A DNA stretch of 64,000 nucleotides from Xanthobacter autotrophicus (lineage in GTDB: Bacteria; Pseudomonadota; Alphaproteobacteria; Rhizobiales; Xanthobacteraceae): assembly GCF_005871085.1 (NCBI RefSeq), contig NZ_VAUP01000028.1, positions 248,001 through 312,000 on the forward strand. Direction: 5' to 3'. A model generated the notes under the pieces. The model had not been told where the DNA came from, did no database searches, and saw nothing but the letters and a program-made list of their open reading frames with translations. The stretch's first letter is position 1, and the number at the start of each line of letters is the position of its first letter. This document shows, one piece after another, positions 1 through 64,000 of this stretch. A program made the position numbers and the translations under genes.

Positions 1-294
1 GAAGGCAGTGATGGCGAGGGTCTTGTCGCTCTCGGGAACCACGGCGGCCACTTCGTCTGCTTCCAGGGTGACGTATTCGCCCTTGGCTACCTCATAGCCC
101 TTCACCTGGTCTTCGGGCGCCACCGGGCGCCCGGTCGCCTCGTCCACGAACTGGCGGCGCAGGCGGTGGCCACTCTTGCGGCTGACCATGTGCAGCGAGA
201 TGCGCTCTGAGGTCGACGCCGCCGCATAGAGCGCGACGCCGCAGCTCACGGCGCCAACGGTCAGGAAGCCTTTCCAGCTCGCACGCGGCGCCAT
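1..294 (-). CDS. ku: Ku-type DNA end-binding protein, N-terminal part (cut by window edge)
   Basis: The minus-strand frame opens at an ATG at 294 and runs off the left edge, giving 98 residues. A GAGGG sequence lies a few bases upstream of the ATG. The N-terminus reads [20 protein letters not shown], followed by residues for binding DNA ends ([13 protein letters not shown]) and the [10 protein letters not shown] segment typical of the bacterial Ku beta-barrel. In bacterial non-homologous end joining, homodimeric Ku binds double-strand ends and recruits ligase LigD. The rest of the gene and any ligD lie outside the window. The family call rests on recognised motifs, without a search. Confidence 0.87.
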
Positions 295-430
295 TGTCAC
301 CCTCGTTGTTGTCATCCTTGTTGACGCCCCGGTGCCGGCGCTGCCCGCCGATGGCATACCCGCGCGGCGCGGCAGGCAAGGATTTTTTACCAAAGGCCTT
401 CCTGCCAGGCGCGTCCCGCACCGACATCCA

Positions 431-730
431 TCACACGCGGACAACCCGACGCGCATAGCATTCGGCAAGGAGCCGGGCCTCGGCCCGCGAGCCAGAGCGG
501 ATGGGCGCCGCGTTCGAGTCCATCAGGCTGAAGAACCAGCGCCGGTCACGGTACCCGATGCGGACGAGAGGTTTTCCGTTGCACTCCAGCAGCTCGGCAC
601 CGTCTTCGGTGCTGCTCCATTCGAGCAATGGGCCGTCATGCGGGGGCGCATGAAAGACTTCACCTTCATGGGGCAAGAAGCGGGGAAGGAATCGTCTCAC
701 GCTTTGCAGCGTCAATGAATCGTATTGCAT
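431..730 (-). CDS. Small hypothetical protein (99 aa)
   Basis: This 99-residue frame starts at the ATG at 730, chosen because AGGAGAT lies 8 bases upstream. A longer frame would run into the neighbouring divergent gene. The protein starts [20 protein letters not shown] and is rich in Arg and Trp. It has no signal peptide and no membrane segment. I do not recognise a family. It lies between ku and an ornithine cyclodeaminase-like gene and is divergent from the latter. The good ribosome binding site makes a real gene likely; the function is unknown. Confidence 0.6.
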
Positions 731-845
731 GGTGGATCTCCTGTTGCAGATCCAAGTGGCCGGAGCCCTGTTTGGTTCCCGCGCCGTTGCGGGCAAAGGC
801 GCCGCGTGCTCTACGGTCGGGCAAAGGGCGAGGCCGGAGGAAGCC

Positions 846-1778
846 ATGGTTCGGGTATACGAGGCCGAAGAGGTGGAGGCCGCGCTGGGCTATGAGCGGC
901 TCGTTCCCGCCCTTGGCGCCGCCTTCGCGGAGGCGCAGGTGGAGGCACCCGTGCGCCAGTCCTACGAGGTGGGACAGGCAGGCACACCGGCCCATCTCCT
1001 CGCCATGCCGGCCTGGCGACGCGGCGCGGCGCTGGGGGTGAAGATCGTCAACATCTTCCCCGCCAATGCGGCGCGGAACATGGGCTCGGTGCATGGCCTC
1101 TATGTGCTGTTCGATGGCTCAACCGGCGTGCCGAGGGCGATCCTCGACGCCGAGGCCCTCACCAACCGGCGCACCGCGGCCACTTCCGCGCTTGCTTCCA
1201 GCTTCCTGTCGCGCATGAACAGCGAGACGCTGACCGTGGTGGGCACCGGCCATCTCGCCTTCCATCTGGCGCAGGGCCATTGCTTCGTGCGGCCCATCGG
1301 CCGGGTGCTGGTGTGGGGGCGGTCACTGGCGCGGGCGCAGGACATGGCGGCGCGGCTCACGGCGCTGGGGCTTCCGGCCGAGCCGGCGGAGGACCTGTCG
1401 GCGGCAGTGTGGGCGGCGGACATCGTCACCTGCGCCACCACCTCGGTGGATCCGCTGGTGCTGGGGCGGGATGTGAGGCCCGGCACCCATGTGGACCTGG
1501 TGGGCGCCTTCACCCCGGCCATGCGCGAGAGCGACGACGACCTGGTGGCAAAAAGCGCCGTCTATGTGGACACCTATGGTGGCGCGCTGGCGGAAGCCGG
1601 CGACCTGCTCCAGCCGGTGGCCTCGGGCCGCTGGTCGAAGGACCTCGTGCGGGCGGACCTGCACGAATTGTGCGCCGGACTGAAGGAGGGGCGCACGGAA
1701 AGCGGGAGCGTGACGCTCTTCAAGTCCGTGGGCGCGGCGTTGGAGGATCTGGTGGCGGCGGAACTGGTGGCGGGCTGA
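846..1778 (+). CDS. Ornithine cyclodeaminase / mu-crystallin family dehydrogenase
   Basis: A 310-residue protein of usual family length. The ATG at 846 is preceded by GGAGG at a 5-base distance; further upstream codons in the frame lack this. The nucleotide-binding turn VVGTGHLAFH is at 131-140, the family lysine is in LGVKIVNIFP (about K66), and a conserved acidic segment VDLVGAFTPAMRE follows. The family includes ornithine cyclodeaminase, alanine dehydrogenases and delta1-pyrroline-2-carboxylate reductases, all NAD(P)-dependent enzymes of amino-acid metabolism. Neighbours do not settle the substrate, so I give only the family. The gene converges on a glutathione peroxidase gene across a 40-base gap. 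Confidence 0.85.
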   Translation: MVRVYEAEEVEAALGYERLVPALGAAFAEAQVEAPVRQSYEVGQAGTPAHLLAMPAWRRGAALGVKIVNIFPANAARNMGSVHGLYVLFDGSTGVPRAILDAEALTNRRTAATSALASSFLSRMNSETLTVVGTGHLAFHLAQGHCFVRPIGRVLVWGRSLARAQDMAARLTALGLPAEPAEDLSAAVWAADIVTCATTSVDPLVLGRDVRPGTHVDLVGAFTPAMRESDDDLVAKSAVYVDTYGGALAEAGDLLQPVASGRWSKDLVRADLHELCAGLKEGRTESGSVTLFKSVGAALEDLVAAELVAG

Positions 1779-1781
1779 AGG

Positions 1782-1807
1782 GGCGCCCGACGCCCGCAGG
1801 GGGCGCC
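1782..1807. terminator. Hairpin between convergent genes
   Basis: GGCGCCC (1782-1788) pairs with GGGCGCC (1801-1807) across a 12-base loop, in the short gap between the convergent cyclodeaminase and peroxidase genes. There is no clear T-run on either side, so it is only a possible bidirectional terminator. Confidence 0.35.
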
Positions 1808-1818
1808 GGGTCACGATC

Positions 1819-2355
1819 TCAGGCCTGCTCGTCCAGCGCTGCGTCGAGCGCCTGGACGAGCCGGGGGTCGTCGGGCGTCACCCGCGGCGAGAACCGGGCG
1901 ATGACGCGCCCATCGCGCCCCACCACGAATTTCTCGAAGTTCCACGAGACATCGGAAGGAGACGCGCTCCGGCCGGAGGGGCGCCGGCCTTCCTCGTCGG
2001 AGGTCTCCGGCCGGGCCGCCACCAGCGCGTCATAGAGCGGATGGCGGGTGGCGCCGACCACCGAGATCTTCTCGAATAGGGGGAAGGTGACGCCATAGGT
2101 CAGGCTGCAGAAGCTGGCGATCTCGCTCTCGGTGCCGGGCTCCTGGGCGCCAAAATCATTGGCCGGGAAGCCGAGGATTTCGAGCCCGTCGCCGTGGCGC
2201 GCCTCATACAGCTTTTCAAGCGCCGCATATTGCGGGGTGAGCCCGCACTTGGAGGCGACATTGACCACGAGGAGAACCTTGCCTCCGAAGTCACCGAGCG
2301 TCGCCGGGGTGCCGTCGATGCGTTTCAGAGGGATGTCGAACAGAGCCTGGGACAT
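1819..2355 (-). CDS. Glutathione peroxidase family thiol peroxidase
   Basis: A 178-residue protein of the GPx/BtuE family, which reduces hydroperoxides using glutathione or thioredoxin. The peroxidatic Cys is C37 in ASKCGLTPQY, so it is a Cys enzyme and not a selenoprotein. Gln71 lies in FPANDFGAQEPG and the Trp-Asn pair (W138, N139) in WNFEKFVV; together these form the catalytic tetrad. C83 is a candidate resolving Cys. A polar stretch rich in Glu, Arg and Ser (about 116-135) precedes the WNF motif and is somewhat longer than in the enzymes I recall. No signal peptide is present, so it is probably cytosolic. The start is the ATG at 2355. Confidence 0.9.
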   Translation of the reverse strand: MSQALFDIPLKRIDGTPATLGDFGGKVLLVVNVASKCGLTPQYAALEKLYEARHGDGLEILGFPANDFGAQEPGTESEIASFCSLTYGVTFPLFEKISVVGATRHPLYDALVAARPETSDEEGRRPSGRSASPSDVSWNFEKFVVGRDGRVIARFSPRVTPDDPRLVQALDAALDEQA

Positions 2356-2444
2356 AATATCCTGCCGGGATGAGCTGCGTCGGCGCGCAGGCTAGCACGC
2401 CCTCCGGTACCTGCCGAGACCGTGCGCCCGTGAGGTGGTCAGGC

Positions 2445-4340
2445 TCAGCGCTCCAGCGCCGACAGGCGCATGTAGAGGGTGGAGCGGGCGATGCCGAGGC
2501 GGCGGGCGGCGCGGGAGAGGTTGCCGCCGCAGGCCTCCACGGCGGCGCGGATGGCGGCTTCCTCCACCGCCTTGAGGTCGGTGGCCCGCGCGGTCTCTGT
2601 CGTTTCCTCGCGGATCTCCTGGGGCAGGTCGGCGATATCGATCAGAGCGCCCTCTTCGCCACCCGTGCCGCCCATGGCCACCAGCATGTCCACCACATTG
2701 CGCAGCTCGCGCACATTGCCGGGCCACCCATAGGCCATGAGCGCCGCGTGGGCGGCCGGCGAGAAGCGGGGCGGTGCAAGCCCGGCGCGGGCGGCGGCGC
2801 TGCGGCCGAAATGGTCCAGCAGCAAGGCCACGTCCTCACCGCGCTCGCGCAGCGGCGGAATGCGCAGGCGCAGCGCGGCGATGCGATAGAACAGGTCCTT
2901 GCGGAAGCGCCCGGCCGCCACCTCGCCGGAAAGGTCGCGATTGGTCATGGACACGAGGCGCAGATTGACCCGCCGCCCGTTATGTCCACCGACGCGGTAG
3001 ACCACGCCGTCTTCCAGCACGCGCAGCAAATAGGATTGAAGCTCCAGCGGCATCTCGCCGATCTCGTCGAGGCAGAGCAGGCCGCCGTCGGCCGCCTCCA
3101 CCTTGCCCTGCTTGCCGGCGGCGTCGGCCCCGGTGAAGGCGCCCTTCTCGTAGCCGAACAGTTCGCTGGCGATGAGATCGCGCGGCAGACCGCCGCAATT
3201 GAGCGGCACGAACGGGCCGCAGGGCGCCCGCCCGCCATGGATGGCGCGGGCGAACACCTCCTTGCCCACCCCGGTCTCGCCTTCGAGCAGGATGGGAAGG
3301 CCGCTCTCGGCCATGCGTCGGGCCTTCTCCCGCACCTCGCGCATGGCCGGGCTGTCGCCGATGATGGCCTCGAACGGCAGCACTTCAGGCTCCCGCGCCA
3401 CCTCGCGCATCACCGGCCGGGGCTTGCGCGGGGCGTGGAGCACCACCACGCCGCCGATCTCCTCGCCGTCCTCGCGCACGATCTCCACGCTCGCGCCCGG
3501 CAGCAGCGCGGCGACACGCTCGGCCCAGGCCGCCGGTGCCACGTCGTTGAGCGCGGCGAGGCGGCCATCGGCAATGAAGCGCCCGTTGCGGCGAGCCACC
3601 TCCTTCAGCGCACGATCGGTGGAATAGATGAGGGCGCCGGAGCGACCGAAGGCGAGGATTTCCTCCGACAGCCAAAGCGAGCGCTTGGAGAGAAAGTGCC
3701 GTAGCACTTGCTCGTGCTCCATCTCCATGCGCCGGCCCAGCACCGCCTCGATCTGCTGGGCGAGGGCCACCGCATGGGCGAGGTTCTGCGGGTTGAAGGT
3801 ATCGGTGGAGCCGGAGACATCCACCGCGCCAATCACCGCGCCATGGCCGGGATGGCGCACGGGGGCGGCGGCGCAGGTCCAGCGCTGCACGCTGGCGCAG
3901 AAATGCTCGGCGGCGTGGATCTGCACCGGCCGGCCGCAGGCGAGCGCGGTGCCGATGGCATTGGTGCCGATCTGCGCTTCGCACCACAGGCCGCCGCGCT
4001 GGAGCTTCACCTCCTGCCCCGTATCCACCGCCCGCGCGTCGCCCTCGGTTTCGAGGATGGTGCCCTCGGTGTCGGTGAGGATCAGCATGGAGCGCGCGTC
4101 GGAGAGCAGGTGCCGCGCCTCGTCCATGGCCGGGCGGGCGGCGGCGATGAGGCGGGTATTCTGCTGGCGGCGGCGATGCAGCTCCGCCTCGCTCACGAGG
4201 GGGGCTTCGGACCTGTTCGCCGTGATGGCGTGCTGTCGCGAGCGCTGCCAGGAGGCCAGCACCGCGGGACGGACGACGGATGAGGCGATGCCGTCCTGGT
4301 GAAACGCCTCCCAGGCACGGGCAATCTCGCGATATGGCAC
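2445..4340 (-). CDS. acxR: Sigma54-dependent activator of the acetone carboxylase operon, AcxR
   Basis: A 631-residue enhancer-binding protein of the AcoR/AcxR type. The N-terminal sensor region (about 60-320) is GAF-like. The AAA+ domain has Walker A GETGVGKE (354-361), the sigma54-contacting GAFTGA loop (400-405), Walker B LLCLDEIGE (421-429) and the RFRKDLFYR segment. A Fis-type helix-turn-helix follows at about 591-628. The start is a GTG at 4340 with GGAGGG 8 bases upstream. The gene is divergent from acxABC, and the shared 432-base gap holds a palindrome, an IHF-like site and a -24/-12 promoter. The known role in Xanthobacter is activation of acxABC during growth on acetone or 2-propanol. 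There is no N-terminal receiver domain, so activity is probably controlled by a small-molecule effector. Confidence 0.93.
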   Translation of the reverse strand: MPYREIARAWEAFHQDGIASSVVRPAVLASWQRSRQHAITANRSEAPLVSEAELHRRRQQNTRLIAAARPAMDEARHLLSDARSMLILTDTEGTILETEGDARAVDTGQEVKLQRGGLWCEAQIGTNAIGTALACGRPVQIHAAEHFCASVQRWTCAAAPVRHPGHGAVIGAVDVSGSTDTFNPQNLAHAVALAQQIEAVLGRRMEMEHEQVLRHFLSKRSLWLSEEILAFGRSGALIYSTDRALKEVARRNGRFIADGRLAALNDVAPAAWAERVAALLPGASVEIVREDGEEIGGVVVLHAPRKPRPVMREVAREPEVLPFEAIIGDSPAMREVREKARRMAESGLPILLEGETGVGKEVFARAIHGGRAPCGPFVPLNCGGLPRDLIASELFGYEKGAFTGADAAGKQGKVEAADGGLLCLDEIGEMPLELQSYLLRVLEDGVVYRVGGHNGRRVNLRLVSMTNRDLSGEVAAGRFRKDLFYRIAALRLRIPPLRERGEDVALLLDHFGRSAAARAGLAPPRFSPAAHAALMAYGWPGNVRELRNVVDMLVAMGGTGGEEGALIDIADLPQEIREETTETARATDLKAVEEAAIRAAVEACGGNLSRAARRLGIARSTLYMRLSALER

Positions 4341-4593
4341 CAGCTCTGCCCTCCGGGCCGGGCGGCGCGGCGTTCCCGAAAGGCGCCGCCTAAGCCGTTG
4401 GCCAGCGTGCGCGTCCGCCCGGCTGATGAGCCGGCGCCGCGCCCGATGGCGGGTTCACTCCCTGAATGCCGCATTCTATCCGCCGGTTTTCACCGTCGGC
4501 GGCGGCTTGGCCGGCAAGATAAGCGCAAGTTCGCGCCAGGAGCAAGGCCCGCGCGGGTCGCCCTGCCAGTCGTTCGCGGCTGTCGCGCGGGGC

Positions 4594-4622
4594 CCGGACA
4601 ACAAGTGTCCGGAAACCGGACA
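4594..4622. promoter_or_regulatory. Candidate AcxR enhancer (upstream activating sequence)
   Basis: TGTCCGGAAACCGGACA (4606-4622) is a perfect 7-3-7 inverted repeat. A third arm, CCGGACA (4594-4600), lies five bases upstream and gives a second inverted pair with the first. The palindrome is about 90 bases upstream of the -24/-12 promoter, the usual position for an enhancer of a sigma54 activator. Binding by AcxR is inferred. Confidence 0.7.
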
Positions 4623-4666
4623 GTCTAATTCTTCCATATTACATGATGCGTTGCACAATATTCAGA

Positions 4667-4679
4667 TAAATCCGTGATT
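4667..4679 (-). promoter_or_regulatory. IHF-like site between enhancer and promoter
   Basis: Read on the minus strand, AATCACGGATTTA matches the IHF consensus WATCAANNNNTTR at all fixed positions but one. It lies in an A/T-rich stretch between the candidate AcxR palindrome and the sigma54 promoter, where a DNA bend would bring activator and polymerase together. Confidence 0.5.
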
Positions 4680-4697
4680 TTCTACAGTTGAGCCTCT

Positions 4698-4714
4698 CTG
4701 GCACGCATCCTGCC
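4698..4714 (+). promoter_or_regulatory. Sigma54 (-24/-12) promoter of acxABC
   Basis: CTGGCACGCATCCTGCC carries the invariant GG (4700-4701) and GC (4712-4713) exactly 10 bases apart. TGGCAC is intact; the -12 element is CTGCC in place of TTGCA. Transcription should start near 4725, about 48 bases before the acxA start codon. Confidence 0.85.
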
Positions 4715-4772
4715 ACTCCCATGGCGAGCTGGCACCGAAAAGTGAGGCCGGCATTAATGGGAGGACAACGGC

Positions 4773-6926
4773 GTGAACGTTCCTGTGGGACACCTGCGCA
4801 ACGTCCAGGTGCTCGGCATCGATGCCGGCGGCACCATGACGGACACTTTCTTCGTGGACCAGGACGGCGATTTCGTCGTCGGCAAGGCCCAGTCCACGCC
4901 GCAGAACGAGGCCCTCGGCCTCATCGCCTCTTCTGAAGATGGGCTTGCCAACTGGGGCATGTCGCTCCACGAGGCGCTGGCCCAGCTTCAGACCGGCGTC
5001 TATTCCGGCACCGCGATGCTCAATCGCGTGGTCCAGCGCAAGGGGCTGAAATGCGGCCTCATCGTCAATCGCGGCATGGAGGATTTCCACCGCATGGGCC
5101 GCGCGGTGCAGAGCCACCTCGGCTACGCCTATGAGGACCGCATCCACCTCAATACCCACCGCTACGATCCCCCGCTCGTTCCGCGCCACCTGACCCGTGG
5201 TGTGGTGGAGCGCACCGACATGATGGGCACGCAGGTGATCCCCCTGCGCGAGGACACGGCGCGGGAAGCCGCCCGCGACCTGATCGCCGCCGATGCGGAA
5301 GGCATCGTCATCTCGCTGCTGCATTCCTACAAGAACCCGGTCAACGAGCGCCGCGTCCGCGATATCGTGCTGGAGGAAGTGGAGAAGAGCGGCAAGAAGA
5401 TCCCGGTGTTCGCCTCCGCCGATTACTATCCGGTGCGCAAGGAGACTCACCGCACCAATACCACCATCCTCGAAGGCTACGCCGCCGAACCCTCGCGGCA
5501 GACCCTGTCGAAGATCTCCAACGCCTTCAAGGAGCGCGGCACCAAGTTCGACTTCCGCGTGATGGCGACCCATGGCGGCACCATCTCCTGGAAGGCCAAG
5601 GAGCTGGCGCGCACCATCGTGTCAGGCCCCATCGGCGGGGTGATCGGCGCGAAGTATCTCGGCGAGGTGCTGGGCTACAAGAACATCGCCTGCTCGGACA
5701 TCGGCGGCACCTCGTTCGACGTGGCGCTGATCACGCAAGGCGAGATGACCATCAAGAACGATCCGGACATGGCGCGCCTCGTCCTGTCGCTGCCGCTGGT
5801 GGCGATGGATTCGGTGGGCGCCGGCGCCGGCTCATTCATCCGGCTCGATCCCTATACCCGCGCCATCAAGCTGGGGCCGGATTCGGCCGGTTACCGGGTG
5901 GGCGTGTGCTGGAAGGAGAGCGGCATCGAGACCGTCACCATCTCCGACTGCCACATGGTGCTCGGCTATCTGAACCCCGACAACTTCCTCGGCGGCGCGG
6001 TGAAGCTCGACCGGCAGCGCTCGGTGGATGCCATCAAGGCGCAGATCGCCGATCCGCTCGGCCTGTCGGTGGAGGATGCCGCCGCCGGCGTCATCGAACT
6101 GCTGGACAGCGACCTGCGCGACTACCTGCGCTCCATGATCTCCGGCAAGGGCTATTCGCCGGCAAGCTTCGTGTGCTTCTCCTATGGCGGCGCCGGCCCG
6201 GTCCATACCTACGGCTACACCGAGGGTCTGGGCTTCGAGGACGTGATCGTGCCGGCCTGGGCGGCGGGCTTCTCCGCCTTCGGCTGCGCGGCGGCGGATT
6301 TCGAGTATCGCTACGACAAGTCCCTCGACATCAACATGCCGACGGAAACCCCTAATGCCGACAAGGAGAAGGCCGCCGCCACTCTCCAGGCGGCGTGGGA
6401 GGAGCTCACCAAGAACGTGCTCGAAGAATTCAAGCTGAACGGCTATTCGGCCGATCAGGTGACGCTCCAGCCCGGCTACCGCATGCAGTATCGTGGGCAG
6501 CTGAACGACCTGGAGATCGAGAGCCCGCTGGCGCAGGCCCACACCGCCGCCGACTGGGACCAACTGACGGACGCCTTCAACGCCACCTATGGCCGGGTCT
6601 ATGCCGCATCCGCGCGCTCGCCGGAGCTGGGCTATTCGGTCACCGGCGCCATCATGCGCGGCATGGTGCCGATCCCCAAGCCCAAGATCCCCAAGGAGCC
6701 GGAGGAGGGCGAGACCCCGCCCGAGAGCGCCAAGATCGGCACCCGCAAGTTCTATCGCAAGAAGCGGTGGGTGGATGCGCAGCTCTACCACATGGAATCG
6801 CTGCGCCCCGGCAACCGGGTGATGGGTCCTGCCGTGATCGAATCCGACGCCACCACCTTCGTGGTGCCCGACGGCTTCGAGACCTGGCTCGACGGCCACC
6901 GCCTGTTCCACCTGCGCGAGGTGTGA
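4773..6926 (+). CDS. acxA: Acetone carboxylase beta subunit
   Basis: A 717-residue protein of the hydantoinase/5-oxoprolinase A family. As the beta subunit of acetone carboxylase it takes part in the ATP-dependent carboxylation of acetone to acetoacetate, where ATP is spent on both bicarbonate and acetone. The ASKHA-type phosphate-binding segments are visible: VLGIDAGGTMTDTFF near the N-terminus (13-27) and SDIGGTSFDV near residue 310. The start is a GTG at 4773 behind GGGAGGA. It is the first gene downstream of the -24/-12 promoter. Sequence and length agree with my memory of the Xanthobacter autotrophicus Py2 subunit. A large palindromic repeat occupies the gap to acxB. Confidence 0.96.
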   Translation: MNVPVGHLRNVQVLGIDAGGTMTDTFFVDQDGDFVVGKAQSTPQNEALGLIASSEDGLANWGMSLHEALAQLQTGVYSGTAMLNRVVQRKGLKCGLIVNRGMEDFHRMGRAVQSHLGYAYEDRIHLNTHRYDPPLVPRHLTRGVVERTDMMGTQVIPLREDTAREAARDLIAADAEGIVISLLHSYKNPVNERRVRDIVLEEVEKSGKKIPVFASADYYPVRKETHRTNTTILEGYAAEPSRQTLSKISNAFKERGTKFDFRVMATHGGTISWKAKELARTIVSGPIGGVIGAKYLGEVLGYKNIACSDIGGTSFDVALITQGEMTIKNDPDMARLVLSLPLVAMDSVGAGAGSFIRLDPYTRAIKLGPDSAGYRVGVCWKESGIETVTISDCHMVLGYLNPDNFLGGAVKLDRQRSVDAIKAQIADPLGLSVEDAAAGVIELLDSDLRDYLRSMISGKGYSPASFVCFSYGGAGPVHTYGYTEGLGFEDVIVPAWAAGFSAFGCAAADFEYRYDKSLDINMPTETPNADKEKAAATLQAAWEELTKNVLEEFKLNGYSADQVTLQPGYRMQYRGQLNDLEIESPLAQAHTAADWDQLTDAFNATYGRVYAASARSPELGYSVTGAIMRGMVPIPKPKIPKEPEEGETPPESAKIGTRKFYRKKRWVDAQLYHMESLRPGNRVMGPAVIESDATTFVVPDGFETWLDGHRLFHLREV

Positions 6927-6950
6927 GGGCGACGTTCCCGACCCCTCCGC

Positions 6951-7062
6951 CCGTCATGGCCGGGCTTGTCCCGGCCATCCACGCCTCGCCCCCGGGTGCG
7001 ATGCGCCAAGCATTGCGCGAGCGGCTCGGCGTGGATGCCCGGGACAGGCCCGGGCATGACGG
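6951..7062. repeat. Long palindromic repeat in the acxA-acxB gap (repeat family A)
   Basis: The left arm begins CCGTCATGGCCGGGCTTGTC and the right arm ends GGACAGGCCCGGGCATGACGG; they are near-perfect inverted copies around a central spacer of about 50 bases. A related element lies at 51344-51456 and a single arm at 60475-60495. In mRNA this would fold into a long stem between acxA and acxB. Confidence 0.85.
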
Positions 7063-7110
7063 CGGGCGGAACACGCAATCCGAGTCAACGAACTCAAAGG
7101 AAACGACCCC

Positions 7111-9441
7111 ATGAACGTGACTGTTGACCAGAGCACCCTTGAAGGTGCGACGCGCGGCATCGTGCGCGGCGGCGAGACGCTGAAGGAGCATCGCGACCGC
7201 CTCATGGCCGCCACCAAGGCCACCGGCCGCTATGCCGGCCTGAAGACGCTGGAGCTGCGCGAACGCGAGCCCATCCTCTACAACAAGCTGTTCTCGCGCC
7301 TGCGGGCCGGCGTGGTGGATGCCCGCGAGACTGCCAAGAAGATCGCCGCCTCTCCCATCGTGGAGCAGGAGGGCGAACTGTGCTTCACCCTCTATAACGC
7401 GGCGGGCGACAGCCTGCTCACCTCCACCGGCATCATCATCCATGTGGGAACCATGGGTGCCGCCATCAAATACATGATCGAGAACAATTGGGAGGCCAAT
7501 CCGGGCGTCCATGACAAGGATATCTTCTGCAACAACGACAGCCTGATCGGAAACGTCCATCCGTGCGACATCCACACCATCGTTCCCATCTTCTGGGAAG
7601 GTGAGCTGATCGGCTGGGTGGGCGGCGTCACCCACGTCATCGACACCGGCGCGGTGGGGCCGGGCTCCATGGCCACCGGGCAGGTGCAGCGCTTCGGCGA
7701 CGGCTATTCCATCACCTGCCGCAAGGTGGGCGCCAACGACACCCTGTTCCGTGACTGGCTGCACGAGAGCCAGCGCATGGTGCGCACCACCCGCTACTGG
7801 ATGCTGGACGAGCGCACCCGCATCGCCGGGTGCCACATGATCCGCAAGCTGGTGGAAGAGGTGGTGGCGGAAGAGGGCATCGAGGCCTACTGGAAGTTCG
7901 CCTACGAGGCGGTGGAGCACGGCCGGCTGGGCCTCCAGGCCCGCATCAAGGCCATGACCATCCCCGGCACCTACCGGCAGGTGGGCTTTGTCGACGTGCC
8001 CTACGCCCATGAGGACGTGCGGGTACCCTCCGACTTCGCCAAGCTCGACACCATCATGCACGCCCCGTGCGAGATGACCATCCGCCGCGACGGCACCTGG
8101 CGCCTCGATTTCGAGGGATCGAGCCGCTGGGGCTGGCACACCTACAACGCCCACCAGGTGAGCTTCACCTCGGGCATCTGGGTGATGATGACCCAGACCC
8201 TCATCCCCTCCGAGATGATCAACGACGGCGCCGCCTACGGCACCGAGTTCCGCCTGCCCAAGGGCACCTGGATGAACCCGGACGACCGCCGCGTCGCCTT
8301 CTCCTACAGCTGGCACTTCCTGGTGTCGGCCTGGACGGCGCTGTGGCGCGGCCTGTCGCGCTCCTATTTCGGGCGCGGCTATCTGGAGGAGGTGAATGCC
8401 GGCAACGCCAACACCTCCAACTGGCTGCAGGGCGGCGGCTTCAACCAGTATGACGAGATCCACGCCGTGAACTCGTTCGAGTGCGCCGCCAACGGCACCG
8501 GGGCCACCGCGGTGCAGGACGGCCTCTCCCACGCCGCCGCCATCTGGAACCCGGAAGGCGACATGGGCGACATGGAGATCTGGGAATTGGCCGAGCCGCT
8601 GGTCTATCTCGGCCGGCAGATCAAGGCGTCCTCGGGCGGCTCTGGCAAGTATCGCGGCGGCTGCGGCTTCGAGAGCCTGCGCATGGTCTGGAACGCCAAG
8701 GACTGGACCATGTTCTTCATGGGCAACGGCCACATTTCCTCCGACTGGGGGCTGATGGGCGGTTATCCGGCGGCCTCCGGCTATCGCTTCGCCGCCCACA
8801 AGACCAACCTGAAGGAACTGATCGCGTCCGGCGCCGAGATCCCGCTGGGCGGCGATACCGATCCGGAGAACCCCACCTGGGACGCCATGCTGCCTGACGC
8901 CCAGATCAAGCGCGACAAGCAGGCCATCACCACCGAGGAGATGTTCTCCGACTACGACCTCTACCTCAACTATATGCGCGGCGGCCCCGGCTTCGGCGAT
9001 CCGCTGGATCGCGAGCCGCAGGCGGTGGCCGACGACATCAATGGCGGCTACGTGCTGGAGCGCTTCGCCGGCGAGGTCTATGGCGTCGTGGTGCGGAAGG
9101 GCGCGGATGGCCAGTATGGGGTGGACGAGGTCGCCACCGCCGCCGCCCGCGCGCAGATCCGCAAGGATCGCCTCGCCAAGTCTGTTCCGGTCGCCGAATG
9201 GATGAAGGGCGAGCGCGAGAAGATCCTCGCCAAGGATGCGGGCACGCAGGTGCGGCAGATGTTTGCCGCCTCCTTCAAGCTCGGCCCGCGCTTCGAGAAG
9301 GAGTTCCGCACCTTCTGGAACCTGCCCGACAGCTGGACGCTGCCGGAGGAAGAGATCGGCGTGCCCACCTACGGCTCGCGCTATTCCATGGACATCTCCG
9401 AACTGCCCGACGTGCACACCGTGCAGTTCGTGGAGGAATGA
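7111..9441 (+). CDS. acxB: Acetone carboxylase alpha subunit
   Basis: A 776-residue protein of the hydantoinase B/oxoprolinase family and the alpha subunit of acetone carboxylase. The residues I recall as Mn ligands in the Xanthobacter structure are present at the same positions: H150 and D153 in GNVHPCDIHT and H175 in GGVTHVID. This argues for an active enzyme and for the ATG at 7111 as start; AAAGGA lies upstream. The enzyme is an alpha2-beta2-gamma2 complex in the cytoplasm. The gene is followed by a terminator-like hairpin before acxC. Confidence 0.96.
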   Translation: MNVTVDQSTLEGATRGIVRGGETLKEHRDRLMAATKATGRYAGLKTLELREREPILYNKLFSRLRAGVVDARETAKKIAASPIVEQEGELCFTLYNAAGDSLLTSTGIIIHVGTMGAAIKYMIENNWEANPGVHDKDIFCNNDSLIGNVHPCDIHTIVPIFWEGELIGWVGGVTHVIDTGAVGPGSMATGQVQRFGDGYSITCRKVGANDTLFRDWLHESQRMVRTTRYWMLDERTRIAGCHMIRKLVEEVVAEEGIEAYWKFAYEAVEHGRLGLQARIKAMTIPGTYRQVGFVDVPYAHEDVRVPSDFAKLDTIMHAPCEMTIRRDGTWRLDFEGSSRWGWHTYNAHQVSFTSGIWVMMTQTLIPSEMINDGAAYGTEFRLPKGTWMNPDDRRVAFSYSWHFLVSAWTALWRGLSRSYFGRGYLEEVNAGNANTSNWLQGGGFNQYDEIHAVNSFECAANGTGATAVQDGLSHAAAIWNPEGDMGDMEIWELAEPLVYLGRQIKASSGGSGKYRGGCGFESLRMVWNAKDWTMFFMGNGHISSDWGLMGGYPAASGYRFAAHKTNLKELIASGAEIPLGGDTDPENPTWDAMLPDAQIKRDKQAITTEEMFSDYDLYLNYMRGGPGFGDPLDREPQAVADDINGGYVLERFAGEVYGVVVRKGADGQYGVDEVATAAARAQIRKDRLAKSVPVAEWMKGEREKILAKDAGTQVRQMFAASFKLGPRFEKEFRTFWNLPDSWTLPEEEIGVPTYGSRYSMDISELPDVHTVQFVEE

Positions 9442-9451
9442 TCCCTCCACT

Positions 9452-9488
9452 GGGCGGCGGCGACAGCCGTCGCTGCCGCCCATTTTTT
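9452..9488 (+). terminator. Terminator-like hairpin between acxB and acxC
   Basis: GGGCGGCGGCGAC (9452-9464) pairs with GTCGCTGCCGCCC (9469-9481) as a 13-base stem with one G-T pair and a four-base loop. Six T residues follow at 9483-9488. It has the form of an intrinsic terminator yet lies inside the acx operon. Confidence 0.75.
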
Positions 9489-9522
9489 CCTTGGAAATCA
9501 AACATCAAGTGGAGGAAACACC

Positions 9523-10029
9523 ATGGCCTATACCCGCTCGAAGATCGTCGATCTCGTGGATGGCAAGATCGATCCCGATACGCTGCACCAGATGCTCTCC
9601 ACCCCCAAGGACCCGGAGCGGTTCGTGACCTATGTGGAGATCCTGCAGGAGCGCATGCCGTGGGATGACAAGATCATCCTGCCGCTCGGTCCCAAGCTCT
9701 TCATTGTGCAGCAGAAGGTCTCCAGGAAATGGACCGTGCGCTGCGAATGCGGCCACGACTTCTGCGACTGGAAGGACAATTGGAAGCTTCACGCCCGCGT
9801 CCACGTGCGCGACACGCCGCAGAAGATGGAGGAGATCTATCCCCGCCTCATGGCGCCGACGCCGTCCTGGCAGGTGATCCGCGAGTATTTCTGCCCCGAG
9901 TGCGGCACCCTTCATGATGTGGAGGCGCCCACCCCCTGGTATCCGGTGATCCACGATTTCTCGCCGGATATCGAGGGCTTCTACCAAGAGTGGCTCGGCT
10001 TGCCGGTGCCGGAGCGGGCCGACGCCTGA
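9523..10029 (+). CDS. acxC: Acetone carboxylase gamma subunit
   Basis: A 168-residue small subunit of acetone carboxylase. Two cysteine clusters, CECGHDFC (C74, C76, C81) and CPECGTLH (C124, C127), fit the structural zinc site known for this subunit. The start ATG is preceded by GGAGG. It is the last gene of the operon and is followed by a strong terminator. The subunit is required for the assembled complex. Transcription must pass the hairpin after acxB, or come from an unseen internal promoter. Confidence 0.95.
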   Translation: MAYTRSKIVDLVDGKIDPDTLHQMLSTPKDPERFVTYVEILQERMPWDDKIILPLGPKLFIVQQKVSRKWTVRCECGHDFCDWKDNWKLHARVHVRDTPQKMEEIYPRLMAPTPSWQVIREYFCPECGTLHDVEAPTPWYPVIHDFSPDIEGFYQEWLGLPVPERADA

Positions 10030-10052
10030 TCCGATCTGATCAAAGTGAAGAC

Positions 10053-10077
10053 GGGGGCGGGCTACCGCCCCCTTTTT
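10053..10077 (+). terminator. Intrinsic terminator of the acx operon
   Basis: GGGGGCGG (10053-10060) pairs perfectly with CCGCCCCC (10065-10072) across a GCTA loop and is followed directly by five T residues. Confidence 0.85.
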
Positions 10078-10093
10078 CGCGGGGCAGCCCCGG

Positions 10094-10990
10094 TTACGAC
10101 GCCTCGATCTTCGTCTGTGTCGCCGAAGCTGCGCGCCGCCGCCCGCGGGCAGGCGCCGCATTGCGGCGCTGGGCGGCGAACAGGGCCAGGGCGAGTCCAG
10201 CCCCCAGCACCCACCAGGCGGGGCGCGGGCCAAGATCGAAGGAGAGGTTCGCCTCCGCCACCAGCCACGGGTCCACCCGCGTTGCGAGGCCATACCACAG
10301 CATTTCCACCCCCGCCGTCAGCAGCGCGGACAGCACCGCAAGGCCGGCGACGCCCAAGGGCGTCACGTCGCCGGTGAGGCGCACCGCGATGCGATAGGCG
10401 AACAGGAACACGAACAGGCCGGCCATCAGCACCGGCTCGGTCACGTCCAGCTTCGATTGCAGGAAGAAATGGACCGCCCCTAATACGGCGATGCCATAGA
10501 CCGCCATGTGCAGCCGGTTCCACCGCTCCGTCCCGAGCCGGCGGATGGCGCCGTCGAACGAGGTAGCCCCCAGAGCGATGAGCAGAGCCAGCGCCACCGC
10601 GCCGATGGTGAGATAGATGCGCAGCACGATTTCGCTCAGAGCCCGGCCGGCGCCCTGGTCCACGACGAACAGCAGCAAATGGAAGGCGGCGTAGAACAGA
10701 GCCGCGAGCCCGAAAATACGGCGCCCGAAATACAGCTTCGGATAGGACAGGAGCTTGCGCAGCGGTGTGATGGCGAGGGTCACGGCGAGGAAGCGGATGG
10801 CCCACAGCCCGGTGAAGTGGATGGCCTCCGTCCACGGCCGGGCGCCGAGCATGCCGTTGGCGGCAAGACCGGCGAGCCAGACCGCCGGTAGCATGGAGGC
10901 GACGAGGAACAGCGTCTTCTCGGGACTGAACGTGCCGGAGCGTTCGTGGAAGAGGGGCATGGGGCGGTCGCCGAGTCCTTCGCTGCGCAT
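10094..10990 (-). CDS. msrQ: MsrQ: heme-binding membrane subunit of the MsrPQ protein-methionine-sulfoxide reductase
   Basis: A 298-residue membrane protein of the ferric reductase-like (YedZ/MsrQ) family with about six hydrophobic segments. MsrQ carries heme and passes electrons from the respiratory chain to the periplasmic molybdoenzyme MsrP, which repairs oxidised methionines. Recognisable segments are GLWAIRFLAVTLAITPLRKL, GRRIFGLAALFYAAFHLLLF and RWNRLHMAVYG, which hold the candidate heme His residues. The start could be 10990 or the ATG at 10960; neither has a clear ribosome binding site. The usual partner msrP is not adjacent. The C-terminal tail is unusually basic (RRNAAPARGRRRAA). 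Confidence 0.85.
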   Translation of the reverse strand: MRSEGLGDRPMPLFHERSGTFSPEKTLFLVASMLPAVWLAGLAANGMLGARPWTEAIHFTGLWAIRFLAVTLAITPLRKLLSYPKLYFGRRIFGLAALFYAAFHLLLFVVDQGAGRALSEIVLRIYLTIGAVALALLIALGATSFDGAIRRLGTERWNRLHMAVYGIAVLGAVHFFLQSKLDVTEPVLMAGLFVFLFAYRIAVRLTGDVTPLGVAGLAVLSALLTAGVEMLWYGLATRVDPWLVAEANLSFDLGPRPAWWVLGAGLALALFAAQRRNAAPARGRRRAASATQTKIEAS

Positions 10991-11111
10991 GGGGCGGGGA
11001 TGCCGCCTCGAAGGGAACGGCCGTGCCGGCCGCCCCGCTTCCCATTACGACCGACAACGGGGCTCGGTTACGGCCCCGCCGTGCACGATGGCGTGAGCGC
11101 GACCTCTGCCC

Positions 11112-12176
11112 TCAGGCGTTCAGGTCGGCGTCCACCTGCGCCTTGAGGCCGGGATCGATGCCGAGCGCCAAGGCGAGGCTGGCGAGATACTGCTTCTCGG
11201 CCGCGCTGTCGGGACGGATCGCCATGGCCGAGGCGGCGTAGATCTGCAACGCAGCTTCGGGGCTGGTGGCCGCATCCACCACCTGCTGCGGATCCACCGG
11301 GGTGGTGAGGAAGGAGATGAGCGCCTCGCGCTCAGGCGCCGCCGTTCCGAAGCGGGAAAGGCCGCCGGTGATGCGCTCCAGCTCTTCCTGGTCGATCTGC
11401 CCGTCGGCCTGCGCCGCCGCAGCCATGGCCGAAAGCAGGACACCGGAGAAGGCATCCGCCCCGCCGGGCGCTGCGGCCGGGGCGAAGCCTGCGGCCTCTG
11501 GCGCGCCGGAAGTGAAGGCAGAGCGTCCGCCGCCGGACTGGGACTGCCACTTGCGGAAGGCATTCCAGGCCAGCATGCCGATGACGGCCATGCCGCCATA
11601 TTTCACCAGGTCGCCGCTACCCGACTGCGGAGCAGGGGAGGGGGCGGGTGCGGGCGCTGGCGTGGGGTAAGGGGTCGGAGCCGAGGTGGTGGCCGGGCCG
11701 CCGAGGGAGGCCTGGGCGAGATCGCCGAGCGAGCCGCCGGTGCTGCCGCCGGACATTCCGCCGCCTGCCGGAGCGCTGCCGCCACCGAGGATCTGGCCGA
11801 GGATGTCTCCCAGCCCGCCGGGAAGGCCGGCCGTCGCGCCGCCGCCGTCGCCGGTTCCGCCGGGGCGCTGCCCGCCACCGCCAAGCACCTGTCCGAGAAT
11901 GTCGCCGAGACCACCCGGCAGGCCGGAGGCTCCGCCCTGGGTCCGGCCGCCCGACATGCCACCGCCGAGCACCTGTCCAAGAATATCGCCAAGGCCGCCG
12001 GGCAGGCCGCCGCTCTGGCCGGCGGGCGCGCCTTGGCCGCCCTGTCCCGCGCCTTCGAGCACGCTCTTGAGGATCTGGTCGAGGCCGCTACCGCCGCCAG
12101 CCCCACCCCCGCGTACGCTGCCGTTGCCGAGCGCAGCTCCGATGAGCTGCCCCAGAAGACTACCTGCATCCGCCAT
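11112..12176 (-). CDS. TerB-like (DUF533) protein with Gly-rich repeats
   Basis: A 354-residue protein starting at the ATG at 12176, behind GGGAGGG. The first 150 residues are Gly-rich and contain three copies of GLPGGLGDILGQ(V/I)LGGG at about 57-73, 85-101 and 117-133. A Pro/Ala-rich linker follows, then a hydrophobic segment YGGMAVIGMLAWNAF and a helical C-terminal domain. That domain resembles TerB/DUF533, with acidic residues in QADGQIDQEELERI. DUF533 proteins are often inner-membrane associated; their function is not established. It may anchor to the membrane by the single hydrophobic segment. Confidence 0.75.
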   Translation of the reverse strand: MADAGSLLGQLIGAALGNGSVRGGGAGGGSGLDQILKSVLEGAGQGGQGAPAGQSGGLPGGLGDILGQVLGGGMSGGRTQGGASGLPGGLGDILGQVLGGGGQRPGGTGDGGGATAGLPGGLGDILGQILGGGSAPAGGGMSGGSTGGSLGDLAQASLGGPATTSAPTPYPTPAPAPAPSPAPQSGSGDLVKYGGMAVIGMLAWNAFRKWQSQSGGGRSAFTSGAPEAAGFAPAAAPGGADAFSGVLLSAMAAAAQADGQIDQEELERITGGLSRFGTAAPEREALISFLTTPVDPQQVVDAATSPEAALQIYAASAMAIRPDSAAEKQYLASLALALGIDPGLKAQVDADLNA

Positions 12177-12383
12177 GTGACCCTCCCTGAAGCCTGCTGC
12201 GATCCAGTTGCGTCGCAAGCGAACGAACAGGCCTTTCTCGAGTTTGGAGACGCTTGTCCCGATCAGCCTGCCCCGGCTGGACCGGATGGAATGGAGCGAG
12301 CGGTAAGCACGAGCCAAAAAAGGAGCGGCGAAAATGGATCGGTGAGTGCGAACAGGGGCGAACCTGCGCCCCCGCGCCCAGGT

Positions 12384-13178
12384 TCAGACCGCCACCGGCG
12401 CCTTGATGGCCGGGTGGGGATCATAGCTCACAATTTCCACATCCTCGTAACGGAAGGCGAACAGGTCGGTGACCGCTGGATTCAAGGCGAGGCGCGGCAG
12501 CGCGCGGGGCGTGCGCTCCAACTGCGCGCGGGCCTGCTCCAGATGGTTCACGTAAAGGTGCGCGTCGCCCAGCGTATGGACGAAGTCGCCCACGCCCAGC
12601 CCGGTCACCTGCGCCACCATATGGGTGAGCAGCGCGTAGGAGGCGATATTGAACGGCACGCCCAGGAACACGTCCGCCGAACGCTGGTAGAGCTGGCAGG
12701 AGAGCTTGCCCTCCAGCACATAGAACTGGAACAGGCAGTGGCAGGGCGGCAGCGCCATCTTCGACACGTCCGCTGGGTTCCAGGCGGTGACGATGAGGCG
12801 GCGCGAATCGGGATTGCGGCGGATGTCCGAGACCACCTGCGCGATCTGGTCGATGACGCCGCCCTCAGGCGTGGGCCAGGAGCGCCACTGATGGCCGTAG
12901 ACCGGGCCGAGGTCGCCCTTCGCGTCGGCCCACTCGTCCCAGATGGAGACGCCATTGTCCTTCAGGTAGCGGACATTGGTATCGCCGGCGAGGAACCACA
13001 GAAGCTCGTGAATGATGGATTTCAGGTGCAGCTTCTTGGTGGTGACGAGAGGAAAGCCCTCGCCCAGGTCGAACCGCATCTGGTGCCCGAAAACCGAGAG
13101 GGTGCCGGTGCCGGTGCGGTCATCCTTGCGCACGCCCTCGTTCAGGATGCGGCGGAGCAGGTCGTGATACTGATGCAT
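12384..13178 (-). CDS. thyA: Thymidylate synthase
   Basis: A 264-residue enzyme, the same length as the Escherichia coli protein. It converts dUMP and methylene-tetrahydrofolate to dTMP and dihydrofolate. The catalytic Cys is C146 in PPCHC; phosphate-binding arginines R21, R126 and R127 and the WNPADVSKM loop are in place. The start is the ATG at 13178, because homology begins MHQYHDLL there although the frame remains open further upstream. No folA follows downstream in the window. The upstream region abuts the thiC riboswitch on the opposite strand. Confidence 0.96.
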
Positions 13179-13340
13179 GCGCGCCTCCGCCGTCCGGGGT
13201 CTGGAACCATAGATGTAGGACATGCCAGCCAGCACGCAAATGGCTTGCGGACCCTCGTCCAGAGCTTTGATTGCCCGGCTGCCCACCCCATGCTGCGGTG
13301 CAGCGTTGACATTGGGCTTTCGTATACACACACTCGGAAC

Positions 13341-15439
<2,099 letters not shown>

Positions 15440-15461
15440 GCGGGCCGAACGCAGACGACAG

Positions 15462-15485
15462 GGGCGGCCTCCGGGCCGCCCTTTT
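15462..15485 (+). terminator. Intrinsic terminator of thiC
   Basis: GGGCGGCC (15462-15469) pairs perfectly with GGCCGCCC (15474-15481) across TCCG, followed by TTTTG. Confidence 0.8.
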
Positions 15486-15634
15486 GTTTGGGGCGGAGGT
15501 GCCCCGCGGCGCGGGGGCCGGCGTCACGCACGCGTGAGCCACATTACGGATCCTTAATTCCGCAGCCAGACTGCCGTAACGGTCGGCGCACTAGCTTGCC
15601 TCTCGAACCTGCTGACAAGGCAGACAACAGAGAG

Positions 15635-17251
15635 ATGCGACCGCCCATGACCCGCTCGCCCATGACCCGCTCCGACAACACCCCCTCCGTGACGAAGCGC
15701 CACCGCAAGGCTCTCCTGGCCGGCGTCGTCGGTCTCGCGCTCGCCGGCGTCGTGGCCGGCCAGTTCGTGCCGCCGCTGAACGGTCCCGTCGCGGCCCAGA
15801 TCACCACCAGCCAGCCGGCTGGCACCTTCTCCTTCGCCGACATCGTCGAGAAGGTCTCGCCCGCCGTCGTCTCGGTGAAGGTGAAGAAGGATGCCGGCAA
15901 CGAGCAGATGGCCATGGGTGGCGATCTCGGCGGTAATGTTCCTCCCCAGATCGAGCAGTTCCTGAAGCGCTTCGGCTTCGGCGACGGCCAGGGCCCGATG
16001 GGTCCCGGCGGCCCCGGCATGGGCCCGCGCGGCGGCCATGGCCCCAAGGGTGAGTTCCGTGGCGAGCGTCCCGTCGTGGGCCAGGGCTCCGGCTTCATCA
16101 TCTCGGCTGACGGCTACGTGGTGACCAACAACCACGTGGTGGACGGCGCCGATGAGGTGGACGTGACCACCACCGACGGCAAGGAATACGTCGCCAAGGT
16201 GATCGGCACCGATCCGCGCACCGACGTGGCCCTGCTGAAGATCGAGAACGCGAACAACCTGCCGTGGGTGAAGCTGGCGGACGGCGCCCCGCGCGTCGGT
16301 GACTGGGTGATCGCGGTGGGCAATCCCTTCGGCCTTGGCGGCACCGTGACCGCCGGCATCGTGTCGGCCCGTGGCCGCGACATCGGCTCGGGTCCCTATG
16401 ACGACTTCATCCAGATCGACGCCCCCATCAACCGGGGCAATTCGGGCGGCCCGACCTTCTCGCTGAACGGCGAGGTGATCGGCATGAACACCGCCATCGT
16501 CTCCCCCTCGGGCGGCAACGTGGGCATCGCCTTCGCCATTCCCTCCGAGACCGTAAAGACGGTGGTGGCCCAGCTGCGCGACAAGGGCTCGGTGGCCCGC
16601 GGCTACATCGGCGTGCAGATCCAGCCGGTGACCGAGGACCTCGCCTCCGGCCTTGGCATCAAGGACGCCGAGGGCGCCCTGGTGGCGCAGGTGCAGCCGA
16701 ACACCCCCGGCGCCAAGGCGGGCCTCAAGGCCGGCGACGTGATCGTGAAGGTGAACGAAGACGCCATCAAGGACGCCCGCGACCTCACCCGCAAGGTGGG
16801 TCTGATGAAGCCGGGCACCGAGATCAAGCTCTCGCTCATCCGCGAGACCAAGCCCATGACCCTGTCGCTGACCCTTGACCAGCTGCCCACCGAGCAGCAG
16901 ATGGCCGCGCGTTCCGGCGCACCGCAGAGCGAGGATGACGCGACCGGTGGCAACAAAGACCTGCCGCGTCTCGGCCTCCAGCTCGCTCCGTCCAAGAGCG
17001 TGCAGGGCGCTGGCGGCGAGGGCGTGGTGGTGACCGGTGTCGATCCCAACGGCGCTGCAGCCCAGCGCGGCTTCAAGACCGGCGACGTGATCCTGAAGGT
17101 GGGCGACAAGGCCGTCTCCACCCCGAAGGATGTGCGCGATGGCCTCGCCGCCGCCAAGGCCGAGAACCGCAAGGCGGTGCTCATCCAGGTGAAGAGCGGC
17201 GAGGGCGTGCGCTTCGTCGCCATCACCCTCGACGCCAAGGCCAAGGGCTGA
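15635..17251 (+). CDS. Periplasmic serine protease of the HtrA/Deg family (Do)
   Basis: A 538-residue protease/chaperone acting on misfolded envelope proteins. An N-terminal hydrophobic segment (ALLAGVVGLALAGVVAGQF) serves as signal or anchor. The trypsin-like domain has H167 (TNNHVVDG), D197 (RTDVALL) and S270 (GNSGGP). Two PDZ domains follow (about 330-420 and 450-530). A Gly/Pro-rich insert (about 115-145) lies before the catalytic domain. The ATG at 15635 is chosen; in-frame ATGs at 15647 and 15662 are possible. Downstream lie a terminator and then a two-component pair, a layout suggesting envelope-stress control. Confidence 0.93.
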   Translation: MRPPMTRSPMTRSDNTPSVTKRHRKALLAGVVGLALAGVVAGQFVPPLNGPVAAQITTSQPAGTFSFADIVEKVSPAVVSVKVKKDAGNEQMAMGGDLGGNVPPQIEQFLKRFGFGDGQGPMGPGGPGMGPRGGHGPKGEFRGERPVVGQGSGFIISADGYVVTNNHVVDGADEVDVTTTDGKEYVAKVIGTDPRTDVALLKIENANNLPWVKLADGAPRVGDWVIAVGNPFGLGGTVTAGIVSARGRDIGSGPYDDFIQIDAPINRGNSGGPTFSLNGEVIGMNTAIVSPSGGNVGIAFAIPSETVKTVVAQLRDKGSVARGYIGVQIQPVTEDLASGLGIKDAEGALVAQVQPNTPGAKAGLKAGDVIVKVNEDAIKDARDLTRKVGLMKPGTEIKLSLIRETKPMTLSLTLDQLPTEQQMAARSGAPQSEDDATGGNKDLPRLGLQLAPSKSVQGAGGEGVVVTGVDPNGAAAQRGFKTGDVILKVGDKAVSTPKDVRDGLAAAKAENRKAVLIQVKSGEGVRFVAITLDAKAKG

Positions 17252-17374
17252 TCTCCGGCAGGGGCTGATCCTCAGCCGAAAGCTGATGCTCCGGCGGCGG
17301 GATGGCGCCGGAGCATGTCCTCCGGACCCGAGGCGGGTTCGCCATCGCCCCCCTGATGACGCTTCGGTTCCGAT

Positions 17375-17416
17375 GGCGCGGGACGCTCGCAAGGGCTTCC
17401 CGCGCCGAGTTTTTTT
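17375..17416 (+). terminator. Intrinsic terminator after the HtrA protease gene
   Basis: GGCGCGGGA (17375-17383) pairs with TCCCGCGCC (17398-17406) and is followed by seven T residues (17410-17416). An additional perfect 10-base hairpin without T-run lies at 17287-17315 (TGCTCCGGCG / CGCCGGAGCA). Confidence 0.75.
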
Positions 17417-17508
17417 GTGAGGCTGGAGGCTTCCCCCTTTCCCCGGCCGAAAGGACGGGGCGCGCGGCGGCCCCCCGCATGGACCTGCCGGCAAGGTGAG
17501 CTAGAGTG

Positions 17509-18225
17509 ATGACAGCGAATCTCGATCCGGATCCCCTCACTGCCATGCGCCTCCTCCTTGTCGAGGACGACCGCGACGCCGCCGAATATCTGCGCAAGGC
17601 CTTCCGCGAGGCCGGCCACGTGGTGGACCTTGCTGCCGACGGCGAGGTGGGGCTCGCCCTTGCCCTCGACGGCAAGTACGACGTGATGGTGGTGGACCGC
17701 ATGCTGCCCGTGCGCGACGGACTCTCCCTCGTCACTGAGCTGCGCGGGCGCGGGCACACCACGCCGGTGCTCATCCTCTCGGCCCTCGGCCAGGTGGACG
17801 ACCGGGTGCAGGGCCTGCGCGCCGGCGGCGACGATTATCTGCCGAAGCCCTACGCCTTCACCGAGCTTCTGGCGCGGGTGGAAGCCCTGTCCCGACGCGG
17901 CGTCACCCAAGGCGCGGAGACGGTCTACAAAGTGGCCGACCTGGAGCTGGATCGCCTCGCCCACCGGGTGGCGCGCGGCGGCAAGGAAATTCCGCTCCAG
18001 CCGCGGGAGTTCCGGCTGCTGGAATATCTGCTGCGCCACGCAGGCCAGGTGGTGACCCGCACCATGCTGCTGGAAAACGTGTGGGACTATCATTTCGACC
18101 CGCAGACCAACGTCATCGACGTGCACGTCTCCCGCCTGCGCTCCAAGATCGACAAGGGCTTCGACGTGCCGCTGATTCACACCGTGCGGGGCGCCGGCTA
18201 CATGGTGCGGGCCGGTGCCGCGTGA
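17509..18225 (+). CDS. OmpR/PhoB-family response regulator
   Basis: A 238-residue two-domain regulator. The receiver domain has the acidic pair in LLLVEDDRDAAEYL, the phospho-acceptor Asp in DVMVVDRMLP, and KP in DYLPKPYAF. The winged-helix DNA-binding domain ends in VIDVHVSRLRSKID and HTVRGAGYMV. The ATG at 17509 follows AAGGTGAG; a GTG three bases earlier is possible, and the receiver fold itself begins near MRLLLVEDD (17545). The stop overlaps the start of the histidine kinase gene, so the two form a cognate pair. The target genes are not evident. Confidence 0.92.
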   Translation: MTANLDPDPLTAMRLLLVEDDRDAAEYLRKAFREAGHVVDLAADGEVGLALALDGKYDVMVVDRMLPVRDGLSLVTELRGRGHTTPVLILSALGQVDDRVQGLRAGGDDYLPKPYAFTELLARVEALSRRGVTQGAETVYKVADLELDRLAHRVARGGKEIPLQPREFRLLEYLLRHAGQVVTRTMLLENVWDYHFDPQTNVIDVHVSRLRSKIDKGFDVPLIHTVRGAGYMVRAGAA

Positions 18226-19666
18226 TGTGTGGTGGCGAGGGCCGCTCGCCGTTGGCCGCGTGATCTGGCGTGTTCCCATGACATTCCTCGCCCACCTCGC
18301 GCGGCTGGTGCGCACCACGGCGTTCAAGCTTTTGGCCGCCTATCTGCTGGTGTTCGCGGTGTTCGCGGTGTCGGTCATCGTCTACACCGCGTGGCACACG
18401 CGCGAGTTGATCCAGGGGCAGGTGGCGGAAGACCTCGACCGGGAGGTGCGTTTCCTTGCCGAGCAATATCGTATCGGCGGTATCCAGCGGGTCGTCTACG
18501 TCATCGACCGCAGGACGCGCCGGCCAGGCTCCTCCATCTACATGATCACCAATTTCCAGGGCGAGGTGCTGGCCACCAACGTCTCTGACCTGCCCATCGG
18601 CCTCCTCGACAAGGAGGGCACCCGTTTCACCACCTACAACCGCCCCGACGATGCCGGCCTGAAGAGCCATGTGGCCTTCGTGCAGGCGCTGATTCTGCCT
18701 GGCGGCTACCGCCTGCTCGTCGGCCGCGACATCGAGGAGCGCGACACCCTGCGCGACCTCGTGGCCCGCCCGGCGCAATGGGCGGTGCTGCTCATCGTGG
18801 TGCTGGGCCTGGCCGGCGGCGTGTTCGTGACGCGGCGGGTTTTGAAGCGCATCGATTCCATGACCGCCACCGCCGAGACGATCATGGCCGGCAACCTCTC
18901 CGGCCGCCTCGCCATGACCGGCACGCAGGACGAGTTCGACCGGCTGGCCCATTCGCTGAACGCCATGCTGGACCGCATCGAGGGCCTGATGCAGGGCCTC
19001 AAGGAGGTCTCCGACAACATTGCCCATGATCTGAAGACCCCGCTCACCCGCCTGCGCAACCGTTCGGAGGAGGCGCTGCGCAGTGCCCGGACGGAAGATG
19101 ACTGGCGCGCGGCTCTGGAAGACACCATCGAGGAGAGCGATGGCCTCATCCGCACCTTCGACGCCTTGCTCATGATCGCCCGCGCCGAGGCCGGCCAAGC
19201 TCGAGCCATCATGAGCGACCTCGACCTTGGCGAGATCGCCGAGAGTGTCTCCGAGCTTTACGAGCCGCTGGCCGACGAGCAGGGCCTCGACCTCGTGGTC
19301 TCGGTGATGCCGGTTCCGATCCATGGGGTGAAGGAACTTTTGGCGCAGGCGGTGTCCAACCTCATCGACAACGCCATCAAATATGGCCGTCCACTGGACG
19401 GGAGCAGGGGGCGCATCGCCGTCACCCTCGCGCGGGCGGGCGGGGAGGCGGTGCTCACCGTCGCCGACACCGGGCCCGGCATTCCGGAGGTGGACCGCGA
19501 GCGGGTGGTGGAGCGCTTCGTGCGGCTGGAGGCAAGCCGCACACGTCCCGGCTCCGGACTCGGCCTCGCGCTGGTGGGGGCTGTGGCGCGCCTGCATGGT
19601 GGCAACCTGAGCTTCACCGATGGTGCGCCGGGGCTGGTCGCAACGCTCCGTTTGCCGGCGAAATGA
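18215..19666 (+). CDS. Membrane sensor histidine kinase, partner of the upstream regulator
   Basis: A 483-residue kinase. Two membrane segments (about 36-60 and 188-208) flank a periplasmic domain of about 125 residues. A HAMP segment, the H-box NIAHDLKTPLTRLRNR, the N-box VSNLIDNAIKYG, the G1 box VADTGPGIP and the G2 box GSGLGLALV follow. The GTG at 18215 overlaps the regulator gene by 11 bases; an ATG at 18278 is an alternative that keeps the first membrane segment. The periplasmic domain has no motif I recognise, so the signal is unknown. It lies between an HtrA protease and glnE. Confidence 0.93.
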   Translation: MPRDVWWRGPLAVGRVIWRVPMTFLAHLARLVRTTAFKLLAAYLLVFAVFAVSVIVYTAWHTRELIQGQVAEDLDREVRFLAEQYRIGGIQRVVYVIDRRTRRPGSSIYMITNFQGEVLATNVSDLPIGLLDKEGTRFTTYNRPDDAGLKSHVAFVQALILPGGYRLLVGRDIEERDTLRDLVARPAQWAVLLIVVLGLAGGVFVTRRVLKRIDSMTATAETIMAGNLSGRLAMTGTQDEFDRLAHSLNAMLDRIEGLMQGLKEVSDNIAHDLKTPLTRLRNRSEEALRSARTEDDWRAALEDTIEESDGLIRTFDALLMIARAEAGQARAIMSDLDLGEIAESVSELYEPLADEQGLDLVVSVMPVPIHGVKELLAQAVSNLIDNAIKYGRPLDGSRGRIAVTLARAGGEAVLTVADTGPGIPEVDRERVVERFVRLEASRTRPGSGLGLALVGAVARLHGGNLSFTDGAPGLVATLRLPAK

Positions 19667-19763
19667 CAGCGCGCCACAGCACGCCGGGGCGCTACCGGCC
19701 TTAAGGCGTTCGCAGGTGCGATAATTTGCTGTTTACCATGCAGCTTTCGACCGCTCCCGAGCG

Positions 19764-22700
19764 TTGCAATTGTCGAAGAGGGCTTGCCTAACGCAAGGTC
19801 CTAATGCTTTTGATGAAATCATGCGCGGGCCCCTCGAACCGGATTCGGCCGACCGGCCATCTCTTGCCGTCCTGATGCGGGAAGCTCCCGTCCTCGGCGA
19901 TCGGGAGACGGCAAAGATTAAGCTTTCCCAGGCCACGGAGAGTTTGCCCGCAGCGGATCGGGCAGTGCTCGACGGGCTGTTTTCACGCGCCCCCATGGCG
20001 CGCGACGTGTGCCTCGGCATGGCCGAGGGCTCGCCCTTCCTGCTCGATCTGGTGCGCGCGGAGCCGGCCCGGCTGCTGCGGGTGCTGTCGGGGGATCCCC
20101 GCGCCCACCTTGCCACCCTTATTGCCGGTTGCGCGGCCGTCGCTGCCACCGGCAGCGAGGCTGAAGTGATGCGCGCGCTGCGTCGCATGCGCAGCGAGGC
20201 GGCGCTGCTGATCGCCCTCGCGGACATGGGCGGCGCCTTCGACCTGATCACGGTGACGGCTGCGTTGACCGATGTGGCGGACGCGGCGGTGCGCACGGCC
20301 CTCGACTTCCTGCTGGGCGAAGCGGCGCGCGCCGGCCGCCTCAATCCGCCCGATCCCGCCGATCCGGCCTTCGGCTGCGGCCTCGCGGTGATCGCCATGG
20401 GCAAGCATGGCGCGCGCGAACTCAATTATTCCAGCGATGTCGATCTCGTGGTGGTGTTCGACCGAGAGAAGGCGCCGCTGGGCGAGGAGGTGTCCGCCGC
20501 CCCCGTCTTTGTGAAGATCACGCAGGGCCTCGTGCGCCTGCTTCAGGAGCGCACGGCGGACGGCTACGTGCTGCGGGTGGACCTGCGCCTGCGGCCCGAT
20601 CCGGGCTCCACCGCGGTGGCCCTCTCCACGACCGCGGCCCTCGACTATTACGAGCGCGAGGGCGCCACCTGGGAGCGCGCCGCCTATATCAAGGCCCGCC
20701 CGGTGGCCGGCGACATGGTGGTGGGGCGGATTTTCCTTGGCGACCTGTCCCCCTTCGTCTGGCGGCGCGGGCTGGATTTCCAGGCCATCGCCGACGTGCA
20801 CGCCATGAAGCGGGAGATCCACGCCTTCCGGGGCCACGACGTGGTGGCAGTGGAAGGGCACAATGTGAAACTCGGGCGTGGCGGCATTCGCGAGGTGGAA
20901 TTCTTCGTCCAGACCCAGCAGCTCATCGCCGGGGGGCGCGACCCGCTGCTGCGCAACTCCCGGACGCTCGAAGCGCTCGATGCCCTGACCGCGCACCGCT
21001 GGATCGAGCCGGATGTCCGCGACGTGCTGGCAGAGGCCTATGTGTTCCTGCGCCGGGTGGAGCACCGCATCCAGATGGTGGCGGACGCCCAGACCCATTC
21101 CCTACCCGAGAGCCGCGCCGCCATGGAGGGCTTCGCACGCTTCATGGGTTATGCCGACCGCGACGCCTTCGCAGCGGCGCTGGTGACGCGCCTCCAGGCG
21201 GTGCAGACCCATTATGCCAATCTGTTCGAGGACGTGGCGCCCCCCGCCGTGCTTGACGCGGACCTCGTCTTCCCGCCGGACGAGAACGACCGGAAGACGT
21301 TGGCGGCCCTCTCCCGCCTCGGCTTTCGCGATCCGGCGGCGGCCAGCGGCATGGTCCGGCGCTGGCTGTCCGGCGGGCCGCGCGCGCTGCGGGGCGAGAC
21401 CGCGCGGGCACATCTTGCCCGCATTGTCCCGCTGATGCTGGAGGCGCTGGCCCGGGGCGGCGATCCCGACGGGGCGCTGGCCGCCGCCGACCGATTCCTG
21501 AGCGACCTGCCCGGCCCGCAACTCCTGACCGCCCTCGACCGGCATCCGGATCTCGTGCGGCTTCTGGCCACCATCCTCACCGCCGCGCCGCGCCTGGGCG
21601 AGACGCTGGCGCGCCGGCCCTCCCTCACCGATGCGCTGCTCGATCCCGCCTTCTTCGACGTGCTGCCGGACGAGGCGAGCCTGTCCGCCCATCTGGATCA
21701 CCTGCTCGACACCGCGGACACCGACGAGGAGCAGTTCGACCGCGCCCGCCGGTTCCGGCAGGAACAGCATGTGCTCATCGGCGTACGCATCGCCTCCGGC
21801 ACGCTGGAGGCGGCGCGGGCGGGCGAAGCCTATGCGACGCTGGCCGAGGTGATCATTCGCGCCCTGCACCGCCGGGTCTGGACCCGCTTCAATGAGGCCC
21901 ACGGCACCATCGGCGGCGCGCAGACGGCGGTGCTCGCCATGGGCAAGCTGGGCGGGCGGGAGATGACGGCGGGGTCCGATCTCGACCTCATCGTGCTCTA
22001 TGATTTCGACCCTGACGCCGATCCCACCTCCGACGGCCCGCGCCCGCTCACCGGCGCGCAATATTTCGCCCGCTTCACCCAGCGCCTCGTCACCGCGCTG
22101 ACCTCCCTCACCAATGCCGGCAAGCTCTACGACGTGGACCTGCGGCTGCGCCCCTCAGGCCGCTCCGGCCCGGTGGCGACGCGCCTTGCCTCCTTCGCCA
22201 CCTACCAGCGGGAGGAGGCCTGGACCTGGGAGCACATGGCGCTGACCCGCGCCCGCGTGATTGCGGCCGAGTCCGCGTTCGGAGCGAAGGTGCGGGAGGT
22301 GATTTGCGCTGTCATGGGACATCCACGCGATCCACGCCGGCTCGCGGGCGACATTCTCGACATGCGCCGCGCCATCGCTGCCGAGAAGGGCGAGGATGAC
22401 AAGTGGAACCTGAAGCACGCCGCCGGCGGCCAGGTGGATGTGGAGTTCCTCGCCCAGTACCTGGTGCTCGCCCACGCCCATGCGCATCCCGAAATCGTGG
22501 ATACGGCTACCGCCCGCGTGCTCGCCACCGCCGCGCGGCTTGGGCTGCTGGAGCCCGAAGATGCGCATGTGTTGCAGCGCGCCTGCCGGCTCTACCAGAA
22601 CCTCACACAGGTGCTGCGGCTGGCGGTGGACGCCCATATCGTGCCGACGGATGCGAGCCCGGCGCTCCGGGCGCTTCTGGCCCGCGCCGGCGAGATGCCG

Positions 22701-22790
22701 GACTTCGCCACTCTGGATGCCGACCTTGCTGACACCCAGGCCAAGGTCCGCGCCATCTTCGAGCGCATGCTGGAGCTGGCGGCCGAGTGA
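19764..22790 (+). CDS. glnE: Bifunctional glutamine synthetase adenylyltransferase/deadenylase
   Basis: A 1008-residue enzyme that adenylylates glutamine synthetase to switch it off and removes AMP to switch it on, under PII control. Two nucleotidyltransferase domains are visible: GKHGARELNYSSDVDLVVVF near 213 and GKLGGREMTAGSDLDLIVLY near 726. Each is followed by a helical domain. The frame opens at a TTG at 19764, but the ATG at 19821 is an equally possible start because no clear ribosome binding site decides it. The gene converges on pepN with a 9-base-stem hairpin between them. Confidence 0.95.
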   Translation: MQLSKRACLTQGPNAFDEIMRGPLEPDSADRPSLAVLMREAPVLGDRETAKIKLSQATESLPAADRAVLDGLFSRAPMARDVCLGMAEGSPFLLDLVRAEPARLLRVLSGDPRAHLATLIAGCAAVAATGSEAEVMRALRRMRSEAALLIALADMGGAFDLITVTAALTDVADAAVRTALDFLLGEAARAGRLNPPDPADPAFGCGLAVIAMGKHGARELNYSSDVDLVVVFDREKAPLGEEVSAAPVFVKITQGLVRLLQERTADGYVLRVDLRLRPDPGSTAVALSTTAALDYYEREGATWERAAYIKARPVAGDMVVGRIFLGDLSPFVWRRGLDFQAIADVHAMKREIHAFRGHDVVAVEGHNVKLGRGGIREVEFFVQTQQLIAGGRDPLLRNSRTLEALDALTAHRWIEPDVRDVLAEAYVFLRRVEHRIQMVADAQTHSLPESRAAMEGFARFMGYADRDAFAAALVTRLQAVQTHYANLFEDVAPPAVLDADLVFPPDENDRKTLAALSRLGFRDPAAASGMVRRWLSGGPRALRGETARAHLARIVPLMLEALARGGDPDGALAAADRFLSDLPGPQLLTALDRHPDLVRLLATILTAAPRLGETLARRPSLTDALLDPAFFDVLPDEASLSAHLDHLLDTADTDEEQFDRARRFRQEQHVLIGVRIASGTLEAARAGEAYATLAEVIIRALHRRVWTRFNEAHGTIGGAQTAVLAMGKLGGREMTAGSDLDLIVLYDFDPDADPTSDGPRPLTGAQYFARFTQRLVTALTSLTNAGKLYDVDLRLRPSGRSGPVATRLASFATYQREEAWTWEHMALTRARVIAAESAFGAKVREVICAVMGHPRDPRRLAGDILDMRRAIAAEKGEDDKWNLKHAAGGQVDVEFLAQYLVLAHAHAHPEIVDTATARVLATAARLGLLEPEDAHVLQRACRLYQNLTQVLRLAVDAHIVPTDASPALRALLARAGEMPDFATLDADLADTQAKVRAIFERMLELAAE

Positions 22791-22801
22791 GGACGGTTTA
22801 G

Positions 22802-22827
22802 GGAGCCGGGGTTATGGTCCCGGCTCC
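22802..22827. terminator. Hairpin between convergent glnE and pepN
   Basis: GGAGCCGGG (22802-22810) pairs perfectly with CCCGGCTCC (22819-22827) across an 8-base loop. The T-tract is weak (TGTTC), but the site between two stop codons suggests a shared terminator. Confidence 0.6.
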
Positions 22828-22843
22828 TGTTCACGATCCCAAC

Positions 22844-25474
22844 TCAGCCCAGCGAGCGGGTGGCGATGTCGGCGACATCCGCCGATAGGCCGGGGGTCTG
22901 CGCCACGCGGCGCAGGGCGGCCTCGGCGCTGGCGCGCCGCACCGGCTCCAGCTGGCGAAACGTCTTGAACGACGCCAGCAGCCGCGCCGCCACCTGCGGG
23001 TTCTTGCCGTCGAGGCTGAGCACCGTGTCGGCGACGAAGGCGTGCCCCGCCCCGTCCGCCCGGTTGAACTGGGTGGGGTTGGCGGCGGCGAAGGCACCGA
23101 TAAGGGAGCGTACCCGGTTGGGGTTGGAAAGCGAGAAGGCCGGATGCAGCATCAGGCCCTTCACCCGGTCCAGCGTCCCCTCGGACGGGATCTGCGCCTG
23201 CAGCACGAACCACTTGTCGATGACGAGGGCATCGCTCTCGAAGCGGCGATAGAAGGCGTCGAGGGCGGCTTCGCGCTCCGGCACGTCGTGCTGGGCCAGC
23301 ACGGCGAGGGCGGAGGAGCGGTCGGTCATGTTGTCCGCCGCCTCGAACTGGGCCTTGGCGCGGGCGATGCCTTCGGGCGCGCCGGTGACCGCCAGATAGT
23401 CGAGGGCAAGGTTGCGCAGCGCCCGCAGCCCGGCCGAGCCTGCATCCGGTGAGAAGGCACCTGCGGACGCAGTGCTCTCGTAAACGCGGGCGAAGTCGGC
23501 GGCGAGGGCGGTGCCCACCGCGATCCGCAGCGCCTTGCGGGCGGCATAGACGGCGTCGGGATTGACATCGCTGCCCAGCTCGCGCGCCACCTCGCTCTCG
23601 CCGGGAAGGGCGAGGGCCTGCGCCTTGAAGGCGGCATCAAGCGCCGTATCGGCCACCACCGCACCGGCAGCGGTGATGAGAGCGTCGGGCGCCGGCAGGG
23701 TGCCGGTGCGGGCGCCGGTCTTCAGCAGCTCAAGGGCGATGCGCTGGAGCGAATCGAAGCGGTTGAACGGGTCGCCGTCATGGGCGGCAAGAAACACCCG
23801 GTCCGCCTCGGTGAGGTCGCTGACAAGGTTCACGGGGGCGGAAAAGCCCCGGTTGAGGGAGGGCACGGGCCGCGCCTCAAGGCCGGTGAAGAGGAAGCTC
23901 TGGGCGGCCTCCTTCACCTCGATCACGCCGTGCTCCACCGGCGTGTTGCCGAGCGTCAGCGGCAGGTCGCGCCCGTCCGGCCCCACGAGGCCGAGGGCCA
24001 GCGGGATCAGCATGGGCTTCTTCTCGGCCTGGCCCGGCGTGGGCGGCACCGACTGCTTCACATCGAGGCGGAAGGTGCCGGCTTCCTTGTCATAGCTGCC
24101 GCTCACGTTCAGCAGCGGCGTGCCCGACTGGGCATACCATAGGGCGAACTGGGTGAGGTCGCGGCCGGTGGCGTCGGCGAAGGACGCGACGAAATCCTCG
24201 ATGGTGGCCGCGTCCCCGTCATGGCGCTCGAAATAGAGGTCCATGCCCTTTCGAAATCCCTCCTCGCCCAGGAGGGTTTTGAGCATGCGCACCACCTCCG
24301 CGCCCTTCTCATAGACGGTCGCGGTGTAGAAGTTATTGATCTCGCGATAGGTTTCCGGCCGGACCGGGTGGGCGAGGGGGCCGGAATCCTCGGTGAACTG
24401 GGCCGCCTTGAGCATGCGCACGTCGGCGATGCGCTTCACCGGGCGCGAGCGCTGGTCGGAGGAGAATTCCTGGTCGCGGAAGACGGTGAGGCCTTCCTTC
24501 AGGCACAGCTGGAACCAGTCGCGGCAGGTGATGCGGTTGCCGGTCCAGTTGTGGAAATATTCGTGGGCGATGACTCCCTCGATGCCGGAATAATCGGCGT
24601 CGGTGGCGGTCTCGGGGGTGGCGAGGACGTATTTGTCGTTGAAGACGTTGAGGCCCTTGTTCTCCATGGCCCCCATGTTGAAGTCGGAGACGGCCACGAT
24701 GTTGAATACGTCGAGGTCGTACTCGCGGCCGAAGGCCTCCTCGTCCCAGCGCATGGAGCGCTTCAGCGCGTCCATGGCGTAGCCGGCGCGGGCCTCCTTG
24801 CCCTCTTCCACATAGATGCCCAGCTCCACCTTGCGGCCCGAGGCGGTGGTGAAGCTGTCGGCCACCTTGGCGAGCTTGCCGCCCACCAGAGCGAACAGAT
24901 AGGACGGCTTCGGCCACGGATCATGCCAGATGGCGAAATGGCGGGCGGTGCCGGGGATGTCGCCGCTGTCCACCAGATTGCCGTTGCCGAGCAGGATCGG
25001 CGCCTCCGCCTTGTCCGCCTCGATGCGGGTGGTGAAAACCGAGAGCACGTCCGGCCGGTCGGGATAATAGGTGATGCGGCGGAAGCCCTCGGGCTCGCAC
25101 TGGGTGCAGTAATTGCCGGAGGTGCGGTAGAGGCCCATGAGCTGGGTGTTGGCGGTGGGGTCCACCAGCGTCTCCACCTCCAGCACGAAGGCGTCGGCCG
25201 GCGGATGGGCAAGGGTGAGGCGCGCGGGGCTCGCCTCGAAGCTGGAGCCGGCCAGCGGCTTGCCGTCGATGGCGAGGCGCACCAGGGTCAGGCCGTCCCC
25301 CTCCAGAACCACTGGCGCGCCCGTGGTTCCTTCCGGGTTGCGGCGCAGCGCGAGGCGGGCGGTGACGCGGCTCTGGGAGGGATGGAGCGCGAAGTCCAGC
25401 TCCACCTTGTCCACCAGCCAGTCCGGCGGGCGGTAGTCGGCGAGGTGGATGGCTTTGGGCTCGGCATCACGCAT
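22844..25474 (-). CDS. pepN: Aminopeptidase N (M1 zinc metallopeptidase)
   Basis: An 876-residue cytosolic aminopeptidase that trims N-terminal residues from peptides. The substrate-anchoring GAMEN motif is near 265 and the zinc motif HEYFH is near 302, with the third ligand Glu in LKEGLTVFRDQEF. Length and the C-terminal helical domain fit the Escherichia coli-type PepN. The ATG at 25474 is chosen because GAGGAG lies 7 bases upstream; the frame is open for 15 more codons without support. Confidence 0.95.
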   Translation of the reverse strand: MRDAEPKAIHLADYRPPDWLVDKVELDFALHPSQSRVTARLALRRNPEGTTGAPVVLEGDGLTLVRLAIDGKPLAGSSFEASPARLTLAHPPADAFVLEVETLVDPTANTQLMGLYRTSGNYCTQCEPEGFRRITYYPDRPDVLSVFTTRIEADKAEAPILLGNGNLVDSGDIPGTARHFAIWHDPWPKPSYLFALVGGKLAKVADSFTTASGRKVELGIYVEEGKEARAGYAMDALKRSMRWDEEAFGREYDLDVFNIVAVSDFNMGAMENKGLNVFNDKYVLATPETATDADYSGIEGVIAHEYFHNWTGNRITCRDWFQLCLKEGLTVFRDQEFSSDQRSRPVKRIADVRMLKAAQFTEDSGPLAHPVRPETYREINNFYTATVYEKGAEVVRMLKTLLGEEGFRKGMDLYFERHDGDAATIEDFVASFADATGRDLTQFALWYAQSGTPLLNVSGSYDKEAGTFRLDVKQSVPPTPGQAEKKPMLIPLALGLVGPDGRDLPLTLGNTPVEHGVIEVKEAAQSFLFTGLEARPVPSLNRGFSAPVNLVSDLTEADRVFLAAHDGDPFNRFDSLQRIALELLKTGARTGTLPAPDALITAAGAVVADTALDAAFKAQALALPGESEVARELGSDVNPDAVYAARKALRIAVGTALAADFARVYESTASAGAFSPDAGSAGLRALRNLALDYLAVTGAPEGIARAKAQFEAADNMTDRSSALAVLAQHDVPEREAALDAFYRRFESDALVIDKWFVLQAQIPSEGTLDRVKGLMLHPAFSLSNPNRVRSLIGAFAAANPTQFNRADGAGHAFVADTVLSLDGKNPQVAARLLASFKTFRQLEPVRRASAEAALRRVAQTPGLSADVADIATRSLG

Positions 25475-25912
25475 GGAGGACTCCTCGGGCGACGCCGCGG
25501 GCGCTGCGGCCTGACGCACGCTCCGTTCAGGCGGAGCGTACGCGACCTCGACAGAGACGGCCCTTCCCGTCCGGACTCTTCAGTCCAGGCAGAGCCGGCT
25601 CGATCACGCGGCGCAGGGGCGCATTCAATCGGCGGGGGAGAGTAAAGCCCCCGGACCCGCGAGGGAAGGCGGTGAAGCGGCGGCGGCCCTGAATACCGAT
25701 GCGAACATAGTGCGAGCCCCTTGATACCGGGCGGCGGCACCCGGCTCCCGGCCCGCCGTACCGTCATCCGCACCGGTCGGGCAGGGGCCCTGATTGACCC
25801 GGAATCCGACCCACACTGTTGCGCGAAAAGCCTCTTATTCAGAGGGAGTTGCATCCCAGTTGACGGACTATCGCAACGGGACCCCGCCCGTTGTGAACCG
25901 ATGGAGATCAAG
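25475..25912. other. Intergenic region between divergent pepN and a small exported-protein gene
   Basis: This region of about 440 bases holds no gene I can support and no tRNA. A weak inverted repeat, CGGGGG / CCCCCG, lies at 25633-25653. Both flanking genes read outward, so promoters for both should be here; I see no clear consensus element. Confidence 0.5.
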
Positions 25913-26215
25913 ATGCGCCATCACACCACTGGAGCCATCGCTCTCGCCACCACCGTCGCCGCCGCCATCGCCCTCTCCGCAGGCGTTGCCATGGGGGCCG
26001 ACGAGCCCTCCCGCGCACAGGCGGACGCGGAAGCCGATGCCGGCACCTATTACACCCTGCCCGCCATGCGGTACCGGGAACTCGGCTATGCCCGGGGTGT
26101 CGAACTGCGCGAGGATCCGTTCACCCCGATGCAGGTGATCGTGGTCGAGCCTGCCCCCCGGCGGATCGATCAGCAATTCATCGACCAGGGCGATCGCGGC
26201 CTCGGCAACGAATAG
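25913..26215 (+). CDS. Small exported hypothetical protein (100 aa)
   Basis: A 100-residue protein with an N-terminal signal peptide (basic start MRHHTTG, hydrophobic ALATTVAAAIALSAGVA, then MGADE). The mature part is about 70 residues, acidic, with YYTLPAMRYRELGYARGVEL and PMQVIVVEPAPRR segments. The ATG at 25913 is preferred over 25901 because GGAG lies just upstream of it. I do not recognise a family. It probably acts in the periplasm. The gene converges on hisG. Confidence 0.65.
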   Translation: MRHHTTGAIALATTVAAAIALSAGVAMGADEPSRAQADAEADAGTYYTLPAMRYRELGYARGVELREDPFTPMQVIVVEPAPRRIDQQFIDQGDRGLGNE

Positions 26216-26260
26216 CGGTCCGCACCGTCGGCGCAGCGGGGTGCCGGCGGTGTCACGGTT

Positions 26261-27235
26261 TCAGCCAAGCCGTGCTTCCAGGGCCTCGAAAAGGGGATTG
26301 TCCGCGGCGAACACATATTCAATGGGACCGACCGTCACCATGCTCGCCCCCTGCTCGCGCAGGAAGGTGGCGAGCCGGTGCAGTGTGTCCGGCGGACAAT
26401 GCAGGGTCAGCATGCCCGAGGACGTGGGGCCACCGAACGGGGCGACGCAGCGATAGCGGGCCACCGCCTGTTCCACCAGGGAGGCGTCGCAGCTGGCGAA
26501 GCGGGTGCGCACCTCGCGCATGGTCCGCGCGCGCTTTTCGGCTCCCAGCCGGTCGAACATCGCCTGCGCCGCCGAAAGCGCGCTGCCGCTCCAGTTGGCG
26601 GTGAGCGAGGCCACGAGATTGGCTTCCGACTTCAGGATGATCCCGTCGTCCACCACCTTCAGGGCGTTGGCGGCCAGCGTCGCGCCGGTGGTGGTGATGT
26701 CCACGATCAGCTCGGCCGAACCGGAGGCGGGCGTGCCTTCGGTCGCGCCCGCGCTTTCGACGATGCGGTAATCCACAATGCCGTAGCGGGCGAAGAAGCC
26801 GCGGGTCAGGTTGACATATTTGGTGGCGACGCGGATGCGGCGGCCGGTGCGGCCATGGAAGTGGCTCGCCACGTCGTCGAGATCGTCCATGGTGCGCACG
26901 TCGATCCAGGCCTGTGGCACCGCCACCACCACGTTGGCGTGGCCGAAGCCGAGCTTTTCCAGCAGCGCGACGCGGCTGTCCGCCTCCAGAATGTTCTCGC
27001 GTACCAGGTCCTCGCCGGTCACCCCGATATGGGCCGAGCCGGAGGCCAGGGCCGCCGCAATCTCGGAGGCGGAGAGATAGGCCACCTCCACATTGTCCAC
27101 GCCGCCGAGGGTGCCGCGATAGTCGCGGGCGCCGCGCGCTTGCGTAAGCGGCATGCCGGCGCGGGAGAAGAAGGCGTGGACATTCTCCTGGAGCCGGCCC
27201 TTGGAGGGTACGGCGAGAATGAGCGGGCTGGTCAT
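26261..27235 (-). CDS. hisG: ATP phosphoribosyltransferase catalytic subunit HisG
   Basis: A 324-residue enzyme for the first step of histidine synthesis, joining ATP and PRPP. The N-terminus [15 protein letters not shown] and the PRPP-loop segment [18 protein letters not shown] are clear. The ATG at 27235 overlaps the hisZ stop by four bases (ATGA). After the catalytic domains (to about 220) there is a further segment of about 100 residues, ending in [18 protein letters not shown] and [17 protein letters not shown]. That tail resembles the extended C-terminus of long-form HisG, although a hisZ gene is present. Confidence 0.94.
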
Positions 27236-28422
27236 CGGGCGCCCTCCACGGCAGCAGGGAAGGGGGCGGAGTCGAGGGGGAGGGCGAGGGCGGCGAGGCG
27301 TTCCACCCATACCGCGAGGCCGACGCCGGGCACGCTGGTCTCGGCGCCGAGGCGCGACAGCAGCTTGTCGTAGCGCCCGCCGGCCACCAGCGGCCCATCG
27401 GTGCGCCCCAAGGTGTCGTGCAGCTCGAACACCATGCCGCTGTAATAGTCGAGCGGCCGCCCGAAGGCGCTGGAGAAGCGCACGTCGGCGAGATTCACCG
27501 CATAGGCGGTGAGGAAGCCGGTGCGCCGGTCGAAGGTATCGAGCGCGGCGGAAAGATCGATGCCCGCGTCCGCCGCCAGCGCCCGCATGCGGGCGGAGGC
27601 CTCGTCCGGCGTGCCGGCGATGGCGAGGTAGCGCGAGAGGATCTCCCCGGTCTCGCCGGAGAGGCCCGCTCCGGCCTCCAGCGAGGACTGCTCCAGGAAG
27701 CGTTCGGCGATCTCGGACACGGTGCGTCCGCCCACGGTGGAGATGCCGGCGATGGACAGAAGATCGGTGATCAGCGCCCGCGCCGCCTCGGGATCGGCGC
27801 CGGTGAGGGCCGCCAGCACGCCAGCATGGGCCGAGGCGCTCTCTTTCGGGCGCTCCTTCTGGCGGCCGAGGTCGGCATCGAGCCGGCTCTGGCCGAAATC
27901 CTTCAGCAAGCGCCGGCGAAGGGCCGGGGCGAGGGGCAGCGCCTCCAGCAGCGCGGCGAACAGGCCCACGTCGCCGAGCCGGATCTCCGGCTGCGGGACG
28001 CCATAGAGCGCGCAGGCGTTGAGGCCGAGGGCGACCATCTCCGCGTCGGCCGCCTCGATGTCGGTGCGGCCGAAGGATTCCACGCCCGCCTGCCGGAACT
28101 CGCCCGATCCCTCTCCGCGGAAGCGGAACACGGGGCCAAGATAGCTCACCCGCGCCGGCAGCGGCATGCGCTCGGCGATGACGGCGCGGGCCACCGGGAT
28201 GGTGATGTCGGGCCGCAGGCACAATTCCCGCCCGTCCGCGTCCGCCGTCAGATACATGCGGCGGCGGATGGATTCCCCCGACAGGTCGAGGAAGGCGTCC
28301 GCCGGATGGAGGATGGGCGGATCGTGGCGCGAGAAGCCGGCCGTCTCGAAGCACGCAATCAGCGCATCTTCGAGGCTTGAGGGATCGCGGGGCGGAAGGG
28401 GCGCGGACGCCGCGGGCAACAT
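27232..28422 (-). CDS. hisZ: ATP phosphoribosyltransferase regulatory subunit HisZ
   Basis: A 396-residue paralogue of histidyl-tRNA synthetase that lacks tRNA charging activity and serves as regulatory partner of HisG. Class II synthetase-like segments are visible: [33 protein letters not shown] (motif 2 region) and [19 protein letters not shown]. The C-terminal anticodon-binding domain of true HisRS is absent, as expected. The gene overlaps hisG by four bases and the two are probably translationally coupled. No adjacent hisS is in the window. Confidence 0.92.
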
Positions 28423-28585
28423 GAGCAGTGTTTTCCTGAGATTTCTGGCCGGCTTCTACCAAAGGGCGGGCGCCGGGGCCACCCCGGCGGGGAACCAAGC
28501 GCGGCGGCATCCGCGTTCGGGCGGGCATGGGTAGGCCGGTTCCGGATCGGTATAAGGTGTGCCGAGGGAATCAGCGGAGGCGGCC

Positions 28586-28879
28586 ATGGCCGAAGCAGCG
28601 AAGGCAACAAGCGCCAAGTCGGGCCAGAGCACCGGACCGGCGGCGGGGGTGGACAAGCTCAGCTTCGAGCAGGCTTTGGCGGAGCTGGAGGCCATCGTCG
28701 GCAACCTTGAGCGGGGCAGCGTGCCGCTGGAGGAATCCATCGCCATGTATGAGCGGGGCGAGGCGCTGAAGATGCGCTGCGATACGCTGCTGAAGGCAGC
28801 GGAAGCCCGCGTCGAGACCATCACCCGCGACGCCGACGGCCGCCCCTCCGGCACCGCGCCGTTGGACGCGGACGGGTAG
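28586..28879 (+). CDS. xseB: Exodeoxyribonuclease VII small subunit
   Basis: A 97-residue helical protein with the family core [20 protein letters not shown] and [18 protein letters not shown]. XseB packs on the large subunit XseA to form the single-strand exonuclease VII. The ATG at 28586 follows GGAGG at a 5-base distance. A low-complexity N-terminal extension rich in Ala and Ser precedes the core. xseA is not in the window. In many alphaproteobacteria xseB lies close to dxs; here dxs is almost 5 kb downstream. Confidence 0.93.
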
Positions 28880-28990
28880 GGGCGTCCTTGTCCCGAAATG
28901 GAACGTCTGTTCGTCCGCCGCGCGCACGCAGGGCGAACAGGGCAGGACCGAATCGCTGCGGGCGCGATTTTCGCGCTCTGTTCCGCGCCC

Positions 28991-29581
28991 TCAATAGAGG
29001 CCGGGGATGACGCGCTTGGTGCGCTTCTCATAAGCCTCGTATTCGGCGCCGAAGGCTTCGCGCATCATCTTTTCCTCCCGCCCCACCCGGAAGAAGAACA
29101 GGGTGCCGAAGCCCACAAGCCCCGCCGGGCCGGCGATCAGGTTTGGCAAAAGCAGCGCCTGCGCCAGCGCCCACAGGAAGAAGGCGGAATACATGGGGTG
29201 GCGCACCCGCTCGTAGACGCCGGAGGTGATGAGCTTGTGCTTGTCCTTGATCTCCAGCGTCACCGACCAGTTGCGCCCGAGCTGGCGATGGGTGCGCCAG
29301 AACAGCCATAGCGCCGCGAGGAACACCAACACCCCCGCCACCACCTGCGCCACCGCCGGCACGTAGGAGGCGAAGCGCGGGAAGGAGGTGAGGGCGTAGA
29401 TGGCCGGCATTACCCCGAGCCCGAGGGTCGAGATGGTGAGCAGCGTCATGTCGCGGGCGGTGCGGTGGCGCGCGTCGGCCACCTGCTGGCGTCGCGCCTT
29501 GCGCTGGAAGGGGATGCGCAGCACGTACCAGGAGGCGACGCCGACCGCCCAGGCGATCTTGGCGAAGAGGACGAGGCTCAT
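28991..29581 (-). CDS. Isoprenylcysteine carboxyl methyltransferase (ICMT/PEMT)-family membrane protein
   Basis: A 196-residue membrane protein with four to five hydrophobic segments and the family core ITSGVYERVRHPMYSAFFLW followed by GREEKMMREAFGAEYEAYEK. Family members methylate lipid-linked or small hydrophobic substrates using S-adenosylmethionine at the membrane. Bacteria rarely have prenylated CAAX proteins, so the substrate is unknown. Its start codon directly abuts the stop of the upstream hydrolase gene, which suggests a two-gene operon. Confidence 0.82.
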   Translation of the reverse strand: MSLVLFAKIAWAVGVASWYVLRIPFQRKARRQQVADARHRTARDMTLLTISTLGLGVMPAIYALTSFPRFASYVPAVAQVVAGVLVFLAALWLFWRTHRQLGRNWSVTLEIKDKHKLITSGVYERVRHPMYSAFFLWALAQALLLPNLIAGPAGLVGFGTLFFFRVGREEKMMREAFGAEYEAYEKRTKRVIPGLY

Positions 29582-30901
29582 TCAGGGCTCGCTTGGTGAG
29601 GAAGGGGCATGGTCGGGAAGGGCCATCAGGCGCCCGCTCGCGTCGCGGACGGTCGGCAGGGGGGTGCCGTCGGGCGCCATATAGGCACAAAGGGCATGGA
29701 GGTGGGCGGCCAGCACGTCGAATGCGAACGGGCCGCATACATAGGCGTAGAAATCGTGCGGGGCGCGGATGTCGCTCGCCAGGAAGCACTGGCAGTGGCG
29801 CCGCATGACATCGAAGAAGAAGCGCCGGTAGGTGGCCGCCGAGACCATGTCGCGCACCGGCACATGCCGCAGCAGCGGGCGCTGCGCGAAATCCCCCACC
29901 GCCAGCTGCGGCTCGGCAAAGGTTGCGCGCTCGAGGGTCACCGGATTGAGCTTGTAGAAGGAGACGATGTCGTCCCGCGACTGCACCTCCACCCAGCCGA
30001 TCTGAGGGGCATCCGCCACCCGCCGCGCCGCCGCCCGGAGCCGCGCGCCGGCCGGATGCAGCGCGAACTTCGCCGTGGTGCTGCCGAGGGTGAGGATGCG
30101 CACGCGAACCTTTGTGCCGAACTCCGGGTCCTGATCGAGCGCTGCGGCCACCGCCGACACCGCATGCATGGCGCCCAGGCTGTGCCCGGCGATCACGATC
30201 TCGTCCACGCCGTCCCGCGCGGCATCCGCCGCCACGGCGCGCAGCCGCTCGGCGAAGGCCGCGACCCGCGCATCCACATCGGGATGGCGGCCATGGGCGA
30301 AATTCACGGAAAATTCCGCGAGGTCGAGGGATTGCCTCAGGCGAAAGCGCCGCCCCGGCCAACGCATCAGTAGCAGGCCGGTCGCGAGGGTGGTCACCAC
30401 CCCGCACAGCCCCGCCGCCACGGGGCCGAGATGAGGCGCCAACCCGTGCGCTGCCCCGAAGCCCACTGCCGCCGCCGCCGCCCAGAAGGCGAAAAGCAGC
30501 AGATAGGTGAACAGGAAGAAGAAGCCGTAACGCCGGCTGGTGCGGAAATAGGCGAAAAGCGTGCCGCTGGTCACCATGTCGATGATCGCGCGCACGGAAC
30601 CGCGCAGGTGGGAGCGCACCGGCCGCCCCATGTCGGCGCGGGCAAGGTCGTCCCAGGCCAGGATCTCGAAGGTGGTTGAGGTGTGCCAGCCCGGGCCCTC
30701 CGCCTCGGACTGCCAGAGCGCGCCGGTGGGTATCTGGACCAGGCCGGCGTCGCGGCAGCGTGTCGCCGCCCGCCAGACCGTGCCGAAACGCTTCAGCTCG
30801 CGCAGGAAGATGCGATGGTGGCCTTCCACCGTCATGGGATCGTACCCGGCCACGAAGAACACGTGGCGCCGGCCGACGCGCGTTGCTGGCACCTCCCGCA
30901 T
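29582..30901 (-). CDS. Membrane-associated alpha/beta-hydrolase-like protein
   Basis: A 439-residue protein (from the ATG at 30901; the frame stays open to 31030). The nucleophile elbow GHSLG is at 239-243 in DEIVIAGHSLGAMHAVS. An N-terminal VFFVAGYDPM strand resembles the first strand of lipase folds. Two membrane segments (126-150 and 157-180) interrupt the hydrolase core, so the enzyme is probably embedded in the inner membrane. Candidate acid and His residues lie in SRDDIVSFYK and in the His-rich C-terminal third, but I cannot assign them. The TGA abuts the ATG of the ICMT-like gene. I do not recognise a characterised family. Confidence 0.7.
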   Translation of the reverse strand: MREVPATRVGRRHVFFVAGYDPMTVEGHHRIFLRELKRFGTVWRAATRCRDAGLVQIPTGALWQSEAEGPGWHTSTTFEILAWDDLARADMGRPVRSHLRGSVRAIIDMVTSGTLFAYFRTSRRYGFFFLFTYLLLFAFWAAAAAVGFGAAHGLAPHLGPVAAGLCGVVTTLATGLLLMRWPGRRFRLRQSLDLAEFSVNFAHGRHPDVDARVAAFAERLRAVAADAARDGVDEIVIAGHSLGAMHAVSAVAAALDQDPEFGTKVRVRILTLGSTTAKFALHPAGARLRAAARRVADAPQIGWVEVQSRDDIVSFYKLNPVTLERATFAEPQLAVGDFAQRPLLRHVPVRDMVSAATYRRFFFDVMRRHCQCFLASDIRAPHDFYAYVCGPFAFDVLAAHLHALCAYMAPDGTPLPTVRDASGRLMALPDHAPSSPSEP

Positions 30902-31276
30902 GGGGGCGCCTTCTAGCGAAAACCCGCACGGATGGCCAGCGCCGCCCCTTTCGAGACGGTTTAGAACCCGTGCCGAGCCCATTTTGCCCCGAGGGCGGCT
31001 TGGGAAAGGATCGCGCCAGGGTTGAAGCAACCTATCCGTAAAGCGGCCGATAATCTCAAGAAAACACCGCTATTTTAAGTATATAGCGGCGAGATCGAGA
31101 CAGGTGGCTCGCTGCGCGGCAGAAGCTAAGGCGGGGCAGTACGAGAGCAAAAGGTTGCGTGATGGCATTTGCACACGTTCACAGAATACCATACTGGCCG
31201 GCAGTAGCGCTTTCAGCGCCAAGACCGTTTCGCGTTACTCGTGCAATCCCGTGATGTTCGCGTCGGACCTGCTGTC
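30902..31276. other. A/T-rich intergenic region with a palindrome
   Basis: This region separates the divergent hydrolase and glycosyltransferase genes and is markedly richer in A/T than its surroundings. CCGCTAT (31067-31073) and ATAGCGG (31083-31089) form a perfect inverted repeat around TTTAAGTAT. No gene is supported here; the glycosyltransferase start may lie as early as the GTG at 31241. Confidence 0.55.
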
Positions 31277-32491
31277 ATGAAGCTGCGTGATCTTCTTCGC
31301 GGAGGCAAACCCAGGAAGCCTCGAGTCGGCCCCCTGGGCGCGCCGGTGGCGCAGGTGTGGACCAGCCCCTCGAACACGCTTCGCGCTCTTGGCTCGTCCC
31401 CGTCCATTCTGGTGGTGAAGCTCGACCATATCGGCGATTTCGTCACCGCCCTGCCCGCCGTGAAGCGGTTGCGGGCGGCGTTCCCCACCTCGGCCGTCTC
31501 GCTTCTGTGTGCGCCGTTCGTGGCGGATCTGGCGCGCTCAACCGGCCTGTTCTCCGCGGTCTACAGCTTTGATTTCTTTGGCGCCCGCATGCAGGAGCCG
31601 CGCTTCGCCAATGCGGACGACGTCAGTGAGCTCAAAGCGTTGGGGCTGCCGGCCCACGACATCATCATCGACCTGAGGCAGGAAGACGAGGCGCGCGCCC
31701 TGCTCTGGGGCCTGGACGCCAAGGTCCGCGTCGGCTTCGCCGATCCGGTCAATCTCTACGCCCTCGACATCGCGCTACCGGAGCTGGAGCGCTGCATGCG
31801 CCGCAAGCCGTGGCCCGCGATGAGCCATTCCTCCACCCGGATGGTGCTGCTGGTGGAAGCGCTGGTGCATGCCCGTGACATGCGCGGGGAGACGGCGCGC
31901 TTCGCCAGCCGTCCCCATCCCGCCGGAGACCTGAGCGACTGCGTGATCCTCGCGCCGGGAACGCGTCTCGGCATCAAGGGGTGGACGGCGGAGGGCTGGG
32001 TCGGCCTTGCCGCGGCGATCGTCGAGCGCACGAGCCTTGATGTCGTCGTCATCGGCCGGGGCGAGGAGGCCGAGATGGCGGCGCGGATCGCCGCCGTACT
32101 GCCGCCGGACCGGCTGCGGGATCTCGTGGGCCAGGTTGACCTTGCCGACCTTCCGGGCGTGATGCAGTCCGCCGCCGCCTTTGTCGGCGTGGACACGGGC
32201 ACCACCCATCTTGCCGCCTCCATCGGCATGCCCACCGTCGCGCTGTTCTCCGGCTTTACCGACATCCGTGTCTGGGCGCCCATGGGGCCGGCCACGGTGG
32301 TCGTGCATGGGGGGGCCGGCTGCGCGCCCTGCACGTTGCCGTCAGAGACGCTGTGCCCCTACCAGCGCCGGTGCATGAGCGTGATCAACCCCGAAGCGGT
32401 GCTTTCCGCCATGTCCGGCGTCGCCGTCCATCCCGAGCTGAAGCGTCTGCGCGCCGCATTGCAGCCGGAGCTTGTGTTCGCGGCCTCCTGA
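31277..32491 (+). CDS. Glycosyltransferase family 9 (heptosyltransferase-like)
   Basis: A 404-residue protein from the ATG at 31277; a GTG at 31241 in frame is an alternative. The N-terminal domain begins ILVVKLDHIGDFVTALPAVKRL, the hallmark of lipopolysaccharide heptosyltransferases. The C-terminal nucleotide-sugar domain has VDTGTTHLAASIGMPTVALF. A cysteine cluster, CAPCTLPSETLCPYQRRC, follows and is typical of one GT9 subgroup. It probably adds a sugar to an envelope polysaccharide or lipid. The acceptor is not known. A GT2 gene follows on the same strand. Confidence 0.88.
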   Translation: MKLRDLLRGGKPRKPRVGPLGAPVAQVWTSPSNTLRALGSSPSILVVKLDHIGDFVTALPAVKRLRAAFPTSAVSLLCAPFVADLARSTGLFSAVYSFDFFGARMQEPRFANADDVSELKALGLPAHDIIIDLRQEDEARALLWGLDAKVRVGFADPVNLYALDIALPELERCMRRKPWPAMSHSSTRMVLLVEALVHARDMRGETARFASRPHPAGDLSDCVILAPGTRLGIKGWTAEGWVGLAAAIVERTSLDVVVIGRGEEAEMAARIAAVLPPDRLRDLVGQVDLADLPGVMQSAAAFVGVDTGTTHLAASIGMPTVALFSGFTDIRVWAPMGPATVVVHGGAGCAPCTLPSETLCPYQRRCMSVINPEAVLSAMSGVAVHPELKRLRAALQPELVFAAS

Positions 32492-32645
32492 AGGCAGGAA
32501 GACCGGGCGGGCCTTGAACCGCCCGTTCGCGTGATCGCCGTTCGCCGTGGCTCACGGCAATCATTCGAGAAACCTGTGTTGACGCGTTTTCGTCCCGCGA
32601 GCCGGTCTCCGCTTCGCTCGAAACCGCTCTGGTAGCGAGGGTCTC

Positions 32646-33530
32646 GTGTCCGCCGATCCGTCCACCGCTTCGCCTTTGTCCGCCGTGACCGTGGTGTTCG
32701 TCACCTACAACAGCGGGGCGGTGATCGGCCGGGCGGTGGCGAGCGTGCCGGCCGAGTGCCCGGTGGTGATCGTAGACAATGCAAGCCCCGATGGCGCCGC
32801 CTGGCGGGCCGGCCTGTCGCGATCGGTGGATTTTCTGGCCATGCCGGCCAATGCCGGCTTCGGTACCGCCTGCAATGCCGGCGCGCGGCGGGCGGCCACG
32901 CCCTACGTCCTGTTCCTCAATCCCGATGCGGTGCTGGATGGCGAGACCCTGCCGGCGCTGCTGGCCGCCACCGGCCGCTATGGCGATCCGGCCATCCTGA
33001 TGCCGGCCATCCTGGGGGAGAACGGCCGGCTGATGCGCAAGGAAGGCTCCATCCTGGAGAAGGTTCCCCGCCGCCTGCGCCTGTCGCCGGACGAGATCGC
33101 TGGGGATTACTGCACCCGCTTCGTCCACGGCGCCGCCTTCATGATGGCGCGGGAGGCCTTCTTTGCGCTGGGCGGCTTCGACGAGGCCATTTTCCTCTAT
33201 CACGAGGACGACGACCTCTCGCTGCGGGCCATCGCCCGGCACATTCCCATCATCGTGGTGACAGGGGCGCGGGTGACCCATGCGGGCGGGCGCTCCAGCG
33301 CGCCGTCGTTCGGCCAGACCTTCCGGGTCAACCGGGCCAAGATGCAGTCTGAGCGCTATGTGCTTGAGAAATATGGCTGCTCGCGCCCGACCTTGCCGCA
33401 GATCGCCAAGCTGGCCGGGGGCTGCGTGCTGGCGCTGGCGTGCCTTGATCTGCACCGCTTCGCCATCCGGAGCGGAAAAATGGCGGGATGTTTTGATGAC
33501 GTGCTCCAAACGCCATCCCCGCGCGTATGA
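32646..33530 (+). CDS. Glycosyltransferase family 2 (rhamnosyltransferase-like)
   Basis: A 294-residue GT-A fold enzyme starting at a GTG at 32646. The N-terminal VVFVTYNSG and VVIVDNASPDG segments bind the nucleotide. LFLNPDAVLDG supplies the DxD-type motif. GGFDEAIFLYHEDDDLSLR is the usual acceptor-side motif of rhamnosyltransferase-like proteins. No membrane segment is evident. It follows the GT9 gene by 154 bases; the gap contains a GGGCGG / CCGCCC hairpin without T-run. Together they suggest a small polysaccharide or glycolipid locus. Confidence 0.87.
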   Translation: MSADPSTASPLSAVTVVFVTYNSGAVIGRAVASVPAECPVVIVDNASPDGAAWRAGLSRSVDFLAMPANAGFGTACNAGARRAATPYVLFLNPDAVLDGETLPALLAATGRYGDPAILMPAILGENGRLMRKEGSILEKVPRRLRLSPDEIAGDYCTRFVHGAAFMMAREAFFALGGFDEAIFLYHEDDDLSLRAIARHIPIIVVTGARVTHAGGRSSAPSFGQTFRVNRAKMQSERYVLEKYGCSRPTLPQIAKLAGGCVLALACLDLHRFAIRSGKMAGCFDDVLQTPSPRV

Positions 33531-33664
33531 CTCCCTGGCAGACTTGCGCAGAGCCACGGGAGGCGGTCGCCTGGTGACACCCTCCCCATCGGCCTTGTCC
33601 GTTGCATGCCACCGCGCGCGTGTGTAAGGCTCATTTTCCCGGTTCGTTCCGGACGGAGTTGTCC

Positions 33665-35596
33665 GTGACTTTGCTGAAGACCCCGCTGCTCGATACCATC
33701 CACGATGCCGCCGACGTGCGGCGCCTGCCCCAGGACAGACTGGCCCAGCTCGCCGCCGAACTGCGCGCGGAGACCATCGATGCCGTCTCCGTGACCGGCG
33801 GGCATCTGGGCGCGGGCCTGGGCGTGGTCGAGCTTACGGTGGCCCTGCACCACGTGTTCAACACCCCCCACGATCGCCTGATCTGGGATGTCGGCCACCA
33901 GTGCTACCCCCACAAGATCCTCACCGGCCGGCGCGACCGCATCCGCACGCTGCGCCAGGGCGGCGGCCTCTCGGGCTTCACCCGCCGCTCGGAGAGCGAA
34001 TACGACCCCTTTGGCGCGGCGCACTCCTCTACCTCCATCTCTGCCGGCCTCGGCATGGCAGTGGCGCGCGATCTCTCTGGGGAAGAGCGCAACGTGGTGT
34101 GCGTGATCGGGGACGGCGCCATGTCGGCGGGCATGGCCTATGAGGCCATGAACAATGCCGGGGCCATGGATTCGCGCCTCATCGTCATCCTCAACGACAA
34201 CGACATGTCCATCGCCCCGCCCACGGGGGCCATGTCGGCCTATCTGGCGCGACTGATTTCGGGGCAGACCTACCGCTCGCTGCGGGAGATCGGCAAGCAG
34301 ATCGCCGGCCACCTGCCCAAGTTCGTGGAGCGCGGCGCGGCGCGGGCCGAGGAATTCGCCCGCGGCTTCTGGACCGGCGGCACCCTCTTCGAGGAGCTAG
34401 GCTTTTATTATGTGGGGCCCATCGACGGGCACAATCTGGACCACCTGCTGCCGGTGCTGAAGAACGTGCGGGACGCCAAGACCGGCCCCATCCTGGTCCA
34501 TGTGGTGACCCAGAAGGGCAAGGGCTACGCCCCCGCCGAGGCCAGCGCCGACAAGTACCACGGCGTGGTCAAGTTCGACGTGGTCACCGGCGCCCAGGTG
34601 AAGGCGAAGTCCAACGCCCCCTCCTATACCCGCGTGTTCGCCGAGAGCCTGATTTCGCAAGCGCGGCGCGACCCCAAGGTGGTCGCCATCACCGCCGCCA
34701 TGCCGTCGGGCACGGGGCTGGACCTGTTCGGCCAAGTCCATCCCGAGCGTACCTTCGACGTGGGCATCGCCGAGCAGCATGCGGTGACATTCGCCGCCGG
34801 GCTCGCGGCGGAAGGCTTCAAGCCGTTCTGCGCGCTCTATTCCACCTTCCTCCAGCGGGCCTATGACCAGGTGGTGCACGATGTGGCGCTGCAGGGCCTG
34901 CCCGTGCGCTTCGTCATCGACCGCGCCGGTCTCGTGGGGGCGGACGGGGCGACCCATGCGGGCGCCTTCGACATCGCCTTCCTCGCCTGCCTGCCGGGCA
35001 TGACCGTGATGGCCCCCGCCGACGAGGCGGAGCTGGTGCACATGATGGCCACCATGGTGGCCTTCGATGACGGCCCAAGCGCCGTGCGCTTCCCACGCGG
35101 CGAGGGCGTCGGCGTGGAGCGGCCCGAGCGCGGCGAGGTCCTGCCCATCGGCAAGGGCCGCATCGTGCACGGAACCGGGGAGGGTGATGTTGCCCTGCTT
35201 TCCCTCGGCACCCGCCTTGCCGCCTGCCTGGACGCCGCCGAGCGGCTGGAGGCGGCCGGCTTCACCGTCACCGTGGCCGACGCCCGCTTCGCCAAGCCCC
35301 TCGACCGGGAGCTGGTGCTGAAGCTCGCCGCCGGCCATGGCGCACTGATCACGGTGGAAGAGGGCTCGGTGGGCGGCTTCGGCAGCCACGTGCTCCAGCT
35401 GGTCACCGACGAGGGCCTGCTCGACCGTGGCACGGTGAAGGTGCGCGCCATGGTGCTGCCCGACATCTACATCGACCAGGAGAGCCAAGCCCGCCAGCTG
35501 GCCGCCGCCGGCCTCGACGCCGACGCCATCGTGGCCAAGGCGGAAGGGCTGCTGGGCAAGGCCAAGGCCGGCGTGAGCCTGCACAAGGCGGGGTGA
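33665..35596 (+). CDS. dxs: 1-deoxy-D-xylulose-5-phosphate synthase
   Basis: A 643-residue thiamine-diphosphate enzyme that condenses pyruvate and glyceraldehyde 3-phosphate in the MEP isoprenoid pathway. The N-terminal [17 protein letters not shown], the ThDP motif [18 protein letters not shown], the Glu activator region [15 protein letters not shown], and the C-terminal transketolase domain are all present. The GTG at 33665 is chosen: GGAG lies upstream, and homology begins [15 protein letters not shown] just after it. The frame is open upstream to a TTG at 33602, which I consider less likely. Confidence 0.96.
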
Positions 35597-35606
35597 GGGG
35601 GCGCCG

Positions 35607-36506
35607 TCAGGGGTTGGAGGCGACCACAGCCACCACATTGCGCCGGTGCACCGCCTCATAGGGCTCGAAATACGTCACCGCCCCCGTCGCGAAGGCCGCC
35701 TTGGCGAAGGTCCGCAGGTCCAGCCCGGCCAGCTCCGGCTCGGCCTTCAGCCGCAGCAGCTGCTGCACATAGAGACGGGTGGCCGTTATCAGCGCCGGCC
35801 CGTAGCCGCCGCCGGCGATCACCTCCGGCGTGCCGTGGTTGGGCAGGATGCGCGTGGCGCCCAGTGCCGCGAGCCGCTCCAGCCCTTCGAGGTGGATGGC
35901 GAGGCGGTCGGGCTCGTCCACATAGGTGATGGGGTCTTCCAGGGTGTCGCCGGCGAGAAGCAACCCGTTCGGAAGCAGGGCGACCGTGCCGTCCCGGCTG
36001 TGGATATCCATGTGGAAAAGCATCACCGGAACCGAACCGATGTTCAGCTGAAGTCGCTGTTCAAACAGAAGGTTCGGCAGGATCAGCGGGCAGATGGGTG
36101 GGGCGCCCGCCTCCAGCCGCGCCCTGTGGACGGCGAGCAGGGCGGCGGTTTCCCGGTTGGCGATGATCTCGCAATCGGCGAATACCTCATTACCTGCCAC
36201 ATGGTCGTCGTGCCAATGGCTCAGCACCACCCGGATGCGCCGGGCGCCCCGCGTCTCCAGCGTTTCCCGAATGATGCGGGCATGGGCCAACGAGACGTGG
36301 GTGTCGTAGACCAGCGCCTCCTCGCCATCCAGCACCGCATAGGAGGCGATGCCGAGGGCATAGGCGCCATCGTCCAGCCAGTTCTCCTGGGCGCCGTGCA
36401 GGCGCACCCCCGGCACGCGCCCGTCGTAGAAGGCGAGCACGTGCGGGGCGGGCTCCAGTACCCGCAGGGTGGAGCCCAATGGCGCGAGCCCGGTGGCTGA
36501 ACTCAC
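35607..36506 (-). CDS. MBL-fold metallo-hydrolase coupled to the methylmalonyl-CoA mutase gene
   Basis: A 299-residue metallo-beta-lactamase-fold enzyme with the metal motif HWHDDH (H97, H99, D101, H102) and further ligands in GDTLEDP and NHGTPE. No signal peptide, so probably cytosolic. It starts at a GTG at 36506 that overlaps the stop of the large mutase subunit gene by four bases (GTGA), a strong sign of translational coupling. Related enzymes hydrolyse thioesters, lactones or phosphodiesters. A role in propionyl-CoA metabolism, for example thioester hydrolysis, is inferred from position only. Confidence 0.82.
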
Positions 36507-38659
36507 TCCGCCGCTTCGAGCGTGTGCCCGAGCCGCTGGGACAGGGTGCCGAGCAGTTCCTTGGCCGCGTCGGCGATGACCGTGCCGGGGGGGAAGATGG
36601 CCTCGGCGCCGGCGGCCTTCAGGGCCTCATAGTCCTGCGGGGGCACCACGCCGCCCACCACCACCATGATGTCACCCCGGCCTTCCGCCTCCAGCGCCGC
36701 CTTCAGCGCCGGCACGAGCGTCAGGTGGCCGGCGGCCAGCGAGGAGATGCCCACCACGTGCACGTCGTTCTCCACCGCCTGCCGGGCGGCTTCCTCCGGG
36801 GTGGCGAAGAGGGGGCCGATGTCCACGTCGAAGCCGAGGTCGGCGAAGGCGGAGGCGATCACCTTCTGGCCGCGGTCGTGGCCGTCCTGGCCCACCTTGG
36901 CGACGAGGATGCGTGGCCGGCGGCCTTCCGCCTGCTCGAACGCTTCCACCAGCTTCTGCAGCTTGCCCACCTTGTCCGTCATGGCGGTCGCCTCGCGCTT
37001 GTAGACGCCGGAGATGGCGCGGATCTCGGCGCGATGGCGGCCGAACACCTTCTCCAGCGCGTCGGAAATCTCGCCCACCGTGGCCTTGGCCCGGGCCGCG
37101 TCAATGGCCAGCGCCAGGAGGTTGCCATTGCCCGCCGCGCCGTTGGTGAGGGCTTCGAGCTTGCCGTCCACCTCGGCCTGGCTTCGCTCGGCGCGCAGGC
37201 GCTTGAGCTTGTCGATCTGGGCGGCGCGCACGGTGGCGTTCTCCACCTTCAGTACGTCGATCATGCGGTCGCGCTCGGGCTTGAACTTGTTCACGCCCAC
37301 CACAGTCTGCGCCCCGCCGTCGATGCGGGCCTGGGTGGTGGCGGCCGCCTCCTCGATGCGCAGCTTGGGAATGCCGGCCTCGATGGCCTTGGCCATGCCG
37401 CCCAGCGCCTCCACCTCCTGGATGTGCGCCCACGCCTTGGCGGCGAGGTCGGCGGTGAGCTTCTCCACGAAATAGGACCCGCCCCACAGGTCGATCTGGC
37501 GAGTGGTGCCGCTCTCCTGCTGGAGCAGGATCTGGGTGTTGCGGGCGATGCGGGCAGAGAAGTCCGTGGGCAAAGCCAGCGCCTCATCCAGCGCATTGGT
37601 GTGCAGGGACTGGGTCTGGCCCTGAGTCGCGGCCATGGCCTCGATGGCGGTGCGCATGACGTTGTTGAACACGTCCTGCGCGGTCAGCGACCAGCCCGAG
37701 GTTTGCGAATGGGTGCGCAGGGGCAGGGACTTGGGGTTCTTTGCCCCAAGGTCGGTCATCAGCCGCGTCCACAGGAGGCGGGCGGCGCGCAGCTTGGCCA
37801 CCTCCATGAAGAAGTTCATGCCGATGGCCCAGAAGAACGACAGGCGCGGCGCGAACACGTCGATGGGCAGGCCCGCGGCGGCGCCGGCGCGGCCATATTC
37901 CACGCCATCCGCCAGCGTGTAGGCCAGCTCCAGGTCCTGCGTCGCGCCGGCTTCCTGCATGTGGTAGCCGGAGATGGAGATGGAGTTGAAGCGAGGCATT
38001 TCCTTCGACGTGAAGGCGAAGATGTCCGAGATAATGCGCATGGAAGGGGCGGGCGGATAGATATAGGTATTCCGCACCATGAATTCTTTGAGAATGTCGT
38101 TCTGGATGGTGCCGGAGAGCTTGGCCGACGCCACGCCCTGTTCTTCCGCCGCCACCACATAGAGCGCCAGAATGGGCAGAACCGCGCCATTCATGGTCAT
38201 GGACACGCTCATCTGGTCCAGCGGGATGCCGGAGAACAGGGTGCGCATGTCGTAGATGCTGTCGATGGCGACGCCGGCCATGCCCACGTCGCCGGCGACG
38301 CGCGGGTGGTCTGAGTCATAGCCGCGATGGGTGGCGAGGTCGAAGGCCACCGACAGGCCCTTCTGCCCGGCCGCGAGGTTGCGGCGGTAGAAGGCGTTGG
38401 AATCCTCCGCCGTGGAGAAGCCGGCATATTGCCGGATGGTCCAGGGCTGGGTGGCGTACATGGGGGCATAGGGCCCGCGCAGGAACGGCGCGATGCCGGG
38501 ATAGGTGTCGATGTAGTCGAGGCCCTCGATGTCCGCCGGGCCATAGAGCGGCTTCACCGGGATGCCCTCGGGCGTGGTCCAGGGGGCGGCGGCCGCGGAG
38601 GGGGCGCCCAGCTCCGGCGCGCGCCAATCGATGTCGGCGAAGTTGGGGATCCGGCTCAT
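36503..38659 (-). CDS. mcmA: Methylmalonyl-CoA mutase large (catalytic) subunit
   Basis: A 718-residue B12-dependent mutase converting (R)-methylmalonyl-CoA to succinyl-CoA. The TIM-barrel domain carries [20 protein letters not shown] and [10 protein letters not shown]. The C-terminal cobalamin domain has the base-off motif DGHDRG, with the lower-ligand His at about 594. The ATG at 38659 fits the family start and follows GAGGGA; the frame is open 11 codons further. The gene lies downstream of the small subunit gene with a small exported-protein gene between them. The chaperone meaB and the epimerase are not in this block. Confidence 0.96.
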
Positions 38660-38722
38660 CTTCTGTTCCCTCGAAATCGGCCGCGGTGGCATTGGCGGGA
38701 CGTGACTTTGGCGGGTTCTGGC

Positions 38723-39094
38723 TCAGGCGCGCCGGGCAAGCCAGGAGCCGTTGCATTTGGGCTGGGGCGAGGACCAGTCACCCGAGGCCTGATCGCCTTC
38801 GGCGAGCCCGGTGGCGGTGACTTTGCGCTGCCCGTGGGTCAAGGTCATCCGCACCAGGCCTAGCTTGCTGATGCCGCCGGCGGCTTTCACCGGCCAATAG
38901 CCCGCGTAGGTGACCTTGCCATTCTTCACGGCCAGCTTGAAGTCGAAATTCTTGTTGCATTTGCCCTCCTCGGCGGAGGTGCGCACCACCCAGCTGCCGT
39001 CGAAGCGCCTGGCGTTGTCGGCGCGGGCGGGGGTAACTGCCGTCGCCGCCGCGAGGAGCGCGAGGGCGGTGAGGCCCGCAATTGTGTGCAACAT
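38723..39094 (-). CDS. Small exported hypothetical protein within the mutase gene block
   Basis: A 123-residue protein with a signal peptide (MLHTIAGLTALALLAAATAV, probable cleavage after PARA). The mature domain is about 98 residues with FDGSWVVRTSAEEGKCNKNF and GDWSSPQPKCNGSWLARRA. C45 and the C-terminal Cys could pair in the periplasm. The beta-rich pattern with Trp and Gly resembles small exported lipocalin-like domains, but I do not recognise a named family. It lies 22 bases after the small mutase subunit gene and 63 bases before the large one. Confidence 0.7.
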   Translation of the reverse strand: MLHTIAGLTALALLAAATAVTPARADNARRFDGSWVVRTSAEEGKCNKNFDFKLAVKNGKVTYAGYWPVKAAGGISKLGLVRMTLTHGQRKVTATGLAEGDQASGDWSSPQPKCNGSWLARRA

Positions 39095-39116
39095 GGCTCG
39101 CTTCCCGTCCTTCGGT

Positions 39117-40949
39117 TCAGTCCAGTCCCGCCGCGCTCTGCGCCCGCGCCAGCGTCTCCAGCACGTCGCAACCGGCGAAGATGAAGCCGGAAACGCCCGC
39201 CGCCTTGAGCGCCGTTTCCAGCTCGGCCGGCTTGCCGGCGAGCCAGACGGTGCTGGCGCCGGCGGCTTTCAGGGCCTCGGCGGTGGCTGCCCCCTCGGCC
39301 GCATAGACCTCGTCCGACGAGACGAGGCAGGCGAAGGGCGTGCCTGCGGCACTGAAGGCAGACACCAGCGCGTCGCGGTCGGCGAAGCCGTCCGGTACTG
39401 GAGCGGCAATGCCGCCGGCCTCGAAGAAGTTCCTTGCGAAGCCCGCCCGCGCCGTGAAGGCGGCGACGGGGCCGAGCGTGGCAAGGAAGACGGCCGGCGC
39501 TTTGGCAGCGGCTTCCGACTTGTCGCGCAGGGCCTCGAACGGCTCTGACGTGCGGTGGGGCGTCAGCGCTCCATCGGCCACGGGCTCGAAGGTGGCAGGC
39601 AAAGGCGCCAGCACTTCCGGCGCCTGCTGCACCAGGATGGGGAATTCCGAGGTGCCGGTGATGGGCGCCTTGCGGGTGGCCACATCCTTGTCGCGGCGGG
39701 CCTTCACCTCGGTGATCTCGGCCTTGAACCAGCGGTCTTCCAGCACGTCGGCCATGCCGCCGCGCTTCTCGATGGTGCGGAACAGGTCCCACGCCTTTTC
39801 GGCGAGCCCATCCGTATAGGTCTCCACCGCGCCGGCGCCGGCGCCGGGGTCGGCCACGCGGTGGACGTTGCTCTCCTCCAGCAGCATCACCTGGGTGTTG
39901 CGGGCGAGGCGCCGGGCGAAGGCGTCGGGCAGGCCCAGAGCCTGGGTGAAGGGCAGCACGGTGAGGCTGTCCGCCCCGCCGACGCCGGCCGCGAACGCCG
40001 CCACCGTGTTGCGCAGCAGGTTCACATAAGGGTCGCGCCGGGTCAGGGAGCGCCACGCGGTGGTGGCGTGCACCTTCAGCGCGGTTTCCGGCAGGCCGCA
40101 TTCGCGCAGCACCGCGCCCCACAGCAGGCGGATGGCGCGGAACTTGGCGATGGTAGCGGTCTGGTTCAGGTCGGCCACCAGGGCGACCTCGATGCGCGCC
40201 GCCGCCTCAGACAGGGCGATGCCCGCCTCGCCATAGGCCTTGAGATAGGCCACGGCGGTGGCGAGCACCGCCGCAAGCTCCTGCGCGTCGGACGCGCCGG
40301 CGGCATGGAACACGCCACCGTCCGCCCGTGCGAACGGGCCGGCAAAGCCGCGTGCCGCGAGGATGGCGGAGGTCTCGGCGAAGCGCTTGGCCAAAAGCGG
40401 CCACGCCATGGGCAGGGTGCCCGCAGCGGCGAAATCCCCCAGCGGGTTGAGGCCGAAGGAGACGGCGAGACCCTTGGGATCGAAGCCCGCAGCCTCGGCA
40501 TAATCGGCGAAGGCGAGGTCCTCGCCGCGGCCCTGGAAGGCGCCGCTCTCGATGCGCGTCTCGATGAGGTCGAGCAGCACGTCCTTCAGCACCACCTTCA
40601 GGTCGGCGCCGTCCGGCAGGCCGAAGCCATAGGCCGAGGGCGAGGAGGCATAGACCAGCGCGAGGCCGGAGGCGCCGCCGTCCAGGTCCTCAAGCGCCTG
40701 CTCGTGGGCGGCGGCAAGGTCGCTCTGGTCGACGCGCGCGCTGATGACCCACGGCGCGCCGGCCGGCCGTCCCGCCACGATGGGGGCTTGCGGCTTGCGC
40801 TCGGGCAAAGCGTCGAGGGCGAGGCCCTCATAGGTGCGGGTGACGAGGCGCTTGTCGTAGGGCGCGCCCTTCAGCACGCCCTCGACCAGCTTCAGCCAGT
40901 CCTCGCGGGTGACGGGGGCAAGGTTGGTCGCGAAGGGCAGGGCGGTCAT
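39117..40949 (-). CDS. mcmB: Methylmalonyl-CoA mutase small (non-catalytic) subunit
   Basis: A 610-residue protein homologous to the large subunit over its barrel domain (WRSLTRRDPYVNLLRNTVAA and a LGLPDAFARRLARNTQVMLLEE stretch). Its C-terminal domain lacks the DxHxxG cobalamin motif (the region reads SGFIFAGCDVLE). That is the normal pattern for the structural subunit of heterodimeric mutases. The ATG at 40949 has GGAGGT upstream. It is transcribed before the small exported-protein gene and mcmA. Confidence 0.94.
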   Translation of the reverse strand: MTALPFATNLAPVTREDWLKLVEGVLKGAPYDKRLVTRTYEGLALDALPERKPQAPIVAGRPAGAPWVISARVDQSDLAAAHEQALEDLDGGASGLALVYASSPSAYGFGLPDGADLKVVLKDVLLDLIETRIESGAFQGRGEDLAFADYAEAAGFDPKGLAVSFGLNPLGDFAAAGTLPMAWPLLAKRFAETSAILAARGFAGPFARADGGVFHAAGASDAQELAAVLATAVAYLKAYGEAGIALSEAAARIEVALVADLNQTATIAKFRAIRLLWGAVLRECGLPETALKVHATTAWRSLTRRDPYVNLLRNTVAAFAAGVGGADSLTVLPFTQALGLPDAFARRLARNTQVMLLEESNVHRVADPGAGAGAVETYTDGLAEKAWDLFRTIEKRGGMADVLEDRWFKAEITEVKARRDKDVATRKAPITGTSEFPILVQQAPEVLAPLPATFEPVADGALTPHRTSEPFEALRDKSEAAAKAPAVFLATLGPVAAFTARAGFARNFFEAGGIAAPVPDGFADRDALVSAFSAAGTPFACLVSSDEVYAAEGAATAEALKAAGASTVWLAGKPAELETALKAAGVSGFIFAGCDVLETLARAQSAAGLD

Positions 40950-41034
40950 GAGCGGACCTCCGGGAGAGGGAACAGGAGAGAAACAGTGCGCTGCGAAGCA
41001 GCGTCATGCCGGGGATCGGAGAAGCCGGCGTCCA

Positions 41035-42264
41035 TCACCGCCCCTCCCGTGCCGCCAGCGACCGCTCGGCGTCGAACATGTAGTCGCGCAGCACCGGCAC
41101 GTCGTCGCGCTTCTCGGAGAGGAGCAACTGGAACACCATGTTGGAGCCGTGCAGGAAGCCCAGTTCCACGGCGGCGAGGTAGAATTCCCACATGCGGCCG
41201 AAGCGTTCGCCCATCATGGCGTCCACTTCCGCGCGGCGGGCCATGAAGTTCCGCCGCCACGCGCGGATGGTCCAGTAATAGTGCAGGCGCAGCACCTCGC
41301 AGTCGTCCACCCACAGGTGGGTGCGCTCGGTGGAGGCGAACACCTCCGACAGCGCCGGCACATAGCCGCCGGGGAAGATATACTTGCGGATGAACGGCGC
41401 CGTGGTGCCGGGGGGCGACATGCGGCCGATGGCGTGCACCAGCGCGAAGCCGCCCTCATCCAGCAGGTTGCGGATGGTGGTGAAGTAATCGTCGAAATGC
41501 GAGACGCCCACATGCTCCATCATGCCGATGGAGACCACGCGGTCGAACTTGCCCTTCAGGTTGCGATAATCCACCTCGCGGAAGTCGATGGAGCCGGCCA
41601 CGCCCGCCGCCTCCGCGAGCCGCCGGCTTTCGGCGAGCTGCTCCGGCGAGACGTTGATGGCGGTGACTTGTGCCCCGCATTCCTTCGCCATGTAGATGGC
41701 CAGCCCGCCCCAGCCGGAGCCGATCTCCGCCACCCGCATGCCGGCGGAGATCTTCAGCTTGGCGGCGATGTGGCGGAACTTGTTGCGCTGCGCCTCCGCC
41801 AGCGGCTCTTCCGGATCGCGGAAGTAGGCGCAGCTGTAGGCCATGGTCTCGTCCAGCCACAGCCGGTAGAAGGCGGCCGGGTGGTCGTAGTGGGAGGAGA
41901 CGTTCTCCTTCGCCTTGGCCACCGGGTTCGCCTGCTGGAACCGCCGCACCGAGCGCCACGCCTTGCGCAGCGCCTGCTGCACCGGGTGGCTACCCAGCCC
42001 CTTGCGGTTCACCGAGAACAAGGACAGCAGCTCGAACGCGCCGGCCCCGTCCTCGAACGAGAGGCGGCCGTCCATATAGGCTTCCGCCGCCACCAGCTCC
42101 GGATTGAAGAACAGGTCGCGCTCCAGCTTCCTGTCATGCATGCGCACTGTGACAGACGGACCATCCTGCCCCGAGCCGAAGGCATGGCGCTGCCCGTCGG
42201 CGGTGATCACCGTCAGGCGGCCCTTCTCCACGAAGCGGTTCAGGAGGTGGGAGAGGAGGCGCAT
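41035..42264 (-). CDS. cfa: Cyclopropane-fatty-acyl-phospholipid synthase family protein
   Basis: A 409-residue S-adenosylmethionine-dependent enzyme that adds a methylene group across the double bond of unsaturated acyl chains in membrane phospholipids. The SAM site is VAEIGSGWGGLAIYMAKECG; the segments SSHYDHPAAFYRLWLDETMAYS and GMMEHVGVSHFDDYF are family signatures. The ATG at 42264 is chosen as family start; the frame is open upstream through a palindromic repeat that is clearly not coding. It lies inside the propionyl-CoA gene block between pccA and the mutase genes. Confidence 0.92.
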   Translation of the reverse strand: MRLLSHLLNRFVEKGRLTVITADGQRHAFGSGQDGPSVTVRMHDRKLERDLFFNPELVAAEAYMDGRLSFEDGAGAFELLSLFSVNRKGLGSHPVQQALRKAWRSVRRFQQANPVAKAKENVSSHYDHPAAFYRLWLDETMAYSCAYFRDPEEPLAEAQRNKFRHIAAKLKISAGMRVAEIGSGWGGLAIYMAKECGAQVTAINVSPEQLAESRRLAEAAGVAGSIDFREVDYRNLKGKFDRVVSIGMMEHVGVSHFDDYFTTIRNLLDEGGFALVHAIGRMSPPGTTAPFIRKYIFPGGYVPALSEVFASTERTHLWVDDCEVLRLHYYWTIRAWRRNFMARRAEVDAMMGERFGRMWEFYLAAVELGFLHGSNMVFQLLLSEKRDDVPVLRDYMFDAERSLAAREGR

Positions 42265-42283
42265 CAATGGGCTCCAACGATCT

Positions 42284-42402
42284 CCCTCTCCCGCTTGCGG
42301 GGGAGGGCCGGGGAGGGGGCGGGCGAGCGAGAGACTTTCACACGGCAGGGCGTGTGGCCAGCAGGCCCCCACCCTAACCCTCCCCCGCAAGCGGGAGAGG
42401 GG
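42284..42402. repeat. Paired palindromic repeat between pccA and cfa (repeat family B)
   Basis: CCCTCTCCCGCTTGCGGGGG (from 42284) continues as GAGGG to 42307. Its inverted copy, CCCTCCCCCGCAAGCGGGAG, lies at about 42378-42402. Each unit is itself a hairpin, and the two can also pair with each other. The same pair occurs at 44531-44613, and a single unit at 60423-60446. Confidence 0.85.
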
Positions 42403-42424
42403 ACAGCCCGCTCCCGCGTCCCCA

Positions 42425-44452
<2,028 letters not shown>

Positions 44453-44530
44453 TTAAGTGTCTCCCGCGCTCGAGGCGCTGAAATCTTGAGAAGCCTTGTG
44501 CCTCTCCCTCAACCGCTCTGCCCCCATCCC

Positions 44531-44613
44531 AACCCTCCCCCGCAAGCGGGAGAGGGGGTGGCGGCGTGCTGGTAGGGAAAGCCCTCTCCCGCTTGCGGGG
44601 GAGGGTGGGAGGG
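44531..44613. repeat. Paired palindromic repeat between pccB and pccA (repeat family B)
   Basis: ACCCTCCCCCGCAAGCGGGA (44532 on) continues as GAGGGGG. The inverse, CCCTCTCCCGCTTGCGGGGG, begins at about 44583. They are the same two units as at 42284-42402 but in the opposite order and closer together. Confidence 0.85.
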
Positions 44614-44674
44614 GGCGCCGCCCCTTGGGCGGCGCAGGACCGGCGTCGCCGACGCAGGCCTCAGCGGGCCACCC

Positions 44675-46207
<1,533 letters not shown>

Positions 46208-46242
46208 GCCGAGCGCTCCCCAGTGCGGTGCTTGGAACCGTG

Positions 46243-46393
46243 TTTGTGAAATCGAGACTATCGAGGGTTCAAAGGCGGCGAAAGCCCAAGCTTTGCGCTG
46301 CCTCTGCTCCCCAAGGCTGCTGTCGGCTAACAGGAGTTGCGGGCGTTGGGAATATGTGAAAAATTCACGTTGTTTATTGTGAAGAATTTGCAA
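46243..46393. promoter_or_regulatory. Candidate PccR operator region between pccB and pccR
   Basis: Two related inverted repeats lie close together: GTGAAAAATTCAC (46356-46368) and TTGTGAAGAATTTGCAA (46377-46393), with centres 23 bases apart. A further half-site, TTTGTGAAA, lies at 46243-46251, close to pccB. The half-sites TTTGCAA / TTTGTGAA resemble the TTTGCAAA-type motif I recall for the ScfR-family regulators PccR and RamB. Binding is inferred. Confidence 0.6.
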
Positions 46394-46413
46394 TCCCGAA
46401 GTCGGGGCCGTCC

Positions 46414-47838
46414 ATGCGTCAGAAGATCTATGCCGGCCATGCGGTGCGGCGGCTACGGGAAAAGCTGGGGCTCAAGCAGAGCGAGCTGGCCCAGCGCCTC
46501 ACCGTCTCGCCGTCCTACATCAACCAGATCGAGAGCAACCAGCGCCCGCTGACGGCCTCGATCCTGATCGCCATCTCGCGCACCTTCGCCGTGGACATCA
46601 CCTCCTTCGGCGCCGAGGACCTCGACCGGCTGGTGGCGGACCTGCGCGAGACCGCCGCCGACCCGCTGTTCAAGGATCTCGACCTCGGCCTGCAGGACAT
46701 GAAGGCGGTGGCCAATCTTTCCCCCGCCTTCGCCCATGCCTTCCTGCGCATGCACGTGGCGCTGCGGCGCACAGCGGAATGGCGCGCCTCCCTCGACGAC
46801 ATGCTCACCGCCGGCGTGGCGCCGGGGGCGGACGAGGCGAAGCTGATCCCCTACGAGGAAGTGCGCGACTTCTTCCACTATATCGACAATTACGTGGACC
46901 CCCTCGACCGCGCCGCGGAGGCCGCCGCCTCCAGCCTCGGCATCCTGGAAGGTGCGGACCCCGCCGCTGCCTTCGCCGCCCATCTCGCCCGCCGCCACTC
47001 CGTGCAGGTGGAGGTCGGGCCGCCGGACCCGGATGCGCCCCTGTCCCGCTTCGATCCGCGCTTGCGGCGCCTCGTGCTGTCGGGGGTATTGTCGGCACCG
47101 TCGCGGGCGTTCCGCATCGCCGCCACCATCGCCCAGCTGGAGCATGGGGCCTTGGTGGAGGATACGGTGGCCTCCGGCGCCTTCCGCAGCCAGACGGCGG
47201 CGGAAATCTGCCGGCTGGCGCTTCACAATTATTTCGCCGGCGCGCTCATGCTGCCCTACCGCCACTTCCTCGACCTCGCCCGGCGGCAGCGGCACGACCT
47301 CGACCGCCTGGTGCTGGAGACCGGCGCCAGCCTGGAGCAGGTGTGCCATCGCCTGTCCACGCTCCAGCGGCCGGGGGCGAAGGGGGTACCCTTCTATTTC
47401 GCCAAGGTGGACCGCGCCGGCAATATCACCAAGCGCCATTCGGCCACGCGCTTCCAGTTCGCCCGCCACGGCGGGGCCTGCGCCGCCTGGAATGTGCACG
47501 AGGCGTTCGAGATGCCGGGGCGCACGCTGGTGCAGGTGGGCGAGATGCCCGACGGCGCGCGCTACATCTGTCTCGCCCGCGCCGTGGTCAGCCCGTCCCT
47601 GCGCCACGGCCAGCCCTCGCGGGCCTATGCCTTCGGCCTGGGGTGCGAGGTCGCCTTCGGCCATGACATCGTCTATGCGGACGGGCTGGACCTGAAGGCC
47701 GCGCCGGTGGCCAAGCTGGGTGTCTCCTGCCGCATCTGCCCGCGCCGCGACTGCGATCTGCGTGCCTTTCCGCCGCTGGACCGGGAGATCCGCATCGACG
47801 AGAACGTGCGGGATATCGTTCCGTTTACCATCTCGTGA
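46414..47838 (+). CDS. pccR: ScfR-family transcriptional regulator of propionyl-CoA metabolism (PccR-like)
   Basis: A 474-residue protein with an N-terminal XRE-type helix-turn-helix (about 7-62; [20 protein letters not shown] and [12 protein letters not shown]). A long middle region of about 400 residues ends in a short-chain fatty acyl-CoA regulator domain. Near the C-terminus lies a cysteine group, CRICPRRDC, followed by [12 protein letters not shown]. In Rhodobacter sphaeroides PccR, a member of this family, controls propionyl-CoA assimilation genes. Here the gene is divergent from pccB, which fits that role exactly. The ATG at 46414 has no strong ribosome binding site. Confidence 0.87.
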
Positions 47839-47920
47839 CGCAATTGCGCCTTCCTGCCGCTTAGGAATGACCGCGCCTTGGGACATGAAACGCCATGAGG
47901 GCGGAGATAAACTAAGTGCA

Positions 47921-47940
47921 TCGACTCTCTATCGAGTCGA
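47921..47940 (+). promoter_or_regulatory. Palindrome just upstream of the SH3/collagen-like gene
   Basis: TCGACTC (47921-47927) and GAGTCGA (47934-47940) form a perfect inverted repeat around TCTATC. It ends 13 bases before the ATG at 47954, next to the ribosome binding site (GGGAG). It could be a protein-binding operator or an mRNA hairpin near the start site. Confidence 0.5.
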
Positions 47941-47953
47941 ATGGGAGTGATCC

Positions 47954-49723
47954 ATGAGGGTGCTCAGACTGGCAGGCTGGGTCGCGGGCCTGGCGATGGC
48001 AGGGATGGTGTCGGCGGCCGAGGCGGCGCCGGGCTTTTCCACCGCGAATGTGAATATCCGCACCGGCCCGGACACCGAATTCCCCAGCCTGGGTGTCATT
48101 CCCGAAGGCTCGCCGCTCGAAATCGAGGGCTGCCTGGAGGATGAATCCTGGTGCGACGTGATCTGGCAGGATTACCGCGGCTGGGTTTACAGCGAATATC
48201 TTGGCTCCGAAGTGCAGGGGCGAACCGCCGTGCTTCCCGACTGGGGCGTGGCGGCCATCGGCGTGCCTGTTGTGGCCTTCGCCGCCTCGCAATACTGGAA
48301 CCAGTATTATGTGGGCCGGCCCTATTATGTGAACCAGCCTTGGTATGCCGACCGCTACCGTTGGGAAGGCTATGCACCCCGGCCGCGTCCCGGCTGGTAT
48401 GCCCCGCCTCCGGGGCCGCGCCAGCCCGGCTGGTGGCGCAACAATTATATCGCCCCTCCCGGCATGCAGCCGCCCCCGTCCGTCACCCCCATGCCCCCGC
48501 CCGGCTGGAACCGTCCCGGTGGACCGGGCGGCCCCGGCTATCCTGGCGGTCCCGGCCGTCCGGGTGAGCCCGGTTATCCTGGCGGTCCCGGTCAGCCAGT
48601 TGGTCCCGGCCGTCCTGGTGTGCCCGGCCAGCCTCCGGGCCAGCCCGGCACGCCTCCCGGCCAGCCCGGTGGTCCCGGTCAACCCGGTCAGCCGGGTGGT
48701 CCTGGCCGTCCCGGTGTGCCCGGCCAGCCTCCGGGCCAGCCCGGTACTCCTCCGGGTCAGCCCGGTGGTCCCGGTCAGCCTGGCCAGCCGGGTGGTCCCG
48801 GCCGTCCTGGTGTGCCCGGCCAGCCTCCGGGCCAGCCCGGCACGCCTCCCGGCCAGCCCGGTGGTCCCGGTCAACCCGGTCAGCCGGGTGGTCCCGGCCG
48901 TCCCGGTGTCCCCGGCCAGCCTCCGGGCCAGCCCGGCACGCCTCCGGGCCAGCCCGGCACGCCTCCCGGCCAGCCCGGTGGTCCCGGTCAACCCGGTCAG
49001 CCGGGTGGTCCTGGCCGTCCCAGTGTGCCCGGCCAGCCTCCGGGCCAGCCCGGCACGACTCCCGGCCAGCCCGGTGGTCCCGGTCAGCCCGGTGGGCCCG
49101 GTCAGCCCGGTCAGCCGGGTGGTCCCGGCCGTCCTGGTGTGCCCGGCCAGCCTCCGGGCCAGCCCGGTCAGCAGGGTAGTCCCGGTCGTCCCGGCGGTCC
49201 CGGGCCGAATGGCTTGCCTAACCGCCCGCCGTCGCCGCAGGAGCGCCAGCAGTTGCAGCAGCAACAGCGCCAGCAGATCCAGCAGCAGCAGTTGCAGCAG
49301 CGTCAGCAACAGCAGATCCAGCAGCGCCAGCAACAGCAGCAGCGCCAGCAGGAGCAGATCCAGCAGCGCCAGCAGCAGATGCAACAGCGTCAGCAGGAGC
49401 AGGGTCAGCAGCGTCAGCAACAGCAACAGCGCCAGCAGGAGCAGATCCAGCAGCGCCAGCAGCAGATGCAACGCCAGCAGGAACAGCGCCAGCAACGTCC
49501 GCCGGAGCAGTACCAGCAGCGTCCGCCTCAGCAGCAGCGCCAGGAGCGTCCGCCGCAGCAGTACCAGCAGCAGCGTCCGCCGCAGCAGCAGGGCCAGCCG
49601 CAACGCCAACCCCAGGGGCAGCCTCAGGCTCAGCCGCAGCGCCAGCCCCAGGCTCAGCCGCAGCGGTCCCCGGGCGGCGGACGGCCGGACTGCCGCGGGC
49701 CGGACTGCCCGCCGCCGCGCTGA
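47954..49723 (+). CDS. Exported SH3-domain protein with collagen-like repeats and a Gln-rich tail
   Basis: A 589-residue protein in four parts. A signal peptide ([20 protein letters not shown]) precedes an SH3-type domain at about 27-85 ([20 protein letters not shown] to [10 protein letters not shown]), with C60 and C67 able to pair. A Tyr/Trp/Pro-rich segment follows (about 110-190). Then come Gly-Pro-rich repeats (about 195-420; six imperfect copies of a 32-39-residue unit such as [14 protein letters not shown]). A Gln/Arg-rich region (about 425-560) and a short C-terminus [13 protein letters not shown] end the chain. SH3 domains of this kind bind cell-wall or protein ligands. A perfect terminator follows. 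The whole protein is probably periplasmic or surface-exposed; no function is known. Confidence 0.85.
48608..49168 (+). repeat. In-frame tandem repeat tract (96-117 bp units)
   Basis: Copies begin at 48608, 48704, 48800, 48896, 49013 and 49127. The first three are exactly 96 bases, the fourth 117 and the fifth 114; the last is partial. All length changes are multiples of three, so the frame is kept. The extra bases come from internal duplication of GGQPGTPP-type and GGPGQP-type blocks. Confidence 0.9.
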
Positions 49724-49747
49724 ACCAGCAACTCCGCTGAACCAATT

Positions 49748-49782
49748 GAAGCCCGGCCATCACGGCCGGGCTTCTTTCTTTC
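49748..49782 (+). terminator. Intrinsic terminator of the SH3/collagen-like gene
   Basis: GAAGCCCGGCC (49748-49758) pairs perfectly with GGCCGGGCTTC (49764-49774) across ATCAC and is followed by TTTCTTTC. Confidence 0.85.
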
Positions 49783-49862
49783 AGGCGCAGGCCGAGGGCC
49801 GATCTCCCCTCCAAGCTATCCTGCCCATCGACGGATGGGCCGCGGCGGGCTATGGGCTCCCC

Positions 49863-51239
49863 ATGTCCCGCTCCGCGTCGTCCCGCTCCGCTCCATCCCG
49901 TCCCGTCCTGCGCTTCGCGCCGTCGCCCACGGGTCTCATCCATGTGGGCAATGCCCGCACCGCCCTCATCAACGCGCTGCTCGCCCGGCGCGCCGGCGGC
50001 ACCTTCATCCTGCGCTTCGACGACACCGACACCGCCCGCTCCCGCGCGGAATATGCCGACGCCATCGCGACGGACCTCGCGTGGCTGGGCATCGCCCCCG
50101 ACCGCACCTTCCGCCAGTCGGACCGCATCGCCGACTATGAGGCCGCTGCCGAGCGCCTGAAGGCGGCCGGGCGGCTCTATCCCGCCTACGAGAGCGAGGA
50201 TGAGCTGGAGCTGAAGCGCAGGCTGCAGCGGGCGCGCGGCCTGCCTCCGGTCTATGATCGCGCGGCGCTGGCGCTCACCGAGGCCGACCGTGCCCGGCTG
50301 GAGGCCGAGGGCCACCGCCCGCACTGGCGCTTCCGCCTCGACCATCGCGTCGTGACCTGGGATGACGGCGTGCGCGGGCCGCAGCAGGTGGATACGGCGA
50401 GCCTGTCCGATCCGGTCCTGGTGCGCGCCGACGGCAGCTTCCTCTACACGCTGCCCTCGGTGGTGGACGACCTCGCCATGGGCGTCACTGATGTGGTGCG
50501 GGGCGAGGACCATGTGACCAATACGGCGGTCCAGATCGAGATTTTCGAGGCGTTGGGCGGACCGGCGCCGCGCTTCGCCCACCACAACCTGCTCACCCTG
50601 CCGTCGGGCGAAGGGCTGTCGAAGCGGCTCGGCCACCTCTCGCTCTCGGCGCTGCGCGAGGCCGGGCACGAGGCATTGGCGGTTGCGGCGGCGGCCGTCC
50701 TGGTGGGCACCTCCCATGCGGTGGAGGCGGTGGAGAGCCTCGACGCGCTGGCAGGCATGGTGGACCTTGGCCACATCTCCCGCGCCCCGGCCCGCTTCGA
50801 TCCGGACGACCTGGCCCAGCTTACCGCCCGCACCCTGCACATGATGCCCTTCGCCACGGTCGCTCCTCGACTTGCTGCGGCGGGTATCGGCGGCGGCGAA
50901 CCGTTCTGGCTGGCGGTGCGGGGCAATCTCACGCTGTTCCCGGAGGCTGCGGATTGGTGGGCGCTGGTGTCCCAGCCCGCCGCCGGCGTCGTGGCGGAGG
51001 CCGATCGCGCCTTCCTCGGCGAAGCGGCGGCCCTGCTGCCGCCGGAGCCTTGGGATGGGCAGACCTACGCGAACTGGATCAAGGCGGTGAAAGCGGCGAG
51101 CGGGCGTTCGGGCAAGACGCTTTTCCACCCGCTACGGCTCGCCCTGACTGGGCTGGAGAAGGGGCCGGAGCTTGCCGCTTTGCTGCCGTTGATGGGCCGC
51201 GCGCGGGTGGCGGGACGGCTGGGCGGCGAGGTGGCGTAG
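49863..51239 (+). CDS. gltX: Glutamyl-tRNA synthetase (probably the second GltX type of alphaproteobacteria)
   Basis: A 458-residue class I synthetase that charges tRNA with glutamate. The signature [20 protein letters not shown] holds the HxGN motif and [15 protein letters not shown] the KMSKS-equivalent SKR. The catalytic core ends near 250 and a helical anticodon-binding region completes the chain. The ATG at 49863 is chosen, as homology begins [11 protein letters not shown] nearby. It is too long for the tRNA-modifying GluQ homologue, which lacks the anticodon-binding domain. Alphaproteobacteria often carry two GltX proteins; which one this is cannot be decided here. Confidence 0.92.
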
Positions 51240-51343
51240 GCCGGATCCGCTCGGGCCAATCATGCTGACGGGGGCGAGCCCGAGGGGCGTGGAGCGGCTC
51301 GGATCCCGGTTGGAAATTCAAGAAGGCATACTCGCAATCACCC

Positions 51344-51456
51344 ACCGTCATGCCCGGGCTTGTCCCGGGCACCCACGTCGTTCAACTCGCACACACCTCT
51401 CAAGACTGGTCCAAGCCCAACCGCGTTGATGGCGGGACAAGCCCGGCCATGACGGT
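51344..51456. repeat. Long palindromic repeat (repeat family A)
   Basis: The left arm begins ACCGTCATGCCCGGGCTTGT and the right arm ends GACAAGCCCGGCCATGACGGT, with about 50 bases between them. It is the same type as the element in the acxA-acxB gap and lies between convergent gltX and the DUF2865 gene, where it may help end both transcripts. Confidence 0.85.
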
Positions 51457-51501
51457 GCTCGTGCGTCTTCGAAGGCTGCAAGCGTCGATCTGAGGTGCCG
51501 C

Positions 51502-52692
51502 CTATTGCGCGGTACCTTGTCCCGCGCCCTGCGGGCTCTGCTGGTTCTGGGCGTTCTGGGAGCGCGGCAGCGGGATGATGCGCACCTTGCGCTGGCCCGG
51601 CTGCTCGGAGGCCGGGGCGAGCGGGGCAGCGGCGGTGGCGGCCACGGGGCCGCCGGCTTCCGCTGCCGGGTCGGTGACCGGCTGGCGCTGCGCATTCTTG
51701 CCCTTGGCGTTAGAGGCCGGGTCGTTGAACTTCGGCTGCGACATCTCGCGGGCCTGCTCCTCGGTCACGAGGATGTCGCCCTTGCGCAGGGTGGTCTCGT
51801 CCTCGAGCCCGGCGAGGGCCTGTGCCCAGGACTGGCCGGCGGGCTTGCAGGTGCAGGACGACACCAGCTCCTTGCGATAGCGCAGCGCGTTGGGCAGCGA
51901 CATGTAGGACTGCCCGGAAATGCTCACCGCCGACTTGATGTCACCGCTGTAGGTGAAGAGCTGCGCCTCCGAGCCCGGGCACAGCCGCTTGCACAGCTGG
52001 TCGTCCTGCGCGTAGCGGCTGGAGTTGGTGGAGTTCGCCATGGGGAAGAAATAACCGTCGCAGGTGCGCACGCACACGGTACGGGAGGAATACTGCTTCG
52101 GCTGGTCCAGCGGGATAGTGGCGAGGTCCGGCGTGCTTTCCTCTTCCTGCGCGCTCTGGGGCGTGCCGAAGATGGCCTCGAAGAAGTTGCGCGGCTTCTG
52201 CGGCTCGGCGGGGCGCCGCGACGCCTGCACGGCGGCGGTGTATTGCGGGCCGCAATTGTTCTGTGCGAGGGCGAGGATCAGCGCCCGGCGCTGGCCGCTC
52301 TGGTCCGATCCGCCGCGCTCAACGCCGGCGAGCTGGGAGCGGATGCGCGACACCTGGTCGTCGATCTGGTCGCACTGGGGCGGGCGCGGCGGGCCCTGGA
52401 AGATGAAGAAGCCGCGCGGGGCATCGCAGCCCATGCCGCGGGCCTGGGAGGTGAGCCGGTCGAGGTCGCCCCGCAGCTTCGCCGCCTGCTGCTGCTGGGC
52501 GGCGGCGCCGTTGGCGCCCCGGTCGAGAGACGTTAGCGAGGATTCGAGCTGCATGCACGCCGGGCTGCCGGCCTGGGCCAGCGCCTGCGAGGCGCCACCT
52601 GCCGCCGTTCCGGCCAGGACGAGCCCGAACACGATCTTGCGGGCCACATGGCGGATCGTACCGCCGACGCCCTTGCCTCGCTCAGACCCCAT
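51502..52692 (-). CDS. Exported DUF2865-family protein
   Basis: A 396-residue protein with an N-terminal signal peptide (basic start, then VFGLVLAGTAAGGASQALAQ). The central conserved part reads SSRTVCVRTCDGYFFPMANS, then QLCKRLCPGSEAQLFTYSG and SSCTCKPAGQSW. Seven or more cysteines there suggest disulfides in the periplasm. A helical Gln-rich region lies before it, and a low-complexity Pro/Ala tail follows. This matches DUF2865, a family restricted mainly to Rhizobiales with no known function. The ATG at 52692 follows AAGGTGAGG. Confidence 0.85.
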   Translation of the reverse strand: MGSERGKGVGGTIRHVARKIVFGLVLAGTAAGGASQALAQAGSPACMQLESSLTSLDRGANGAAAQQQQAAKLRGDLDRLTSQARGMGCDAPRGFFIFQGPPRPPQCDQIDDQVSRIRSQLAGVERGGSDQSGQRRALILALAQNNCGPQYTAAVQASRRPAEPQKPRNFFEAIFGTPQSAQEEESTPDLATIPLDQPKQYSSRTVCVRTCDGYFFPMANSTNSSRYAQDDQLCKRLCPGSEAQLFTYSGDIKSAVSISGQSYMSLPNALRYRKELVSSCTCKPAGQSWAQALAGLEDETTLRKGDILVTEEQAREMSQPKFNDPASNAKGKNAQRQPVTDPAAEAGGPVAATAAAPLAPASEQPGQRKVRIIPLPRSQNAQNQQSPQGAGQGTAQ

Positions 52693-52824
52693 CCTCACCT
52701 TCTCGACTCTCGCTTCGCCGCCCAATCCGCGACCGGACCTCTATAGCCTGACACCGGACGTGAATGGTGACGAAACTATGGCTTCATCACGGTCCGTCAG
52801 GTGCCCGCCGCCCCCTCGCGCGCC

Positions 52825-53919
52825 TCAGCTCTTGCCGCGGTTGCGGATGTTGAAGGTGTCGTAGGCGTATTCGGCGATCTGCCACCACACCAGCTGGTCG
52901 GCGCGGATGGCGTTCATGGAATCCAGCGCCTGCTTGAAGGCGGGATTGACGGCGGCGATCTCGTTGTAGAGCTCGAACGCCGCCTTGTGGCCGGCCTCCA
53001 TGATGGAGGCCGGGAAGGGCCGCAGCTCCACGCCCTGCTGCACCAGCCGGCGCAGGGCAGGCGGGTTCACCGAATCGTACTTCGCCAGCATCCAGTTGTT
53101 GGCGGCTTCCGCGGCGTTGCGGACGATGGCCTGGTAGTGCTTCGGCAGGGCGTCCCACTGCTTGTCGTTGATGACGAGGTGCATCATGGCCCCGCCCTCC
53201 CACCAGCCGGGGTAGTAGTAATATTTGGCCACCTTCACGAGGCCGAGCTTCTCGTCGTCATAAGGGCCGACGAACTCGGCAGCGTCGATGGTGCCGCGTT
53301 CGAGGGCGGCATAAACGTCCCCCGGCACGATCTGCTGCGGCACCACGCCGAGCTTGGCCAGAACCTGGCCGCCGATGCCGCCGATGCGGAACTTCAGGCC
53401 CTTGAGATCACCTACGCCGGTCAGCTCCTTGCGGAAGAATCCGCCCATCTGGCACCCCGAATTGCCCATGGGCATGGAGGTGACATTGTACTTGGCCAGC
53501 ACGCCGTTGATGATCTGCTCGCCGCCGCCGAAGAACCACCAGGAATGCTGCTGGCGCGAGTTGAAGCCGAACGGCACGCCAGTGCCGAAGGCCAACGCCG
53601 GGTCCTTGCCGGTGTAGAAATAGGTGGCGGTCTGCGCGCATTCCACCGAGCCGGTGGAGACCGCATCCAGCGCCTGCAGGCCCGGCACCAGCTCCCCCGC
53701 CGGGAAGGTCTGGATCTGGAACCGCCCATCGGTGGCCTCGGACACGTAGCGCGCGAAGGTCTGTGCGGTGCCGTAGATGGTGTCGAGCGAGCGGGGGAAG
53801 GAGGAGGTCAGGCGCCACTTCACCTCGGGCTGGCTCTGGGCAAGGGCCGGAGCTGCGAGCGCGCCGGTGGCGAGCGCGGTGGCGGAGGCGCCAATGAAGT
53901 GCCGGCGCTTGATGTCCAT
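52825..53919 (-). CDS. TRAP transporter substrate-binding protein (DctP/TakP type)
   Basis: A 364-residue periplasmic binding protein with a twin-arginine-type signal (MDIKRRHFIGASATALATGA). The DctP fold is indicated by VKWRLTSSFPRSLDTIYGTA, KGLKFRIGGIGGQVLAKLG and RGTIDAAEFVGPYDDEKLGL. It resembles the TakP/lactate-binding subgroup that takes alpha-keto or hydroxy acids. The ATG at 53919 follows GAGGAG. The membrane subunits (DctQ and DctM types) are not adjacent, so this is an orphan in the window or pairs with permeases elsewhere. Confidence 0.9.
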   Translation of the reverse strand: MDIKRRHFIGASATALATGALAAPALAQSQPEVKWRLTSSFPRSLDTIYGTAQTFARYVSEATDGRFQIQTFPAGELVPGLQALDAVSTGSVECAQTATYFYTGKDPALAFGTGVPFGFNSRQQHSWWFFGGGEQIINGVLAKYNVTSMPMGNSGCQMGGFFRKELTGVGDLKGLKFRIGGIGGQVLAKLGVVPQQIVPGDVYAALERGTIDAAEFVGPYDDEKLGLVKVAKYYYYPGWWEGGAMMHLVINDKQWDALPKHYQAIVRNAAEAANNWMLAKYDSVNPPALRRLVQQGVELRPFPASIMEAGHKAAFELYNEIAAVNPAFKQALDSMNAIRADQLVWWQIAEYAYDTFNIRNRGKS

Positions 53920-53985
53920 GTGGTGCTCCTCGGGCCTTTTCTTGTCGGGCGCTGCCATTGCGACAGCCGTTTGGTGTCTTGCCTG

Positions 53986-54005
53986 CGCGCGGTCCGGACC
54001 GCGCG
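53986..54005. promoter_or_regulatory. Perfect 20-bp palindrome upstream of the TRAP binding-protein gene
   Basis: CGCGCGGTCCGGACCGCGCG is a gapless inverted repeat 67 bases upstream of the binding-protein start codon, on the side of the divergent creA gene. It may be an operator. It could also be chance in such GC-rich DNA. Confidence 0.35.
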
Positions 54006-54210
54006 GCGCTTATGCGGCCCCCTCTGCATCGGACGCAGACCGGGGCCGCTGGTATCGATGGGGCGACAGGGGTGTCATGGCCGCGCCTCCGCGTCAATCG
54101 CGAGCCGGCGCAGGAGCGCGGGTAGCGCTTTTATCGGGCTCCAGTCGCCGATCACCTTTTCCTGAGCGGGACTTTCCCCATATCAGGAGCGACAACCCGC
54201 GGGAGCTTTC

Positions 54211-54768
54211 ATGACCGTTGCGAACCGTCCGAGCCGCGTGAGCCGCCTTGCGAACCACGCCCGCTGCGCCGCCTTGCTGTTCGCGGCGCTGCTGGTGCCG
54301 GCCCTGTCGGCGCCGGCGATGGCCCAGGAGCCGAACCTCATCTTCAAGAAGTCCACCGTCTGGAAGTTCCTGACCCCGGACGACAAGCTCGCGGTCTACG
54401 GCATCGACGATCCGGTGGTGGACGGCGTCGCCTGCCACTACACCACGCCGGAGAAGGGCGGGCTGAAGGGCATGGTGGGCGTGGCGGAAGAGGTGTCCGA
54501 CATCTCGCTGGCGTGCCGGCAGGTGGGACCCATCTCCTTTAAGAGTAAGTTCGAGCAGGGCGACGTGGTGTTCCGCGAGGGCCGCTCCTTCTTCTTCAAG
54601 CGGATGCAGATCGTGCGCGGCTGCGATACCAAGCGCAACGTGCTGGTTTACCTCGTCTATTCGGACAAGTTGATCGACGGCAGCCCGAAGAATTCGACCT
54701 CCACCGTGCCCATCATGCCGTGGGGCGGCGGCGCGGACGTGCTCAAGTGCGCCGACTTCCTGAAGTGA
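54211..54768 (+). CDS. creA: CreA family exported protein
   Basis: A 185-residue protein with a signal peptide (AALLFAALLVPALSAPAMAQ). The mature domain has the CreA segments DPVVDGVACHYTTPEKGG, DISLACRQVGPI and VYLVYSDKLIDGSPKNSTS. CreA is a conserved periplasmic protein of unknown function; in enterobacteria its gene lies next to creBCD, but no such genes are here. Three or four cysteines are conserved and could form disulfides. The ATG at 54211 is preceded by GGGAG. Confidence 0.9.
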   Translation: MTVANRPSRVSRLANHARCAALLFAALLVPALSAPAMAQEPNLIFKKSTVWKFLTPDDKLAVYGIDDPVVDGVACHYTTPEKGGLKGMVGVAEEVSDISLACRQVGPISFKSKFEQGDVVFREGRSFFFKRMQIVRGCDTKRNVLVYLVYSDKLIDGSPKNSTSTVPIMPWGGGADVLKCADFLK

Positions 54769-54771
54769 GCC

Positions 54772-54790
54772 GCCCCGGACCCGCCGGGGC
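54772..54790. terminator. Hairpin between convergent genes
   Basis: GCCCCGG (54772-54778) pairs with CCGGGGC (54784-54790) across ACCCG, immediately after creA and before the converging small gene. No T-run follows. Confidence 0.4.
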
Positions 54791-54815
54791 CTGCCGATAA
54801 CGGCGGCTGCGCCTC

Positions 54816-55124
54816 TCAGCGCGAGCAGGTGATGGCCACCGCCTCGGGGCACAGGGGGCCGGTGCAGGCGGCGGCCGGCGCGGCGCGCACAGGGGTGAGG
54901 GCGGTTTCGGCGACGCGGCCGAAATCGATGGCGCGGCTGTAGTCGTGAGACTGGCACCAGGCGACCGCCATGCGCTCGCCGCACGGCGCGCCGGCAGCCA
55001 GGCACCGGTCGATGCCGTAGCCGTCGGAATTGTCGATGATGAAGATGCGGGTGTCGGCCTCGGCCAAAGCGGTCAGGGACAGGGTCGCCACTGCTGCGAC
55101 GACCAGCGTACGGATGCTTTGCAT
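54816..55124 (-). CDS. Small exported Cys-rich hypothetical protein (102 aa)
   Basis: A 102-residue protein with a signal peptide (MQSIRTLVVAAVATLSLTALAEA). The mature part has IFIIDNSDGYGIDRCLAAGA and CGERMAVAWCQSHDYSRA segments and ends EAVAITCSR, with six cysteines. It resembles small exported proteins of Rhizobiales that I cannot name more exactly. The ATG at 55124 is chosen because the signal peptide begins there; the ribosome binding site is weak. Confidence 0.7.
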   Translation of the reverse strand: MQSIRTLVVAAVATLSLTALAEADTRIFIIDNSDGYGIDRCLAAGAPCGERMAVAWCQSHDYSRAIDFGRVAETALTPVRAAPAAACTGPLCPEAVAITCSR

Positions 55125-55609
55125 GAGCGGGAAACGGCCTTTTTGATCAGCGCCGCGGCGGTGTTCCGGACCCTTTGCCCCTCGCCGGGGCCGGGCGCGG
55201 AGGGGCGGAGATGCCTCCACCCATGCGCCGCCGGGGCGCTCTCGCGGGGCAGGGGATAGGCCCCCGGCCCCCGCATGGTCAAGCGTGGCCATATAACGAA
55301 GTGCGGAGCGCCGGCCGCGCGGCGGGCGAAAGACCCAGGCGGCGCAAGGGGTCGCGGGCTGGCGCGCCGGCGGTGCATAGCTGTCCTGCCGCACCGACGC
55401 GAAAGCTCTTGACGACCGCCCCCGCCCGAACCATTGTCCCGCGCCATGAACGGTCGGTTTGCCATCACCTGCGCCATCGCGGCGATTATTTGCGGTTAGC
55501 CGAAAAGCTGGCCGTGGCCGTCCCTTGCTGCTCCCTTAAGACTTAAGGATCTGGACGCCCCGGCCGGTGCACCGGCACGGCGCACGTGCGCCATTCGGGG
55601 GAACGATCC
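55125..55609. other. Intergenic region upstream of cysS
   Basis: These 485 bases hold no gene I can support. A perfect palindrome, CCTTAAGACTTAAGG, lies at 55534-55548, about 60 bases before the cysS start. A 17-codon frame at 55446-55499 was considered and dropped. The region is otherwise GC-rich with scattered weak hairpins. Confidence 0.5.
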
Positions 55610-56998
55610 ATGGAGCTCAGGCTCTACAATACCTTGACCCGTTCGAAGGACACGCTGCGTCCGCTCGATCCCGCCAACGTGCGCATGTATGTGTGCGGGC
55701 CCACCGTCTACGACCACGCGCATATCGGCAATGCGCGGCCGGTGATCGTGTTCGACGTGCTGTTCCGCCTGCTGCGCCGCCTCTACGGCGAAGACCACGT
55801 CAAATACGTCCGCAACATCACCGACGTGGACGACAAGATCAACGCCCGCGCCGCCGAGCGCGGCGTAACCATCCGCGATCTCACCGAAGAGACCTACCGC
55901 TGGTTCCGCGAGGATACCGCCGCGCTCAACTGCCTGCGGCCCACCGTCGAGCCGCGCGCCACCGAGCACATCGCCGAGATGCGCACCCTCATCGAGAGCC
56001 TGGTCGCCTCGGGCCACGCCTATGTGGCCGAAGAGCATGTGCTGTTCCACGTGCCCTCCATGCCGGACTATGGCCGCCTCTCCCGCCGCCCGCTGGACGA
56101 GATGGTGGCCGGCGCCCGCGTGGATGTGGCGCCCTACAAGCGCGACCCCATGGACTTCGTGCTGTGGAAGCCGAGCGTTCCCGGCGTTCCCGGATGGCCC
56201 TCGCCCTGCGGCATCGCCACCCCCGGCCGCCCCGGCTGGCATATCGAATGCTCGGCCATGAGTTGGAAGCACCTGGGCGAGACCTTCGACATCCATGGCG
56301 GCGGCATCGACCTCGTGTTCCCGCACCATGAGAACGAGATCGCCCAGTCGCGCTGCGCGTTCCATACCGGCGTGATGGCGCAAATGTGGATGCACAACGG
56401 CTTCCTGATGCTGGAAGGCGAGAAGATGTCGAAGTCGCTCGGCAACTTTGTCACCATCCGCGAGCTGCTGGCCGAATGGCCGGGCGAGGTGCTGCGCCTC
56501 GCCATGCTCTCCACCCATTATCGCCAGCCCATCAACTGGACCCGCCAGGGCCTCGGCTTCGCCGCCAAGACCCTGGACAAGTGGTACCGCATCATCGGCG
56601 AGGTGGAGGCCGAGACCGGTGAGGGCAACCCCTTCGAGATCGAGACCGCCGACCGGCTCGCCGACGACCTCAATACGCCGTCCGTCATCACCCACCTGCA
56701 CCATCTCGCCGAAGTGGCGGAGCACGAGGAGACCTCCTCCGCCCTGCGCCGGCGCTTCAAGGGCGCGGCCAACCTGCTCGGCCTGCTGGGTGATACCGAA
56801 AGCGGGTGGCGCGCCCGGCAGAAGGAGGCCATCGCTCTGGATGAGGGGGTGATCGCCGGCCTCATCGCCGATCGCCTCGCCGCCCGCAAGGCGAAGGACT
56901 TCAAGCGCGCCGACCAGATCCGCGAGGAGCTGGCCGCGCAGGGTGTGGTGCTGATGGACAACAAGGACGGAACCACCAGCTGGGAGGTCTCGCGATGA
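55610..56998 (+). CDS. cysS: Cysteinyl-tRNA synthetase
   Basis: A 462-residue class I synthetase. It has the HIGN motif in [12 protein letters not shown], the zinc-site Cys residues in VCGPTVYDH and [14 protein letters not shown] in [13 protein letters not shown], and KMSKSLGN. The ATG at 55610 follows a GGGGGA sequence. The stop overlaps the start of the following GNAT gene by four bases (ATGA), so the three genes cysS, GNAT and cimA probably form one operon. Confidence 0.97.
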
Positions 56999-57489
56999 CC
57001 GCCGCCAAGCTATCGCTGCGCCCCTATCTGGCGGCCGATGCGCCGGTGCTGACCGCCCTGTTCCGCGCCTCCATCGCCGAGCTGACCGGCGAGGATTACG
57101 ACGAGGAGCAGCAGGAGGCCTGGAGCGCGGCAGCCGACGACGAGGACGCCTTCGCCGCGCGCCTTGCCGGTGCGCTCACCCTGGTGGCCCTGCGCGACGG
57201 GGCGCAGGTGGGCTTCGTGTCGCTGAAGGACAATGCCCACATCGATTTGCTTTATGTGGCGCCGGACGCCGCCGGCACCGGCGTTGCCCGCGCCCTGTGC
57301 GATGCCGCCGAGACGCTGGCCAAGGGTCGCGGCACCCTGAAGCTGACGGTGGACGCCAGCGATACCGCCCTCGGCTTCTTCCAGCACCGCGGCTATGAGG
57401 CCCACCGCCGCAACATGGTGCCGCTGGCCGACACCTGGCTGGGCAACACCTCCATGGCCAAGACCCTCGGCGAGGGGACAGGGCGATGA
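56995..57489 (+). CDS. GNAT-family N-acetyltransferase
   Basis: A 164-residue single-domain acetyltransferase. The acetyl-CoA-binding motif A is [20 protein letters not shown], and the C-terminal [20 protein letters not shown] is typical of the family. The substrate is unknown. It overlaps both cysS and cimA by four bases at each end, which argues for tight translational coupling. Confidence 0.9.
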
Positions 57490-59099
57490 CCACCTCCCAG
57501 CCCGGCGCCCGCGAGCGCCTCTACCTCTTCGACACCACCCTGCGCGACGGGGCGCAGACCAACGGGGTGGACTTCACCGTCGCCGACAAGCTCAGGGTGC
57601 TGGCGCTGCTCGACCAGCTTGGGGTGGACTATGTGGAGGCCGGCTATCCCGGCGCCAACCCCACGGACACGCAGCTGTTTTCGCAGGAGCATCCGGCGCG
57701 GGCGCGGGTCACCGCCTTCGGCATGACCAAGCGGCCCGGCCGCTCCGCCGCCAACGATCCCGGCATCGCCGCGCTGATAGCGGCCAAGGCGGATGCCATC
57801 TGCTTCGTCGCCAAGGCCTCCGCCTACCAGGTGCGGGTGGCGCTGGAGACGACGAAGGAGGAGAACCTCGCCTCCATCCGCGAGAGCGTCCAGGCCGCCG
57901 TGGCGGCGGGGCGCGAGGCGCTGGTGGATTGCGAGCACTTCTTCGACGGCTTCAAGGAAAACAAGGACTTCGCCCTCGCCTGCGCCCGCACGGCCTACGA
58001 GGCCGGCGCCCGCTGGGTGGTGCTGTGCGACACCAATGGCGGCACCTTGCCCCATGAGGTGGAGGCCATCGTTTCCGAGCTGGTGAAGGTGGTGCCAGGG
58101 GACCATGTGGGCATCCACGCCCATAACGACACCGAGCAGGCGGTGGCCAATTCTCTGGCGGCGGTAAGGGCCGGGGCGCGGCAGATCCAGGGCACGCTCA
58201 ACGGGCTCGGCGAGCGTTGCGGCAATGCGAACCTGTGCTCCATCATCCCGACATTGCTGTTGAAGTCGGACTATTCGGCACACTTCGACATCGGCGTCTC
58301 GCGCGCCGCGCTGGCCGACATCGCCAACGTGTCCCGCACGCTGGATGAGATGCTGAACCGGGCGCCGGATCGCCACGCCCCCTACGTGGGCGAGAGCGCG
58401 TTCGCCACCAAGGCCGGCATCCATGCCTCAGCCATCCTGAAGGACCCGGCCACCTACGAGCACGTGCCCCCGGAGGCGGTGGGCAACCGGCGCAAGCTGC
58501 TGGTGTCCGACCAGGCCGGCAAGTCCAACGTGCTCGCCGAGCTGGAGCGGCTCGGTGTCCCGGTGGAGAAGACCGACCCGCGCATCGCCCGCCTGCTGGA
58601 CGAGGTGAAGACCCGCGAGGCGCTCGGCTACGCCTACGAGGCGGCGGACGCCTCCTTCGCCCTTTTGGCGCGGCGCATCCTCGGCAGCGTGCCGGACTTC
58701 TTCGACGTGGAGCGCTTCAGCGTGAACGTGGAGCGGCGCTTCAATTCCAAGGGCGAGATGAGCACCGTGGCCGAGGCCATCGTGAAGGTGAAGGTGGGGG
58801 AGGAAGTGCTGATCTCCGCCGCTGAAGGCAATGGTCCGGTGAACGCCCTCGACGTGGCGCTGCGCAAGGACCTCGGCAGGTACCAGCCCTTCATCGCCGG
58901 CCTGCACCTCACCGACTACCGGGTGCGGGTGCTGAACGGCGGCACCGAGGCGGTGACCCGCGTGCTCATCGAGAGCGCCGACGAGACCGGCGAGCGCTGG
59001 ACCACCGTTGGCGTCTCCCCCAACATCATCGACGCCTCGTTCGAGGCGCTGATCGATTCCATCACCTGGAAGCTGCTGAAGGAAGGCGCGACGGCCTGA
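57486..59099 (+). CDS. cimA: (R)-citramalate synthase
   Basis: A 537-residue member of the isopropylmalate/homocitrate synthase family. The N-terminal LYLFDTTLRDGAQTNGVDFT, HAHNDTEQAVANS and LNGLGERCGNANL segments are those of the citramalate synthase group, which makes citramalate from pyruvate and acetyl-CoA for isoleucine synthesis. A LeuA-type C-terminal regulatory domain (about 400-530) suggests isoleucine feedback. True LeuA homologues have different signatures around these motifs, so CimA is preferred. The gene overlaps the GNAT gene by four bases. Confidence 0.92.
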   Translation: MTTSQPGARERLYLFDTTLRDGAQTNGVDFTVADKLRVLALLDQLGVDYVEAGYPGANPTDTQLFSQEHPARARVTAFGMTKRPGRSAANDPGIAALIAAKADAICFVAKASAYQVRVALETTKEENLASIRESVQAAVAAGREALVDCEHFFDGFKENKDFALACARTAYEAGARWVVLCDTNGGTLPHEVEAIVSELVKVVPGDHVGIHAHNDTEQAVANSLAAVRAGARQIQGTLNGLGERCGNANLCSIIPTLLLKSDYSAHFDIGVSRAALADIANVSRTLDEMLNRAPDRHAPYVGESAFATKAGIHASAILKDPATYEHVPPEAVGNRRKLLVSDQAGKSNVLAELERLGVPVEKTDPRIARLLDEVKTREALGYAYEAADASFALLARRILGSVPDFFDVERFSVNVERRFNSKGEMSTVAEAIVKVKVGEEVLISAAEGNGPVNALDVALRKDLGRYQPFIAGLHLTDYRVRVLNGGTEAVTRVLIESADETGERWTTVGVSPNIIDASFEALIDSITWKLLKEGATA

Positions 59100-59109
59100 G
59101 GGCCGGCGC

Positions 59110-60285
59110 TCAGCCCTTCGCCAGCGCCGCCAGCGCCTTGAGCACGGCTTCGGTGTCCGCCCCGAGGCGCGGGCTGGCGGTCTTCGCCACCTGCCGCTCG
59201 CCGTCGAGAACGATGGGGCTTGCCACCGCCGGGATGGTGCCGCCGCCCGCCTCGTTCAGGTCCACGCGCAGGCCGCGGGCCTTCACCTGCGGATCGTCAA
59301 ACACCTGCGCCACCGTGTTGATGGGGCCGGCGGGCACGCCCTTCGCCTCAAGCGCTGCGAGCAGGTCGTCGCGCTTGAAGGCGGCGGTCAGCGCCGAGAG
59401 CTGCGGCACCAGCGCGGCGCGGTGAGCGACGCGTTCGGGATTGGTGCCGTAGTTGGCCTCCCGCGCCAGCTCCGGCGCGCCGAGCACGGCGCAGAAGCGG
59501 GCGAACTGGCCGTCATTGCCCACGGCGGCGATGAAATAGCCGTCGGCGCAGGGGAAGACCTGATAGGGCACGATATTGGGATGGGCGTTGCCCATGCGCT
59601 TGGGCGCCTTGCCGGAGGTGAGGTAGTTCATGGCCTGGTTGGCCAGCACGCCCACCTGGGTGTCGAGCAGCGCCATGTCCACATGGCCACCGGTGCCTGT
59701 CTCTTCCCGCCGGCGCAGGGCGGCGAGGATGCCCACGGTGGCATAGAGGCCGGTGAAGATGTCGGCAAACGCCACCCCCACCTTCTGCGGCTCCCCGTCC
59801 GGTGCGCCGGTGAGGTCCATGATGCCGCCCATGCCCTGCACCAGGAAGTCGTAGCCGGCGCGCGGCGCATAGGGGCCGTCCTGGCCGAAGCCGGTGACCG
59901 AGCAATAGACGAGGCGCGGGTTCTCCGCCCTCAGGCTCGCATAGTCGAGGCCGTATTTCTTCAGCCCACCGACCTTGAAATTCTCAATGACCACATCGCT
60001 CTGGCGGGCCAGCGCGCGGATGGTCTCCTGCCCCTGCGGGCTCTCGAAATCCACCGCCACCGAGCGCTTGCCGCGATTGGTGGCATGGAAATAGGCGGCG
60101 CCGAGATCGGCCCCGTCCGCGCCGGTCAGGAAGGGCGGGCCCCAGGTGCGGGTGTCGTCGCCGCCGCCGGGGCGCTCCACCTTTATCACCTCGGCGCCGA
60201 GATCGGCGAGCAACTGCCCGCACCAGGGGCCTGCGAGGATGCGGGCAAGTTCAAGGACGCGAAGGCCGGCGAGGGGAGGGGACAT
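59110..60285 (-). CDS. CaiB/BaiF class III CoA-transferase, probably for glutarate
   Basis: A 391-residue transferase. It has LRVLELARILAGPWCGQLLA at the N-terminus, the VIENFKVGGLKKYGLDY segment, and the catalytic Asp in GVAFADIFTG (about D175). The ATG at 60285 is the family start; upstream in-frame codons at 60324 and 60330 have no better ribosome binding site. The next gene upstream on the same strand encodes glutaryl-CoA dehydrogenase. In other bacteria a CaiB-type transferase next to it activates glutarate with succinyl-CoA, so that role is inferred. Confidence 0.88.
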   Translation of the reverse strand: MSPPLAGLRVLELARILAGPWCGQLLADLGAEVIKVERPGGGDDTRTWGPPFLTGADGADLGAAYFHATNRGKRSVAVDFESPQGQETIRALARQSDVVIENFKVGGLKKYGLDYASLRAENPRLVYCSVTGFGQDGPYAPRAGYDFLVQGMGGIMDLTGAPDGEPQKVGVAFADIFTGLYATVGILAALRRREETGTGGHVDMALLDTQVGVLANQAMNYLTSGKAPKRMGNAHPNIVPYQVFPCADGYFIAAVGNDGQFARFCAVLGAPELAREANYGTNPERVAHRAALVPQLSALTAAFKRDDLLAALEAKGVPAGPINTVAQVFDDPQVKARGLRVDLNEAGGGTIPAVASPIVLDGERQVAKTASPRLGADTEAVLKALAALAKG

Positions 60286-60422
60286 GGCGGGGCTCGCTTC
60301 TACCGGCCGGCGTTTCAACGCCATCGTCATGGCCGAGGTTGATCCGGAGGTCGGCTGTTGCCTGCTCCGGGTTATGTCTGAGTTTGAAAGGACTGCTGCT
60401 CCGCCCGGTCACGCTGCTGAAC

Positions 60423-60495
60423 CCTCTCCCGCGTGCGGGGGAGGGGCCGACGGCGCTTCATTTCAAACTTCGGGTCAAGCCCGGGCATGACGGCG
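60423..60495. repeat. Mixed remnant of repeat families A and B
   Basis: A family-B unit, CCTCTCCCGCGTGCGGGGGA (60423 on, ending GGG), is followed within 30 bases by a single family-A arm, TCAAGCCCGGGCATGACGGC (60475 on). It lies in the gap between the glutaryl-CoA dehydrogenase and CoA-transferase genes. Confidence 0.75.
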
Positions 60496-60522
60496 GTTCT
60501 GGAGGGGGAGACCTCCCCCTCC

Positions 60523-61731
60523 TCAGAAGAACGCCTGGATGCCGGTGATGCCGCGGCCGAGGATCAGCGCATGGATGTCGTGCGTGCCCTCATAGGTGTT
60601 CACGGTCTCAAGGTTCGCCGCGTGGCGGATGACGTGGAATTCGGCGGAGATGCCGTTGCCGCCGTGCATGTCGCGGGCGGTGCGGGCGATGTCCAGCGCC
60701 TTGCCGCAATTGTTGCGCTTGATGAAGGAGATGGTCTCCGGCGGCAGCCGGCCCTCCTCGAACAGCCGGCCGACGCGCAGGCAGGCCTGCAGGCCGAAGG
60801 CGATGTCGGTGGCCATGTCCGCCAGCTTCTTCTGCACCAGCTGGGTGGCGGCCAGCGGCTTGCCGAACTGCTTGCGGTCCAGCGTGTATTGCCGCGCCTG
60901 GGCGAAGCAGGCTTCCGCCGCGCCCATGGCGCCCCAGCCGATGCCATAGCGCGCCCGGTTGAGGCAGCCGAACGGGCCGGCAAGGCCCGTGGCGTTGGGC
61001 AGCAGGTTCTCTTCCGGGATCTCCACGTCCTCCAGCACGATCTCGCCGGTGATGGAGGCGCGCAGCGAGAGCTTGCCCTCGATCTTGGGGGTGGAGAAGC
61101 CCTTCATGCCGCGCTCCACCACGAAGCCGCGGATGGCGTTGTCGTGCGCCGCCGACTTCGCCCACACCACCGCGAGATCTGCGATGGGGGAATTGGTGAT
61201 CCACATCTTGGCGCCGTTGAGGCGATAGCCGCCGTCGATCTTCTCGGCGTGGGTGCGCATGCCGGCGGGATCGGAGCCGGCATCCGGCTCGGTGAGGCCG
61301 AAGCAGCCGATCCACTCGCCGGTGGCGAGCTTGGGCAAATACTTCTGGCGCTGCACCTCGGTGCCGTAAGCATAGATGGGGTGCATGACGAGGGAGGACT
61401 GCACGCTCATGGCCGAGCGGTAGCCGCTGTCCACCCGCTCCACCTCGCGGGCGGCGAGGCCGTAGGACACATAGCCGAGACCGGCACCGCCATACTCTGC
61501 CGGGATGGTGGGGCCGAGCAGGCCCAGCTCACCCATCTCGTTCATGATCTCGCGGTCGAACCGCTCCTCCAGATAGGCGGAAGTGACGCGGGGCAGCAGC
61601 TTTTCCTGCGCATAGTCGCGCGCCGTGTCGCGCACCATCCGCTCGTCTTCTGTGAGCTGGCCGTTGAGGTCGAAAGGGTCGGTCCAGTCGAACACGGGCT
61701 TGGAGGTGGCGGCGGACGAAGGGGCGGCCAT
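60523..61731 (-). CDS. gcdH: Glutaryl-CoA dehydrogenase
   Basis: A 402-residue acyl-CoA dehydrogenase that oxidises and decarboxylates glutaryl-CoA to crotonyl-CoA, using FAD and electron-transfer flavoprotein. The catalytic Glu is E381 in [20 protein letters not shown]. Other markers are [33 protein letters not shown] and [17 protein letters not shown]. The pathway serves lysine, tryptophan or aromatic-acid breakdown. It lies upstream of a CoA-transferase gene and divergent from a TetR regulator gene. Confidence 0.95.
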
Positions 61732-61777
61732 GGAGCGTGTCTCCCGCTGTGGACCCGGCCTGGCGGCGCGGGCTCCA

Positions 61778-61805
61778 TTTACATTCCATCCAGTCGGTAT
61801 ATAAT
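61778..61805 (+). promoter_or_regulatory. Sigma70-like promoter in the gcdH-TetR gap
   Basis: TTTACA (61778-61783) and TATAAT (61800-61805) are 16 bases apart, ahead of the TetR-family gene. The A/T-rich core TATAATTAT is nearly symmetric, so a divergent promoter for gcdH could overlap it. No clean TetR-type palindrome was found. Confidence 0.5.
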
Positions 61806-61855
61806 TATGCGGCGTCAGTCAAGGGAGCGGACCGCTGCAGGATGAACTGAAAAAA

Positions 61856-62542
61856 GTGCCGGTGGCAGAGACCGCACCGGAGACCGCGCCCTTGCCGCCC
61901 CGCCGTCGCGGTCGCCCGCCCAAGGTCGCGGCGCCTGGGGGGGGCGCCGCGCGGCTGGGCCGGCCGCCGCTCATGGCGGACCCGCGCGCGGAAATCCTGC
62001 GCCAGGCGGCGCAGCTCTTCGCGCAGAAGGGCTATGTGGAAAGCTCGCTCAACGAGCTGGCCGCCGCCATGAACTATTCGAAGGGCGCCATCTATAATTA
62101 CTTCTCCTCCAAGCAGGAGATTTACGACGCCATCATCATCTTCACCCTGACCGGCCTGTATGAGACCGCCGCCAAGGCCGTGAACGAGGCCGATCCACCG
62201 GTGGAGCGCCTTAGGCAGTTCATGATGGCGCACGCCCGTTTCCTGGCCGACAATTACGATTGCTTCGTCACCATGCTGGTGGGCTTCTCCGGCATGGCCA
62301 ACAGCGGGTTGAAGGACGATGCGTTGGCCCTGCGCGATGCCCATGAGGGCCTGCTGCGGCGGATCCTCCAGGACGGCGTGGCGGACGGTTCGTTCCGGGA
62401 GGTGAGCGCCGCCATGACCGGCCGCGCGGTGCTGTCGCTGCTGAGCTGGATGGTGCGCTGGTTCAAGCCCGACGGCGGCAAGTCCGCCGAGGAGGTGGCG
62501 CAGGAATATCACGACCTGCTGGTGCGCGGCCTGATGGCGTGA
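61856..62542 (+). CDS. TetR-family regulator with AT-hook-like N-terminal extension
   Basis: A 228-residue protein from a GTG at 61856. Residues 1-40 are basic and Pro-rich and hold two GRPP motifs (RRGRPPK and RLGRPPL) that resemble AT-hooks. The TetR helix-turn-helix follows (EILRQAAQLFAQKGYVESSL, then MNYSKGAIYNYFSSKQEIYD), then a helical ligand domain. Divergent position next to gcdH suggests that it controls glutaryl-CoA metabolism, perhaps with an acyl-CoA as ligand; this is inferred. The start is uncertain, since a second GTG lies at 61862. Confidence 0.88.
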   Translation: MPVAETAPETAPLPPRRRGRPPKVAAPGGGAARLGRPPLMADPRAEILRQAAQLFAQKGYVESSLNELAAAMNYSKGAIYNYFSSKQEIYDAIIIFTLTGLYETAAKAVNEADPPVERLRQFMMAHARFLADNYDCFVTMLVGFSGMANSGLKDDALALRDAHEGLLRRILQDGVADGSFREVSAAMTGRAVLSLLSWMVRWFKPDGGKSAEEVAQEYHDLLVRGLMA

Positions 62543-62562
62543 GGGTGCGCTGAAATGAAGAA

Positions 62563-62585
62563 GGCCCGCGGGGATGCCGCGGGCC
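62563..62585. terminator. Hairpin between convergent TetR and CobW genes
   Basis: GGCCCGCGG (62563-62571) pairs perfectly with CCGCGGGCC (62577-62585) across GGATG. A loose T-tract (TTGTT) follows on the plus strand, and TTCTTCATTTC on the minus strand, so it may serve both genes. Confidence 0.7.
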
Positions 62586-62613
62586 TTGTTGCGTTCTGGA
62601 ACCGTGCGGCCGA

Positions 62614-63681
62614 TCACGCCGCGCAGGAGAGGAAGCCGTCTTCCAGCGCCTGGCGATCGAGCTTGCGACCGATGAAGACGATGCGGCTCACGCGCTTCTC
62701 GTCGGCCTTCCACGGGCGCTGGTGATCGCCGTCGAGGATCATGTGCACGCCCTGGAACACGAAGCGGTCCGGGTCACCCGCGAACGACAGGATGCCCTTG
62801 GAGCGCAGGATGTTCGGACCCTCGGTGGCCACCAGATTCTGCACCCAGGGGAAGAATTTGTCCGGGTTCAGCTCTTTCTCGGTGGAGAAGGCGACCGACT
62901 GCACCTCCTCGTCGTGCACCGCCTTCAGGCCGTGGTGATGGTGATCGTGCGCATGATCATGGCCGTGATCATGGTCGCAGCCGCAGTCCGGCCCGTGCTC
63001 ATGGTCATGATGGTGGTGATCGTCGTCCTCGAGGAAGGCGGGCTCCAGCTCCAGGATGCGGTCGAGGTCGAAGGCGCCCTGGTTCAGCACCTTGGCGATG
63101 TCGATCTCGGACTTGGTGGTGCGGTAGAGCTTGGCATAGGGGTTGATGCCGCGGATGCGGGCTTCCACCTCGTCCAGCTCCGCGCCGGTGACGAGATCGG
63201 TCTTGTTGAGCAGGATCACGTCGGCGAAGGCCACCTGGTTCTTGGCCTCGGGCGCGTCCTTCAGCCGGTCGGACAGCCACTTGGCGTCGGCCACGGTGAC
63301 CACGGCGTCGAGGCGGGTCTTGGCCTGTACTTCCTCGTCCACGAAGAAGGTCTGGGCCACCGGGGCCGGGTCGGCAAGGCCGGTGGTCTCCACGATGATG
63401 CCGTCGAAGCCGCCCTTGCGGCGCAGCAGGCCGTCGATGACGCGGATGAGGTCGCCCCGCACGGTGCAGCAGATGCAGCCGTTGTTCATCTCGAACACTT
63501 CCTCGTCGGCGCCCACCACGAGGTCGTTGTCGATGCCGATCTCGCCGAACTCATTGACGATGACAGCGAATTTCTTGCCGTGGGGCTGCGAGAGGATGCG
63601 GTTGAGCAGCGTCGTCTTGCCGGCACCCAGATAGCCGGTGAGCACGGTGACGGGGATCTTCTCGGCCTGCGTTTCAGCCAT
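62614..63681 (-). CDS. CobW/COG0523-family GTPase metallochaperone with His-rich loop
   Basis: A 355-residue G3E GTPase. It has Walker A GYLGAGKTTL, the metal motif CICC in NNGCICCTVRGD, the switch region VETTGLADP, and the base-recognition NKTD. A long metal-binding loop of about 30 residues rich in His, Asp and Glu, with two Cys, lies near residues 220-252 (starting EDDDHHHHDHEHGPDCGCDH). The CobW C-terminal domain follows. The ATG at 63681 follows CAGGTG; a GTG at 63690 is an alternative. Zinc is the likely metal because the neighbouring gene encodes a metal ABC transporter binding protein, but cobalt or nickel cannot be excluded. Confidence 0.93.
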   Translation of the reverse strand: MAETQAEKIPVTVLTGYLGAGKTTLLNRILSQPHGKKFAVIVNEFGEIGIDNDLVVGADEEVFEMNNGCICCTVRGDLIRVIDGLLRRKGGFDGIIVETTGLADPAPVAQTFFVDEEVQAKTRLDAVVTVADAKWLSDRLKDAPEAKNQVAFADVILLNKTDLVTGAELDEVEARIRGINPYAKLYRTTKSEIDIAKVLNQGAFDLDRILELEPAFLEDDDHHHHDHEHGPDCGCDHDHGHDHAHDHHHHGLKAVHDEEVQSVAFSTEKELNPDKFFPWVQNLVATEGPNILRSKGILSFAGDPDRFVFQGVHMILDGDHQRPWKADEKRVSRIVFIGRKLDRQALEDGFLSCAA

Positions 63682-63700
63682 GGCATTCACCTGATGTCAG

Positions 63701-63730
63701 GCGGCGGCCGGAAGGCACTCCGGCCGCCGC
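63701..63730 (-). terminator. Strong hairpin between the metal-binding protein gene and the CobW gene
   Basis: GCGGCGGCCGGA (63701-63712) pairs perfectly with TCCGGCCGCCGC (63719-63730) across AGGCAC. It has no T-run, so it may slow or stabilise the transcript and not end it. Confidence 0.5.
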
Positions 63731-63755
63731 GATTGGATACCTTTAACTCCGGCGC

Positions 63756-64000
63756 TCAGCTTGCCAGGGCGGCGGAAAGCTCGCGCACGTTGGAGTGCAT
63801 CATGTCGATGTAGGTGCTCGCCGGGCCTTTGTCATCGGAGAGGGCGTCGGAATAGAGCGTGCCGCCCACCTTGGCGCTGGTTTCCTTGGCGATGCGCTGC
63901 ATCAGGCGCGGGTCGGTGATATTCTCCACGAACACGGCCGGGATCTTCTGCGCCTTGATCTGGCGGATGATGCGCGCCACGTCCTTGGCCGAGGCCTCGC
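63756..64000 (-). CDS. Metal (zinc/manganese) ABC transporter substrate-binding protein, C-terminal part
   Basis: The last 80 or so codons of a gene that enters from the right edge. The protein part reads from EASAKDVARIIRQIKAQKIP through VFVENITDPRLMQRIAKETS to the stop at 63756. It contains GGTLYSDALSDDKGPASTY, the C-terminal segment of cluster A-I binding proteins (ZnuA/MntC/AztC type), including the last metal-ligand Asp region. It lies upstream of the CobW-type gene on the same strand, which supports a role in zinc supply. Confidence 0.87.
   Translation of the reverse strand, partial: EASAKDVARIIRQIKAQKIPAVFVENITDPRLMQRIAKETSAKVGGTLYSDALSDDKGPASTYIDMMHSNVRELSAALAS

Follow-up and report, generated by a model that had tools for sequence, protein, structure and literature searches.

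A conserved gene pair for a predicted membrane-anchored hydrolase and an ICMT-family methyltransferase in Xanthobacter, a candidate module for methyl-capped lipids

What could a serine hydrolase and a small membrane methyltransferase do together that keeps their genes side by side? The question is raised by a gene pair of Xanthobacter autotrophicus, located on a stretch of 64,000 nucleotides (the window). The initial annotation, made from the sequence, had stated that the stop and start codons of the two genes touch, and in the window sequence the TGA of the hydrolase gene indeed abuts the ATG of the methyltransferase gene.

29582..30901, minus strand: CDS of the hydrolase P0001, first gene of the pair, 439 residues; predicted membrane-anchored alpha/beta serine hydrolase (open reading frame, fold model, relatives)
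28991..29581, minus strand: CDS of the methyltransferase P0002, second gene of the pair, 196 residues; ICMT-family integral membrane protein (Pfam, NCBIfam, PDB)
29579..29584, minus strand: junction of the hydrolase TGA (29582-29584) and the methyltransferase ATG (29579-29581), gap 0

Judged by position, the pair is a lone transcription unit. A convergent gene, read as xseB, ends at 28879 (plus strand) beyond the methyltransferase end, and a divergent GT9 gene begins at 31241 (plus strand) upstream of the hydrolase; the glycosyltransferases on that side of the window are divergent and of the GT9 and GT2 types (Pfam). The dxs gene of the window lies on the opposite strand from the pair. Both xseB and dxs are named by our reading of their sequences. 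The methyltransferases closest to P0002 come from a genome of the same genus (96%) and then from X. autotrophicus/X. oligotrophicus.

Linkage of the two genes was assessed across genomes. Among 61 genomes (its own and 60 relatives), the hydrolase was found in 32 (E≤1e-3) and the methyltransferase in 29 (E≤1e-50). In 28 of these 29 the strong methyltransferase adjoins the hydrolase, the lone exception being G023, where the hydrolase is on a different contig; both genes are present in 14/14 genomes of the genus. A scan of named genomes, which used the methyltransferase alignment A2 alone, yielded 363 matches, and the counts given below for the best 80 of these lean to near relatives. The hydrolase, recognized by its profile, lies directly upstream and on the same strand in 71 of these 80 named loci. 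Overlaps of 1 or 4 bp account for 51 of the 71 junctions (49 at −4 and 2 at −1), as located by a script that favoured a start codon at −4 to +1 if one existed; the other distances are +15 (eight junctions), +7, +10, +16 and +171 (two each) and +12, +14, +37 and +925 (one each). In a Hyphomicrobiales set (247 genomes requested at ≥95% completeness), the hydrolase occurs in 45 (E≤1e-15), the methyltransferase in 26 (E≤1e-25) and both in 21, which corresponds to a Fisher p of 1.0e-13 by genome and 4.9e-6 by genus. The two genes adjoin for 20 of the 26 strong methyltransferases; they are both present but apart in G575, and the methyltransferase occurs without the hydrolase in G476, G485, G578, G450 and G480. 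The distances of the two proteins correlate over 69 loci with an r of 0.82 (0/999 permutations as high), a value that is raised by shared ancestry too. The association of the pair is far from chance. Rare co-occurrence in other genomes had been named beforehand as an argument against a joint role, and it was not what we found (71/80 adjacent in the best 80 of 363, 20/26 and 28/29); co-occurrence, overlapping junctions, correlated divergence and the many genomic settings described below all speak for a functional linkage.

The hydrolase is a protein without a name in the current family libraries. None of the Pfam and NCBIfam models matched P0001 above cut-off (Lipase_3, PF01764, reached 15.2 bits versus 22), which rules out a known lipase of these libraries, and a sequence search of the PDB gave no related solved structure (best E 1). 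Structure prediction had been proposed in the initial annotation for the 439-residue protein, and an AlphaFold model was built on 62 sequences (that of the window and 61 methyltransferase-linked homologues; alignment A3). With a mean pLDDT of 95.0 and a pTM of 0.93, it predicts an alpha/beta hydrolase with a membrane hairpin: helices 123-158 and 160-180 are inserted into the alpha/beta core, after its first strands and before the strand that leads to the nucleophile.

30362..30535, minus strand: two-helix membrane hairpin, P0001 residues 123-180 (model and hydropathy)
30173..30187, minus strand: nucleophile elbow GHSLG, residues 239-243, with the presumed catalytic Ser241 (model and conservation)
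29969..29971, minus strand: presumed catalytic Asp311 (kept in 112/112 unique homologues)
29795..29797, minus strand: presumed catalytic His369 (kept in 112/112 unique homologues)

Hydropathy peaks at residues 126-144 and 161-179, and the segment is Arg-rich on both sides (RTSRR and RWPGRRFRLR). Because of these flanks and the positive-inside rule, the catalytic parts of P0001 would be expected on the cytoplasmic face, where SAM is. The two membrane segments that had been noticed earlier are thus borne out by hydropathy and model, but it is the fold that they split and not, as had been written, the GHSLG motif itself. In the model, strand 234-240, Ser241 and helix 242-257 form the nucleophile elbow, and the presumed triad has the order nucleophile, acid, base (Ser-Asp-His) of alpha/beta hydrolases. 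Loss of the catalytic Ser in homologues, also named in advance as a ground for doubt, is confined to one sequence: of the 112 unique homologues (84 with a methyltransferase nearby and 28 without), 111 retain Ser241 and one has Cys in its place. This Cys variant (GHCLG; L075:9355-10632, from the same genome as L018) retains the Asp and His. Comparison of the model with known structures gave weak hydrolase matches only with Foldseek (best E 1.2e-2), whereas a second structure aligner returned 333 of 997 chains at Z≥8, nearly all of the rows listed being hydrolases; they include lipases, esterases, thioesterases and a GPI inositol-deacylase. The top fold neighbour is Nir2 (9c37; Z 11.7, rmsd 4.9, 258 aligned), together with PlaB and PGAP1/Bst1 (both Z 10.6; 6zth, rmsd 3.8, 204 aligned, and 8k9r, rmsd 4.3, 221 aligned) and lysosomal PLA2 (4x92; Z 9.8, rmsd 3.7, 186 aligned). 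All four share the P0001 fold, but at identities as low as 9-15%. A kinship with PlaB or PGAP1 in particular was dropped, as rows within 1 unit of Z are tied and the Foldseek E is 1.2e-2 at best. A viral fold library gave weak lipase-like matches only. Overall, model and conservation support P0001 as a membrane-bound alpha/beta serine hydrolase.

For P0002, the initial annotation of an ICMT-family membrane methyltransferase holds, the protein scoring above the cut-offs of Pfam ICMT (PF04140; 58.5 bits versus a gathering cut-off of 24) and of NCBIfam NF040696, protein-S-isoprenylcysteine O-methyltransferase (268.7 bits versus 160); RefSeq gives the latter name to the homologues. It also passes Pfam PEMT (48.5 bits versus 25), and it matches the model of the lipid A 1-phosphate methyltransferase LmtA weakly (27.3 bits versus a cut-off of 325). 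The nearest solved relative is Ma-ICMT of Methanosarcina acetivorans (PDB 4a2n; E 1.3e-30, nearly the whole length aligned). The eukaryotic ICMT structures 5v7p and 5vg9 match at E about 5e-9; eukaryotic ICMT, a carboxyl methyltransferase of the same Pfam family as P0002, differs in that it acts on prenylated proteins. Enzymes of the SrsB/BpsB type are phenolic-lipid methyltransferases.

29189..29203, minus strand: motif RHPMY of the methyltransferase, residues 127-131 (invariant in 19 aligned homologues, alignment A2)
29072..29077, minus strand: Glu169-Glu170 of the methyltransferase (invariant in 19 aligned homologues, alignment A2)

Within these motifs, His128 aligns with His122 of RhlM, a SAM ligand, and Glu169 with Glu162, the alignment being made via an RhlM-like protein (L224); the RhlM paper gives His122 and Glu162 as the SAM-contacting residues (PMC11069360). 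From these similarities P0002 is probably a carboxyl methyltransferase of the ICMT family, whose members act on amphiphiles. ICMT-type enzymes can methylate other groups, which weighs against the carboxylate reading. According to the same paper, the family has thousands of members in bacteria, almost none of them with an established acceptor, and the acceptor of Ma-ICMT was not determined (PMC11069360).

The strongest hint to function is an exchange of partners beside the methyltransferase, which is new here. Among the best 80 of 363 matches, an E2-like acyltransferase gene (Pfam 2-oxoacid_dh) is present in all nine named methyltransferase loci without the hydrolase and in none of the 71 hydrolase loci. 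In seven of the nine (Afipia, Rhodopseudomonas, Pseudolabrys and others) it is accompanied by genes for an AMP ligase and for an acyl carrier protein; the other two (L159 and L182) have the secreted protein c19 described below. When all fetched methyltransferases above 120 bits in the loci examined were taken (114 rows, 105 of them different), 94 were found with the hydrolase only, 12 with the E2-like gene only, 0 with both and 8 with neither (L067, L198, L200-L203, L221 and L222); the profile used for the E2-like gene was itself derived from the loci that lack the hydrolase. The methyltransferase tree, a quick search in which several long branches are unsure, requires at least four changes between the two partners, and its starred branches force at least three changes of the E2 label. 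Because the hydrolase is replaced by an E2-like protein, often with an AMP ligase and acyl carrier protein, the slot beside the methyltransferase looks like one that handles acyl groups, that is, an acyl-transfer slot.

Some of these loci have a composition of their own. A plasmid cassette of Ensifer adhaerens (L220:4187-8256) consists of an L,D-transpeptidase, a hypothetical secreted protein, the methyltransferase, the E2-like acyltransferase (annotated as 2-oxo acid dehydrogenase subunit E2) and an SDR; the hypothetical protein is read as c19 by its place and its Pfam-less sequence. In R. leguminosarum (L221) the set comprises a transpeptidase, a hypothetical protein and the methyltransferase only. 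A weaker methyltransferase subgroup (L200-L202, E about 1e-57), with neither hydrolase nor E2-like gene, has a flanking gene that reads as tRNA adenosine deaminase-like.

The pair itself recurs in different surroundings. It lies between xseB and dxs or GT genes in Xanthobacter, Ancylobacter and Azorhizobium, next to an acpXL-like very-long-chain fatty acid cluster in L169 and L186 (2 of the best 80 of 363), beside lut-type genes in L155, L166, L181 and L190, and on plasmids of Pararhizobium and Bradyrhizobium; in RefSeq the Pararhizobium trio is named lipase, protein-S-isoprenylcysteine O-methyltransferase and lipase. Over the named loci (best 80 of 363), xseB was found in 34 and dxs in 24. 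A link to isoprenoid synthesis via dxs was dropped because the pair persists without dxs, which in the window is moreover on the opposite strand. A link to very-long-chain fatty acids or lipid A, seen in only the two named loci above, was kept as a hint. The pair is divergent to the acpXL-like cluster in L169 and L186 and also in L079 and L085, and in one MAG a GHSMG hydrolase-like gene, c47, is situated between hydrolase and methyltransferase (L079:6162-7019, the same place as L169:5058-5986). A trio of hydrolase, methyltransferase and c7 is bordered by lut-like and GlcD-like genes in the MAG loci L155, L166, L181 and L190.

The hydrolase was also found on its own, 28 of the 112 unique sequences being without the methyltransferase. 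It stands alone between xseB and dxs in L204-L206, and directly before a cytochrome P450 in L105-L111, which belong to other alphaproteobacterial families; in three of the latter loci a patatin-like phospholipase precedes it. The hydrolase does not need this methyltransferase and serves a separate function, a point against its being simply the eraser of the ester formed by the methyltransferase.

RhlA is an alpha/beta-fold acyl enzyme, and RhlA and RhlM of Paraburkholderia are like our pair in that the gene of such an enzyme adjoins that of an ICMT-family membrane methyltransferase. RhlM is encoded downstream of rhlA, and knockouts assign to it the formation of rhamnolipid methyl esters (PMC11069360). 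RhlM methylates a lipid carboxylate, and the His and Glu that serve as SAM ligands are common to RhlM and P0002 (His128, Glu169). However, the RhlM-like L224 protein (Burkholderia stagnalis) shares 29% identity with P0002 and falls short of the NF040696 cut-off (77.8 bits versus 160), which rules out P0002 as an RhlM orthologue. P0001 is likewise ruled out as a relative of RhlA, since the hydrolase profile did not match the RhlA-like L224 protein. RhlM genes sit in a cluster with rhlA and rhlB, whereas an rhlB-like gene is absent from the window pair. From the sequences compared, RhlA-RhlM would be an analogue of the pair, working alike but not of the same families. In the open-licence PMC papers no literature on this gene pair was found; the earlier statement that no such system has been described stands for these two subfamilies within that literature, but not for the arrangement as such, given the published RhlA-RhlM analogue (PMC11069360). 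The L224 record itself, an unannotated plasmid of Burkholderia stagnalis (L224:3763-6601), carries by our reading a gene cluster for rhamnolipid methyl esters in the order rhlA-rhlM-rhlB.

Sequence comparisons and models document the two protein classes, the hairpin, the conserved triad and SAM-site residues, the coupled genes, their linkage and the E2-like replacement. On these grounds we propose, with somewhat less than even confidence, that the two enzymes form an inner-membrane module for making or finishing a lipid whose carboxylate is capped by a methyl group, through acyl transfer or release and then carboxyl methylation. Most likely, the two enzymes act in turn on one inner-membrane lipid. 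The hydrolase, with its presumed triad Ser241-Asp311-His369, would be pinned to the membrane by the two-helix hairpin with the catalytic domain in the cytoplasm, and would remove the acyl part of an ester or thioester. This acyl part would be released or passed on to an acceptor molecule, and the result would be an amphiphile whose carboxylate is free, to be methylated with SAM by the methyltransferase in the same membrane. The shared substrate, the order of the steps and the carboxylate as methyl acceptor are the parts that we infer.

An unlikely alternative is that the hydrolase acts as a deacylase, trimming a phospholipid or a lipid A-like lipid, and that the methyltransferase modifies a phosphate, amine or hydroxyl of the head group. 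The PEMT score of P0002 (48.5 versus 25), the weak LmtA match (27.3 versus 325), the presence of PlaB and lysosomal phospholipase A2 among the fold neighbours of the hydrolase and the two loci beside the acpXL-like cluster (L169 and L186, of the best 80 of 363) are consistent with this, but the top-scoring family of P0002 is a carboxyl methyltransferase group (NF040696, 268.7 bits), the nearest functional precedent methylates a carboxylate, and the acyl carrier protein system that stands in for the hydrolase in some loci suggests acyl chemistry rather than trimming. We hold it to be quite unlikely that the two enzymes are writer and eraser, the methyltransferase forming a methyl ester and the hydrolase removing it as a methylesterase, like ICMT and ICME of plants. 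A serine hydrolase adjoining a carboxyl methyltransferase fits such a couple, plant ICMEs are described as demethylating enzymes (PMC3017835), and tight coupling would hold both enzymes in balance; the comparison of P0001 with ICME was made through the family libraries, in which P0001 has no Pfam or NCBIfam match above cut-off. A pure eraser would be expected to be lost with its writer rather than swapped for an acyltransferase, whereas 20 of the 114 methyltransferases are without hydrolase, 12 of these having the acyltransferase instead, and the hydrolase in turn occurs without methyltransferase (28/112 unique sequences).

The two genes might also share no more than a transcript, encoding housekeeping enzymes of the membrane that have nothing to do with each other and whose genes stayed adjacent through operon inertia or cotransfer. 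Each gene is found alone in some genomes, and related genomes share neighbours anyway (xseB in 34/80 and dxs in 24/80 of the best 80 of 363), but we rate this as very unlikely: the pair persists where all other neighbours differ (xseB/dxs, acpXL-like, lut, plasmids), and hydrolase and E2-like gene are never together with one methyltransferase (0/114). Finally, P0002 could be a true protein-S-isoprenylcysteine O-methyltransferase and the hydrolase its methylesterase, as suggested by the NF040696 equivalog match and by the RefSeq names of the homologues. This seems barely credible. The partners are acyl enzymes, and to our knowledge protein prenylation is not known in these bacteria, which counts against it. 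The name was given by similarity, and the RhlM paper states that for the archaeal structure the acceptor was not determined (PMC11069360).

The proposal of an acyl-lipid module also takes account of the satellite genes c7, a secreted hydrolase, and c19, a papain-like/PLAAT-like protein, which appear to be acyl-type as well; both are predicted to be secreted from their N-termini. Among the named loci (best 80 of 363), the GHSLG hydrolase c7 occurs in 16, c19 in 12 and either of them in 25 of 80. The c19 members tested have no match in Pfam (e.g. L185:10597-11298), and His67 and Asn155-Cys156 are invariant in 13 sequences. The c19 model (mean pLDDT 72, core mostly >80) matches TseH (Z 10.9, rmsd 4.1, 135 aligned), PLAAT4 (7.2), CLN5 (6.5) and HRASLS3/PLAAT3 (5.8). 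These four are papain-like enzymes, and two of them are phospholipase/acyltransferases.

A wider reading, speculative and on balance doubtful, is that Hyphomicrobiales contain undescribed methyl-ester envelope lipids, made by a modular ICMT-type methyltransferase with an exchangeable acyl partner (the hairpin alpha/beta enzyme or the E2-like protein), in some cases fed by acyl carrier protein and AMP ligase and followed by periplasmic processing by a hydrolase or PLAAT-like protein; the hydrolase would then found a new family of lipid acyltransferases and not be a lipase. The pair gives one bacterial ICMT branch a constant partner, and the chemistry hinted at by the E2/acyl carrier protein replacement narrows down the candidates to acyl lipids that carry a free carboxylate. 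With a role of this kind, a conserved serine-hydrolase family not named in current libraries would gain a function, and the label 'protein-S-isoprenylcysteine O-methyltransferase' in the databases would be corrected.

In the genome of the window, c19 was not found, in a search that had no positive control. One homologue of c7 (36%, E 1e-32) is encoded elsewhere in this genome (L227:5967-6791; G000, contig C32, about 224592-225143), where it adjoins genes read as lutA/lutB of lactate utilisation.
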